This document shows positions 1-64,000 of a DNA stretch of 64,000 bases, one piece after another. The number at the start of each line of letters is the position of its first letter. Positions within the stretch are counted from its first letter, which is position 1. Source of the stretch: Stercorarius parasiticus. Taxonomy: Eukaryota > Chordata > Aves > Charadriiformes > Stercorariidae. The notes beneath the pieces were generated by a model. That model was not told the origin of the DNA and searched no databases. It worked only from the letters and a program-made list of their open reading frames with translations. The position numbers and the translations under genes are program-made. Where the stretch lies: assembly GCA_013396915.1 (NCBI GenBank), contig VWZL01000111.1:372880-436879 (forward strand), read 5' to 3'.

Positions 1-2081
1 CACAAACCCGCCTGCCACGGCACTCCCGGGGAGAGCATCCCTCCCTCCGGTGAAGGCAGACAAACTGCAATGGAAACACTGCCTCTGAAACAACCAAAAA
101 TAGCTTTCCTGGCCCCAAAATGTCAGTTTAAAAAGGCAGTCTCTGGGGGTTCCCCGGGGCTGGCAGTGGGCTGAGTGAGTGCCCTGGAGATGCCTAGTGG
201 GTGGCCCTGCATGATGGCTGAGCCATCACTTCGGATAAAAGTGGGGAGAGGGTCAGTGCTGGCGTGGGGGCCCATCAACCCGGGTGTGGGGCTGTGCAGT
301 GTCTTGGCTTGAGGATGGAGAAAGGTGCAGGTGGGCTGTTGGAGGGGCTGCGCTGACCTTGCGTGTGTGTGCAGCCAGGTTGTCACTCATCCGGGGGTCT
401 CAGGCCAGCGTCGGGGGCTGTTGGCATGGGGATAGAGGAGGAGCCGTGGATCAGGACACAGCCCCATCTCCAGATCCGCTTTGCTTTCCGTCCCTGCCTT
501 GTCGCTTCGTCTCTCCATGCGGGGAGGGTCCGAGCTGGGGAGCTGGGGGCAGGCGCCTTGTCGCAGAGCCAGAGTTATTAATAGCAGCAAATACTCTCGG
601 TGCCTTCAAGCCAAGTCCGTTTCGGGGGAGATTCCTACCATTTGAAGTATGTTTCCCCTCCCTGGGATCCCTTGGGCGCCTTATCTCCCTCTCCCAGCTG
701 TGCAGCCGGCGCATGCCGGAGCCCCTGGATAAGCCCTGGTGCTAATACCCTTTCCCGTGCCGCTCAGCCCGGCAGCGTCTGGCTGGGTGATGGGGGGTGC
801 CCCGCTGCCTGGCCCGCAGGCAGCCCCACGCTGCCGGCACACCTGGGAGCCGAGGTCACATCCCAGCCCGTCCCCGCTGCGTTTCCTCCAGTCACTGTGC
901 CGAGCCGGAGCTCTCAGCAGCCGAGGGAGCGCTGATTGCAAGGAAATGAGCCTAGTGCCATCTCCTATTTATTGGAGCCCAACCTGTGCGTGGTTGCACA
1001 GGGATTGTTAATTTGTCACCATTGCTGTGGCTTGGCGCGGGGCAGTGAGCGTGGCGAGGCTGGAAAAGCAGCAGCCTGCTGGGATGCCAAGGGCCGTGCC
1101 CTCCCCCGGAGCAGATTTCAGAGCAGGGCTGGCATCACTTGTGGCCAGGCTGAGGTTTTTCCCAGCCTCGCAGTTCAGGAGACCCCGGTGAGGCTTGGAG
1201 CAGGAGCTGGGACAGGCCTGGGGATGCAAGGTGCTGTGCTGGGGATGGAAACCCTGGCTGATCCCTGTGGAGTGCCCTGGGAATGGAGCAGGGTGGGCAT
1301 CCGAGGGGCCAAAAGATTCTGGTTCAGGATAAGGAGATGCTGTGCTGTGTTGTGCTCTGGCGTGAGCTGTGCACCCCCAGATGGTGATGTCCCCACTTGC
1401 GAAGGCCGTCCTCTTTGAAGGTCCTGGGGCCATGCTGCTCTGCTGCCCGATGTATCCTGGGTACCCCCAGAGCTGCTGTGTTTTGCAGACCGAAGAAGCT
1501 CAGAAATGGCCCCGGATGCCACAGGCAGGCTGTGGTGTCCTTGCTTACTGCTGCTGTCTCGACATGTCGGTCCTATAACCAGGGCTGGGCTCAGCTCCTT
1601 GCTCATTTCCCTTCCCCGTGCCTCAGTTTCCCTGCAGATGTTGGTGCTGGTCTTTGCCCTCCCTTTGCAGGGCATGGAGGGGCTTGGGGTGCACTCCAGG
1701 AGCCGGGGTGGGAGGTGATGGAGCCTGTCCCTCCTCCTTTGTCCCCTCCTCCCCACTGCTCCCTACCCTGTGCAGGGGCAATGAATTATTCAAGCCCCAT
1801 CGTGGCGGGTGGGAGTCGGGGGTGTCTGCGGCTGCCTGCGTGATGCCAATGGGGCTGACATGCCGCTGAGCACAGAGAGCTTTTCTGTGTAAATCCCTGA
1901 AATATTTAGTAGAACTGACTTAAAAAATACAGCCTGGGAGGAGTCAGTGCCTCAACGTAACCTGGAGGGCTGGGGGCCATTGCGGGGGGTGATGAGGGTG
2001 ATGGATGCATGAGGGTGGTCCCTGGGGGTCTCTGGCCCTGGCCTTTGCCTGACAGCCACCACCAAAGTTGCTGGTGGAGCT

Positions 2082-2106
2082 TGTGTCTGTCTGTCTGTCT
2101 GTCTGA
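2082..2106. repeat. GTCT tetranucleotide microsatellite
   Basis: About six perfect copies of GTCT lie in a row, flanked by unique sequence. This is a simple repeat with no coding value. Confidence 0.85.
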
Positions 2107-3309
2107 CCACCCATCTGTTGGGTGTCTGCCATCAGGTCGGGGGGGTGCCCCCATCCTTTCCCTGCATTGCAGGGGTGCTTTGGAGCCCTGTGCCAGGCTC
2201 AGCCCACTGGCTGGGGCACGTCCTGGTCCCCAGCCCGGTGCCACCAGAGCCAGGCTGCTGCCCCACCACCCGCTGCGTGCCGGCTGCTGGCAGGTCAGCG
2301 CTGCGGGACCGGTGCACAGCGTTGGGCCGGGCTCTTTCCCTGGCAGCGCCTTCCCGAGCAGACGGATCACGTCACATGCATTTTTTAACAAGATCTATCA
2401 GCTGGGAACGAGCTGAGCTGTCGCCACAGGTTTGTGATCAAAGCCAGACGTGCCCTGGCAGCCCTGCGGGAAGGTGGCCCTGCGCGCCACCCTCTCCATC
2501 ACACGGCCGATTTACGGGGCATTTATGCCAGCAGAGCAGGTTGGGGATCCAGCAGTGTCACACGTTGCAGGTGTGTTGCCACTGCATCCCTGGAGGTACC
2601 GGGATGGCCAGTGCCCTGCATGGTGTGCTGACTCCTGACCCGAGCATCTAAGGATGGGGCAGCCACAATGCAGAGCTGGGGCTGCTGTTGGGCTTTGTGC
2701 ACAGCCCTACGCCCCAAAACTGTACCTTCTGCTGGGAGTCAGAGTGAGCTGGGTTCGCTGGCAGCCAGGGTAAGACAGGAAAGATTTTGTGCTTGTCCTG
2801 GGATGTGTTTTGGGCCAGGTTAACAAGGGCGCAAGGGGAAGTAAGGCATGCAGGGAGCTGTAGCCGGCTCTGGATGGGGAGGTGCATGGAGCCAATTGGC
2901 TGTGCCGTGGTGGGGTTGCCCTGTGAGGCAGCCCGGGCTACTGGCAGCTCTCCCTTGGCCATTGCAAGCTCACCCTTTCATGGATGCTGTCTGCACCTCG
3001 GCAAGGTGGGAGCCGTGTGCTCCCCCATCCTCTGTACGTTGCAAGGCCAAGCCCTGGTGTGTGTGGCTGAAGGCAGCGTGGGCTGACGGTTAGAGCACAC
3101 CGCTCCTCCCAGGCTGTCTGCCCCTCTCTGAGCCTTCCTCCCACTTCCTTGCTCGGTTTGCTCGTGTCCCCCTTGGCTCCCCATCCCGGTGGGGTGGTGG
3201 GCGCCTGAGGTGGGCCCGTGCAGTAGGGTAGTGCTGTGTGTTTCCCTCTGCATGCACCAGCAGAGCCCCCGGGCTGCGCTTCACCGTGACAGCACATTCC
3301 ATGTCAGAG

Positions 3310-3390
3310 CCACTGCAAATCCTGCCTGCTAATAGCTATGCAAATTACCTCATTAGCTGCCTTATTTATTTTCTCTGGCATCACGTTTTC
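3310..3390. promoter_or_regulatory. AT-rich putative conserved element with POU octamer
   Basis: An AT-rich islet in GC-rich DNA contains a perfect octamer ATGCAAAT (3338-3345), followed by homeodomain-type cores (ATTA/TAAT) in CAAATTACCTCATTAGC. The composition contrast and motif clustering suggest a transcription-factor-bound element. Conservation cannot be tested from one sequence, so this is inference. Confidence 0.4.
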
Positions 3391-3847
3391 AGCACTTCCC
3401 CGAGTCCCGGAGGCTGCGAGTCCCCAGGCATGGGAGGAGGCAGGAGCGACAGCGGGACCCACAGGCAGAGCTGGCTGTTTTGAACGTGCCTCTGCGGATG
3501 GCAGCGGTGTTTGGCTCCCGTGGAGCCACCCGCCCCGACATGATGTGTCTGGGACCAGGGACTCATGTGGCTCCCGAACTCCCTGCTCTCGGGATGTCCC
3601 CCTCCTTGTCCCTCGGCATGCCCTGGCTCTGGGGTGAGTCTTGCTGAGCCCTCCCTCCAGCCAGGAGCCTTCCCATCCCCCACAAGCAGCTGTGGGACTG
3701 ACATTGCTGGGTTGTGTATTTCCTCCATCCCCACCAAAAGGTGACTTCCGAATTTAGGTACAGAGAGTACAGAGCATCTGCACAGTCCCTGTGGACTGGA
3801 GTGGCGGCTTGAGGCTTGGCACAGGGCTGCAGGTGCCCTGCATCATT

Positions 3848-3975
3848 CCCACCCTGATTTCCATTCCTCTTTAATGGAGATGTGCCTCCTGCCCACCCTG
3901 ATAGCCCTTCCTCGTTAATGAAATGTGCCTCCTTCCCACCCTGATTGCCCTGCCTCATCGAGGGAGGAGTTGACA
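3848..3975. repeat. Three-copy minisatellite, 43-44 base unit
   Basis: The anchor CCCACCCTGAT recurs at 3848, 3892 and 3935, each followed by a similar C/T-rich stretch with a TTAATG word and TGTGCCTCCT in the first two copies. The copies are diverged. Confidence 0.7.
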
Positions 3976-6900
3976 GACGCTGTCGCAGGGGTCTGCCCTC
4001 TGCCAACCCCAGGACGACCCCAGAGATGCCCTGGTTAGGGTGGCCCTGGGCTGGAGCCCTGCTCTGATCCTTTTCCTGGGGTGTGTGGTCTGGGCTGAAA
4101 CACTTTGAAACCCGGGCACCATCCAGGGCTGGCACAGGCAGGAATGGCCCTCAAGCACCAGCCCGGCATGGTGACCCCTGGAGATGTCCATGTCCCAGGG
4201 TGTCCCTGCCCACGCTGGGCATCCACGCAAGTGTGTGCCTGCCTGTCTCCTAGTTGTATTTTCCAGGGGTGTTCATGTGCCCGCGACACCCATGACAGTG
4301 GGACGGGCTTTGCACAGGCAGCGGGGACCCACATACAAGCACCGGCCCTGAGGACCTTGATCCAGCCACCCTGTGGGCTTGTCTATGCCATGCTGAGCCA
4401 CCTGCGAGCATTGTGTCTGCTCCCCCCCGCCCCGCCTTCTGTTTATCTTTTATTTTTCCCCTTCTCTTCACGGCTGTGCTAATGAATATTTCATGGCCAG
4501 GAACCAGCATGAATTCCCCCGGCTGCTCCCTGCCCCCAGTGTTCCCACGGCAGGTACTAGCCCAGATGTCGGTGGCTTAGGAAGGATGTGTCTACCAAGA
4601 AGCCATCTCAGGAGGAGAGGAGGAGGCAGGGAAGGAAGCAGTGGCTCTGGTGTGGGCAGCTGTGTCGTGTCCCGCTCCCCGGCGGTGCTGTCACTGTCCC
4701 TACAGCCTGCAAGGGACTGCCAGCGGAGCGTGGTGGCCGTGTGTCCGTGCACGGATGGCCTTCCTGGTTCCCGTGCATCGTTGTGCATGGCCTTGCCCAG
4801 GTGGCCACACTTGCCAGCGTGCTCCAACACCGCCACACGTGTCCCCTCCTGTCTCCCATGTGTGCCACCAGCCGCCACAGCCGTCTGAACGAGCCATGTC
4901 CTCGGCTCACCTCCCCGTGGCCCTGCCGCTGTGCTGTGCTGTGTGGGGGCTCCTCTCAGCGTCAGGCAGTGGCAATGGCACCGGCACCGTGGCCACACAC
5001 AGACCGTGGCACCGCATGGGCCGTGGCACCGCATGGGCACTGTGTGGGTCTGCCCTGGGCTCCCACCCATCCACGCTGCAGCCCCAAAACCTGCAGGCAG
5101 GCAGCAGGGATTGGGGTCAGGGAAGTGGGGGACAATTTTGCTCTCCAGTCTCCCTGAATTTGCTGTTTATACCCTACAGCGGGGAGCTGGGCTGGTCCCC
5201 AGTGCAGGCTGGGCGCTGGGAGGTGTGGGGCAGCTGCTCCCCCTGCCAGAGCCAGAGCACCTGTGGGGAGCAGAGCTGGAGCCAGAGCCTGGAGCCATGG
5301 TCTTCCTCCTTCCCATTGCTGTGGCTCTAGCAATGCTGTGTCCCCTTTCGGGGGCCCAGCAGATGCTCTGGGGACACAGGCTGGCTCAAAATACCCTTTT
5401 GGGAGATGACGTTCTTTGCCCTGTGAGGCACAGTGGGGACTGGAGTTCACCTGGGGCTGGGGCAGGGGCTTGGGGGGAAGCCACCGTCCTCCTTGGGGGG
5501 GAGCAGGTTTGGGAGAAGCACAGGCAGGGCAGGAGGCTGGCGGGGTGCACCCTGCAGTGGCACCCATGGTGGCTGCAACCCAGGTGACAGATTGTCAGCA
5601 AGAAAGTGTGTGGGCTCAACAGCCCTGCTTTATGGCTTGTTTCTGATTCCTGGTGGATTCCTGTTTGTCTTGCTGGGGTAGAGGTGGGTGAGTGACCGAG
5701 TGGCATTGCTGCCCTTCTGCAAGGGCAAGACACACCATCCCTGGTGCCAGCCTGGGGAGCGTGTGCTCAGAGGGAGCCCTGGGAAGCGGGCAAGGCAGCT
5801 CACAGCTCTCTGCGGTGCACCATCCTTACAAAATACCTGCTGCAGGTTGCTGGGTGCAGAGGGAGAGGACAGTCCCCTGGCTCAGCCCATGGGGTCCCCA
5901 TGAGCTTGTCTCAGTGTTAGTGCACAAGGGTCTCTCAGGAGAGCCAAGGAAGGTGATGCTTCTTTGGAAATCACCACCTGATGTCCCAGTGGTTGTAGCA
6001 CCTGGGCACGCTGGCGGGCAGCCAAGCCTGGAATTAGGGTGGGTGACATCCATGCTGGGCTCTTCTCTCCCGTCGTGTCCTTGCAGGCCGGCGTGGGGTG
6101 GTCTATGCATGGTGATGGCTCATATCAGCTCTCCTGTCCTGCGTGGCCATCACAACCAGGGTGCGCAGGACAGCACTTGCATCTCCCACCTGCCTGGGAC
6201 ACGCTGGGATGGAGCAGCCTTCCTGGCCAGGTGGGATCTGGCTCCCAAGGAGCTGGATGGCAGTTTTGGGATGGATCTGCAAACTTTGTTAGCTGTCAGG
6301 TCCTGCGGGCTCTGGCACCCTCCTGTGGCTGTTCTGCCACCTCTCCTCTATCCCACGGGTTTTTGGGATGCTGCGGCTGCCTTGGGCTGGTTTGTGCTGG
6401 CTGGTCCCTACTGTGATGCCGTGGAGCCAGGTCTCTCTCCCAGCATGGGACAAGCTCTGCATTTGCAGGATTTGGCCTTGTGTCACACAGCTCATGGCAT
6501 CTGATCGTTGCAAGAAACTGTCCCAGCGTGTTTGTGTTGTGGGTTTGAGCCAGGAGCAGGGCTCCTGGATACTGTGGATAAGGATGAAAGTCCTAAATGT
6601 CTCACTTGTCCCTGGGAGGTGACAGGAGGGGACTGGGCACCACTGACAGCTCAAATTTCTGAGCTTTTGGCTGTGGGCAGGTGGTCTGCAGGGGGTAGGT
6701 TCAGTCGGGGTGTTGCATTCACAGACTGGTCCTGCAGGAGCCTCTGTGTCCGCTGAGCTGCCAGCTCTGCCTCGGCTCACCTAGGCTGTCCCCTTCCTCC
6801 CGCAAGGCCGATGTCCCTTGCAACCCTTCCCTGGCCAGGGCCTTTGGGGGCGTTATTATTGTAGGGTTGCAAGCCCCCACTGTGCTGTGTGTTGTACCTT

Positions 6901-7678
6901 GCTGTGGGGTCTCCACAAACCTGGCTCAGCCCTGCAGCAACCAGTGCAGCATCCCCTGGTGTCTGTTCCCACCACACTGGGGCTCTGTCTGCCATGGTGT
7001 GTGGGCTCTACACTGGGGGGCTGCCCCCCTCTTTGCAGGGGCATAGCCAGCATAACAGACAGGGAGGATTTGGTTTGGAGGGGATGGCCCTTCTTTTGGG
7101 GACCAGGGGGTGAGGTGACCCCATACCAACCCCTGGAGGGCGTCCTGCCCCTTGCCTTGGGGCTCCTTGTTGAGGCATTGGTAGGGACTGGGTAGTCTGA
7201 CTGTTCCTGGATGGATCACGCCTGCACCCTCTTTCCCATCCCCGAGAGAGCAGAAGCTATATTTTCCATCAGGTCTCTTTTTCTGCACTTCCTCCCCCAT
7301 TAATAAGAGATGAAGCTTATGAGATAATAGAGTCTGGATGGATGCAGAGCTGAGAGATCCTGCTGGTGTGGTGTGTGGATGTGATATGGAGAGGGAACTG
7401 CAGCTGGGAAAATGGGACTTGGGGAAGGGATGTGGTCACCAGTCAGCACAGAGCATCTTGAGCTGGCTCTGGGAGCAGGGAAATCCCACTGCCACCTCAC
7501 GCCAGACTCTCTTCTGGCTCTGACATACTGTGCAAGCTAGCAACTCACTGCCAGGCTGAGCTTTGGAGCGAGCAGCTCTCAGCCCGGGCGGTCTGTCTGG
7601 GAGTCTGACTCCTCTTCCTCCTATCCTTGCACTGATCCTTGTCTCCTCCCCTGCGTGGAGCCAGTGGGAGCGGGAGCA

Positions 7679-7985
7679 GATGCCCGGGGATGCAGGACAC
7701 ACACAGTGCCAGAGGGCTGATGCCCGATGATGCAGGATGCTCGAAGTGCCGGAGGGCTGTTGCCCGGGGACGCAGGATGCTTGCAGTGCCGGAGTGCTGT
7801 TGCCACAGGGATGCAGGACACTCACAGCGCTGGATGCTCGATGTCCAGGGATACAGGACACTCTCAGCACTGGCTGGCTGGAGAGGATGGTTAATACCCA
7901 GGGATGCAGGATGCTCACAGCGCTTGAAATTGGGAGTGGAGGGCTGATGACAAAGGATGCAGGATGCTTTCTGTGCTGGCTCCCC
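7679..7985. repeat. Diverged ~40-base minisatellite, about seven copies
   Basis: Units opening with GATGCCCGGGGATGCAGGA or close variants start at 7679, 7719, 7759, 7799 and about 7840, giving a 40-41 base period. Two looser copies follow near 7890 and 7945. The array keeps long frames open on both strands, which explains the long meaningless ORFs through it. Confidence 0.8.
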
Positions 7986-8701
7986 TCCGGAAGGAGCATC
8001 TTTCCCTGCTCTTGGAGAGAGGCGGCCCTGGGATGCAGCAGTGCCTCATTGGTCAGCAGGACCTGTGGAGTCTGCGGGTTGCCATACCAACCTGCCTCTG
8101 GTTCCCGGCCAGCCGGGGCGTGAAGTGCCGGGTCGAGCTGGTGGCAAGGGGCGGACCAGGAGCCAGGGGCAACCCGGGACTCTGCCAGCCGGGGAGGCGT
8201 CCATCTGCCTCTCCAGGAGAGCTGGCTGGCACTGCTGTGCTCCCCAGCCCCGAGCATCCCTCTGCTGCTACTCCCTGCAACTTTGCTGCACGGAGGGGGC
8301 TGGCGGGCTGGCACGGCACGGGGGGGCTCGCCCGGACACCCCGCTCCCTTGCGGAGCTTGTGGTCAGCTTTTGTGAGCCTAAGCCCTGGTAGGGGCATCA
8401 CCGCTGGCCCTCCCGGCCCCTCTGGATCACAGCCAGCCTGCACAGGAGCATCCCAGCACAAAACTTCCCGGCTGGCTGCCTGCCCCCTGGGAGCGGGGCC
8501 TGGCGGCTGCCGTGCTGCCAGGCGCTGCCTGTGCCCTCTCTGCCGGGCCGGACCTGCCGCCGATGCCCGCAGGCTTGCTCTGGGCAAGGAAGGCTCTGTG
8601 CTCCCCCCGGGCATCGCTGTCTGCTCGGAGGAGCTGGGGGGCTGTTTGCCAGCCGGGAGGGGGTGCGACTGGGTCCCTCCCCAGCACTGTGTGCTGGAGC
8701 C

Positions 8702-8789
8702 ATGAGCCACTGCCAGCAGCGCTGCAAGAGGCAGCTGGGCCGGGTGATCCGCTTCTTCTACCAATTTCTCACCGGGACCCTCTCCCAAG
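8702..8789 (+). CDS. KCNIP2: KCNIP2 alternative first coding exon A (KChIP1-like N-terminus)
   Basis: It encodes 29 residues, [11 protein letters not shown]… to …TGTLSQ, plus one base of the next codon, followed by donor GTAGGT. The pattern (Cys pair near the start, basic run, hydrophobic [12 protein letters not shown] end) parallels a known KChIP1 isoform that begins with a Cys/Lys segment and ends ITGTLSK. Joining to 29291 completes G+AC (Asp), giving TLSQ-DSVEDEF, just as KChIP1 continues after TLSK. The ATG context GGAGCCATGA is acceptable. The amphipathic basic segment may associate with membranes (inference). Confidence 0.85.
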
Positions 8790-11700
8790 GTAGGTGCCGC
8801 CCTGAGGGGCATGGGGGCTCTGTTCCGTGGAGGGGTGTTTCTGTCTGGTGGGCTCTATGGGGTTATTTGGGGAGGGGGGGAAATGATGTGTAGGTGCTGA
8901 GCGGTGCTGAGCAACTCAGCCCCAGGCAGAGCGGTTGCACCGGGCTCCATGTGGGGCAAAGCTGGAGGTGCTCACGGGAGGCAACAAGAGCCCCTGAATG
9001 TCCCCTGTGGACCTGGGGTGTTGGGAATGTTTTATCTGGGGAGGGGACTGGTGCAGTGAGAAAACTGCTGTGGAAATAAATCACAGCTGGTCCGACCCTT
9101 TCCTGCCATGCCAGGCATCCGCCACCTCTGGGGCTGGGCTGTGCCCTCCATCCATCCGGCTGGAGAAGCCCTGGGTGTGCCCGTGGGCTGGGGCAGGGAC
9201 ACACCCTGGTGCCTGCATCCACCCTTGCTCATATCCTGGGATGCCGCCTGGTCCTGGAGACAGACCTGCGTGCTGTGTGCCCCCCAGTTTGCTGTCACAG
9301 CCATGGCAGGACACACACTCAGCTGGCCAGGACCCCCTTTCCTGGGTTTGAGCCCAGAGCCACCTCCTGACCCCAGTGGGCACATCTCAGGGAGGTCATC
9401 ATGTGCCTGTGCATGCTGGGACACTGGGTGCCTGTCTGCTGCACCTGTCCCCATGCCCCCATGCCGGGGGCAGGTTGCCCTCCCCATGACCTGGCCCCAC
9501 CGGGGACCCCTGGGCTGCCCCTCCGGGCCACAGCAGTGCTGGGGAGGGATGTGCCGTGCCGGGAGCATGGGGAAGGCCTTGTTGGGCCAATGTGGCAGCG
9601 TTACATCTTGGAGCGGGGCTGGGAGTTGCACCGCCTTCCCTGGGGCCCACACTGCCCAGAAGAACCCTCCCTGGCTCTGTCCCTTCTTGCCTGGGGGAGT
9701 CACTGGGTCTCCCCAGCCTGCGCTCATCCCTGGGGCCAGGGGATGGCGGGAGCACCTTGGAGATGCTCTTGGCGCAGCGCTGGGGGCTGGGACACGGGAG
9801 CAGTATCCGCCCTGCGAGCCGTGCCCAGCTGCCATGCCACCTCCCTGCCCGCGGGGACCCAAGCCCTGCGATGGACGGTCACCTGGAGAAACCCTTCCCG
9901 TGGGCATTTCCCATCACTTTGCAGCCCCGTGAGCCCTTCAGGGCTCCACAGCAGCCCACACCATGGTGACAGGGGAAGAGGTGCGAGGGTAAGCGTGGGC
10001 CTGGCTGAGCGGCATGCCAGGAGATGGAGGCTGGGGGTGCCCACGGCCAGCGCCGGGTCTGTCCCCACTAGTTGGCTCCAACTAGCCCAGAGCGGAGTGG
10101 GCAGGGGATGAGTCAGCTGAGTCCAACCCTGGGTGCGAGGGGCAGAGCTGCAGGTGATGGAGAGGAGTGGGAAGGGGACCTTGGGGTGCTCCCGTCCCCA
10201 CCACTTGCAAGGATGTCCTATAGGTCCTTGTCCCAGCGTCTTGGGCTTTTCAGCTGGGCACTGTGGGGCTGGGTCTGTAGTGGGGACCCAGGACAAGGTC
10301 TCTGGGCTGGCCACGTGCGGTATCGAGCAGCCCTAAGGGCTCAGTCCTGTGCTGTCCCCGCAGCCCTGCCGGCGTGTGCAGGGTGGCCGTGCTGCTTGGA
10401 GCTGGGATGGGCGCAGAGGCAGGGCTGGTAGTGGGGCGTCGGCTACCGCTGCTCGCTCTCTTCTCAGTGTCCTCCTAAGCTGTGGGAGAAGCCAAAGTGG
10501 AGTGAACTCCAGAGCTGGGCAGGTCTGTACTCCCCGAAAGCTTGGAGCTGGGAGCGGGATGTAGGGCTTGCACAGCCTTCTCCCCTCTGCAGCATCCCCT
10601 CCTCCCCAGCCACTGTGCTGGTCTGTGTGGCACATGGGTCACCAGGGTGCTGTACCCCCTCCAGCCTCTATCCTCCCACATCGGTTCCTTCTGGGGGGCA
10701 GTGAGCCCCTCTGTCCTCCCTGCAGAGGCGAAGGAGGTCCCGCAGAGCTCACCGCAGGGGTACCCGGCCAGGTGGGCTCCAGGGTGGGGTGCCCTCCTGG
10801 CTGGGTGCCCTGGGGAGCTAGCCAAGGACAGGTCACTGATGGGGATAAAGAGAAATGACTCAATCAATTAACCAGATTAAAACTGTGACTTCACCTCCCA
10901 AAAATAGCGTTTCGCCAATATTTTAATGTGCTTATTAATAATCTGCTCGCGCTCTGATTAGCAGCGAGGTAATAAGGGATCGGCTGTAACCTAAATTTAA
11001 CTCTCCCTAATGGATGATGGCCCCGAGAACCAAAAAAAAGGAGAGGCTCCTATCCATTAGGCTTGCCCCTGCTAGGGGTCGGCGGCACCCAAGGGACCTG
11101 GGCAGCTGCTGCCCAGCTGTGCCATGGGACCGTCACCTCTGCTGTGGCCCAGCTGGTCCCATGGCACATTTTGGGGGAGTAGTGCCCTAGCACCCTGCGA
11201 CATCGGGCTAGGATCACCCTAGGGTAGCCACAGAGATGGCTGACAAGCAGGGCAGAGCCTGGCTGTGGTCAAGGTGCATGGTCCCCTCCTGAAGAGACAG
11301 GTCGCTTGGCGATGGGTGACTGCCCCGCTCCCTCCCCATCTGCTCCCATTACGCAGTGGGAGACAGTTCCCTGTGCCCAGCTGCTGGTGGTACTGGGAGG
11401 ATGGGGACAGGGACCAGTCACTTGGCTACCTGAAAGCTCTGGGTGTTGCCCTGTGTGTGCCCGTGGCACAGAGCTGATTTCTGGGCAAGAAACGCTGCTC
11501 CTGGGCATTTCTATTTATACGCAGCGGGTGGCTGGTGGGGCGGTTGATTTTAGCTGGGTGGCAGGGCTGTGCTGCCAGCAGCACAGGAGAGCTGGGGTGG
11601 GGGTGGGTGGGCAGAGGATGCTTCATGGCTGTTATTGTCACAGCCCAAAGTGGGACAGGTGGCACGGACTTGTGCCAGCCTGGGCTGCCCATCCTGCCAC

Positions 11701-14700
11701 GGCTGTGCCAGGGGCAGCATTACAGGGCCTGCTGCCCTGCCAAGCACCAAGCCATGGGCGCATGCCGGGGCCACTTTGCCACTCTGTCCTGTGTCCCCTG
11801 TGGGTGCTCAGAGCAGCTGGTCTTGGGGGAGAGAGAAGGGAAGGGGGGACAGACCCGGATGCCTGGGTTCTGTGCCCTGAAAGGGGCACAGCTGGGGTGA
11901 CGCTGTGCTCCTTACCCCACGCCTGGGTGGCCATGTCTCCTGGCTGTAGCTGCAGGGGTGGGGATGAGCTGTCTTGTATGCAAAGAGGCGTCAAAGTGAA
12001 ACAGTTGGGACCAGCATCTTCCCCAGCCACGTGTCCCATGGGGTGGCCAATGGTCTGGGGCCAGAGGTGTCTTGGGCATGGGTGCAGTTAATCCTGTGGG
12101 GTTTGGGTTTTGCCGGTGTTTGTGCCCAAATTCACAGTGGCACTGCCCAAGTGCCCCTGGCCTTGCGGAGCAGGAACAGGGCTGGCTGGCTCTGGCTCTA
12201 AGCTGAGAAAAGGGAAGGCTGATCCTGGGCATCCCCAGGGAGGTGCTGTGCTGGGGCACAGGGGACGAGATGCCAGCACCTCTCTGCCAGACCCAGCTCT
12301 CCAGGCCAGCAGGGATGCCTTTTTTCAAGGCCCAGTGTCTGGAGCAAGGACGGGTGCAGGCATCCCAGCAGAGATCCTGGCATTTGCTAATCCTGGTCTG
12401 CGGCATCACACCCTGGAGAGACCAGTTTCCAGGACTTCCCAGCTCTTCCTGTGGAGTGGCAGCAAGGGGCTGAGCCCTGAGGGTCCTGGGGTCACCGGTG
12501 AGCATAGAGCAGCCATCACGCTGTGCCAATGTCTTGCTGGCCCCGCGGCACAGAGACTCAGCCACATGTGTAGCAAGCTTCATCTGTGCTCTGCCCCCTG
12601 CTTCCATCTCCTGGATGATGGTGCCACTCTCCCTTCGGGCCAGGAGGGTTATTTTTAACTGTTTGCCATGTGCTGCCTGAGCACAATTAAGGTAATTGGT
12701 TTGGGAGCCTGGCTCTCACACGCCGCTCCCAATTACCTGCCTGCCTGCCCGTGCAGCCCCCCGCCTCCCTGCCCGCGGTGGCCAGCTCCTCCAGCGGGGG
12801 ACTGCCCCAGATAGGGTGGCAGGGCTGGGTGGGGGGCGCGAGCGGGCACAGGGGATGGAGCCATGGAGAGGACAGCCCTGCACAACGACAGCCTGCTCTA
12901 TGCCTCCCTGATTGCCATCCTCCTCCTCATCTCCTATTGGTTCACCACTCGCTGCTTCAAAATCATCAGCGGCATCGAAGGTACGGGGTTGGGGACACAG
13001 GGGGACAGGGTGACACTGGTCTATCCTATACTCTTCCACAAGCCAGGTGGTGAGGCAAGCCGGGCGCTTGGTGTGGGAGAGGGGGTTTGGGGACCCTCCT
13101 GTCTGCCTGTCTGGGGCACCTCCATCTCCTCCTTGGTGACTTTACTTGTTCCTCCTGCCCCTGGTCCTGCTCCACCGTGTGTGAGAGCAGCTGGTGGCAG
13201 CCATGGCCAAGCTGCAGCAGTGCCCGGGGCTGCTCTGGGGGCATCCAGCTCCACCATGCTGCCGGCGTCCAGGTACCGCTGTCCCTCGCTGCGGGACAAG
13301 TATACAGATGGGCTTTGCGGTGCCTCCTGCTCTGTGGGGGGGGTGCCTGGTGCTGATGCTGGGGCCTCAACCTGCATTTTGGGGCTCTTGGTCCCTTTGG
13401 GCATGACCTACATCTTTGCTCCTCAGCTGGTGTGTTGGGGAGCTCTGAGATGTGGCGGGGGTCCCGGTTTCCCCAGTGAAGGGTTTCTTTAAGCCCCACT
13501 GCAGTGGGATGTGTGTGCTGGGGCTTTGCAGGGTGAGACCCCCAAGGCAAGGGTGGGAGGAGAAGAGGCACTGGCACCGCTTGTCTGGGGATGTGCAGGG
13601 CCTCTCATGCCTGGGCATGCGTTTCTCCATCCATCCGTGTGACCTCTCTCTGAGCGGCTCAGCCAGGGCCTCGTGGCTCTTCCCACAGCATGGCCAGATG
13701 CTGGCTGGCTGTGGGGGTGAGAAGCCACCCCCTGGGAGCGATGCCCCTTGGTGGGATGGGCAGCAGAGCCCTGTCCCACTTCTGGCTGGGTGCCTATGTT
13801 TTGGATGGCCTTTCAAGCATCCCTTACAAGGCGGCCATGGGTCTGGCTCCATGGGTGAAGCCTCACGGGTGGTCCCATGTGTCTCCTCCATCCTGGGGGC
13901 AGCTCCAGATCAAGGAGCATCCCTGGGGATGTGGGTGAGCCGAGGGGCTGGTACCCTGACACCTCCAGCCCATGTGGAGCTGCCCTTGGTGGGAGGGGAT
14001 GTGCTCTGGGCAAGTAACTCTGCTGAGTTTGGGGATGCTGAGAGCTGGGCTCTGGCACGGTGTGTGGCACTGGGACACAGGACCAGCACCGGGTGTCTGT
14101 GCCAGTCCTGGTGGGATCCTGCGTCGTGCTGGCAGCGAACAGTGGCGGCCTTTTATTAACGGCTCCGGCACAGAAATGAGTAATCCTGTCAGGGCGTCCA
14201 GTGGGTGATTTATTGCTGCTCTGACAGGGAGGCCGGGTGGCGTGGGACGGGCATGAGGGCAGGTGGGGAAGCTGTCGCTCAGTGGCTTACTTTCCACTGT
14301 ACCCTTTGGCTGCAGCATCCCACGACGCTGGCGGAGACACACGGGGGGCCGACAATGGTCCACTCACATGGATTGAGCAGGTTCGCTTTGCAGAGGAGCT
14401 GCCCCAAACCCTCTTTGCTGGGACTAGTCCTGGCCCAGGCTGGACGGACTCCTCTACTGCTGTGTCTGGCCAAAATTAGGTTGCATAAACAGCCCCATGG
14501 CGTGTGGGGCAGGCATCGGCCCTGGGAGCAGCTGGAGGCTTGGGGTCATGATGGGTTCCAACAGGGGCTCAGCAAGAAAAAAATGCTTTAAAAATGCAGT
14601 TGGCATCAGTGGGAAACTTCCTCCGAGAGTGCAACAGGCCTGTGCCACCCCATCCCCGAAGGGACTGGCTCGGGGTGGGGGCAAAGCCGGGAGCCAGCCG

Positions 14701-17700
14701 GCTGAAATCCAGGCTCAGTGCCTGGAAATTCATCTCTTTCCAAGAAAAGGAAAAGTCAGGTCGGAAAACTTCCAGCCTGAGGGATGTTTCCCCAGGGAGG
14801 ACTTTCATCTCTCTCCCCAAGCCGCCTCTGATGCATCGCTGGATCTTCTGCAGGTGTCAGAGCCTTGGGAGCATGCTCCAGGCGGGCAGGAGATGCTGAG
14901 CCTGGTGGCACGGAGTTGCTAAATAGCCTAGCTATGCCGTGACCTGGGACTGAGCCACCAACCCTCTCTATCCCCTGCCAAGGGACAAACCTGCAACCTC
15001 CTGGGCTGGGAATGGGGGCCTGGGTGGGGGTCCTGGACGTGGGGGTTGGTGTGGGGCAGCCCTGTTGCGAGCTCTTGCCAGCATCAGCCAGCACCTCCGA
15101 CATCCCCTTCCTCCCACAGGTGTCCCAGGGTGATGTTTCTTCCCTTGGTGATGTTTCTTCCCCTAGTGACATATTTCCCTCCCATCACAAAGACAACAGG
15201 GAGGAAAAGGGCTTTCTGCCCCAGTCCCGTCTGCAGGGCCCTTTGTGGGGGCAGGAGGGCCCTAGAGCTGGGCAGAGGGTCTTCCCCATAGTCTGGGTAT
15301 GGCCACCCCAGCTATACCTCAGGCAGCTGGCCTTGCTCCTGGGGGTGACAAAGCAGGGTAGGGAGCAGTGGTGGCATGGGGACAGCCCTGCTCCCTGCCT
15401 GCCACACTGGTGCTGGACTTGGGACTGCTCTTGCATCGTGCCCCACGTGGGACTTGTCCACCCAAGCAAGGATGGGCAGTGCCAGTGGTGTCCCCAGGGG
15501 CAGCCACGCACCCCAAGGGATGCTGAGCCCTGGTGATGGGGCAGGGACTGGCAAGTGCCTGGCTCCCCAGTGGTCCCTCTGGTCTGTGATCAAGCAGCCA
15601 GGCAAAGGCTGGGATGCTGTTAAAAAAAGCATAGGAGCTAAATATAGCCCTGTCGGCTGTGTGTGGATGTGTGCTCGAGGCACGCGGATGCCTGGGTTTG
15701 CCCTCTGCATCCTGCTGCTACGTGACCTTGGCTGGGTCCCTTGGTCCCAGGGGGTCCCCAGCCCATCTGTCCCCTCCTCTCCTGCCTGTTGCTGTGCTGC
15801 CTGTGGGTCTGGCAGTGTCTCAGGCATCCTACATCACAGCCCCCGCTCCCGGCCCATTCCCCCAGCCCTGCTCCCTGTCTCCCCTTGGCTCTCCCAGTGA
15901 GGCAGATGGACTCATCCGCCAGCTTGGAAATGGGGCAGCTGGACCTGTTGCCCCAGACCCTGCCCAGGAGGGGATTGTGGGGACCTTGGTGTGTTCAGCC
16001 ATCGTTGTCTCCATGGGGCAGGCACGCGTGTGGGGCGCAGAGGACAAGTCTGAGTCATCCCCATCCTGGATGTTTAGCCAGTGCCCAGCGTCCTGTCCCC
16101 TCCCTGTGTCGTTCCCCCCCCCGGGAACCGAGTGCCTTTTAATATCTGTGGCCCGTTTCCTTAGCAACTGCATTAAGCAAATCGATAGAGGTGGTGTCAT
16201 TGGAATGGGAGGGCATGCCTCCTTCCCCTCCGGCCCCNNNNNNNNNNNNNNNNNNNNNNNNNNNNNNNNNNNNNNNNNNNNNNNNNNNNNNNNNNNNNNN
16301 NNNNNNNNNNNNCTCTTCGTCAAAGTGCTGGAGCAATTTGGCCTCTTCGAGCCCGTGTCCTTGGAAGGTAACAGGCGCGGGCGGTGCTGGCTCCACTGGG
16401 AACACAGGCGGCAGCTGGTGTGTGTCTAGAGCTGCCCCCAAGGATGCTCTGAAGGTGCTACATCCACGGGAGCATCCTGGGACGCGGTGTCCATCTGCTG
16501 CTCACAGGGGCGAGCAGGGGGGTGCTGGTGTGAGGAGCGGGGTGTCCTGCCTGCTCTGTGCAAGGTCCCAGTGTCTGGGGACATGGGGAGGGGACAGGGG
16601 AGGGGACAATCTGCTGCATGGTGGTGATTTTGGTGTGTGCTGGAGTGTCATGGACCAGGACTGTGTGTGAACATGCAAGTGGGCACCAGGGTGTTTTCCA
16701 GCACCTCTAGAGGAGCAGCATGTCCCCATGGTCCGTGGTCACCTCACCCTGAACAGCACAAACATGAGCTGTCAGACTCAGCACCAGCCTGCAGAGCAGC
16801 CAGGGCCTGGGCAGGATGGGGCCCTGATGCATTCCCTGCTCCTGGCTCTTCCCAGAGCCCCCCCATGGCCCTTGGGCAGGGTGAGGGGACACATGAGCTG
16901 CTGCCCAGCTGGGCAGGGACCATGCAAGGTGCTGAGCGGTGTGTGTGGGGCTCGCTTGGTGGAGCTCGGATCTGCTTAAGGGACTATGTGTGGTGGGACG
17001 GAGGCCAGGACCGCTTGGTCGGGTGCTCCCTGGACTCCCAGGGGTGATGATTGTGTGGAAGGTCCCCCCAGCCCTGCCCGTGCCTGCAGACACCTATATT
17101 AAAGATGCTGCAGCCTGCCTGTCCCCGGGCGCCGGGGCACCCACGAAGTGAGAAGGTGACAGGCAGTTTGCCTGGTCCACTGGTGCCCTGGGATTGCTCC
17201 GCTCCGGTTCTGCAGCGCTGATTCTTGCACCTCTGGGCTGCACCTGTGGGATGGCTGTGCCTGGGAGTGGGGAGGGAGGGAGGGGACAGATAGGGGCATC
17301 ACTCCCTGTGGCCCTGTGAACCTGCTTGCAGGACAGGAAAGCATGGTGAGTGGGTTTTGTTGCTGCTTAATTGCTTTCTTTGTCCCAGTGCTCCAGCGGC
17401 AGCGCTCCTAGGTGGACTGTGCCAGGAGGGAAACTGAGGCAGGAGATGAACTAACTGCCAGGCATCCTGCCTGTGAGCCCCAGGGGGGAACATGTTAACT
17501 GTGCCCAGATTAGACCCCCCTTCCCCAGTTCTGCTGGTGATTTGGGGGGTGCCTCTCCCAGACCCTGCTTTGTCCCCTTCCCTGTGCTTTTGCTTCCCTG
17601 TGGAGCTGCATGAAGCTTTGGACCAAAGTCGGTGGCATAGATTGCAGTGGAACTGAGGGGGACAGAGAGCCCCCTGGTCCCTGCAGCAACCCTGCTGAGG

Positions 17701-20700
17701 GGTGCAGGACAAGGCAGGGGCCACCCCTTGGCCTGTGTTGCTGCTCCTTGCCTGAGACGTGCTCCTCCGTCCCCTGGGGCACACTCGTTGTCCCCATGCA
17801 AGTGACAGGAAGTTGGAGATGGGGTGTCCCGTGTCCAGCCTTGTACCTGCCAGCCAGCAGCCCTCCAGAGGGAACTGGGATGGATGGTGGGATGCCTGTC
17901 TCCTGTGAAGGACCAGCCTTGCCACCAGTCTTCTCTTGTCTCCAGGAGGACACAGTGTCACCGTGCAGCATGGGGAGGCACAGCCTGCCCTGTTCCCCTC
18001 CACCCACATCCCCACAACTGGGAGCTGTGGGTCCCCCTGGCCTGGCTGGAGATTTGCCCCAGCTGTGGTGGTGGGAGTGTGACCCAGGTGCTCCAGATTG
18101 GTAGCAATTGCTCCCTTCGCCAAAAGGTGCCTGGAGGGGAGGGAAAAGTGTTGCTCAAGGGGCAGGAATCAGCTGAGGTTGAGCAGAGCTCTGGGTGCTG
18201 CATGGGGAGTCCTGCAGGTGAGTGGCTGTGTGTTGGGATGGGGATGAGATGCTGTCATGTGGGTCACCCCGCCTCGGCTCAGGAGGCAGCAGGTAGGAGA
18301 CTTTGCTCTCCAGGGAAGGTCCCAGGCAGTGTCTGGGGCTGGGAAATGCTGAGTCCCCTCTGGGGGTTGTTTACCAGCCGTGCCGGCAGTGGCAGCCCAG
18401 GGACTACAAAAAGCCTGAAACTGTACACTAATGGCTCCGGTCTGCTAATGGACATGGGGCCCCGCCACTTGCTTCAGGAGCCATCGATACTGCCTGCTGC
18501 GCTTCCCCTGTCCCGGCTGCCACATCATGCTCTCCCTGCCCCATCCCTGCTGGTCCCCTGCCTGTGGCTGTCTCTGTGCCCAAGCTGTGCTGGTGGTCTC
18601 CTGGGGACAGTGTGTGCTGGGAAGTGTCGTGCCTCCACAGTGATGGTCTGGGGTTGGAGCATCTCCAGAGGAGACCAGAAAAATGCCTTAGCCCTGGGGA
18701 AGGGTTTAGTGGGAGCATCTTGCAGTGGGACCCCATCTGACCTGTGGAGGGGAGGGGGAACAATGTGGGGGAACTCCAGGCTTTGTGGGTTCCCAAACTC
18801 AGCTGGATGAAGCCCCGAGTGACCCATCCTTCCATTTGGAGCTGGCCCTCCTCTGAGCAAGGGCTTGGAAGGGAGCGCTGGTTGTCTGCACCCCCTTGCC
18901 ATGTCCCCTTGGCACTGTCCCCCCTCGGATCCCGTGCAGCCTTGGTGGGACAGCCAGAGCCGCTGTCTGGCAGCAGCGTCGGAGCATCTCCCATGGGCGC
19001 TCTGCGCTCCAGGAGCGATCGATGCCGGAGCTGGTGTTGTTTACCAGTTGGTTAATCGCTGATGGGCCATGTCGCCCTACCACTGCCTTGTGCCACCGTG
19101 CCTGTCTTCAGCCCTGAACATCTCCTGGCAGAGCTGCACATGCGCTGCCGAGCTTCCTCGGGGGCTCCCAGCCCCTTGCCAAGAGCCCACTTTGGCCAAG
19201 CGCTGAGGAGGGAGCAGGCAAAGAGAAACGCTATTGATTTTGGCTCTTGAAGTGCAGCATCAATAATTCAATGCGGAGCAATCGGTCCCGGCTGGGAGGA
19301 GGGGTGGGTGGGAGGTAAAAGGCAGGAGAGCCGCCTCAGATGAATATTAGATGAAGCTGCAGATTGCTATTGGCATGATAATTGGTGCCTGCCCGGGGCT
19401 GGCAGGGCTGTCCCTGTCTCATCCAGGTCAGAGTCCATTCATGGGGCAGGCAGGATTGGGGGTGTCGTGGAAAGCCCCCGACACGGGGTGTGCTGGCCCC
19501 TGCCTTCCCTGGGAGGCTGCTGCTGTTGCCCCAGAGCTGAGGATGTGGAGGGGGAAGCAGAGCTGGAGAGGGTGCCAAAGCCCTCCGGAGTCTGGGGAGA
19601 AACAGGAGGGGGCAGCAGCCTGACTGGGTGCCACCGACAGCCCAAAGGATGCCAGGCAGGAGGGTGGTGGCAGCGAGCAGCATGGCCACCTCCTGGTGAC
19701 TGGCTCAGGGCGAGGGTCCCTCCAGAGAGGGGAGAAAATGAGCATCCCTGCGGCGCTGGCGAGAGTGAAGCCCTGTGCCAAGCCCTGCTTTCCTCCTGCT
19801 TTCCAGGAACCCCTTTGGCAGGAGCGCAGCATCTTGGCTGCGGGAGGGATCAGCCCTTTGGTGTGCAGTGCCAGAGGTCCCAGGGCTCAGGGCGTTATCC
19901 AGCCTGGTGGGTTTGACAGACCCAAGAGGTCAAGGCAAGCTGGCTGCGGGTGGGGTAGATCTCGGAACATCGAAATCCGGTCTGGGACAGCTGCAGGTGC
20001 TCCAGGTTGAAGCTTGAGGTTCCCTGGGCTGGGGTGCACCAGGGATTTCCCCATGCACAGGGGGTTTAACCCTTCCCTTTCCTTTGCCAAGGGCTGGCAG
20101 GTTTTTCAGATGGCTATGGAGCTAGGCAGGGTTTGGTGGGTGAATCGGAAGAGAGCTGCTGGCTTATGGTGAGGGCTTGCAAAGCAGGAGGGGAAGGGGC
20201 AGAGGTGTGTGATAGTCATGGCCAGGCTCCGGGTTTGGATCCCGCATGGCCTTACGCACCGAGGCATACTGTAGCTGGGCCACATCCTGCCAGTGCTGGG
20301 GTCTTAGAGAAGAAGGTCTCCTGGGGGCCCTACGCTCCTCACTGTGGAGCATCTTCCCCGTGCTCCACACCCAGGGACATCAGCCCTGGTTATCACCATG
20401 GGCACAGGATGGGCTGTGCTGTCTCACCCTGCCTGGAGAGGGTGAAGCTGGGGGAGAAGGGGACTTGGCCCTGGTTCCTTGGCCCTTGGCTGTGACCCTT
20501 GTGGCTGGAGCCAGGGCAGGACAGCTCTCCCAGCACCAAGCTCCCCGAGGACCGCGGTGCCCGTGGCACGCACCCCGCCAACCCTGACACTGCATGGTGT
20601 CACGTCCCGCTCAGCCCAGCCAGACGTAATTAGCTTGTTGAATCTCTTCTGCCTCCGGCCTCGCGTTAATCACTTTTCACATTGCTTCTCTCCCAATTCC

Positions 20701-23700
20701 CTCTGGCCTGGCTTGTTCTTTCTGTTGCTGATGTGCCTGGAGAGGGGAGCAAGGGGACCCGGCTGGACATGGAGCAGGGACCCCACTCTGCTCCGTCTTG
20801 CCCCAGGGACATGCTCTGAGGCAGTGGATGGAAGGGCAGGGAGGTCGCTCAGCCACAAGGAGGTGAGAAAATTGCAGGCTGGAGAAAAAGAAATAAAGCT
20901 AGAGAGTAAGGGAACCTGTTGAGACAACCCTTCTTTGCAGCCCTGCTCTGCTGGTGGAGAATGAAACCTCAGAGTCCAGTGGGAAAGTTTGGCTTGAAGC
21001 CGGCCTGGGGCTCTCTAGCATAGGCTTCTGTTGGGCTGCAGGGTGCTGTGAGAGCTCAACAGGGTCTCTTTCACCTCTCCCTTGCAAGGGGCAGGATTAG
21101 ACCCCTGGACTGGGCACAGGTGGGAATAGAGGTGCCCTGGCCAGGGCTTTGTGTGGTTGTGGTCCCTGGACTGCAGGCAGCAGGAGGTCCCACATGCTGT
21201 CCGTGCTTGGCTGCAGCATGCCCTCCCAGGGATGCAGGGAAATGTCTCGTTCCCCACGGGCCACTGCCCTGGGGCTTGCTGTGCCGCTGGAGCAGGGGGT
21301 GGCCAGATCAGAAGCAGCTTTTAGGTGACAGATGCGTGGAAAACCAGCTCAAAGAGACTTTCTAATAACCACTACTGCCAGGCTGGGGTCTCTGCCCTGC
21401 TGCCCACGAGGCAGGGCTTTGGGAGCGCTGCAGGGAACCCCCACCCTGGCTGGCTGCCCTGCCATGCCGCCCTCCCTCCAGGGAGCACCCCGGAGTGGAA
21501 TGGGGTGCATTTCCCTCCAGCAGAAAGCAAAGTACCCAGGGCTGGCAGCCCCCAGCTGCAGCTCCTCCACATGCCACGGATCTTGCACGTGGCTGTGGCT
21601 TACTTGCTGTGTGGAGAGATGCAGATACTCACCCAGGAGGTGCAGAGGGAAGAGGTGAGGATGGCAGGTGTCTGTGGAGGTGATCAGTGGACAAGGCTGA
21701 GCTCTGAGACTGGGAGCTCCTCACGCTGTGTTGTGGGTGCATGCAAGGTGGGGGCATTGCTGGGGGGCAGGTCTGGTGGCCTGGGATGGGGCAGAGGTGC
21801 TGCTTTGGGCTGGGTGGCAGCAGTATCCTGGGGGACAGTGAGTGATTGAGTTCCAGGGTCAGTGCCACCACATGGTGCTATTGGGGTGGGAGTCGGGGGC
21901 AGCTGAGCCTCCTCCACGCACCCATTGGTGCCAGCTCTGCACCCCTCCACAGCTTTCAGGGGCTGCAGGGTGCCCGTGCCAGGCTGTGTAGGTGCAGAGT
22001 GACAACAGTGAGGTTTCCCGGGGGAACTGGGGTGAGAGCTGGCCCCTAAGTCCCTTGGGCATATGCATGGGCTCTCAGTTCCCCTGCAGCCTGGGTGCCC
22101 CGAGGGACCCCAGAGGGTGCCGGGGCGGGAAGAGGGAGGGCCAAGGCAGGTCTCTCCTCCCCTGCCCTCCCCTCTCCTCCCTTGCTGGGTCTGTTACTGC
22201 CAGACCAGCTGCCTGCTGGGGCTGCACGTCTGGGGGATGTCGGTTGCTGGGGCACCCTGGGATCTGCAGGGGCTGCAAACGGTGGGCATCATCCTGCTGC
22301 TCTGCTCCAGCCTCAAGCTACTCCATGTCCTGGGCATCATCGACCTGGCCAGTGGAGGTGGGACAGGGATGGGGATGGGGTTGCGATGGGATGGGGAAGT
22401 TGTGGTGGAGGTGCTCCTCATCTCCTGTCCCAGGGGCTGCAAGGGTGCTTGGGGAAGGCTTGGAAGGGTTAGTGTATTTTGCGGCATTTTGGGGGGTCAT
22501 TAGGGTGTGGGAGGGTGTCTGGCAGCATTAGGGTGTAGGGAGCTGGGGAAGTGAGGGTGTCTGGAGGTTGGGGTCTGGGGGTGTTTGGGAGTGTTAGGGT
22601 GCTTAGGGGGCACTGGGGTGCAGGGGTATGAGGGATGTTGGGGTGGGAATATCTCAGGGCATTGGGGTGCAGTGCTGTGTGGGGTGCTGGGGGCCTGGGA
22701 CTGTCTGGGGTGTTGGAGTCTGGGGGCTTTGGAATTCAGGGAGTCGGGCTTTGTCAGATGATGGGTAAAAGGGCTGCAGGTGACTGGGTCTGGGGAGAGG
22801 GGTGGGAGCTGGAGACAGGGAAGGATGGATGTGGAGTGATGCAGGACAAAGCTTTCCCTGCTGCCACAGGAGCTGGTGGCTACAGGTGGCATGGCTAAAA
22901 GAGGCTGGAGCCCCCAGCCCCTTCACCTTCCCTGTGGGGTTGTGCCAGCGTTGGAGAGGGAAGGGGCTGCCGTGGGTGCTGAGCTGCCTGGCTTGGCAGG
23001 TGGGTGCTAAGGACAAGGCTGAATGTGGCCAGGCAAGAGGACTCGGAATGTGTCAGAACGAGGGATGCGGGACCTGTTAGTTGTGCCTAGCGAGGGCGGG
23101 AGTGCAGAGAGCTGCACGGTGCAGCTGGCTTGTCTGCTTTGGCTGCCGTCCTCGGCTCTGCCATGGACAGTCCTGGCTCAGACAAGGGCTGCCAACAGAC
23201 TCTGCATGAGTGTGATTTAGGTTTTTTTTTTTTCTTGCCCCCAAGCCCTCTGCCTTCTGGCTGGTGATGGGGATGCTGCCAGATGAAGGGGCTGCAGATC
23301 GCATCCCCTCGGACAGCCAGATCCAGGGATGGGAGCTGTGATGGGAGGATGTGCGGCTAGGAGTGATCAGAGGAGCAATTAGTGACTGAACAGAGGGAGG
23401 GGAGGAGGCCACTGAGCCCAGGAGGTGCTTTCAACCCCTTGTGATGGAGGATGTCCCTGAGCTGCCTGTGATCTGGCTGGGCTGTGGCTGAGGTATATCC
23501 AGGCTTCGTACATGTGCCTTACTGGGGAGGGTATGGATGATATCTGGGTAATGGCTATGCAGAGCAGCAGCTCTCATGGGACACGCTGCCTGCAGCCAAG
23601 AGGAGCTGCTGCTCTGCTGCGGCATTTCTTGGGCAGCTCCTCTGGCACCTTGGATGCACCAATTCCTGCTGCCAAAGATGTCCCTGCCATGGAGATGATG

Positions 23701-26700
23701 ATGGGAACAGGGCAGGATGTGTCCCTGCAAGTGGGTTTTTGTGGCACATGTCTGTCCCGGTCCTGCGGCCTTACCTGCTCCTTTTGGGGAGTCCCTGGGC
23801 TCCACTGTGCCGTGGTACCTGTATCCCATCCCATTCCTTTCTTGCAACATTTTGTATGTAGTGTGGCCTGAAAAATTATTATTCTGCCAACATCTCCTCT
23901 GGGCACAGCCAGGCTGTCTGAGATTGCTGTCACAGGCTGGGAATGGGAATGGGGGACAGCACCACTGTGAGTCCCGCTCTGCTCTGTAGCCCCTCTGGCC
24001 CACATCCCCGCTCTCCCCTCTCTGGCACTGGGGAGCATCCCAGCCCTGAGTCTCTGCTGTCCCATGAACTTCAGGTCTTGCATGGCAGCTTTGCTGCTCC
24101 CGGCTCCTTCAGCCCTGCTGGCTCTGGGTGTCTGGGATGAGGCCACCCCTGTCCCACCCCCAAGACAGGGACTCTCTGTCCGTCTCCTGCCCCTGGAGAT
24201 GCCAGCTCTGATTTCATTCCCCTAATGGATGACTGTCTGGCCCCAGCGGCTGCTGCAGGCACCTTGGCCCTGGCTATGCTCAGTTCTGTCACCGCTGACT
24301 AATGAGGGTCATTTGCAAAGCTGCTGCTGGCGGGACCCATCCTGACCCTCCCCGGGGCAGCTGGGGGAGCTCACTGTCTCTTCGTCCTGCTGGTCTTCAT
24401 TGCAGACCCTGGAGAGCTGTGGTCCCCCTGAGCAGGAGGTGACACTGCCCGAGGCTAGGTGCTGCAGAGGGGGAGCCGAGCCGGGGGCTGGTGGACCCTG
24501 CTCAGAGCTGAGCCCTGCACAGGGATGATCGTGAGCCACAGGTTGTAGGGGCAGCTGAGCTCAGCGTTGCTGCCTGGATGGACTCGGAGACATGGCCTGG
24601 CAGGAGGAGCTTGGGGATGTGCTTCTGGCCGCTCAGGAAAAGATGATGCTCTGGAAGAGGATGGAGGCTCTTCTACTGAAAAGAGCATGTTCTGGGAACT
24701 GCTGACCCCTTCCCCATGCTGCCCTGGGCCTGCCCTGCCCCTTCTTCTGGCTCATCCCCCTATCCTGGCTGGGGTTTGCCCTCCTGCTTCCCAGCCAGGA
24801 CATCTTAAAAGGCAGAGGGGTCCCCTCACCCAGCTGCCTTCTGCCACCCCCAACCCTCCTCCTAGGGCATGGTGCTGGGGCAGATCGCCCCTGGGGTACC
24901 AGCTCCTCCTGACCTCACGACTGACCTGGTGTTACCCCATGGGGCCAAGCAGGGGCTGTGGGAGCTGCATGACCCACCCTGTGCCTGCTGGTGCTCTGCT
25001 CCCGTCCTGAAATGGTGCTGTGCCCAGGCACTGAGCTGTAGACACTGGGAGGGGTCTCACTCGTGATGATGCGTTTTTTGATGGGTTACTTNGTACTGCC
25101 TGTTGGTTTGTTATTGTAGGGCCTTTTCTAGCAGGAGGGTGCTGTGGAAGGGATGGGTTGGTCTCCCCAGTCAGCTGTCACTGGGAGGGCACTGGTGCAT
25201 TTGGCTCTGTGGGGAGGGCAGGGACATGGTTATGCATCGAGTTGACCCCAGCTCCTGCTTTCTCTCCGGGGAGACCAGAGAGACCAGACCAGGTTTGGGT
25301 CCTCCCTGGGAAGAGAGGTGTCAGCCCAGCACTGTGTAACCCCCCGACATGGCAGCACTGGCTGGATCCAGCCCCCAAGGATACGTCAGCTGCTGGTGGC
25401 TCAACGCAAAGTGGTCCATGGCCATCCCCGTGGTGGTCACTGCTGGGGTCTGGGATCTACCCACTGTGGGTCCCTTCAGAGCCAGTATCCAGCAACCTCC
25501 GGGATTCATTTCAACAGCCTGTGGAGGCGGGGATAGGAAATGCCTTCCCCTTTTGGTGCTGACCAAGGATGGAGGCTCTGCTTGTGTGTGCGTGTGTTTT
25601 GAAGTCGCTGGGCTGTGGAGTGATGCATGGGAAGCAACAAGCCACTTAACCCGGCAGACCTCCTGCCGCAGATAAAACACTGCCAGCCCTTTCTGTTGGC
25701 TTGTTTTGTGACAGCCACTTGATGGCTCTTGCAGAGGGGTGGAGGGCAGAGCGACATCTGGAAAAAGAGAAGGCACCGGGGTTTGTGCTGCAGGTGTCCT
25801 GTGTGCCCAGCAGGACAGCACATGGCCAGGCTCTGCTCCCCGTCTTTGGGCAGAGCCGCTTCCCAGTGCAGGGGAGTCAAGGGAGCCCCCGGACTTGCTC
25901 GCAGTATGGATGCTGGGGGACAGAAAGGAGACAGCATGTCCTCCCCGGCAGTGCCCTCGGGTGCACCAAAGCCAGGACAGCAAAACCCCAGCCCTGGTCA
26001 CCCCTCTCCTGTTGTTAAGTTGCATGTGCTGAACGTGCTCCCTCCCCTGCCCCGGGGCCCCTGAAATCGGGCCCTCTTCAGTTTCCTCCTTAAGAAAACG
26101 CCCATGTTCTTTATTTTTTTTTCTTTTTCCTTCTTTATAACAAACTAAAGTGTAACTTGCACCTGACCTGACCTACTGCACGTGCCTATACCTGCTGCCC
26201 CTGTGAGTCCAACCACAGTTTACTCTCTGTTGCATCTCTCTCGCTGTGTGGTTTCCCTCCCTCCCCTGGTCCATCACCCTGGCACTGGCTGTTGCTCTGC
26301 TCGCCCCATCCCTTTCCCCTGGGTGAAGGGGCTGCTCCTGCCTCCCAGGTCTGTTCCCACAGTTCGGCTCTGCTGGAGGGACCTGGCCCCAGGGCATCCT
26401 TGGAAGGCTGAAAGGTGCAATTTTCCTTTCCCTCTGCAAATTAAAGCCCTGGAAAAGTAGCTGGGCCAAAATCATGTTTTATGCACAACTGATGCCCGCT
26501 TCTAGGAAGGAAAAAGCCTCTTTCCTCACCTGCCCGCAAACCCCAGAGCAGACAGGGGCCAGGCTGTGCTGCCAGCGCCAAGATCCTGGCCCTCACCCTT
26601 GCCTCTGTCACCCTGTGACAAATGCCAGGGGGTGCATTCGTGCATCCCTATGCATTTGTGTGTCACTGGCATCCTGCTGTGGATGCCGTTTCCCTGGGGA

Positions 26701-29700
26701 CAAGTTTGCCCTCTCTGAGTGGCTTTGTGTGGTGTCCTGCTGGGACAATGACCTCCTGGAGCTGTTCTCCATTGTCCCAGGGTGATGGAGCTGCCTGCAG
26801 ACCCAGGTCTTCCTCTGGGCATTGGATCTGGGTACCATGCAGCACTCTTTCCCCAGCACCCAGGGCTCAGCTCAGCCCCACAAGGCTGAGAAAGCTGCCG
26901 GAGAAGGCCCATCTGCTACCCCCCTAAAGAAACAACCCCAAAACCAGGGCTCAGGGTGTGCAGGCATTGTGACCTGCCACCTGCAGATGTCCAGGGCGCT
27001 TGAATCAAATGCTGTGACAGCAGATCTCCAAAGGGACTTTGCACCTTTCATCCCATCGGTGCCCCGTGCCGCTCTCTGCCTCCCTTTGGGGGCTGGAGCC
27101 CGGCATGGCCTTCATCCCCCTCCCCGCCTGCAGCCTTAGTCCTGCGCTGAGTTTGCTGGCTTGAGGCACTGTGGGAAGGGAGGGAGTGGGTCTGCAGCCG
27201 TGAGGCAGCGCCAGTAGGGAGAGATGGGGCTGAGCAAAGCCATTGGGGTCCAGATGGGGGAATAGGGTTGGGGGGGAAGGTCTGTGCAGCGAGGGGACTT
27301 GCTGTTTATGCAGAGCCACTTGGAAGCGATGGCTACGGGCCAGGCTGACGTGGGGAGCTCCTCACCCTACCCCATAGCCTGGCTGAGGCAAAGCCCTGAG
27401 CCCCATTCCCCTTCTGGCTGTCTCGAAGCAGAGCCCTGGGCTGGGATACCAGTGCCATGCTGGGGCGGGGGTGCACGCTGCAGTCTGGGCTGCATGGCTG
27501 GGTTCGGTGCATGCTTCGCGTTCAGCCGTTGGCTGCCAGCAGGATCAAACCCGGCCCCGAGCTCTGGGGAGGATGCAAAGCCCTGTCTCAGCCACAGGCT
27601 GGTTCTTGGGCTCCATCCTGCCCTGCCTCCCTGCACAGCCCCTCCGGGAGGGGAGGATCCCAGAGAGCAGGTATTTGGCCTCCAGGCTAAAGGGTAGCCC
27701 TGCCATCTCCTGGGTCTCTGGGCTGCTGGGTGTCTCCAGCACGCCCCGGCACGTTGCAATGGGGGGTTTGTGCAGAGGTGCTGGGTGTGGGTAGCTCAGC
27801 AGGGTTGCCCCTTTGTCACCTCCTTCCTTCCCAAGGAGGAAAACTCCAGTGCTGGGTTTGTCCTGGGATGAAGCAGAAAGGCCGAGCAGAGCCTGGGCTG
27901 GGCTTTGCCTTCCTGCTCCTCCTGCGCCGCGCTGCATGTGCTGCCTCCGGCCCCGCTCGCCCTGTGCCGGGTGCCCAACCCCGCTGCCCGCTGGGTCCGG
28001 GGGCTGCTGCTCCGTTAACTCTTCTGCTTGGTGACTCCTTCTTTCTTCCAGGCAACCCGCCGGGCCAAACTAAAAAAGCTCTGAAGCAGCGATTCCTCAA
28101 ACTGCTGCCCTGCTGCCGGCCCAAATCCATCCCCTCGCTCAGTGAAAGCAAGTGCTTCTTCTTGCCTTTGTGTGTGTGTGTATCCCCAGCGGTGTTGCTG
28201 CCTGCCCTCCGCCCTGGCCCTGCCCACGGGAAGGGGACGCCTCTGCCACCCCACTGTGCTGGGGCTGGGGCTGTCAGGATCGGCGCTGCCCCGGAGGGGT
28301 GCGATCCGATGGGCTCTACAACCACCTCTCTCCTCACCTGCTTCCAGGCTGGTTTTTCCCCCTCTCCAGCTCCCCGGAGTGGCTCCCACAGGATGCTCAG
28401 CAGCGAGACCCGCTTTGGAGCTGGCTCGGGGCAGCGGGACCCTCCTGGTGCTGGTTTAAGGGCTGGGAGGGTTGTTGCTCAAAGCTCGGTGTCAGTTTGG
28501 AGATGGAGGTGTGATAGGGGGGTAAAAGGGGCTGAGCAGGGAGTGAGCACAGAGCTGCCCAGAGCCCCCTACCCGCCCTGCACTGGTTACGCTTGGCCCC
28601 TCGGTGAGTCCAAGCCCCTGGCTGGGGTCATCCCCTGCCCCGTGGTGCGAGCTGATCCCCCCTGGGAGAAGAGGTGAGTATGGAGGGGGCAAGGGCTGAG
28701 CTGCCCCACAGAGGGGGGGTACCCACTGCGGGGCCGCAGCCCCTCGGTTGCAGTGGGATCTGGGGGTGCTGGCTGCTGCGGGCTGGGGTCATGCAGCTTG
28801 CCAGATGGTGGGGAAAAACCATCGATTAAGGGGGGGGCACAAGGGGCAGGACAGGGTCTAGACAAGGCTGGGGGAGCATTTGGGGCTCGGGGTTCTTGGG
28901 GGGCAGCTCTCCTGCTGGATATGAGCTCCAGTGCAGCACAGACCTGCAGGATGTCCAGGGTCTTGGCTCCACAGGGCAGATGCCTGTACCAGGGGGAGGA
29001 GAAGGGCAGGTAGGGGGGCTCTCAGCACTGGGGGGCTTTCACACCCCCTTTCTGCCCAGCCTGTGCTGTATGGGAGGCTGGGGGGACTGTTGCCCAGTGT
29101 CAGCTGCTGGTCTGCCCCCAGGGTGTCTCTGAGTGGCATAGACCCAACTCTGGCTGAGCAGGGTACCCCAAAAATGTGTCACCATGGATGGGGTGTGCTG
29201 TGCAAGGTGCCTCTCCTGCCCCCCAGCACAGTGGGGCAGGCAGGACGGTGCTGGCCTCAGCTGCCCTCTCTTCCCCTGGGTTCCTTGCAGACAGCGTTGA
29301 GGATGAGTTTGAGCTCTCCACCGTCTGCCACCGCCCTGAGGGGCTGGAGCAGCTCCAGGAGCAGACCAAGTTCACCCGCAAAGAGCTGCAGGTCCTCTAC
29401 CGAGGCTTCAAGAATGTGAGTACCCCTCGACCAGCTTTGCTAGCCCCCCGCTCCGCTGCAGCATCTAGCTCGGAGGATACTTTGCGCCCAGTGGTGCTTG
29501 GGGTTTGCAAAGGTTTTTGGGACCGTGGGGTTGAAGTTTCTATCAGGCTATGGCCTGATTCCACCTCCAGGGAGCTCAGTGGGGTGGCCTGATCCTGTTC
29601 TCTAGCCCTTGGTTGCAGAGAGTCCCTTTCCTGGGTGCCTGGGATGCAGAGCCCCTCCAGTGAGGGGTGCAGCCCACAAAATCAGGGAGATGCTCCACAC

Positions 29701-31867
29701 AGCCTTGCCAGCCGCCCCACCAGGCAGCGCAGGGCCAGGGGGCGAGGCAAGGGAGGCACAGGGATTTAGGGGGATGCTCAGCCCCTCTCCATAATGGGGA
29801 GGTGACACTGTGGTTTGCCCTGGCAGGAATGCCCGAGCGGCATCGTCAATGAAGAAAACTTCAAGCAGATCTACTCACAGTTCTTCCCGCAGGGAGGTGA
29901 GTGCCTGCCCCCATGCCCCGCAGGGGTGCCTCCGCAGAGCAGGGGGTCACACAACACCCCCTGACACTGTTCGTCTCTCCCCAGACTCCAGCACATACGC
30001 CACCTTCCTCTTCAACGCCTTTGACACTGACCACGATGGCTCCGTCAGCTTTGAGGTGAGCTGTGGCTGAGGAGGGGATGGCAGCAGGGCAGGGAGGGCA
30101 TGTCCCTTCGGGTACCACAGGCTGGGCTGAGCAGTGTTGCTGTTGCAGGTGGATGAAGAGCTTCCCAGGGGCTGGTAGCACTTACTAAATTCACAGAGGC
30201 AGTGGAAAAACAGTGAAAAGCAACAAAAAAGGGGGCTTCCTATATTTTCTGGCTGATGTCTTGTAGGTACCCAGACTGGCAGGCACAGCCATGGCTGAGT
30301 CTTGTTCAGGCTTTGGCTGAACAGCAGGTCCCGATGCACGTTGTCCACTTGGGTGCTGTGACCCAAAGGACTAGTGTGGGACATATTTGGGGACAAGAAA
30401 TCATTTTTCCCCAGGCTCTTTTTGATACTCAACATTTCCCTTGCCAGCTCTGGGGCATATCTGCTTTGGGGCTGAGTTCTCCCTCTGCGGGAGGGACAAG
30501 CAAGGCTCTGCCCTCTGTGTCCATGAGACCCTTTGTGGCTGTAACTCCCATCTGCCTGCCTTGTCCATCCTTGCAGGACTTTGTGTCTGGGCTGTCCATC
30601 ATCCTGCGGGGCACCATTGATGATCGCCTGAACTGGGCCTTCAACCTCTACGACCTGAACAAAGACGGCTGCATCACCAAAGAGGTGGGATGGGGGGGGT
30701 CTTGGCTGGTTCCCGGGGCCAGCACAGGTCTGTGCCCAACAGGGATGAGGGCAGGACTCAGGGGCATTGGCTGAGCTCTGGAGGAGAGCTGGCGGGTGTC
30801 AATAATTACTGAGCTCAGCTTTGCAAACAGGTCCCTCCTGGCACTGTTGTGTCTCTGGGGTGGAGGGTGGATGAAGGGTGTGATGCTCTGGGTCTCCATC
30901 GCACCTGCAGGCACGCACACATGGCCCCACACCATGCACGGAGCTGGCAGGAACATGCATGAGAACCCCACAGGTCCTTCGGGAGCATCACCAAAAGGGT
31001 GCACGTTGGGGACTAGACAGAGGCAGAGCCCCATGTTGACCCTGCAACTGCCTTCCCTCCAGGAAATGCTGGACATTATGAAGTCCATCTATGACATGAT
31101 GGGCAAATACACCTACCCAGCCATGCGGGAGGAAGCACCCCGGGAACACGTGGAGAACTTCTTCCAGGTGAGCCAAGCATGTCCTGGGGAAGCAGAGCTC
31201 CAGCATGGAGCTGGTGACTGCCCAAAACCTGGCATGATGCAGGAGAAAACCCACACTGGGGATGAAACAGGGCTGTGCTGAGCCAGGAAGATATCCTAGT
31301 CCTGCTGGGTGCTTGGGGATGGCTGGTGTGCTGTGTCCAGCCCCTGTGCGACCCAGGCAGGGGGTGCTGGGCTCTCCCTGGGGCTGGAGCTCTCCCTGCC
31401 ATGCCTTCCGTGCTGTGCTTGTCTGCAGAAAATGGACCGAAACAAGGACGGCGTGGTGACAATTGAGGAGTTCCTGGAGTCCTGCCAGAAGGTAAAGCTA
31501 CCAGCAGCACTGATCTGGGGCTGGGCCACCTCCCTGTCCCTTGGGGACCTCTGTCCCTCACTGCTCTCCTGGCAGAGAGGGTGTGAAGGCAGGGCTCCAA
31601 GGGGCAAGGCTGGGGCTCTCCTTTGGGAACCATATCCATGCTGATATCCTTGTGTGGATGAGAGCTGTGCATCTCAGTAGGGCTTGGCAACTGCCTGTAA
31701 TCCCTGGGGTTCTTGTCCCATGTGTCAGAGCTGCCACGAGGATAAAGCCAAGTTTGGGGAGAGCTGCCCAGATTACTGCTCTGTGCCCAACCCACCTGCT
31801 CCCCACCTCCTTCTCGCAGGATGAGAACATTATGCGGTCCATGCAGCTCTTTGACAACGTGATTTAG
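8702..31867 (+). CDS. KCNIP2: KCNIP2 gene, Kv channel-interacting protein 2 (coding span, multi-exon)
   Basis: KChIP2 is a cytosolic EF-hand subunit of the neuronal calcium sensor family. It binds the N-terminus of Kv4.2/Kv4.3 channels, raises their surface expression and shapes the A-type/transient outward current in heart and brain. The constant core encoded here is 196 residues, beginning [20 protein letters not shown] and ending SMQLFDNVI. It has a degenerate EF1 and canonical loops EF2 ([12 protein letters not shown]), EF3 ([12 protein letters not shown]) and EF4 ([12 protein letters not shown]). All core exons have consensus acceptors and donors and keep frame. Three alternative first exons (8702, 12863, 16313) and an internal palmitoylation exon (28052) feed the core. 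Predicted isoforms are 225 residues (first exon at 8702) and 235 residues (12863). The usual KChIP2 N-terminal exon (…SYDQLTG type) is not found here. The assignment rests on near-identity to mammalian KChIP2 as I know it, together with OGA as neighbour. Confidence 0.97.
10845..11065. promoter_or_regulatory. AT-rich putative enhancer with perfect 10-base inverted repeat
   Basis: About 200 bases of AT-rich, homeodomain-site-dense sequence are embedded in very GC-rich DNA. Words include CAATCAATTAACC, GCTTATTAATAATC and GCTCTGATTAGC. Perfect 10-base arms CCTAATGGAT (11006-11015) and ATCCATTAGG (11052-11061) face each other across 36 bases. The element looks like a conserved noncoding regulatory module in the KCNIP2 alternative-promoter region. 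Function is inferred. Confidence 0.5.
12640..12745. promoter_or_regulatory. Putative promoter-proximal element for exon B, with inverted homeodomain sites
   Basis: It lies about 120-220 bases upstream of the exon B ATG. It contains GAGCACAATTAA followed by perfect 10-base inverted arms AGGTAATTGG (12690-12699) and CCAATTACCT (12729-12738). Palindromic TAATTG/CAATTA pairs are typical paired-class homeodomain targets. The following 120 bases are GC-rich with several CpGs, as expected for a TATA-less start region. No TATA box is visible. Confidence 0.45.
12863..12980 (+). CDS. KCNIP2: KCNIP2 alternative first coding exon B (membrane-spanning N-terminus)
   Basis: It encodes 39 residues plus one base and ends at donor GTACGG. 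The N-terminus [10 protein letters not shown] is followed by a strongly hydrophobic stretch, [17 protein letters not shown] (residues 11-27), then [12 protein letters not shown]. This predicts a single membrane helix, with a Cys next to it. The last base G joins AC at 29291 to give SGIE-DSVEDEF, the same phase as exons A and C. Membrane-anchored KChIP variants are known for other KChIP first exons. I do not recognise this particular peptide as a described KChIP2 isoform. The start has a good context, GGAGCCATGG. Confidence 0.8.
14145..14225. promoter_or_regulatory. AT-rich putative conserved islet
   Basis: The islet contains CTTTTATTAACGGCTCCGGC and GAAATGAGTAATCCTGTC, then GATTTATTGCTGC. The 12-base word TAACGGCTCCGG recurs with one change at 18429-18440 in a similar islet. 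Its regulatory role is inferred only from composition and recurrence. Confidence 0.35.
15690..15735 (+). repeat. Possible MIR-type SINE core remnant
   Basis: CTGCTGCTACGTGACCTTGG followed by CTGGGTCCCTT resembles the MIR core (…CTGTGTGACCTTGGGCAAGT…). It is short and diverged, so the call is weak. Confidence 0.3.
16238..16312. other. Assembly gap, 75 N, covering the start of KCNIP2 exon C
   Basis: Seventy-five unknown bases immediately precede the visible end of the KIS-type exon. In KChIP4 the residues before the LFVK motif number about 16 (48 bases), so the ATG is expected inside this gap. Confidence 0.95.
16313..16367 (+). CDS. KCNIP2: KCNIP2 alternative first coding exon C, 3' part (KIS-type)
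   Basis: Eighteen codons, [18 protein letters not shown], plus one base are followed by donor GTAACA. The KChIP4a first exon carries the corresponding LFVKLLEQFGLIEAGLE, the K-channel inactivation suppressor (KIS) region whose N-terminal half is a hydrophobic membrane helix. Joined to 29291 it reads SLE-DSVEDEF, in the expected phase. The start codon and hydrophobic half fall in the adjacent N run, so this exon is partial because of the assembly. The predicted effect, by analogy with KChIP4a, is slowed Kv4 inactivation and intracellular retention. Confidence 0.82.
18367..18377 (+). promoter_or_regulatory. Forkhead-like site
   Basis: TTGTTTACCAG contains the forkhead core TGTTTAC. The identical 11-mer occurs again at 19037-19047. 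Confidence 0.3.
18405..18465. promoter_or_regulatory. Putative conserved islet with TAATGG repeats
   Basis: The islet contains CACTAATGGCTCCGGTCTGC followed by CTAATGGACATGG. TAATGGCTCCGG (18429-18440) matches the word at 14157-14168 except for one base. It is AT-richer than its surroundings. Confidence 0.35.
19037..19047 (+). promoter_or_regulatory. Forkhead-like site, second copy
   Basis: A second perfect TTGTTTACCAG, followed closely by GGTTAATCGCTGATGG. It lies 670 bases from the first copy. Confidence 0.3.
19220..19390. promoter_or_regulatory. AT-rich putative conserved element
   Basis: The block begins GAAACGCTATTGATTTTGGC, continues CATCAATAATTCAATGCGG and, after a G-rich spacer, AGATGAATATTAGATGAAGC and TATTGGCATGATAATTGG. 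It has multiple ATTGAT/ATCAAT and TAAT cores in an otherwise GC-rich intron. Enhancer function is inferred. Confidence 0.4.
20620..20700. promoter_or_regulatory. Putative conserved islet with homeodomain site
   Basis: GACGTAATTAGCTTGTTGAA contains the homeodomain core TAATTA, followed by CTCGCGTTAATCACTTTTC. Its composition differs from the GC-rich flanks. Confidence 0.35.
22480..22740 (+). repeat. G-rich low-complexity block with TTAGGGTG words
   Basis: Irregular repeats of GGGGTG and TTAGGGTG (for example GCATTAGGGTGTAGGG and GTGTTAGGGTGCTTAGGGGG) run for about 250 bases. Many runs of three or more G on the + strand could form G-quadruplexes in the KCNIP2 pre-mRNA. Confidence 0.65.
24205..24330. 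promoter_or_regulatory. Putative conserved islet sharing a 13-mer with the 11-kb element
   Basis: It contains CCCTAATGGATGA (24220-24232), identical to 11005-11017 in the AT-rich element, and CTGACTAATGAGGGTCATTTG about 65 bases on. A shared homeodomain-type binding site is inferred. Confidence 0.38.
28052..28147 (+). CDS. KCNIP2: KCNIP2 palmitoylation exon
   Basis: The acceptor CTTTCTTCCAG is followed by an exon that reads (G)GC-AAC-CCG…, giving [21 protein letters not shown] and then [25 protein letters not shown] is the basic/palmitoylated dicysteine segment that targets KChIP2 to the membrane. Human KChIP2 has a nearly identical [20 protein letters not shown]. The exon starts in phase 1, so it needs an upstream first exon ending in one base of a Gly codon. 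Exons A-C also end in phase 1, but homology says they skip it. Its 3' end is a GC donor (GAAA|GCAAGT). Joining to 29291 gives SLSE-N-SVEDEF, as in the human variant lacking the extra exon. Confidence 0.92.
28148..29290. other. KCNIP2 intron with GC-AG boundaries
   Basis: It begins GCAAGT and ends CCTTGCAG. Human KChIP2a has an 18-residue cassette at this position. A possible but unproven counterpart is 28563-28673 (see findings). Confidence 0.75.
29291..29415 (+). CDS. KCNIP2: KCNIP2 first common core exon
   Basis: The acceptor TTCCTTGCAG precedes 125 bases encoding (D)[19 protein letters not shown], then the [20 protein letters not shown] segment that starts the degenerate first EF hand. 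Donor GTGAGT. It enters in phase 1 and leaves in phase 0. All N-terminal variants join here. Confidence 0.97.
29827..29896 (+). CDS. KCNIP2: KCNIP2 core exon, EF1 region
   Basis: Seventy bases encode [20 protein letters not shown] and PQG, plus one base. ECPSG is the signature of the non-calcium-binding EF1 loop of neuronal calcium sensors (Cys-Pro instead of ligands). Acceptor GGCAG, donor GTGAGT. Confidence 0.97.
29985..30055 (+). CDS. KCNIP2: KCNIP2 core exon, EF2 part 1
   Basis: Seventy-one bases encode (D)[20 protein letters not shown], then SFE, which is most of the EF2 loop. Acceptor CTCTCCCCAG, donor GTGAGC. It leaves in phase 0. Confidence 0.97.
30577..30684 (+). CDS. KCNIP2: KCNIP2 core exon, EF2 end to EF3
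   Basis: One hundred and eight bases, 36 codons, run from [20 protein letters not shown] to [11 protein letters not shown], covering the inter-EF helices and the EF3 loop. Acceptor CCTTGCAG; the donor is the weaker GTGGGA. Confidence 0.97.
31063..31167 (+). CDS. KCNIP2: KCNIP2 core exon, EF3-EF4 linker
   Basis: One hundred and five bases encode [20 protein letters not shown] through [23 protein letters not shown] is the family signature. Acceptor TTCCCTCCAG, donor GTGAGC. Confidence 0.97.
31429..31491 (+). CDS. KCNIP2: KCNIP2 core exon, EF4
   Basis: Sixty-three bases, 21 codons: [19 protein letters not shown] plus QK. The loop has full calcium ligands (D, N, D, V, T/E positions). Acceptor TGTCTGCAG, donor GTAAAG. 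Confidence 0.97.
31820..31867 (+). CDS. KCNIP2: KCNIP2 terminal coding exon
   Basis: [15 protein letters not shown] and a TAG stop. The C-terminal helix H10 of KChIPs ends with this sequence. The acceptor CTTCTCGCAG is strong. Confidence 0.97.
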   Translation, partial: DENIMRSMQLFDNVI

Positions 31868-32304
31868 CTCCCGGACCTGCCTCCAGCCGAGCTCTCCTGC
31901 CACTGGGCCCAGAATTTGCTTCTCTCTCGACTTTTCCTTCGAGCCTCCTCTCCGCCAGCTGCACAGACACCCCCATGGGAAGGAGCCTCCCTTCCCAGAG
32001 ATGTGGTCGGCACCAGGATCTTCCCTTCCCTCTGGTCTGGCTCTGCTTTCCTCGGGGGACCCTAAGCAGGTGCTCCTGGACATCGGAGCGTGGGCACGCC
32101 TGGCACGGGGCGAGCGTTTGGCCCGGATGGACCTCCCTGCACCCTTTCTTGGCAGGGAAGCCGCAGCCTCGGGCTGCAATAGAGGCTTTCCACATGCACA
32201 GCACCCCGTGCAGCCATGGCTCCCCCACCCCTGACCCTCCCCAGCCCCAGGAGCCCCCAGCCCCGGCTCCAGCCCAAACCCTCTAGCGATGCTGTCTAGA
32301 AACC

Positions 32305-32310
32305 AATAAA
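32305..32310 (+). promoter_or_regulatory. KCNIP2: Proximal polyadenylation signal of KCNIP2
   Basis: AATAAA lies 438 bases after the stop, followed by a GT-rich stretch (GTCTTGCAACGGGTGCC). Confidence 0.7.
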
Positions 32311-33950
32311 GTCTTGCAACGGGTGCCAGTGCCTCGGCTTCCTCCCCTGCCCTGGCTGTGCCCTGCTGTGGGGAGCATGGATGGCATGTCGGCCATGAGC
32401 CACTGGCCACCCTCCTTGCCCAGCCCCTGGGCCAGTGGGTGGCAGAGGGGCCATGCCTAGAGAAGGCAGCTGCACAGGCACTTGGGGTTCATCGCTGTAT
32501 GATATGTGGGGAGTAGCCCCTGATCCCGGGGGGCCCAGTTAGACCTAGGAGGTCCATCCTGACATGGGGAGAGGGGAGACTAAAGGGACCCCAAGGTGCC
32601 TTCTCATGGCACTGGTCCCCCGGGATGGAGGATGCTGGGCTGGGAGAGCTACAACCTCAGACCCTGTCCCTCGAGTTTGGGGTGCTGGCACACAGGGGAC
32701 CTCAGGGACCCACTTGAGGCTCCAATGGAGAGACACCCTTCCCACCCCTCCCTGAGGACAGGGCAGCCAGGATATGGGGACACATGGAGGAGGGAGGTGT
32801 GCTGGGCTCCGGCGGCCACCCTGGCCTTTAGGCGTCATGGCCATGCAGCATCATTTGCTGATGTCCTTCCCCCGCTCCCGTGCCCTGACCCGTCCCAGCC
32901 CACCCACTGCTTGGGGAGCCAGGGAGTGAGCAATGGGGCAGAGAGGTGTCCCCAACAGGCACAGCCCTGTGCTGTGGACACAGCTGAGCTGGCAGCTCCT
33001 CGGGGAGAAAGTCAAGGCTGGGGCCGGCCAGGAGTCGTTGCTGTGCTGCCGGCGGGCTGGAGGGTCACCTCGGGGGAGGTGGGCTCAGCCCTTTCTCCTG
33101 GCATGGCCATGAGAGAGCCAGCCTGGGGACCCCAGGGATGGAGCCAGCATCCTGGGGCTCCCCACGTCTTTGTCACCACCAGCTCTTCGGAGCTGTGTGT
33201 GTGCAGGCAGACCTGTCCTGCCCACGTATCCCTCTGAGTCATAGCTGGGACAGTGATGCCCATGGGCTAATGACCCCATGCCAACCCCAGAAGCCCCTCT
33301 GTGCAACCCCACAGGCCTTGGGAATGTACCTGGCCCCGGCAGCCTCTAGCTCTGCTGCTCCAGCCTCTGCATCCTTAGCAGACAAGGGTAGTCAGGGCTG
33401 GCCTAAGCTGCGGCGTCTGGGATCAATGGGGAGGGGGTGAGCAAGGCCAGTACCTGTGCTGGGCCGGGCCCCAGACCCAGGCCAAGCCCCTGGTGTCAGA
33501 GGCATTAGAAACAGCCCCCCGCAGGGCCCTGAGCCAAAGCTATGGGGTTGCTCCCCAGCAGGACCATCCCTGGCCCAGCCCCTGCAGACATGATGCATTT
33601 TTTTAGGTTCATTCAACACATTGTTCATCTCTCAGTCCTGTTCCTTGGGTTTGCCGTGGGGCTGAGCTCCCACTTGCAGTCTCCCAAGGGTGGGAGGGCA
33701 GGTATCCCGATTCTTACCCCTCCCGTCTCCTCCCCCCCCAATCCTCCCTCTTCCTAGGCTCTCTGGGGTACCCACCGTCCTCTGCCACACCGAGCAGATG
33801 CTGCCTCCTCCCTCACGCTGCAGGTCGCATGGTGTGACCCCCCCCGCCCCGGGGCATGGTGACCCACAACCCGCTTGGCATCTCCAGTCTGTATATTTTG
33901 TATTATAACAGTAATATGGGTTAAAAAAAAAAAAAAGCAACAAAAAAACC

Positions 33951-33956
33951 AATAAA
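33951..33956 (+). promoter_or_regulatory. KCNIP2: Distal polyadenylation signal of KCNIP2
   Basis: AATAAA follows the A-rich end of the conserved-looking 3'UTR block. A long KChIP2 3'UTR is typical of the mammalian gene. Confidence 0.7.
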
Positions 33957-34279
33957 ATCTAACCACAATCGCTATGCACACCACCGTTACGTCTTTGCAT
34001 CTGTCAGTCATCTGCGGGGAGGGGGTGGGAAATAGGGGCCACGGGTCTCTGCAGAGGGTTGGCAGTCTTTTTGGGATGCTGCAGCTGCAGGTTGCTCTGC
34101 ATGGGTGCTCTGGGAGGTTGCGTGGGGGACAGGCTGCACCCTGAGCTGGCCAGGGTCCCAAACAGCCTGGCCACGCCATCGATGGCCCTGTAAATACAGT
34201 CTTTCCCCTGCTAAGAGGCTTTAGGCTAACAGAGTCTTATACCGAGTGTGTCAGGTCTCAGGAGTGGGGCTGTCAGGTG

Positions 34280-34805
34280 TGTCTTCAACTTGTCAGGAGA
34301 TGCTGCTGGGTGAGCCTGAGCTTGGGACCAGGTGGCCCTTGTTAGGATGGGTCATTTAAGGCTGAGCTAACAGGTAGATGGTCAGCTACCACCTCAAAGA
34401 GGTGGGTATGGACTGGAAAGGGATTTTTCACAGGGACGTGAACTGATGGGCAATCACTGATCCTTGGTAAAATGCAGCCTTGAGAACTGGGAAAAATGGC
34501 TTGAAGCAAAACAAAGAAGAAAAAAGCAGCAGGTAAGCAAGAAACCAGGAGAACAACAGGATCATGGACCTGATGTGGGACAGTGACACTTCCAGCGTTA
34601 TGCAGTCTGTGGTCCAGGAACTGAAAGCTCAATGTGAAGAGCTGCCTGGAGACCCAGACATCTTAAAATAATGGGCTTTAGCTATGGGGAGAATTACCAT
34701 CCTGGGACTGGCAAAGCTGCGAGTCTGCTCTTTCCAAAGCCTCTGACTGCCCAGGGCAATCACCAAGGTCTGTGTACAGCAGTATGAATGAGCCTGAGTG
34801 CGTTT
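34280..34805 (+). repeat. Diverged repeat, copy 1 of a pair
   Basis: Starts near CTTGTCAGGAGATGCTGCTG and includes CTTGGGACCAGGTGGCCCTT (34321) and GTTAGGATGGGTCATTTAA. Colinear similarity to the copy 916 bases downstream extends to GTGTACAGCAGTATGAATGAG near 34772. I could not assign a family. Confidence 0.65.
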
Positions 34806-35194
34806 TCCCCCTCTAACCCACCCTTCCCAGTATATCCTATCCCCCGTGAGCTCTGCTTGGCTGGTTGTTATTTTTGGGCAATGCCATCTGTGGGCTTGAT
34901 GTGCCCTCTCATGGCACAGGGATGCTGTAAGCCACGGGTGGGGTCCCTCTCCCCAGGGTGAGGGGTAGGGATGACAAGGGGGAAAAGGGTGCTGTGGGGC
35001 TCACTCAGCCCTCAAATGCCACCGTAGCCTTTTCACGCTGAGCAGGAATAGGTTTGTCCGGGGATCGCGGCCGGTAGCTATGGGGTGGGGGGGGATGGCT
35101 GAACCTGGGAGTCAAAAAATAATCTCTGCTTAGCTCCACCCTGGGGCAGGCCCTCAGGGAAGGGGCTGAGGACGGGGAAGACTGGATCAGTTCC

Positions 35195-35700
35195 TCCAGG
35201 GGTGTCATCAGCTTGTTAGAAGCTGCTGAGGCAGGGCTTGGGACCAGGTGTCCCTTGTTAGGATGTAGCATTTAAAGGTGGGTAACAGCGAAGCTGTTGG
35301 GTCTATGCTGAGAATGGAGGTAAGAGCTGATGGGTCCTTGGAAAAGGGTGGCCTTGTGTTGTTTCAAGCCATCTTTTTCTGAGCTTTCAGAGGAAAAAAG
35401 AACAGTAGCTATGTGGGAAAACAGCTGAGCAGCTGGATGAGGCAGCTGATGCAGCCTGGGGCAGTGATTCACTCCAGCATCCTGAATACTGCCTAGAAAC
35501 ACAAACGTCTTGTAAAAGGATGAGATCCCAACGCTGGGGGAATTGTCACCACAGGATTATTTTGGCATGACCAAACCTGTGAGTGCAAGTCTGCTTTAGG
35601 GTCCCTTCTGACCTACCAGGCAACTGTCCAGTTCTGCACACAGTGGTATGAGTGCTGTGTTTTTCACCCAAATTCTGTGCATTTCTCCTCTCTAACACTT
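35195..35700 (+). repeat. Diverged repeat, copy 2 of a pair
   Basis: Includes CTTGGGACCAGGTGTCCCTT (35237) and GTTAGGATGTAGCATTTAAA, ending near GCACACAGTGGTATGAGTGC. It is the same order of blocks as copy 1, with indels throughout. Confidence 0.65.
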
Positions 35701-36539
35701 CTGTAAAGTCTTGTTACGTATTAATAAATGTAGCTCATTGCTATTTAGGGGCAGCAGTACAATTTCTATTTTTGCTCTTTGAAAGCTTTAAATTGGATGT
35801 GACAGTAACTAGAGATGCTCCTTGGCCAGGGTCTCTGCTGCAGCTTCCTGAGCACGGGTATAGATGGAGCCAGAAACAGACCTGTCTTGAGTTTCTCATC
35901 ACGCTGAAATATCATCGGTAGAAATAAGGTCGAAGAGCAGGAAACAGACTTCAGAAAATACCAGGGCGGGTTTTGGGAGAGCTGAGTGAGCTGGGTAGGG
36001 CTGAACAGTGCCAAAATCAGCAGGGGATATGCTTTTAATCAGTTCTCGCTGATTTTTTTCAGTTTTGGCTGACACGTGATGTGCCTGCTGTGATGCCTTT
36101 CTCAGCCCCTCCCCCCCTGCTGGGGTTTCCAGCAGGTTTTTGCTCACTGGTTTCTTGTTGGCTGGTACCCGCCGTGGCCTCTCCAGTGCTGGGTGTGCTA
36201 GAAGGATTACCTCCCTGGCCTCATGGGAGGTCTTCTGCTCAGCCCTGTGCTCTGACTCATGCTCTGGGGGGGCTGTTGCTTCTCCAGAGCTTCTCCCTGG
36301 AGAGATGCTGTCTGACCTCAGGCCCCTTCTCTGATTTACTGAGATGATCTCAGCTTCGCAGCCCGTCCTTCAGCATCCTCGTAGCCCCTTCCAGGCGCGG
36401 AAACATCTGCGAGCGTAGCCAGGCTGTGCTAGGAGGGAGTGACTGTAGAGGCATCCCACCTGCGGCCCCTTTCCGTCCTGCGGCAGGGACACAGCAGCTC
36501 GGTCTCCCATCCGCGCCGCAGCCCCAGCGGACCCCGCTT

Positions 36540-36725
36540 AACTCGCGGGGCCTCGCCAGAAGTAGGCCACAGCTCAAGGGAAACCCGCGCGGCCGCTGAG
36601 CTCAGCTGAGGGAGCTCCGTTACGCGCAGGCGCGCTCCCGCCCGCGCGGCTTCCGCGCGCTGTCCCCCGAGGCGCATGCGCGGAGCGGCAGTAAACACTT
36701 CATTTCCCACCTTCCCGCCCCCCTC
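36540..36725 (+). promoter_or_regulatory. OGA: CpG-rich OGA promoter
   Basis: Dense CpG (for example CCCGCCCGCGCGGCTTCCGC) and a perfect NRF1-type palindrome GCGCATGCGC (36672-36681) immediately precede the gap that must hold exon 1. No TATA box is seen, consistent with a housekeeping CpG-island promoter. Confidence 0.75.
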
Positions 36726-37298
36726 NNNNNNNNNNNNNNNNNNNNNNNNNNNNNNNNNNNNNNNNNNNNNNNNNNNNNNNNNNNNNNNNNNNNNNNNNNN
36801 NNNNNNNNNNNNNNNNNNNNNNNNNNNNNNNNNNNNNNNNNNNNNNNNNNNNNNNNNNNNNNNNNNNNNNNNNNNNNNNNNNNNNNNNNNNNNNNNNNNN
36901 NNNNNNNNNNNNNNNNNNNNNNNNNNNNNNNNNNNNNNNNNNNNNNNNNNNNNNNNNNNNNNNNNNNNNNNNNNNNNNNNNNNNNNNNNNNNNNNNNNNN
37001 NNNNNNNNNNNNNNNNNNNNNNNNNNNNNNNNNNNNNNNNNNNNNNNNNNNNNNNNNNNNNNNNNNNNNNNNNNNNNNNNNNNNNNNNNNNNNNNNNNNN
37101 NNNNNNNNNNNNNNNNNNNNNNNNNNNNNNNNNNNNNNNNNNNNNNNNNNNNNNNNNNNNNNNNNNNNNNNNNNNNNNNNNNNNNNNNNNNNNNNNNNNN
37201 NNNNNNNNNNNNNNNNNNNNNNNNNNNNNNNNNNNNNNNNNNNNNNNNNNNNNNNNNNNNNNNNNNNNNNNNNNNNNNNNNNNNNNNNNNNNNNNNNN
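36726..37298. other. Assembly gap, 573 N, containing OGA exon 1
   Basis: OGA exon 2 begins in phase 1 in the middle of the (E)GFYGRPW motif, so the upstream ~66 codons, including the start, have to be here or directly adjacent. GC-rich exon 1 of OGA is hard to assemble. The gap length may be nominal. Confidence 0.85.
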
Positions 37299-40200
37299 GG
37301 GTGGGGGGTGGGGAGGAGCCGCGGCTCTCGGGCGGGGCTGCTCCCCCTGGGGCTTGTGCTGGAAGCTGTTGGCTAGCAGGGAGTGCCTTTTGATGGCAGC
37401 TGTTCGGCGGGGTGAAGGCAGGCCTGGCATCCCCAGCGGGCCGATGATTCCTAATGGAGGCTGAGGCAGTGCTGTGGCTGGCTTGCTAGTACGCGACTGA
37501 AGGGGGAGGTAGGAGAGAGAGAAGAGCTGCTGTGCGATTATCTCAGCTGTACATGCTCTTCCTGCGCGCCAGAGACTCGGATTGAGTTTCCTGGATAGGG
37601 AATAGGTGATTCCATAGACATCTGTTCTGGAATTAATATTAAATGCTCGCTATTTTCTGAAATGTTGTAGCTTACCATTTTAATTGCGCTGTAGAACAGT
37701 CCTTTTCTGTCTTTTGGCATAGTTGCAGCATTAAAAGGTTTAAATTGTTGCAGGCGCTGCAGAATAAAAGGGACTCTCTTTGCATTTCTTAGTATCTATA
37801 GAATTTATCTGCGTTTCTGACAGGCCAGTTAAGGTAGGTGGTTGAAAGCCTGCAAGAGAAATGGTTTATTCCCAACATAATAGTTGATTTGGAATCGTTC
37901 TAAATTCCTGTGGACTGCTATTATTTCTGTATCTGTAATGAATCTCCAGTAGGAGAATGAAATGATTAATAGATGGAGTAGAGTGTGAAACAGGCCGTTT
38001 ATCAAAGTAAGTATCTGCATTGCTTGCAGAATGCCTTTTGTTCATATCTTAAAAAGAAAATACCATTTGGCTCCTGCAAATGTCACTGTGTGAAGTGGAC
38101 TAGGCCCAGTTAATATCTTTCTTTTTTAGCACTTACTAGGGCTTAAATGCAGTTAGTGTGGAGAGAGATATCTTTGCTTAGTTAATAGACTTAACTCTAT
38201 GAAGATAGGTGCTAAACTGAAGGCTTTGAAGACAGATAACAGTGAACAGAAATACAGATCGTAACAGCATGATTTCTCACGTTTCTGATTATACACTTTG
38301 ACTATGGATCACCTGTTCATCCAGGTTTATATCAGAACCACCAATACTATAATCTTTTTTCTTGTCATCTTACTTACATTGTTGATCTCTTCTGCATATA
38401 TTTTGGTGCAGGTGTTCTTGACTGCACTGTGTATAATGCAAAGCTAGAAAATGGCCTCTGCCCAGTGAAGCAGTCTAACACTAGTTAAGAGTTACCAGTC
38501 TAACATTAATGCATACAATAAAAAAAGGAATAGGGGAGTGTTTAAAAAAAACAAACAACAAACACCAACCACCAAAACCAACAACAAAACAAGCCAAAAA
38601 CAACAACAGAAAAACCCTGCTGTAGTGAATGAGGTAAATGGTAGTGGGTGAAAACATCTGTCTCTTTAGTGACTCAAGAGAATTATAGGGGTAAGAGAAA
38701 AACAGGGATTTACTTCAGAAGTGTAGATAAATACTTAAACATAGTGCAGTGGTTAACACAGACTAGAGATATGGTGAAATCAAAGCAGTGAGATGGAGAG
38801 TTTGGATCTTTTCTAGAAGAGTGGGGGGAATTGGCCAAATGCTGTGTGTAAATACTGGGTGTGCTCTTTAAGAATGTGAAGAGTTTATGACAGATATCAA
38901 ATTCACTCTTTTGGGGGGTAATAAGATCTATGAGTACAGGACGCAAAGCTCTGGTGCTCTGCCTCCAGGCTATCCTGGCTTTTAGTGGTGGAGAGCGTGG
39001 TGACTGGGATGAGGTATTTGGCATGATCTGTTGACTTTGTATTAACCTGACACGCAGTCTTGAGGGAGTAATACAAAAGCAGGTTGATTTTTTAGTTGGA
39101 CAGAAAGATGCAAGAGTTGTCATCAGATGGTGACATTAGTAATCTAAGAAAAGTGGTGACAGATAGAAGAGCCTCACTTTGGATTAGCATGTTCTCTTCA
39201 GTCTTATTTAATCGGCCTTTTGTCATGGTTTCAGCTGGGATGGAGTTAACTTTCTTGCTCGCAGCTGGTATAGTGCTATGTTTTGGATTTGGGATGAGAA
39301 ACAGTGATGATAGCATGCTAATGTTTTTGGTTGTTGCTAGGCAGTCAAAACCTTTTCTGCTTCTCTCATGGCCATGCCAGTGAGCAGGCGGGGAGGGCAC
39401 AAAAAGCTGGGAGGAGACACAGTCAGGACAGTTGATCCCAACTGACCAAAGGGATATCCTATACCATATGGCATCATGCTCAGTGTATAAAGCTGAGGGA
39501 AGAAGAAAGGGAGGGACGTTTGGAGTTATGGTGTTTGTCTTCCCAAGGAACTGTTACGGGTGATGGAGCCCTGCTTTCCTGGAGATGGCTGAACACCAGC
39601 CTGCCTGTGGGAAGCAGTGAATGAATTCCTTGTTTTGCATTGCGTGCATGTGTGGCTTTTGCATTACTTATTAAACTGTCTTTATCTCAACCCACGAGTT
39701 TTTTATCACTTTTATTCTCCTGCATCCCCCTGGGGAGAGTGAGCGAGCAGCTGCGTGGTTCTGGTTGCTAGCTGGTTAAACCACATCTTTGTTACCCGAT
39801 TTTCTTTTTTTTTTTTTTTTCTTTTATAGTAGGTCCCTGCTCAGCTTTAGGCCAGTAGGTCTGAAACAGTAGTGGCATAGGTGAAGAAAGAGCAGCATCA
39901 CTCTGAATTAGATAATGCTAGTGAAAGTGAGAAATTTGTTCTGGGTGAAATAAACTGGGAGGGTTTTATGCCTGCAACTGCTCATGTTTGTTCCTCTGTT
40001 TAACTGACCTCCGTTTGTCACTTTGCTGTTTGTGAAGAGTAGTACTTCCTCAGCTTTGCCACTTCGTGGTGCCAGTTAGTCTTAAGGTCCCTCTGACAGA
40101 CTAATTCTTAAAACTTGAGCCTGCTTTAAGCTTCTTAAAAGAGCGTTGTTCACTTAAGTAACTGAAATACTTGTTAGTATATGGAAAATGCTCCAGTTGC

Positions 40201-41349
40201 ATCAGTTTTGAATTTTGAAAGGTCATAGGAGGGTGGTTTTGACCTCTGTGAGACCAAATATTTACAGATGTACAATGGTGAATGACTCTGGAAATGAAGA
40301 TATTGTCTACCTTTTGAACTGGTGTTCTGTGGGGACTTGTAAGCTTTGTGTATTAGGAGCATCATTCATCACTGAGTGGCCGTGCTGTTTGAAAATAAGA
40401 GCTTATTAAATTTCAGTGTTATTTTAGTCTCTGGTCTTTGCACTGACTGCCAAGCTGAAGCTTTGTTTTGAAGTGCCCACTTGTGGTTAAACTGTTTGCA
40501 CATAGGTCTAAGTGAATTTACTTGACTAAGAGTGCATTGAGAGTGCTTTTTAAAGTATTATGTTTCTAGAATGGAAGGATTAGATTTAAAACCAGAAGCA
40601 GTTACAATTTCCATTGAATTCCATGACTTTGAATATACACTATTCTAAAATCACTTGTAGATACTTTTGTGTGATTATTTGAAGACATAGTCTTAGCTTG
40701 TAAAGACGTGGGAATTGTAAAGTAAGGTATCAACTTGCAAGTTAATTTTGACAAGGAGCCTATTCACCTGAATAAAAGGAATGAAATCCTAAGCATTTTG
40801 TTGACTCACTTGCATGTTTTTTTTTAATTACGCATCATCTACCTCAGTATGTATTTATATACTCTTTGTGTGTACTTAGCATTCTAATCTGTACTGCTGG
40901 TTAAGCATTTTTGAGCTGGTAAATATTTTCAAGTGTCTTCAGTGTTCACATTACAAACAAATCTATTTTGTAGGTGTCTGGAGCGATAGTTTAATCAGGT
41001 TGTGACTGTTCAGTCTGCTCTTATAATAATGCTGACTTGACTTTTCAAGGGCATATACTCAGGAATACAGTTTGTATTCTGAAAATTAGTTGCTTCAGCG
41101 GCCAAAATTATAAGACCTTAGATCATAAGTAATGAAATAAATTATAATTGCATTTTAAATTTAGATCAGTTTAGGTTATTACACTTTCCTAATGCTGTCT
41201 GTCTAGATTTTACTTTTTCCTTTCTGGTTTTGGAAGCTTTTTGATGAATGTAGCAGAAGAGGAAGAAAATGGTGGGTTGTAATATAATGTTTCATGAAGC
41301 AGGTATAATCTAACATCTAACTGAATAACTTTAATCTTGTTTCCTGTAG
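37299..41349. other. OGA: OGA intron 1
   Basis: GC-rich for the first ~150 bases, then AT-rich. It holds an A/C-rich low-complexity stretch (38540-38620), the solo LTR (39221-39785) and a T-run (39805-39825). No exon is supported. Confidence 0.75.
39221..39785 (+). mobile_element. Solo LTR of an endogenous retrovirus (avian ERVL-like)
   Basis: A 565-base unit starts TGTCATGGTTTCAGCTGGGA and ends GCTGGTTAAACCACA, i.e. TG…CA termini. It has a TATA-like GTGTATAAAGC (about 39484-39494), a polyadenylation variant ATTAAA (39670-39675) and the typical GAGTGAGCGAGCAGCTGCGTG 3' region I associate with avian class-III LTRs. Flanking five-mers CCTTT (39216-39220) and TCTTT (39786-39790) could be a target duplication with one change. 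No gag, pol or env sequence is present, so it is a recombined solo LTR inside OGA intron 1, in the same orientation as the gene. Confidence 0.75.
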
Positions 41350-41401
41350 GATTTTATGGAAGACCTTGGGTTATGGAGCAGAGGAAAGAACTTTTTAGAA
41401 G
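41350..41401 (+). CDS. OGA: OGA exon 2
   Basis: Fifty-two bases encode (G)[16 protein letters not shown] plus two bases. The acceptor is TTTCCTGTAG. The donor is GC (AGAAG|GCAAGT): AG plus A of the next exon gives Arg, then LQKW, so frame and homology fix the junction here. Confidence 0.95.
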
Positions 41402-44400
41402 GCAAGTCATGCTTCCTTTTACTGCAGCACATTCCATCACAATATAATCATAATCTTTCACTTAGGCCTGAAAAGAATTATTGTTCTAACCTAGAGCAGC
41501 TTTTTGGCTAATATCAATATTCTTAGGAGGGGCTAATAATCACCTTTCCGTCTTGCCTAAACTGAATTTGTCCAATATCAGTTGTGTGTAAAGTTATTGT
41601 TCAACGAAGAAAAAAAAAAAATTAGATCAAGTAAAATGTAGAATTCCTGAATTTGTAGGCTATTCTTCCAATTAAGGTTTTTTTTCCTGTGTTTATAGAC
41701 TTCAGAAGTGGGGACTAAATACATACCTGTATGCTCCAAAGGATGACTACAAGCACAGGATGTTCTGGCGAGAAATGTACTCTGTGGAGGAAGCAGGTAA
41801 TTGCCTTTATTTCCCCTCTGTATTTTCTGTAAATAGACTTTTGAATGAATTGGACATTGCTACATATGTTTGTGTGTGTTTAATCACAGTAGCCATTTCC
41901 AAAGGTGAGTGGAGACCCATTCTTAATACCCTGCAGATGTATTTAGTGGAGCTTTGGTACAAGCATGAATTTACTTCTTTTAACTATAACTCTACAGATG
42001 ATTTCTAAAACTGCTTTTAAGGCTTTGTGTTACGAGATCTGCTTTTTTTCCAGGGAAAGGTTGCTCAAAATTACTCCTCTGGCTCTTGAACATCTGGGCC
42101 ATATTTTGAAGTAGAAATTATGTGCTTCAGAAAAGAGAGAAGATTGATGAGTGAATAGCCTGCCCTTTTATGTCATTCATTAAGTGCTTGTCTCAATGAA
42201 GAAAGTACCAGTTAGAAAAGCAGCTTCTGACTATTTAGTCAGAACATAAAAGACCCATTTAAGCTGGTGTGGGGCTTTTTATCTACCTCTGGCATTTATG
42301 GGATCTACAGTGTTTTATTAGCCTGTGGGGATTATAATTTTCCTTGGGTGAGGGGAAAAATGATACTTGGTTGAAACTAAATAATCCTTCTTGGAAGCCA
42401 CTTTGAATCACTGCAGAAATACAGTCTAAAGGATACTGCAAGATAATGGCCAAAAAATCGTTAAATATTCTAAAAATCATCCTCTTTTTAACGTGGAAAA
42501 TAGTACAAGGACAGTTGTTATACTGAGGGTGGCAGAGCACTGGAACAGGCTGCCCAGAGAGGTGGTGGAGTCTCCGTCTCTGGAGACATTCAAAACCTGC
42601 CTGGACATGTTCCTATGCAACCTGCTCTAGATTAATCTGCTCTGGCATGGGGGTTGGACTAGATGATCTCCACAGGTCCCTTCCAACCCCTATTATTCTG
42701 TGATTCCTTTTGACATAATTTCTGATAATTCTTCAAATTATTTGGTGCTCTTTGCTGTCTTAGTTTTAAGAAATTCTAGCAATTTTTTTTTTTTTATTAT
42801 GGTAGCAGAGGCATCTGCATCTTGGAATTTCCCTATAACGGCATGCAAGATTATTTTTTGTAATTGTTGAATTCTTCTGAAATGTTTGAATTTGATTTCC
42901 AGAGCAGCTAATGACTCTAATAGCAGCTGCACGAGAACATGAAATAGAGTTTATCTATGCAATCTCACCTGGACTTGACATCACTTTCTCCAATCCTAAA
43001 GAGGTATCCACGTTGAAGCGCAAGCTAGACCAGGTAAGTGTGACAAACTTGCCACGGTTGCAGTGCTACTTAATTTGAAAACTTCAGTACCCTGCTCACT
43101 CTTGCAGCTTTTCACTAGCTTCTTTAATGTTTTCAGCACTAGCAGTAGTTTGTACGCCTCTGAATAATTCTAGTGGCTGTGTTCAGGTTGTATTGCTGAA
43201 GTGACCAGTGATCATGTAGATTTTAAAAAAAAAAAAGTCTCATCTTCTATTGGATTCTGAAGGCTATTCTTGGGAGCTTGTCTTTAGAGTACTTTACGGC
43301 TTTGAAGCCAAGATGCATTTCTAAAGCAAGAACTCTTGTCCACAATAAATGCCTTTGGAGGCTGACCTGACATACACATCATTTTTGTTCTCATAATTGA
43401 CTTCTCTCTTTTGTCCAAAAGCTGTTACAGAGTTAGCTTTTTCCCAGCTGTCTGTCCGGTGGGATCAGATTTGGATTGTTAAAGCTGGAACAGATTGCAG
43501 GTCTTTAGATGTCTAATCTTTGAGAAAAGCAGAGCAGTGGGTCAGAGATAGGCATTCGTTATGAATAGACACCAAAGTCTGTCTTGCCTCCCCTCCCTTC
43601 TCTCCCCCGTTTCTGTCACTTTTTAAAATCAAACTGTAGAATTTTTAAAAGGGAAAAAGAAATAAAAGTAATTAAAAAAATTAAATCTTTTGCTCTTGTC
43701 TTTTGTATCAGGTTTCCCAGTTTGGCTGCAGATCTTTTGCACTGCTGTTTGATGATATCGATCACAACATGTGTGCAGCAGACAAAGAAGTTTTCAGTTC
43801 CTTTGCTCATGCTCAAGTCTCAATCACAAATGAAATTTATCAATATCTAGGAGAACCAGACACATTCCTTTTCTGTCCTACAGGTAAAATGAGATTAATC
43901 GTTTAGTTCAGCCTTAAAGGAGGGGCCCTATTATCTTACTGGTTGAAAAGCTGCTTTAATATTTAATCACCGCTTTAAGGTTTATTTTGGGGTTGTTTGA
44001 AGAAATTCACTTACGAAGAAAGGTTCAAGTAATTCAACTATTTGCAGTGGTTTTGCCAAACCTACGCATCTTTGAAAAACTTAATGCCAAGCAAAGAAAG
44101 CAGCTTGATAGAATGGTTCAAGGAGTTTAAACTGAAAATTAGGTTAAAGGAAGACTTCTGTTTGACATGTACCGAAATCTTTTTGCTTCTTGATCTGGCT
44201 AGCTGTTAATTTCTTAGAATTTTCTTAAGGTAGAAGTACAGCACAGTCTTTGCTTAATTCTGTCATTGGTACCTTTTTTTAATGAGATTACCCACTTTTA
44301 TTAGGCACTGAGTTGTTTTATTTATTTATTAAAAAATAAGATGACTTGCACTCAGGTCCAGTCATTGCTTTTTTAAATTGGAAGCTTCCTCTAATATCTG

Positions 44401-47400
44401 TAAGAATATTATAAGGGAGAATCACTGTGTTCAGTGGTGTGGATTGTTGCAAGGAAAATTCAATTCAGTAGTTATGTTATCATCATTGTTAACTTGTTTA
44501 TCCCCTTACCAACCTAGTGGTTTGGTTCTGTTGCAGACCTTCTCTTTAACTTTAAAAAGATATATGTTCTGGTGTTAATATTTTTAGGTATTTGCACTTC
44601 ATAATCAGTCTTAGGGTTTCTAGTTCTCTTGTATTGTCTGCTGTAACTTTCCCTTCTATTCATGAACTTCATTAGGTTTTTTCCCGATTTTGACATTTGA
44701 GCAATTTTAATTAAATTCTCTATCTTTCCCTTCTGATCTTTATGCTAAGTATCATTCATAATGTCCTTTTTCTTTATACTTTATACTTTTAGGCCTTTGT
44801 TGGTTAATTTTATAGATGTTTCTCTTCTCACATGGTAGTATTCTGTCAATGCATTCATGAGACAGTTGGGTATGTTGTCACACATGTGGATTCTTCTACT
44901 AACAGCAACATTCTCTTTCCCTGTGCAGAGTACTGTGGAACTTTCTGTTATCCAAATGTTGCACAGTCGCCGTATTTACGGACTGTAGGAGAAAAGCTGC
45001 TCCCTGGCATTGAGGTGTTATGGACAGGTAGAAATTGTTTATTTTAGGGTTTTGTGGGTTGTTCGGTTGTGATTTTTTTTTTTAATTCACTGCTGGTGTT
45101 AAAAACAATTTCCCCTAAGTATTTAATAAAATAAACTGTCTGACTACGTGGGGGTTGAATCCTCAAGTATATGCAAAGCCCTCTGATTATCTTGTTTCCC
45201 TCTTAGGTCCGAAAGTTGTATCCAAAGACATTCCAGTAGAGTCCATTGAAGAAGTTTCTAAGATCATCAGGAGAGCACCAGTTATCTGGGATAACATTCA
45301 TGCTAATGATTATGATCAAAAGAGGCTTTTTCTTGGGCCGTACAAAGGTCGGTCAACTGAGCTCATCCCTCGACTAAAGGGAGTTCTGACCAATCCAAAC
45401 TGTGAATTTGAAGCCAATTATGTTGCTATTCACACACTTGCAACATGGTACAAGTCTAACATGAATGGGGTGAGAAAAGATGTGGTGATGAGTAAGTATG
45501 CTTAACTGTTTGCTGGGATTTATGTTTAACCATATAAGTCCTGCTGATTTTTACTTTTTTTAGTGATTCTAGCCTTTCCTTACCAACTCTCAGTTTAAGA
45601 TCACTTAGCATTTTCTATCCTGTAAGTAAATGGCAGTTGCCTGAAAAATTACAAGCATCTAGATTGTTTTATGGATTTCCTGGGAAGTATCTGTAGCATC
45701 TCTCTAGTCTTGAGAGATGTCTGTGGTTGTATAAAAATCACTCTCAGCAAGCAATTTTAATGTCCAAATTTGACATAAGTATCCGCAGACTTGATTTCAT
45801 TGGAATATAAGCAGTTCAGATCAAAAGAGAAACTGAATGTCAGAATATCTAGTTTCTGCATAATGTTTCTGTATTGACGTTGGTGGTGACCATAGTTTTC
45901 CATTTTGTCTCATTGGGATGTAATGCTTTGTCCTTCTTTGTGAAATAAGGCTGCTAGAGAGTTTTTGAATGCCTTGTCTAACGTGACTTTTTTATTATTA
46001 TTTTAAATGAAACTTGCATGATAACTTTTAAAAACTTGTCTCTGTAGCTGATACTGAAGACAGTACAGTTTCTATCCAGATTAAATTGGAAAATGAGGGG
46101 AGTGATGAAGATATTGAAACAGATGTTCTGTACAGCCCACAGATGGCCCTGAAGCTGGCCTTAACAGAATGGTTGCAGGAATTTGGGGTACCTCAGCAAT
46201 ACAGCAGTGAGTGTTGATTTTGTGGTATTCTGGGGTTGGTAGAAAAATGGGGTTAAATGTTGCATTTAGACTAAAAATGTTTTACAGATTCTGGCAATTT
46301 GTATACTTTTCAGTTAGAAGTATTTTCTGCCTTACTAACTGGGGAAGCCTTAATAAAGAAAGAAGAATGCTTGGCATTCTGCAGCGTGCCTGTAGTGCCC
46401 CGACTCATCAGCAGAAGCAACGTTGACATATGATCCTTTGGCGCTTATGACACAAGACAGGAAAGAGTCTGGATCTTGCTAGTCCCAGTTGTTACTAGAC
46501 TTCCGTGAGACTTAAGAGAATAAGAAGAATAGTCTTTTTTTTTTTTAAGTGGGTGTAAGATTATTGTAAACATTAGTTCTGCCTCAGAAGAGTCCGTATT
46601 CTTTCAGTTGTTTTAAGATGTCTTTATTTTTCTTAGTTTCTGTCTGTAGAAACCAGCTGGGTTCCTTCCAGCATTGTACACCTCTCGTGTAGCAATGGGA
46701 GCTTGGCGTCTGATGTAAAATCTGTTTTTCTCAAATGTACGTTGGCGGTGGTTGGGGTGCCCTTCTCTGATAACTGGTGGTGGAATGGAAGGAAGAACCT
46801 CTTCTGCACTAGAGCAGAGTTGTGAGGAGTTATCCTTTTGAACTGCTGTAGAGTTTCTGATCATTCTCAAACTCATTCTCAAACTCTGCAGCAAAAACAT
46901 GGGATGAGGAGTAGTAATTAAGGTGTCATCTTCCTTCATTTTCACCAAATAGTTTAGGTTGGAAAGGACCTCTTGAGATCTAGCCTAATGACCTTGCCCA
47001 AGGAGGGTGAGTTTAGGGCAGGTTGCCCAAGACCGTGTCCAGTCAGGTTTTGAATATCTCCATTTTCCCAAAAGATGTTTTTGCAGTTGAAATATTTAAG
47101 CATCAGTTCTTATGTTTTGAAGTGTGCTCTATATGCAAGTAAAACTTTCACAAGTCAGTTGATGCAGAGAAAAAAAAGTTAACTTTTAGAGCTTTTTATT
47201 CTGATGGCATAGTCAGAAATGCTGCTGGCTACACATAAATATTAACTGGTAAGCAAAGATAGGATGGGGAAAAAATTAGGAAAATTAGTTATGTGGAGGG
47301 GAAACTTGCAAAAAACAAAGTCAGTAGTTAGAATTACAATGACAAAAGAGAACAGGCAAAGTACCAAAAGGAAACTGTGCTGATCAGATGGTGTGGCAGC

Positions 47401-50400
47401 AGAATCATCCATGATTTGCAGAAGTTGCTGATTTGCAGGTTAGTTATTGAATGCATAGTTAGATATTGAAAACTCTAAACTTGTTTCTTCTTATTCTCAG
47501 GTAGGCAAGTGGCCCACAGTGGTGCTAAAACTACCGTAGGGGATGTAGGGCCTCTGGTGGCACCATCCTCTTTAAATGCAGCAACTGTGGTTACCACCGT
47601 TTACCAAGAACCCATCATGAGTCAGGGGGCAGCGCTGAGCAGTGAGTCACCAGCCTTGGTAAAGGAGGAAGAGAAGAAGCAATCTGATGAGGAACCAATG
47701 GACATGGTAGTGGAAAAACAAGAAGACTCAGACAAGAATGCTAATCAGATACTGACAGATATTGCCGAAGCCAAAATGGCAGAGGAGTTGAAGCCAATGG
47801 ATACCGATAAGGAGAGCATAGCTGAATCAAAGTCCCCGGAGATGTCTATGCAGGAAGACTCTGGTAGCGACATTGCCCCTATGCAGACTGATGAGCAAGT
47901 TAACAAAGAACAGTTTGTGCCCGGGCCAAATGAAAAGCCTCTCTACACAGTAGAACCAGTGACTTTAGAGGACTTGCAGCTTCTTGCTGACTTGTTTTAT
48001 CTTCCTTATGAACATGGGCCCAAAGGTGCACAGATGCTGAGAGAATTCCAGTGGCTCAGAGCAAATAGCAGTGTTGTCAGTGTTAATTGCAAAGGAAAGG
48101 ATGCTGAAAAAGTGAGTGTGAATTTATTTTTCTCTCCTTTTAAACCAAAATCCTGACCAATGTTATCTGTTGTCTGTAATAGAGATTGGTGTTCCACTTC
48201 CTAAAAGCTGAGGGTTAGTGTATAACTAACTGCAGGTCACAGTAACTTCCATTTCTCCATTGGAATCTACTGTTTTAAGCCCTGTAGGCCATGTAGCTAT
48301 GAAGGCGGTCTGGTGGCTGCATTTGACCAGTGATCCTGGACTGGCCTCACTTCTAACAGCCATAGAGAATACCCATGAGTCATGTGTGGTGTGGTAGTCC
48401 TTGCTGGTAAAATGGAGTAATGAATTGTATGGTCTTCTTCCATATTTAGAGTACCTCTCCTCCCTAGAAGGCTGTGTTTGATCTTGTGGATCTTTTGCCT
48501 CCGTTCATAGATAGAAGAATGGCGTAACCGAGCAGCCAAGTTTGAAGAGATGTGCAGCTTGGTGATGGGGATGTTCACTCGCCTCTCCAATTGTGCCAAC
48601 AGGACAATCCTTTATGACATGTACTCCTACGTCTGGGATATCAAGAGTATTATGTCAATGGTGAAATCTTTTGTGCAGTGGTTAGGTAGGTGCATTGGGA
48701 GCCATTATAATCCCAGATAGTGTATTTTTTTGTTTTTAATTAGCCCACGGGGAAAACGAAGTATTAGGCATTGGACGTGGGGTCTGATTTGACCCTATTT
48801 TAAAGGTTTTCCTGTCTCACTATTTGAAGCAATGCTTGCTGTGAATTTGCTTTGGTATTATAAGTGAAGTCTGCTGGATTCTTAAGATTGGAGACCTTGA
48901 TTTTCTTCTTGGGCTAATGAAACTTGAATCTCAGCTGACACGTAAGTGTTGACTTTAACTTACTCTTGACTGAATGCACACTGGACTATGCCATTTAACT
49001 CCTTGGATACCCTGCTGTATGATTGGAAATGACACTACGAAATGTGACCACATCAGCCATCTGCTGCTTGCTCTGTCTTGATAACATTATTGCTGTCTTC
49101 AACAGAACAATTGCAGAAGCGACCTTTCAATGGGCTTGGCCAAGAGGAAGCTGATCCTCCCAGCCCTGTGCGCATGCGAGCTTTAGCGTAAGGCTATTCT
49201 GGTGCAAAATAATTTCCTTTAAACACTTTCCAAATTGTTGATTTTTTTAATTTATTTTTTTTTATTATTTTTTGGTAATGGATGGAAATTGTGGAGCTCT
49301 CTAGACAGATTTAGTCTGAGACTTAAACTGATCTTGAAACATTTTTTTCTTGTTTGTCTTTTTTGTTTTTTTTAATGTGTGGCCTTTTTTTTGTTTGTTT
49401 TGTTTGTGGTGGTTTGTGTTTTTTTTTCCTGAAAGATTTTTGGGGGATCCTAAGTTGGCAGATAGCACCAGCATGGCCTGGGTAATTCTAGTGATGACAT
49501 TTCACTTTCAGGTTTTAATCCAACTCTAAGGAACATGCTGTGGACTTGCTTGACATACACAGCAGGCAGCAAAGCTGATGGTCTCATGTCACACTTTTTG
49601 TAGCTGTCGCAAACCTCACAGTGGTTAACCATTACACAACCTTGGTCTAGTTCCTAGTGTTTGGATTGTCTTTAAATGATAGTCTTAAACACTGGCAGGT
49701 TTAAGCAAGGACACAGAAGACCTGTTAAGTCATCAAGTCAGTCTGTGTTCAACAACTTTGTGTTTTGTGCTTATTAAAATATCAGATCCCTATATACATG
49801 GTTGATAAAGAAGAAGAGCTTTTAAGATTGCCTTCTGCAAAGTACAGAGAAGAAAACTAGCTTAGCAGGAAAACTTGTCACCATTGTAGTATGTTAACAT
49901 CTCTGCCTAACGCTGCTTAAAATCTTTAGTTCGTGCATTTTTAAGACTAGTGTGATGCAACTCCCCCAACTTTACTATTCTTGCTGTATGTTGACCTTTA
50001 GCTAGAAAGAGTGCTCTGTTTTTGATAACTTCATCTGTTTAAAACTCCAGGCCAAAGCTCTATAAAGAGAACAGTGATTCTTGTAATCTCAAAACATTGA
50101 GGGCTCAACTTAAGACTGCATTTCAGAATTACCAGACTACTTACTGATTTCAGCTGAAATTATTTTCAGTTTTCAATGTCCCTGTAAAGTTGGGTTCAAG
50201 TCTTTAAATGCATCAAATGTTGGGAATAGGTCACATTAGAAGCTAACTCTGCAAATACTAGGTCTGACTTTGGCAGTGTTCTGTTCCAGTCCTCAAACAG
50301 TATTAAATAGGTAAGAGTTCTTGACGGTTTAATACTCTTAGCTAATAGTGCTTCTGTGAGGGGGGGATGCTTTTGTCTTCACCTTGCAGTTTATCACTGG

Positions 50401-53400
50401 GGTAAATACATATATTGATAAAATACATCATTACATAAAGCTAAGTATGTTACAAATCCAAACAAATGGTGTGCTCAATGGTCCACTGAACATTCACTTT
50501 CTTCACCTCTCCTCCCAAGTCCAGCTAGCATTCAGTCCCTTAAATTAGTGTGGCTGTACAGTACTATGGATTACTAATGACTTCTATTGTCTTCTTCCCC
50601 ATTGTGTACAGATGGGAGAATCCTCAGCACAAGTTTCTACTGCTATTGGATGGACAGCGCCAGATGTTCACAGCGCGTCGTCATTAATTAATTAAAATGG
50701 AAAGGTTTTGTCTGTGAGGCAGCTCAGATAGATTAGATGTCCAATAGGCATGAACTGAAGTCACATTTGCGCAGCGACTAAGGCATTAACTATGTTTTTC
50801 ATTTATACAGCTCTTCATTCACACAGCTCTTTATTGTAATAATTGGAAGTGCTAGTTAAGTTGTAGTCTCAAAGGACAGACAGATACTGTCTTCCAAGTT
50901 ATTGACTAAGTCTCCTTGCAAAGGGTATCTTTTGACTTGAGAATTCTAAAATGTGGGAGTAAACCAAATTCAATTTCTGATGCTTGGATTGTTTCTGAAA
51001 TTTACCATACTTTGGGTAGTTTGTAATTAACATATATTCCTAAATTCTCATAAATGTCAGACTTGGCACACTTTGGGACTCTCTGACTAGCACAACATAC
51101 TTGTCTGTACTGATCTGAGACTGTTACTTGAACAGGAGGTAGATTGCTGTCCACAAAAGGAAAAGAGTATTTGCGCTGCTCATCTTGTCAGAAAACTAGG
51201 CGGGTAATTGAAATCTCCACTCCAGATACTGTGCTGCTTTTTTTTTTTCTTTCTCCTCCAGAGTTGTCACTTATGTTATTGTAGTTGTTGAAGGCTGTAG
51301 TGCCTTGCTGGCAGAACAGTATTAAAAGTCAAACAGCTAATGGAAGTGTATTTTCTAAAGCAAGCATACACTAAAGCTGAGCACTCCAATGGGTCTGCTG
51401 TGGCTGGTTGATCGGTGGGGACCCTGGTGCATCTGATATGCTTGAGGAGGAAAAAAATCAAGATGCTAAAAAGCAAAGCTAGTATTCTCTGTGACCAACA
51501 AGGTGTACTAGTTAAATTGTGAGTTAATTCCAGTTGATATTACTTGCTTTTCAACATGCCAGCAGCATTGTGAACATACGGCCTGGATTAAGTAAATCTG
51601 CATGGTCTCTTGCAAGAATACTGTTTCATACAACTGTCATGACTGCCTGAACTGTTCCAGGCTGTTTGCATATGTTGCCAGTCCTAGTTTTCTGACAAGA
51701 TTAGAAACAATCATTACTAAAATGTGACTTCAGAAAGGTCCATTTTTTTTCAAGGGGCTGTGATAATGGCATTTGTTTGATCTAAAATTTACGATAGTAG
51801 CTATTGAGCCATATAGCTTCCAAGATGTCATCTTTTCATAGATTAAATGGATGTTTCTGCCACAAATATACAAAGAAAAAAAAAGTACAAAATGTCTGGG
51901 AAGCTTACGTAATTGTGAATGGCACCATTCTTGTGCCTTCTGGTATGGAATGAGGTGTATTAGCTGAATCACCTCTCCTGTACTTAAACTAGTCTGTTAC
52001 AGGTAATCAAGAATTTGGAGTACCGCAATTAGCGTGCAAGCACAAAATCTTTATAAATCATACATTATTACAGCCTCCCCCCAAGCCCTGGATTCTAGCT
52101 CAGTTAGAGAGCTTTTTCCACAAGTGTGTGTTAGCTTTTTGGACATGTTAGACACCCAGGAAATCCCCCTTCTCGTAACATTCTCCGCTTGGATCTGATC
52201 TCAACAGGGTGTCGTAGTCAATCTTCAGCACAGTTCTTAAGTGGAGACCAAGAACCCTGGGCCTTTAGAGGTGGTCTAGCAGGAGAGTTCCAGGTATCAA
52301 TATGACTTCACAACTGAATGACATTTTCTTTGTTTTATGAGAAACCTTTTGTTGCACATCAGAGGTCTGGAAGGATTGGTCTGCCGAAGGCTTTCTGGTC
52401 CAAGGCCCATTAGCCTTACAGCTTGTTTTAAAATAATTTTCCTCCCCTCTCTACAGTAATTTCTCAAGGAGATGCTGCCTGTCCCACGCGCATGCGAAGC
52501 GCAGCGGCTTTAGTTGTACATTTCACATTGTTTCTTTGCAGGTCGCACAGCATTTTTATCTGCGCCCGCAATTGCACAATGCGCGCATGCTTGTCTGCCG
52601 ATGGGAATTCCATGAGCAAAAGCGATAGTCATCCAAATTTTGGTTTCTGTCTAAATGAAGCTGTAATGCGCTTTGTTGCAAAGATTTCAATTGGCAAATA
52701 TTCTTAAATTGCTGTTTATACCATGTTCAAATTTGTTCATGGATTTTTCAGGCGCTATACTTTTCCCCCCTCACAGGTGCTCTGCGCGCAGCAAATTGAA
52801 TCAGCGCATTGCTTTTGGGATAAAGCGTCTCCTCTGGCCAGTTAACCCTCTTCAGACCAAACCTTTCCTCCTGACATTCTATGTTCTTATACAGAGACAG
52901 TGTAGATATGATTGGTAAAAAGTATTTTAAAGCAGATAAGATTAACAGACTCTTAATGTGCTGTTTCAATTGCATATTTTAAAACACCAATTGGATATTT
53001 TCTATTCAAGTAAGGTCTTTGCATTTGTAAAGCATACCAACCCCACCTTCTTCTGGGGTGCCTGCAAGTAGCAAATGTTAATTTGGGAGTCTGCAGTGCA
53101 CACCCAAGAGTGATGGGTTTTGTTGTTCATACAGTCATATGAAGTATTTTGTTTTCACAGCGTTTGCTGCCTATTGATGGGGCAAATGACCTCTTTTTTC
53201 AACCACCTCCATTAACGCCCACTTCCAAAGTGTACACCATACGACCCTACTTTCCTAAAGATGAGGTAACTGCTTTTGACGCTTTTTTTGACATCGATGT
53301 TGTTGTTAGTGATGCGTTTCCTTTTGTGGCAACACTGGTTATTGCTGAGTCCCTTCATTCCCTAATGAAATGGGTGTCCCAGTATATTGGGTAAGGCACA

Positions 53401-56400
53401 AATGCAATCTCACGGGAAAACTAAGGTTAAGTGACTTGCCTGTGGTTCAGCAGCGTGCTGTGCAGCAGTACAGGTATACCCACATCTTGATTCACAGTCT
53501 CCCACCCCACCACCTTTTTAAATCCATGACTTCCTTCCCTGTTTCTGAAAGGCAAGTTAAAATTGTTTGCTGCTGGAAGAGGGATTTTTGCAGTGGGAAC
53601 ACATTCAATGGCTTAACCTTAGGGGGGTGCATATACCTGGTCACACAATAATAATTGGGGTAACTACTGGTATTCTCAGAGCGATACGGGCAGAACCTTG
53701 ATATTGTGTCTCAAAATGTGGTTTTAATATGTGATGATATTTCAGCCATTGTTACTGGTTTAATTACAGTGGTAAACTTTTTGGTCTGGTTTTGCAAGGA
53801 TTGTCGTCAAATCCGCTTCGGAGTGTTTGATACTTTGAAACCAGGAATTTTATATTAATCTTTATTGATTAGGGGTGTCCCCCCCCCTTTTATTTTTCCT
53901 GAACAAATCTGTAGTGTGGCTTTATTCTATTAGCTTATCAAGAATACTCAAAATTAATGTGTCAACCAACAGTTAACACTCTTTATGGGTCCAGTTTAAA
54001 CAATGTAAGCATTAAGGTAGCTTGAACTTTGCATTTGTAGCCACATTGAGATGAAACATGTTTCCTTTGAAACATTAGTATTTAGTTGAGTTTGGAGCAG
54101 CTCCAATGAATCCGGGCTTTGAAGCCATTCAAACAGACGGGGCATGTTCTTTACCTGCTGGTTTTAGGCTCTGTCCTGTGCTGTTCTCACAGGCAGTAAA
54201 GCAGCCTTTTCCATACCTTAATGCAGGACTGTACCTAAGGTGGTTTGTTCCTTTTTGACAATGGAATTTATATTTCTAAGATACCTAAACAATTGGTGAT
54301 GCAGCTAAACATGCAGTTATAAAGAATACTTCTTCTGAGGAAGAGTTCTCTTTTTTATGAAAGGAGGCCAGAGACATGTCGAATGCAAAGCCTTTTTGTT
54401 GAAAAGTTTAAAGTTTCTTATTTAAAGTGTGACTGATACAAGTTTACTCTTTAAAGAGAGTCAACTGAAAGCCTTTTAACATGCAGAAAGTCAGGGTGTG
54501 CCTGTCTTTCACAGTGGTTAAATTGTTGCACATTGGAGGTTTTGAAAAGGGACTTTGTATCAAGGATATTGATCTTCACTGAGTGTTTGGTAACTAACCC
54601 TCAGGATTAATCTTGTGCTATTACAGCCTGCAGGAGGTTGACCACCAGCCTTTCCTTCCCAGACATTCAACTTAACCACAATGTTTTTGACAGGCAACTT
54701 TAAGAGCGGTGGGAGGAGATAGGTCCTTTCTCATAGATAGTTACTCTTGTTCTGTGTAACTTAAATGCCTGTCAGTACTAGTTTCCAGTGGAGCTGTTAG
54801 TGAAATCTCTCTAAAATAAAGTTGTTAGCTTTTCAATGCGGCTGATGACTTGAAATCATCTCTTCTCTCCTCTTAGGCATCAGTATATAAGATCTGCAGA
54901 GAAATGTATGCCGATGGAGCTGATCAACCCTTCCATAGTTTACCAGATTTAATTGGAGACAAGTATGTATTAGGAATGGATGACCTATAGAGGTGGTTTT
55001 GAAGGATGAAGTCCTGACACTGTATTTAATTTGAATTTTTAAAAGTGTGTGTGTGTGAAGAATGTAAATAGCATTTGCTTAAAAGAACAAACAAAAAAAC
55101 AATTGGAGTTTTGGTTTCTTAAAGGTACCATAAACAGTTACATCTCAGTTTATGCTCTGGTCACCTTTGTGAGTTGTTTTTTTTTAAAAAAAAAAAAAGC
55201 TGAAACCTCTGCATTATGAAACCTGTGCATCATAATATCCTATTATTACAAATTTTTTGAAAGTATATCATGAGAGTGTTCATAGTCTGTAGCTACCATC
55301 TGGTATTTTTTTCCAACGTAGCGTAGTTCTTCAGATAATTGCCTTGAGTTTTTTACTGAAATATGCATTACAGATTACGTGCACCAACTTTTAAAGAGAA
55401 TAAGCAATGGCAAGTGGGATGAAGTTGTGTGGTGTTTTTTTTTTTTTTAAAAAAAGGCATTAAATCTGAGCTGTAAAATCAGCTACTTTATTTTTTTGTT
55501 TGTTTTGTTTTGTCTTGAGTGTTTAATTTAGATAAACTTTGTAAAGAGGCTGCTCTGTGACAGGAAGATAGTTAAGAAAGGATATGTAACTGGTATCAAA
55601 AAATACCCAAAAGAGAAGATGGAAGAACTAGGAGGTAATGGCAGCAAGGAAGCTGAGGGCAAAAGGTGAAGGAAGTTTGTCTAGTGAGTCAGAAGAGCAG
55701 TGTGTATAGAATTAAATTGTGGGATTCTGAGGTGCAGATGTTGCTTGTAGCTGAGTTTTGACAGCTGATCAGTCTGTTAATGCTCTGTAAGAACTAATTC
55801 CGTGACGGGAGGACCCTGTTGCTTCTTTGGGTGACCTTAGAGTCTCCCCCAGAGTACCTGAAGAGCATACTTGTTCAGTGACCTTCTTTTGACTGAATTT
55901 GGACACTTCTTTCTGCAGGTTAGTAGGAGGTCTACTCACCCTCAGCCTGGATTACTGCTTCGTCTTAGAAGATGAGGATGGCATATGCGGCTATGCTTTG
56001 GGAACAGTTGATGTGACTCCTTTCATTAAAAAATGCAAAATGTCTTGGATCCCTTTCATGCAAGAAAAATATACTAAACCAAATAGTGACAAGGAGCTGT
56101 CTGAGGCGGAGGTTAGTATAACCCATGAGATCAGACCTGTGTGCTGAACTCTTTCTTTCCAAAGCGGATCTTTGTTTTTCTGTTGCATTTTGAGCTTCTG
56201 TGCCATTCAGTTTTCATTTTGAGCTTCTGTGCCATTCAGTTTTCATACTTTTCTGAAGTCTTTGATGAGTACAGTATCTGACATCTTAGAAGGTGACAGT
56301 AAAATTATTCACTACCAGTCAGATACAGTTGTGTGCTGTAATACACCCATGAGATGTACTTTAGTAGTAATCAATGCAGTAAATGTAAGCCACCTCAATC

Positions 56401-59400
56401 TAGAGAAAATCACATTTTAAAAATAAAGGATTGCTTCTTCTCTGTTCTCCTGCAGAATGAGATAGTAGTTTCCCCATGCTGCAGGTAAGGCTAATCCCTC
56501 ACAGTTTAAGTACGGAAAACAAATTAAAGACCACTTAGTTTTGATGTTAAAATCCATGAGCTATTTATGGAGTGTGACGGCTGTAAGTAGTGCAAAACAT
56601 CATCTCACCTTTAGCAAGTGCTAAAAATCAATATCTTGAATTGTTTTTGGAAGAAATTAAAAAAACGATGTCACTGAAGCGTCAGAGATAGTGAAAAGTT
56701 CTAGCTGATGCATTCTTGTCAAGGAAAGAAATGGGGTCAATACTAAGAGGTGCCAGTCCACACCTATAAGTAGAAGGAGGAGTGGACAAAGCTGTAGTAG
56801 AGGCAGGCCCAGAAACACTTCTTAGCCTTTTTCTTTCCCTCTTAAGAAGGAAAGAATATTTTCCAGAAAGTACTCTCCAGCAAGTTGTCTGAATACAAAG
56901 GTTGGTGTTAGGAGGCCCACCAGTCTAAGGGAATCCCCAGCTGGTAAGGGCAGAGCAAAAATAGAGCAGTGTGCCCTTGCTTTATTGGACTAGGACTTAG
57001 ACAAAGTCTTAATGGAGGTCATGGCTCTGAGAGCACAGGCCTTCCCACAAGCAAAGCAAAGCTTCCTGGAAACGGAATGGAATGCTTGTCACCCTATTGT
57101 GAAAATGTCCACTACCTACGGGCATGTTTGGTGGGGGAGAAGTGGAGTACATTTTTTAAAAAGAACAAAAAAGCCTTGTAGCAAATAGCAGAATTGTTCT
57201 GGGATAGGTGTGAGTAGAAGGTATCTTAACTCCACTACCGCTAGTGAAGTGGAGCTACTTCTGCAGTCTGTATGTTTTATGACTTGATTCTTCCGCATTT
57301 GCACAGTGCTGTGCTTTCAACTGTATATGTAAATTCAGGTTTTGAAGCAAAGCTAATGCATCTAAAGATAGCAGAAATTAAACGCAGCAAAGCTGTGGTA
57401 GGTACAGTAAGGGAGAAAGGGGCCTTGATTTCCAGAAGTTTAAAGCCAAACTTCAGAGAGAAAGCAGGTGGTGTTTTGTACTGATAAACTAGCTTTTCCG
57501 TTGAGATGTTTAAGAACACTTTTTGCTGTTGGTACGTTGCCCCAGGATTTCTGCCTTTCATACAATATCTCAGAAAAAGTCTGTTTCTTGAGACTATGGG
57601 CTTGAGGGATGTTCCTGGGAGTACAGAGGAGCTTTTTGTACTTTGCTCTTGAGACAGATGCTGTGGGATTTTATCCATTTAGCCTTTTGACACTATAAAG
57701 GAAAGTAGAGAGTATTCAGTAGTTGCTTAGAAGCCATTGTGATTGAAGATCATGTAGGGAAAAGTTGTCTCACAGAATAGGATTGATTTGGTTTCCTTTA
57801 CAGCCGCCTTATCTCTTTATAATCTCAGTCTCCACTTTGGTTTGAAAACCTTCCTTTCTGTACTTTTTAGATAATTTGATTCAAATTGTTGACTTCTAAT
57901 ACAGTTTACTTAAATAAATCTTGAGCCCCAAACTTCATGGGATATAAGGATATATAAAATCTTTTGATTCACAAAAGAAAAATCCAGTCCCCTGACTTGT
58001 GTCATACTCTTGTGAGCTTGCCTGGCAGTTTTGTCTAGGTTCCTGACAGGGAAGTTTATCTGGTTATCTGCTTTTCCTGACATTAGTTATTATTGATCAC
58101 AAGAGATGAATGCATTCTCTCTCTAACAGCTTCTTAGTCTCACCTGTACCCTACTCCTTGATAACCTGTTTTACCTCTTGTAGCACTTCTGTGGTTGGAA
58201 GAAACAGGGATCACCTTTGCCTCGGTGCTTGAAGCCAGCATGGCTAGCTTTGAACACTTCCCATGGGATTGTGCCTGTTACAGCTGTGATAAAGAAAAGC
58301 CCAGGGGAGCAGACATGGTTCTGAACCTGAAGTAGCTCTACAAGTTTGAAATAGTAACTTTGAACAGAGACTCTCCCTGAAAGAATTTGGGAGATGGTAG
58401 TTAATAGATTTGAGGGGATTGCAGTTAAATTTGACCTGAAAAAAATGTGGGGGTTGCTAGTGTTATGGTTCCTTGCGTGATAGTCTGCGTTGTTATGAAG
58501 GTGACTTTTGCTTATACAGGAAATGAAGTTAGGTGGCTTGTTTGCTTGAGCTAGTGCTCCCTGAAGGCTTTAAAATTCAGTAACCAGAAGGGGGAATGAC
58601 TTGAGTACCTTTCAGGTGTGTCATTGTCTACCTCTGCATTGACCTCACTTGATTGTTCTATTCCCATGAGTTGCATGAAGTTAATGTCATATGTCACATT
58701 CACAAAGACCTTCCTGGATGATTGCAATAGTCTTAAGTGATCAACAACATCTTTTAGTCACCAACAAGGCTTATTTCAAGCTAGAGACAAATTTGCCTTA
58801 GTTGGGGCAAGTAGTCTAAGACAATGGCATGGACATGAGGGTTTGAGGCTGCTGTGAACCAGCGAATACATGTGGAGAGGGTTGGAAAGCTTAAAGCTAA
58901 AACTACCCGTGTAAAACACAAAGAAAATGAATGCCCATGCACAAACTGTCAGTTATGGGTTGGCTTATGGTTTTTCTCACTTGACGTGTGGGTCACTGAG
59001 AAGCCGTGCAAGGAGTTTTGCATTCCTCCTTTGACAGTCTGAGAAGCTTCTGTAGTCTTGCCTTTTTATCTGGAATACAGAGGGCAATTCAGCAGGTAAG
59101 GAACAAAATGACCGTCAGAGGTGTGGTTGGAAAACATGCTGATTTGGAGGTGTACTCTGTGGGCAAAGCAGCCTCCCTTAATAAACATATATGAAAATGT
59201 CTGCTTCCCATATCCTTTTCAGAAAATAATGCTAAGCTTCCATGAAGAGCAAGAAGTATTGCCAGAATCATTTCTTGCCAACTTCCCGTCATTGATAAAG
59301 ATTGATATCCACAAAAAAGTGACAGATCCAAGCGTGGCCAAAAGTATGATGGCCTGTCTGCTCTCTTCTCTAAAGGCTAATGGTAAGCTTCTTGCACTCA

Positions 59401-60300
59401 GAATTCCGTGTTTCCTAATTATATGCTGGTTCTAGGATGCAAGGCAAACTTCGGATGGTTATATTAACACTACTGTGTTTGCCTGTCAGCCTGAGATATT
59501 AAACTTCTGCCATAGTTGGCAATCTAGATTTAGGTAAATAATTATAAAAGCTTTTGGATAGCTAACTTCTGCTGCTGTCTTCAGTAAGAGGTAGCTTTTC
59601 ACTTTAGCCATTATCTTGCAAATTAGAAAATAGGAAGAACTAAGGGAGCAATTTGGCAATGAGAGCACACATTTTTACATCTTGAACAACGCAGAAATGT
59701 TTGTATTTCTCCTACTGGCATTGGTAATGATGCTTTTTCTTATGTGTGGCAGTGTGCACTGGTGGGTAATTACCAAAACCTTCAATATGGGGAAGTAGTT
59801 GGCTGTCTTCCTTACTGCGCACCTGAGGTTCACAGTTCCTTTGGGCGATTTGGTGCCTGCTTCTAGTGCTATTTTCTGAGCCAACATCAGAGTTTCAGGA
59901 TGCTTTTATGTGAAATAAAAGGTGTGCAGAGGGGAGGTGATTTGTTCAGACTGACAAGACATCTGCAATGTGCAACTGACCCCAATGGTCAGCTATGTTG
60001 CCATACATCTACTGTCTTTTGGGCACTATACTCCATATGGAATTGGATCAGTGGTTTCATTGGGTTTAAATGCTAAAATAGGTGGAAACTCTAGTAATAT
60101 TTGATGTCTGTGCTTTTTACAATCACTCTTCTACAGTGTTTTGTTTCTCTCTTCCTTCTTCAGGCTCCCGTGGGGCTTTTTGTGAAGTAAGACCAGATGA
60201 TAAAAGAATCCTGGAATTTTACAGCAAGCTGGGTTGTTTTGAAATTGCTAAAATGGAAGGATTTCCAAAGGATGTTGTTATCCTTGGAAGAAGCCTGTGA
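41350..60300 (+). CDS. OGA: OGA gene, protein O-GlcNAcase (coding span, exons 2-16)
   Basis: OGA (MGEA5, GH84) removes O-linked N-acetylglucosamine from Ser/Thr of nuclear and cytoplasmic proteins by substrate-assisted catalysis. The 15 visible exons encode 849 residues in one frame. They comprise the catalytic TIM barrel starting [16 protein letters not shown], with the catalytic aspartate pair in LLFDDIDHN and substrate-site residues in [16 protein letters not shown]; an acidic disordered linker (exon 9); a helical stalk (end of exon 9 and exons 10-11); and a C-terminal acetyltransferase-like domain (exons 12-16), ending [10 protein letters not shown]. Identity to human OGA, from memory, is very high, and the exon count (16 with exon 1) is the same. 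Only exon 1 is missing, in the N gap. The intron 2 donor is GC. Candidate alternative 3' ends lie in introns 10 and 11. Confidence 0.97.
41699..41796 (+). CDS. OGA: OGA exon 3
   Basis: Ninety-eight bases: [20 protein letters not shown], then [12 protein letters not shown]. It contains the YAPKDD substrate-site loop. Acceptor GTTTATAG, donor GTAATT. Confidence 0.95.
41797..42902. other. OGA: OGA intron 3 with CR1 fragment
   Basis: AT-rich intron. Its only recognised content is the CR1 3' end at 42525-42707 and a T-run near 42785. Confidence 0.8.
42525..42707 (+). mobile_element. CR1 LINE 3' fragment (sense)
   Basis: The sequence GGCAGAGCACTGGAACAGGC … GAGGTGGTGGAGTCTCCGTC … GGTTGGACTAGATGATCTCC … CCTTCCAACCCC followed by ATTCTGTGATTCC is the characteristic CR1 3' region of birds. 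It is truncated 5', as usual for these elements. Confidence 0.92.
42903..43033 (+). CDS. OGA: OGA exon 4
   Basis: One hundred and thirty-one bases: (E)[17 protein letters not shown] … [13 protein letters not shown] … LKRKLDQ. Acceptor GATTTCCAG, donor GTAAGT. Confidence 0.95.
43712..43883 (+). CDS. OGA: OGA exon 5 with catalytic Asp pair
   Basis: One hundred and seventy-two bases encode [20 protein letters not shown] … [17 protein letters not shown]. The two consecutive Asp in LFDDID correspond to human D174/D175, the residues that assist the acetamido nucleophile and act as acid/base. Acceptor TTGTATCAG, donor GTAAAA. Confidence 0.96.
43884..44928. other. OGA: OGA intron 5
   Basis: AT-rich intron with no recognised repeat, RNA gene or additional exon. 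Confidence 0.7.
44929..45027 (+). CDS. OGA: OGA exon 6
   Basis: Ninety-nine bases: (E)[17 protein letters not shown] … PGIEVLWT. The barrel strand EVLWTGP ends at this junction. Acceptor CCCTGTGCAG, donor GTAGAA. Confidence 0.95.
45207..45491 (+). CDS. OGA: OGA exon 7
   Basis: Two hundred and eighty-five bases encode (G)[16 protein letters not shown] … [19 protein letters not shown] … [19 protein letters not shown] … KDVVM. It includes the WDN…NDYD active-site residues (human N280, D285 region). Acceptor TCCCTCTTAG, donor GTAAGT. Confidence 0.96.
46048..46206 (+). CDS. OGA: OGA exon 8
   Basis: One hundred and fifty-nine bases: (T)[19 protein letters not shown] … [20 protein letters not shown]. 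Acceptor GTCTCTGTAG, donor GTGAGT. It ends the catalytic half. Confidence 0.95.
46207..47500. other. OGA: OGA intron 8 with reverse CR1 fragment
   Basis: AT-rich intron. It contains a CR1 remnant in reverse orientation (46948-47062). No other feature is seen. Confidence 0.75.
46948..47062 (-). mobile_element. CR1 LINE fragment (antisense)
   Basis: GTTTAGGTTGGAAAGGACCT … GGCAGGTTGCCCAAGACCGT … GTCCAGTCAGGTTTTGAAT is the reverse complement of the CR1 3' region. It is diverged and shorter than the copy at 42.5 kb. Confidence 0.85.
47501..48111 (+). CDS. OGA: OGA exon 9, disordered linker and start of stalk
   Basis: The 611-base exon encodes an acidic, low-complexity linker (repeated [38 protein letters not shown]), then the ordered stalk start [20 protein letters not shown]. 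The stalk helices mediate dimerisation in human OGA. The human caspase-3 site region (AKASVVDG) is here AKTTVGDV. Acceptor TTCTTATTCTCAG, donor GTGAGT, phase 0 at the end. Confidence 0.96.
48511..48685 (+). CDS. OGA: OGA exon 10, stalk
   Basis: One hundred and seventy-five bases: [20 protein letters not shown] … [20 protein letters not shown] … KSFVQWL, plus one base. Acceptor CCGTTCATAG, donor GTAGGT. It leaves in phase 1. Three alternative continuations are possible: exon 11 (52208), the novel exon 10a (49106) or intron retention. Confidence 0.96.
48686..48721 (+). CDS. OGA: OGA intron 10 read-through tail (short isoform)
   Basis: If intron 10 is not spliced, exon 10 continues in frame as [11 protein letters not shown] and stops at TAG (48718-48720). 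Human OGA-S, which lacks the acetyltransferase-like domain, is known to arise by retention of intron 10 with a short unique tail. The exon number and position here match. Whether this bird uses the form is inference. Confidence 0.45.
49106..49187 (+). CDS. OGA: Candidate OGA alternative exon 10a
   Basis: The acceptor TTGCTGTCTTCAACAG is followed by 82 bases, then donor AGC|GTAAGG. Entered from exon 10 (one base G), it reads [21 protein letters not shown] and VRMRAL with two bases left over, all open. The residues are polar and protein-like, and the segment is richer in GC/CpG than the surrounding intron. It cannot rejoin exon 11 in frame but does join 50612 in frame. I do not recognise the peptide from any family. 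Without transcript data this remains a prediction. Confidence 0.5.
50612..50687 (+). CDS. OGA: Candidate OGA alternative terminal exon 10b
   Basis: A very strong acceptor (CTATTGTCTTCTTCCCCATTGTGTACAG; long pyrimidine tract) precedes an open segment. With GC from exon 10a it reads [22 protein letters not shown], then RRH and TAA. ATTAAA, a variant polyadenylation signal, follows four bases after the stop. Together with 10a it gives a tail of about 52 residues replacing everything from exon 11 on. No homology is recognised. Confidence 0.45.
52208..52293 (+). CDS. OGA: OGA exon 11
   Basis: Eighty-six bases: (G)[19 protein letters not shown], then RGGLAGEFQ. This ends the stalk and begins the link to the C-terminal domain. 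The acceptor GATCTCAACAG has a poor pyrimidine tract, compatible with the regulated use of intron 10. Donor GTATCA is also weak. Confidence 0.95.
52294..53160. other. OGA: OGA intron 11 with CpG-rich open island
   Basis: Within AT-rich sequence, 52456-52830 is unusually rich in GCGC words and in one frame stays open from an acceptor at 52456 to a stop near 52707 (see findings). Otherwise nothing is recognised. Confidence 0.65.
53161..53265 (+). CDS. OGA: OGA exon 12
   Basis: One hundred and five bases, 35 codons: [20 protein letters not shown] … [11 protein letters not shown]. It starts the acetyltransferase-like (GNAT-fold) domain. Acceptor GTTTTCACAG, donor GTAACT, phase 0 on both sides. 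Confidence 0.96.
53266..54876. other. OGA: OGA intron 12
   Basis: AT-rich intron. A stretch at about 53395-53460 (CTAAGGTTAAGTGACTTGCC…) resembles an antisense MIR-type SINE core. Nothing else is recognised. Confidence 0.6.
53395..53460 (-). repeat. Possible MIR-type SINE remnant (antisense)
   Basis: AAACTAAGGTTAAGTGACTT followed by GCCTGTGGTTCAGCAGC resembles the reverse complement of the MIR core (GGTCACACAGC preceded by AAGTGACTTGCCCA). It is old and diverged. Confidence 0.4.
54877..54962 (+). CDS. OGA: OGA exon 13
   Basis: Eighty-six bases: [20 protein letters not shown], then SLPDLIGD plus AA. The segment [12 protein letters not shown] differs from human DGVGLPFQSQPD. Acceptor CTCCTCTTAG, donor GTATGT. 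Confidence 0.95.
54963..55918. other. OGA: OGA intron 13
   Basis: AT-rich, with T-run/A-run palindromes near 55177-55198 and 55435-55456 and a 44-codon A-rich open stretch from 55535 (see findings). No repeat family is recognised. Confidence 0.65.
55919..56111 (+). CDS. OGA: OGA exon 14
   Basis: One hundred and ninety-three bases: (K)[19 protein letters not shown] … [19 protein letters not shown] … [20 protein letters not shown]…GICGYALG forms the core strands of the GNAT-like fold. Acceptor TTTCTGCAG, donor GTTAGT. Phase 0 at the end. Confidence 0.96.
56112..59222. other. OGA: OGA intron 14
   Basis: A 3.1-kb AT-rich intron. It contains a perfect 29-base tandem duplication (56186-56246) and a candidate in-frame 15-base microexon (59081-59095). 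No mobile element is recognised. Confidence 0.7.
56186..56246. repeat. Perfect 29-base tandem duplication
   Basis: GAGCTTCTGTGCCATTCAG and flanking bases are repeated exactly with a 29-base period (56192 and 56221). The lack of differences suggests a recent duplication or an assembly artefact. Confidence 0.9.
59223..59382 (+). CDS. OGA: OGA exon 15
   Basis: One hundred and sixty bases: [20 protein letters not shown] … [19 protein letters not shown], plus one base. Acceptor ATCCTTTTCAG, donor GTAAGC. Confidence 0.96.
60164..60300 (+). CDS. OGA: OGA exon 16, C-terminus
   Basis: One hundred and thirty-seven bases: (G)[19 protein letters not shown] … [16 protein letters not shown], stop TGA. 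The residues closely match the human C-terminus. Acceptor CTTCCTTCTTCAG. Confidence 0.97.
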
Positions 60301-62440
60301 AGTGCTTGACAGCAAACTGTTCCAGTACTGTAGTCCCTTAAAAGCTGGGCAGGTAGTGGTGGGGATCTTCATATGGTCTAGCTGCACAAAGCCAGCAATA
60401 AGCCAGCTTGGTAGAAGGGGCTATGCGAAAATCACCCATCACACATTCAGACTGTAATTTGTTGGAAGAGGATAATGCTGCTGAAAATACTGTTTTAACA
60501 AAGAGAAACCTTGTCCTCTCCTGGTCCTGTGTGAAGTGCCAAGGAATCTTGCATGGGCTATAGCTTCTCAGAGGAATCCCTCTCAATTGGCGCTGTGGTT
60601 GACGACAGTTCTCTGCATTCACATGTCAACAGAAAAGTGGTCTCTGTCAGAAGTATCTATAAAGATGCAGGGTTCTCTCTGTCATAGAGCAGGATCTGCA
60701 ACTGGAAGTTGCAGAAATGGGAGGGATTGCTTGTGTCAATCAGCAAATTTAAAGATAAGTAGCTACAGTTCTATTTTTTACTATCTTTATGCTTGTTGAT
60801 AAAGCGATGACCCTTTGTCACTTCTAATGACCATTGGTTCAAGCTTTGTGCTTTGGTAGGGACAAATGTGCAGTGGTCTGTGGCAGAAGTCACTTAATGA
60901 CAAACTTGTAAATTTCAGTGTATATAAACTTAGCCGTATGCTGACTAACTTTTTGTTTACCAGTTTTTGTAACTTTTTCTTTTGAAAAGTGAAATGGTAT
61001 AGGTCCAAGATGGCACTTTTGAATAACCTAAAACCACAACGGAGAACGAATCTGTCTTCAGCACTGACCTTTCTTATTGTGCCTCGTATCCAGGGCTAGA
61101 AACTGAACATCTTGGTAAGGGGTGTGCGGATCCTTCCTTCAGGTGGCAGTTTGTTGCTGTTTGAGGTTGTAATCGTTCTCCTGGAACTGAAACAGCAATT
61201 CACAGGGTGGTCCGCCGAACCCGTTAATTTTGGTAATGTTCGCACGGGATTGTGGATGAAAGATGGTGAGAGGGAGAGAGCCGGCCCACAGCTGGGACTT
61301 GTTCTTGGAACAGTCACCATCTTTCAAAGCCTGTTCGTACTAGTTTGATTAAATCAGGGTCTTCAAGTCCTGCACATTTGTATCAAATAACTTTTCTACA
61401 AGAAATGCCACAATAAGCACATTTTTACACATTATTTAAATGGTTACCTACTTTTAAATGTTTCAAGAGTTTAATGTTTTTACCCAGGTCTGACATGTTT
61501 GGCTATGGGATGGAATCGGCGTGGGATGGGTTCTGGTACTGAGGTAGTTGCATCATTTCTGAAATTGGTATTTCACTCAAGTCCGGGTGTCCCAGATACA
61601 TAATTGGCCAATGGTATACACCTTGCAGCACCTTGCTCCGTTCACCTGCTGCCATCGGCTGTCTTTATCTTCCTTTTTAATTTTCCTGGGGTTTCTTTCA
61701 GTGGTGCACAAAGGAAGTGCAGTTCCTTTTACAAGCCTCCAGCTGCATAGAAGAAGTTAGGCAACCCATAATGAACGGCATTAAGACTGCAGTAATGTTG
61801 TCTGCGACCTGTAAGGAGATGCTGTGTTTGGCCTTCTGGTGCAGTCACATGCAGGATTATTTTTTTTTTTCCTTTGCAGAATGTGAACAATTTTTTTTTT
61901 AATGCAGTAGCAAAGTATTTAAGTTGAAACAAGTTCATTTCATTTTTAGAGAGGTACGGGGTTGTGCTGTGGGATTTCATGTAAGTCAGAGCTGAATGCC
62001 ACTAGCTTTTATACAGCTTTGAGTGCATGTTGAGTAGCTGATACCTTGGTTTATCAGGTGAGAGAGTTTTGTTTCTTCATGAATACCAGAGTCAGCTTAT
62101 TTTATCTGGATGCATAACATTAGAGCATAGGATGCTTGTGGCCTTATTTCTTGGCTTTTAAGGAGCTGCCACATTTTCTCTTCCTATGACTTTGTTATTA
62201 CTATAGAAATTAATTGTATAAGCCTATGGAATGTCAGGCCAATACCATCATTCTAGGATTGTAAAGTGATATGTTGACATATCTTTCATGGTTATGAATT
62301 TTCATTAAGGTTGGAATGCCACTTTTCATTAATCTGTTTTTAGATCAACAGTATCTGTAGCAGAAAAAAACGACCTGTAAAACTGTATTTGAAGACCATG
62401 CGAGAAATAGAATAAAAATTGAGAAGTGAATGTAAATAAG
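60301..62440 (+). other. OGA: OGA 3' untranslated region
   Basis: About 2.1 kb of AT-rich sequence to the first clear AATAAA, a length similar to the mammalian OGA 3'UTR. No open frame in it has support. The end point is estimated. Confidence 0.7.
62411..62416 (+). promoter_or_regulatory. OGA: Polyadenylation signal of OGA
   Basis: AATAAA in GAAATAGAATAAAAATTGAG, followed about 30 bases later by T/GT-rich sequence (GTGTATTTTGTGTATGAGG), fits a cleavage site near 62435. Confidence 0.7.
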
Positions 62441-64000
62441 AAATGTGTATTTTGTGTATGAGGTTCCAGAACCAGAAGGGTTCAGCAGCGTATGTTACAT
62501 CACGCCGTGTGTGCTGGATGCCCTTGGGATCAGCTGGCAGAGAAACTTGTCTCTGGTTTTGGTGGTGGCACTGTGTTGCATGGTAGACACTTAGCTGTGC
62601 TGATGTTTTTCATAGGCAAGTACCCAGGGACCCTTCAGAAGTACTTGCCTCAAAGATTTTTAGGGTAGCAGTGGCCTTTTTTGTTGGCTCATTTGTGAGT
62701 AGCACCAGTTGAACTTTTCCTGTTCTGTAAAAAACAGTTATTTCAAAGGTGGTCTCCAGCGTCTGGCAAAGACAGTGTGAGCTGTGTTGTGGCAGTGCTT
62801 GTTTGCTCTTTCTTACGCTTTTCTTTTTCTTTTTTTTTTTAAAATTTTTTTCTTGATGACTGCTGGGTTTAGAGGTTGCTGAAACCCCGACTAGCCTGCC
62901 AGCAGAAATGAGGTGAGACACAAAGTAATTTGAGGGGAAATATCGTAGCTCCACAGTCTTGCATTAGTAGTACATCCACAAAGTTTGACTTGGGAAGCTG
63001 AACACTTGAGATAGCTGAAGCGGGTAGCTGCCTGCTGAGAATGACAGCCAAGCGAAAGGAATGTCTCAGGGGTATGAAAAGCAGCTTTTTCCGAAGGTCA
63101 GTGCTCAGGAGTTCATTCACCTGCTGTGGCAGTGCACTGGTTATGCAGTGCAAAAGATATATATTGTGGAGAAAGTGATAACATGCAAACTAAGCAGGGA
63201 AATAAGCAGTTAAAAACTTTTCTCCTAACCCAGTAAACATGTGCCGTGTTAAAAAGGTGCATTTTCTTCACAAAATCATAATGTGTTGCATGTAGTCTTC
63301 TTTTGTTTTCTTGAAGCCTATGTCACGAAATTATGGCATAAACGGTGATACGACTTGCTTGTGTCAAACACATCTCTGCCTGGAAGGTAGGTTTGGACTT
63401 GAACTTTTCCTTTAAGGGAGCACGAAGCAGAAGCAGGCGCTCTTGACTCCCTCGCTCCAGGGTGGTGGCCGCACGTGGGTCACATATGTAACATGCTGCC
63501 GCCAGCCAGATGGCTGCAGAGAGCAGCTACCGCAGAAGCGCTACGGGTGCGCTTGTGTAACCATCGCTGAGTGAGCGCCCACCTCTTTCTGGGACCAGGA
63601 TTGGCTTTTCAAATGTCTTCAGGCTGGTGGAGGTCTCCTCTGCGGTGGGAGCAGAGCCAGCTTCTGACTGAGAACATGGTGTGAGCTCGTCGTTAGCGGG
63701 GTTGGTTTTAATTTAGCTGTTTCCCCCTCCACCCCTGCAGCACGGACTGGGCTGCTGCCATTTCTGCGTTGAAGGGCTAGTCCGTCCTTCTGCTCCCTGC
63801 AATAGGTTTTGAAGCAGGATAGTGCCTTCTGCATTCAAAGGCTGCTGTACCCCAGTCCCCTGTGTCAGATCATGCTGCTCTCGCCCTCCCCTACACTTAA
63901 AGAGGTAGAGATGAGATGATCCCTCACACTGTGCGCCCTGCCTTGGTCCCTGCCACCATCCTACCTCTCTGATACCCGTCTTTATGCCTTTGGCCTTCTG
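62441..64000. other. Intergenic region downstream of OGA
   Basis: No exon is recognised. By human synteny NPM3 would be the next gene, but no nucleoplasmin sequence is visible. GC content rises after about 63.4 kb. A T-run lies near 62828-62850. Confidence 0.6.

Follow-up and report, generated by a model that had tools for sequence, protein, structure and literature searches.

Introduction

OGA is the animal enzyme that removes O-GlcNAc. Its described short form, which has a lower activity and another location in the cell, given as mitochondrial, nuclear or at lipid droplets, is mammalian and is made via read-through into an intron. This isoform, OGA-S, is reported to be devoid of the HAT domain and to carry an intron-derived tail of 15 residues that targets it to mitochondria (PMC9180253); a stalk helix that acts in trans is also described as absent, and the activity of OGA-S has been put at about 5% of that of OGA-L (PMC12775002). 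The partner gene OGT offers a second point of comparison, since a decoy exon whose 5' splice sites are weak is reported to be needed for the detention of its intron 4 (PMC12017769). A third is found among fish, where OGA isoforms with an 18-residue insert occur (zebrafish P0122, Betta P0121 and bamboo shark P0111, for example), in which the inserted exon leads on into exon 11 and the pHAT domain. The accessible text of the zebrafish literature describes isoforms of ogt and not of oga, and no paper was found that combines O-GlcNAcase, zebrafish and cassette exon. The accessible text of the literature searched likewise contained no description of the bird isoform considered below.

We analysed a stretch of 64,000 nucleotides from Stercorarius parasiticus (contig VWZL01000111.1), hereafter the window. 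A preliminary description of this DNA had proposed that two unannotated segments, 49106-49187 and 50612-50687, follow exon 10 of OGA in frame and give the enzyme a new C-terminus in place of its acetyltransferase-like domain. Our comparisons support an exon at 50612 that would lead to such an end, but support neither the claimed reading frame nor a part in it for 49106-49187.

Results

The OGA locus and the intron after exon 10

OGA lies on the + strand, downstream of open reading frames with EF-hands that we take to be KCNIP2. Using an OGA probe and splice-site checks we placed 15 coding exons, beginning with 41350-41401 and ending with 60164-60300, which join into an intact translation as far as the last of them; the one that opens the coding sequence was not identified in the window, which has a stretch of N here. 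Both proposed segments sit inside one intron, 48686-52207, and the features that frame it are as follows.

About 30-32 kb of the window: open reading frames with EF-hands, after which OGA follows on the + strand
48511-48685, + strand: OGA exon 10 (numbered as in the preliminary description), placed by tblastn with OGA and a check of the splice junction
48686-48720, + strand: start of the intron, which if retained would translate into 11 residues and then a stop, the counterpart of OGA-S
49106-49187, + strand: first proposed segment, an open pseudo-exon of 82 nt without support as an exon
52208-52293, + strand: canonical OGA exon 11, which the candidate alternative last exon would not reach

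Exon 10 ends in phase 1 (..SFVQWL plus G) at the donor TAG/GTAGGT. The intron from which mammalian OGA-S derives its tail is presumably the one after the exon corresponding to exon 10, as the ends of the database proteins P0039 and P0048 suggest; the frame that opens at 48686 when the intron is retained has only GRC in common with the retained-intron-type ends of these two proteins. An alternative end of two other proteins, AFA[AS][NY], is absent from the intron in the window. The border between exons 10 and 11 falls in the stalk, where zebrafish residues 526-713 (insert included) align to human residues 535-704, the 170-residue chain of 11lj. A search of Rfam with 48000-53000 gave a single match, at 52796-52877, with 18.5 bits where the gathering score is 45, and a search for stray vertebrate DNA of this OGA intron gave no confirmed match in viral contigs or GTDB contigs.

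The sequence features on which the proposal was built are all in place. The acceptor CTTCAACAG/AACAA is present at 49106, the donor AGC/GTAAGG at 49187 and the acceptor TGTACAG/ATGGG at 50612; exon 10, ending at 48685, enters the first segment in phase 1, the two segments join in an open frame that closes with TAA at 50685-50687, and the tail has the 52 residues described. To be in frame and to end in TAA is nevertheless weak evidence of use as an exon: of 143 further intronic acceptors that equal or exceed that of the second segment in strength, 34 give at least 25 open codons in the same phase.

An OGA exon shared with fish

The second segment does rise above chance, in a frame other than the one proposed. 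When 156 collected OGA proteins were aligned onto the intron by tblastn, E values went down to 3e-13, and 39 of the proteins matched at 50611 in one frame (DGRI...), that of a direct junction with exon 10, as against a single protein, lizard P0023, in the frame of the preliminary description. In a search for OGA homologues with the last 247 residues of the proposed isoform, which gave 498 proteins at E <= 0.001, DGRI continues FVQWL in three of the best 120 of the 498 (P0016, P0090 and P0111); in the window, this order of peptides corresponds to exon 10 joined directly to 50612.

A search with the DGRI tail itself returned 39 proteins from 39 candidates at E <= 10. Fish account for 37 of them (33 ray-finned, 4 elasmobranch), with the exon between exons 10 and 11, and the remaining two, P0016 and P0090, are sauropsid proteins with the exon at the C-terminus. 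The 39 candidates included no further protein from a bird, and none from a turtle, crocodile, amphibian or mammal, in a database where clustering may hide isoforms. Most of the fish inserts comprise 18 residues and run from phase 1 to phase 1, that of the cod protein P0146 being shorter than in other fish, and the matching end in the window lies at 50665.

50612-50665, + strand: orthologue of a 54-nt cassette exon that fish OGA carries in frame, encoding 18 residues and the first base of the next codon

Length, location between exons 10 and 11, entry in phase 1 and encoded peptide all agree with the fish cassette, and the peptide is identical to that of zebrafish at 16 of 18 positions, of gar at 14/18 and of shark at 12/18. 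These alignments indicate that the segment at 50612 is a genuine and ancient OGA exon, descended from the fish cassette. Its codon score in the DGRI frame is unremarkable once corrected for composition, being equalled in 23% of the GC-matched windows from introns and in 37% of those from upstream.

A probable change from cassette to terminal exon

Beyond the old cassette, the sequence in the window departs from the fish arrangement in its donor, its stop codon and a possible poly(A) signal.

50612-50691, + strand: candidate alternative last exon, coding part as most likely used, with 26 residues and TAA (50689-50691), joined directly to exon 10
50666-50671, + strand: position of the old fish cassette donor, now GTTCAC, with the GT kept and the rest decayed
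50691-50696, + strand: ATTAAA, resembling a poly(A) signal, overlapping the stop codon and followed by GT-rich GGTTTTGTCTGTG

A hypothetical join of 50665 to exon 11 at 52208 would yield R-W-C-R, as in fish. The donor available for it, GAT/GTTCAC, scores -4.4 bits, against 3.9 to 12.6 bits for 14 real OGA donors (a GC donor among them), and so falls short of even the weakest site in use. Past this position the frame reads CSQRVVIN and then TAA, and seven of these eight residues are the same in cobra. Since the donor has decayed, the frame ends in TAA and ATTAAA overlaps this stop, we read the 50612 exon as very probably the last exon of an alternative OGA transcript, joined to exon 10 with nothing in between and translated in the DGRI frame. 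Exon 10 would then be spliced to 50612, from where the decayed 5' splice site would hardly permit onward joining to exon 11; the DGRI frame would continue through CSQRVVIN to its TAA, and the transcript would acquire its poly(A) tail by way of the ATTAAA on the stop codon.

The first of the two sauropsid proteins, P0016, derives from an ENA source, a single contig of 1,727 nt, has 507 amino acids, belongs to a cluster of five sequences and ends on a DGRI tail identical to that of the window at 25 of 26 residues. Over the first 480 residues it shows 99.8% identity to peafowl P0017 and 99.6% to quail P0022, and because of this near-identity we take it for galliform. In the coordinates of the window its 507 codons cover about 7 kb including introns, for which a contig of 1,727 nt is too short, so the source was probably spliced cDNA or RNA. 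P0016, its species assigned by similarity, is the one avian-type protein to display the junction between exon 10 and 50612, and the junction 48685-50612 is probably used. A paper on chicken bursal cDNA was considered as a possible origin of P0016, and no link was found in its accessible text. The second protein, P0090 of Naja naja, is a partial gene model whose tail is identical to that of the window at 22 of 26 residues and whose frame runs past the stop codon of the window (..VVINKFKMG).

The loss of the donor could also mean that the 50612 exon is a fossil of the fish cassette that is dying out and no longer has a use, P0016 having come from rare mis-splicing, and it accords with this that no tetrapod protein among the 39 DGRI-tail candidates has a cassette between exons 10 and 11. 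Identity at 22/26 positions between bird and cobra, and at 16/18 with zebrafish, would however be unexpected for neutral intron sequence over the times since these lineages diverged. Because the conservation between bird and cobra extends past the old donor, we hold a dead fossil to be quite improbable.

The 50612 exon might instead serve today chiefly as a poison or decoy exon, one that the spliceosome recognises yet seldom splices, and aid retention of the intron in the manner proposed for OGT intron 4. It sits in the intron that is entered by OGA-S-type ends (P0039, P0048), its acceptor is within the range of real sites (5.0 bits) with the donor ruined, and OGA is reportedly under intron detention, inversely to OGT (PMC12017769). 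Both the OGA element and the decoy exon of OGT intron 4 are exon-like, have a poor donor and lie within introns of genes for O-GlcNAc cycling; the OGA element differs in keeping a conserved reading frame. That seven of eight residues from the old donor onwards are conserved at the protein level between bird and cobra, and that the cDNA-like galliform sequence terminates with the 50612 exon, tell against a role that is mainly that of a decoy, and we consider it unlikely. The roles of decoy and of alternative last exon are mutually compatible.

The likely product

As an alternative last exon, 50612 would likely give a short OGA with the catalytic domain, most of the stalk and a 26-residue tail, from which the end of the stalk and pHAT would be missing. 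It would resemble mammalian OGA-S in ending after the same exon, in the loss of the stalk end and of pHAT, and in the gain of a short and unique tail: the TAA at 50689-50691 precedes exon 11, and P0016 ends there. The origin of the tail is different, in that OGA-S obtains its own 15 residues from intron read-through, whereas the 26 residues of the bird would be spliced on from a downstream exon and retention of the intron would provide 11. By analogy the bird product probably works like OGA-S, though made differently. With the fish insert isoforms it shares the orthologous exon, its position after exon 10, its entry phase and its frame, but in fish exon 11 and pHAT come next, while in the bird the donor is no longer intact and a TAA closes the frame. 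The quality of the AlphaFold models, with a mean pLDDT of 41.6 for Naja P0090 and 37.2 for zebrafish P0122, was too low for them to be of use.

A protein bearing the DGRI tail is already in public databases, and the bird isoform would be another short isoform of OGA. Birds and squamates may reach a form equivalent to the mammalian one through an old cassette, once spliced in frame, that has become the terminal exon; if so, the role of short OGA becomes testable by comparison.

The segment at 49106-49187

The isoform of the preliminary description would pass from exon 10 through 49106-49187 to 50612-50687 and end its 52-residue tail in MFTARRH. Splice dinucleotides, phase and open frame all fit, and the splice sites score within the range of real OGA sites (6.9 bits for the acceptor and 5.3 bits for the donor of the first segment). 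We counted pairs of acceptor and donor at least as strong as those of the first segment, separated by 50-250 nt and with an open frame in the phase required, and the 14 OGA introns (16,402 bp) held three on the + strand, with the first segment included, and five on the - strand. An intron of the length of 48686-52207 is expected to contain about 0.9 such pairs per strand by chance (0.75 without the first segment). Because equally strong open pseudo-exons occur at chance frequency, the first segment, accurately described as it was, does not stand above chance.

Codon usage was considered as a sign of coding and set aside. The raw score of the first segment is strong, placing it in the top 0.2% of stop-free intron windows (0.18% of 6,117 reach it) and higher than any of the 27 real OGA exon windows scored. 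When base composition is taken into account it still exceeds 20 of 25 real exon windows, a result that marks the corrected score as a weak test, and it is equalled by 3.0% of all OGA intron windows, by 13.8% of GC-matched intronic windows and by 15.6% of GC-matched upstream windows; by this weak test, it is not significant once GC is matched.

The first segment matched none of the 156 OGA proteins at E <= 0.05 when these were aligned onto the intron by tblastn. A search of the protein database with the proposed tail in its OGA context produced nine candidates, none at E <= 10, in a database where clustering at 90% identity may hide an isoform. Against PDB sequences and Pfam the 52-residue tail had one match, at E 0.11, with no stretch significant by itself and no family. 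The segment has one match in the bird's own genome of 1.14 Gb and is consequently not an evident repeat.

The one protein on the side of the proposed frame is P0023, a hypothetical protein of a lizard, which has the 50612 exon in that frame with 16 of 21 residues identical. It enters this exon without the first segment, and its single instance stands against the 39 proteins in the other frame. The peptides of P0023 and cobra P0090 agree with each other at 21 of 21 codon positions in being compatible, and may represent two frames of like DNA. Taken with the chance frequency of such pseudo-exons, these matches make the two-exon isoform very improbable. The first segment is very probably a pseudo-exon that arose by chance, and the exon at 50612 does not require it; the 52-residue tail most likely translates the right exon in the wrong frame, with one exon too many. 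The case cautions that an exon may be called correctly from raw sequence and yet be read in a frame that is not its own.

A switch of frame could be imagined that would reconcile both tails, in which skipping of the 82-nt segment gives the conserved DGRI tail and its inclusion puts 50612 into the second open frame and gives the 52-residue tail. One exon would then code for two different ends of OGA in birds, a prospect to which we attach very little credence.

As a hint only, from a post hoc count, CpG is retained three times in the 82 nt of the first segment and four times in the 76 nt of the second, numbers that are reached by 3.6% and 1.6% of intronic windows respectively.

Alternative ends and exon boundaries of OGA

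Upstream of exon 11 of the O-GlcNAcase gene (OGA; 52208-52293, plus strand), the exon can be extended in the 5' direction over 52160-52207 with an in-frame reading, [15 protein letters not shown], and NPP[SI][11 protein letters not shown] is present at this extension in two squamate proteins from the database, P0092 and the lizard hypothetical protein P0023. The extension is preceded by a weak acceptor, CACCCAG|G, which scores 2.5 bits at 52160 and may serve as an alternative 3' splice site of exon 11. Two further database proteins, the frog (Leptobrachium) OGA P0100 and the unnamed, on visual inspection mammalian-looking OGA P0089, terminate after exon 10 in FVQWLAFA[AS][NY]; AFA[AS][NY] is a further alternative OGA end, for which no acceptor was found in the window's intron after exon 10.

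Gene structure and intronic features

The first coding exon of OGA was not found in the window, which contains 649 N in total, most of them apparently located around 36.7-37.4 kb; this stretch probably covers that exon. The exon at 41350-41401 is closed at 41401 by a GC donor, AAG|GCAAGT, giving a GC-AG intron. CpG-dense patches lie within OGA introns at 46341-46788 and 52415-52868, the former being overlapped by one open reading frame:

46613-46948, minus strand, ORF of 111 aa
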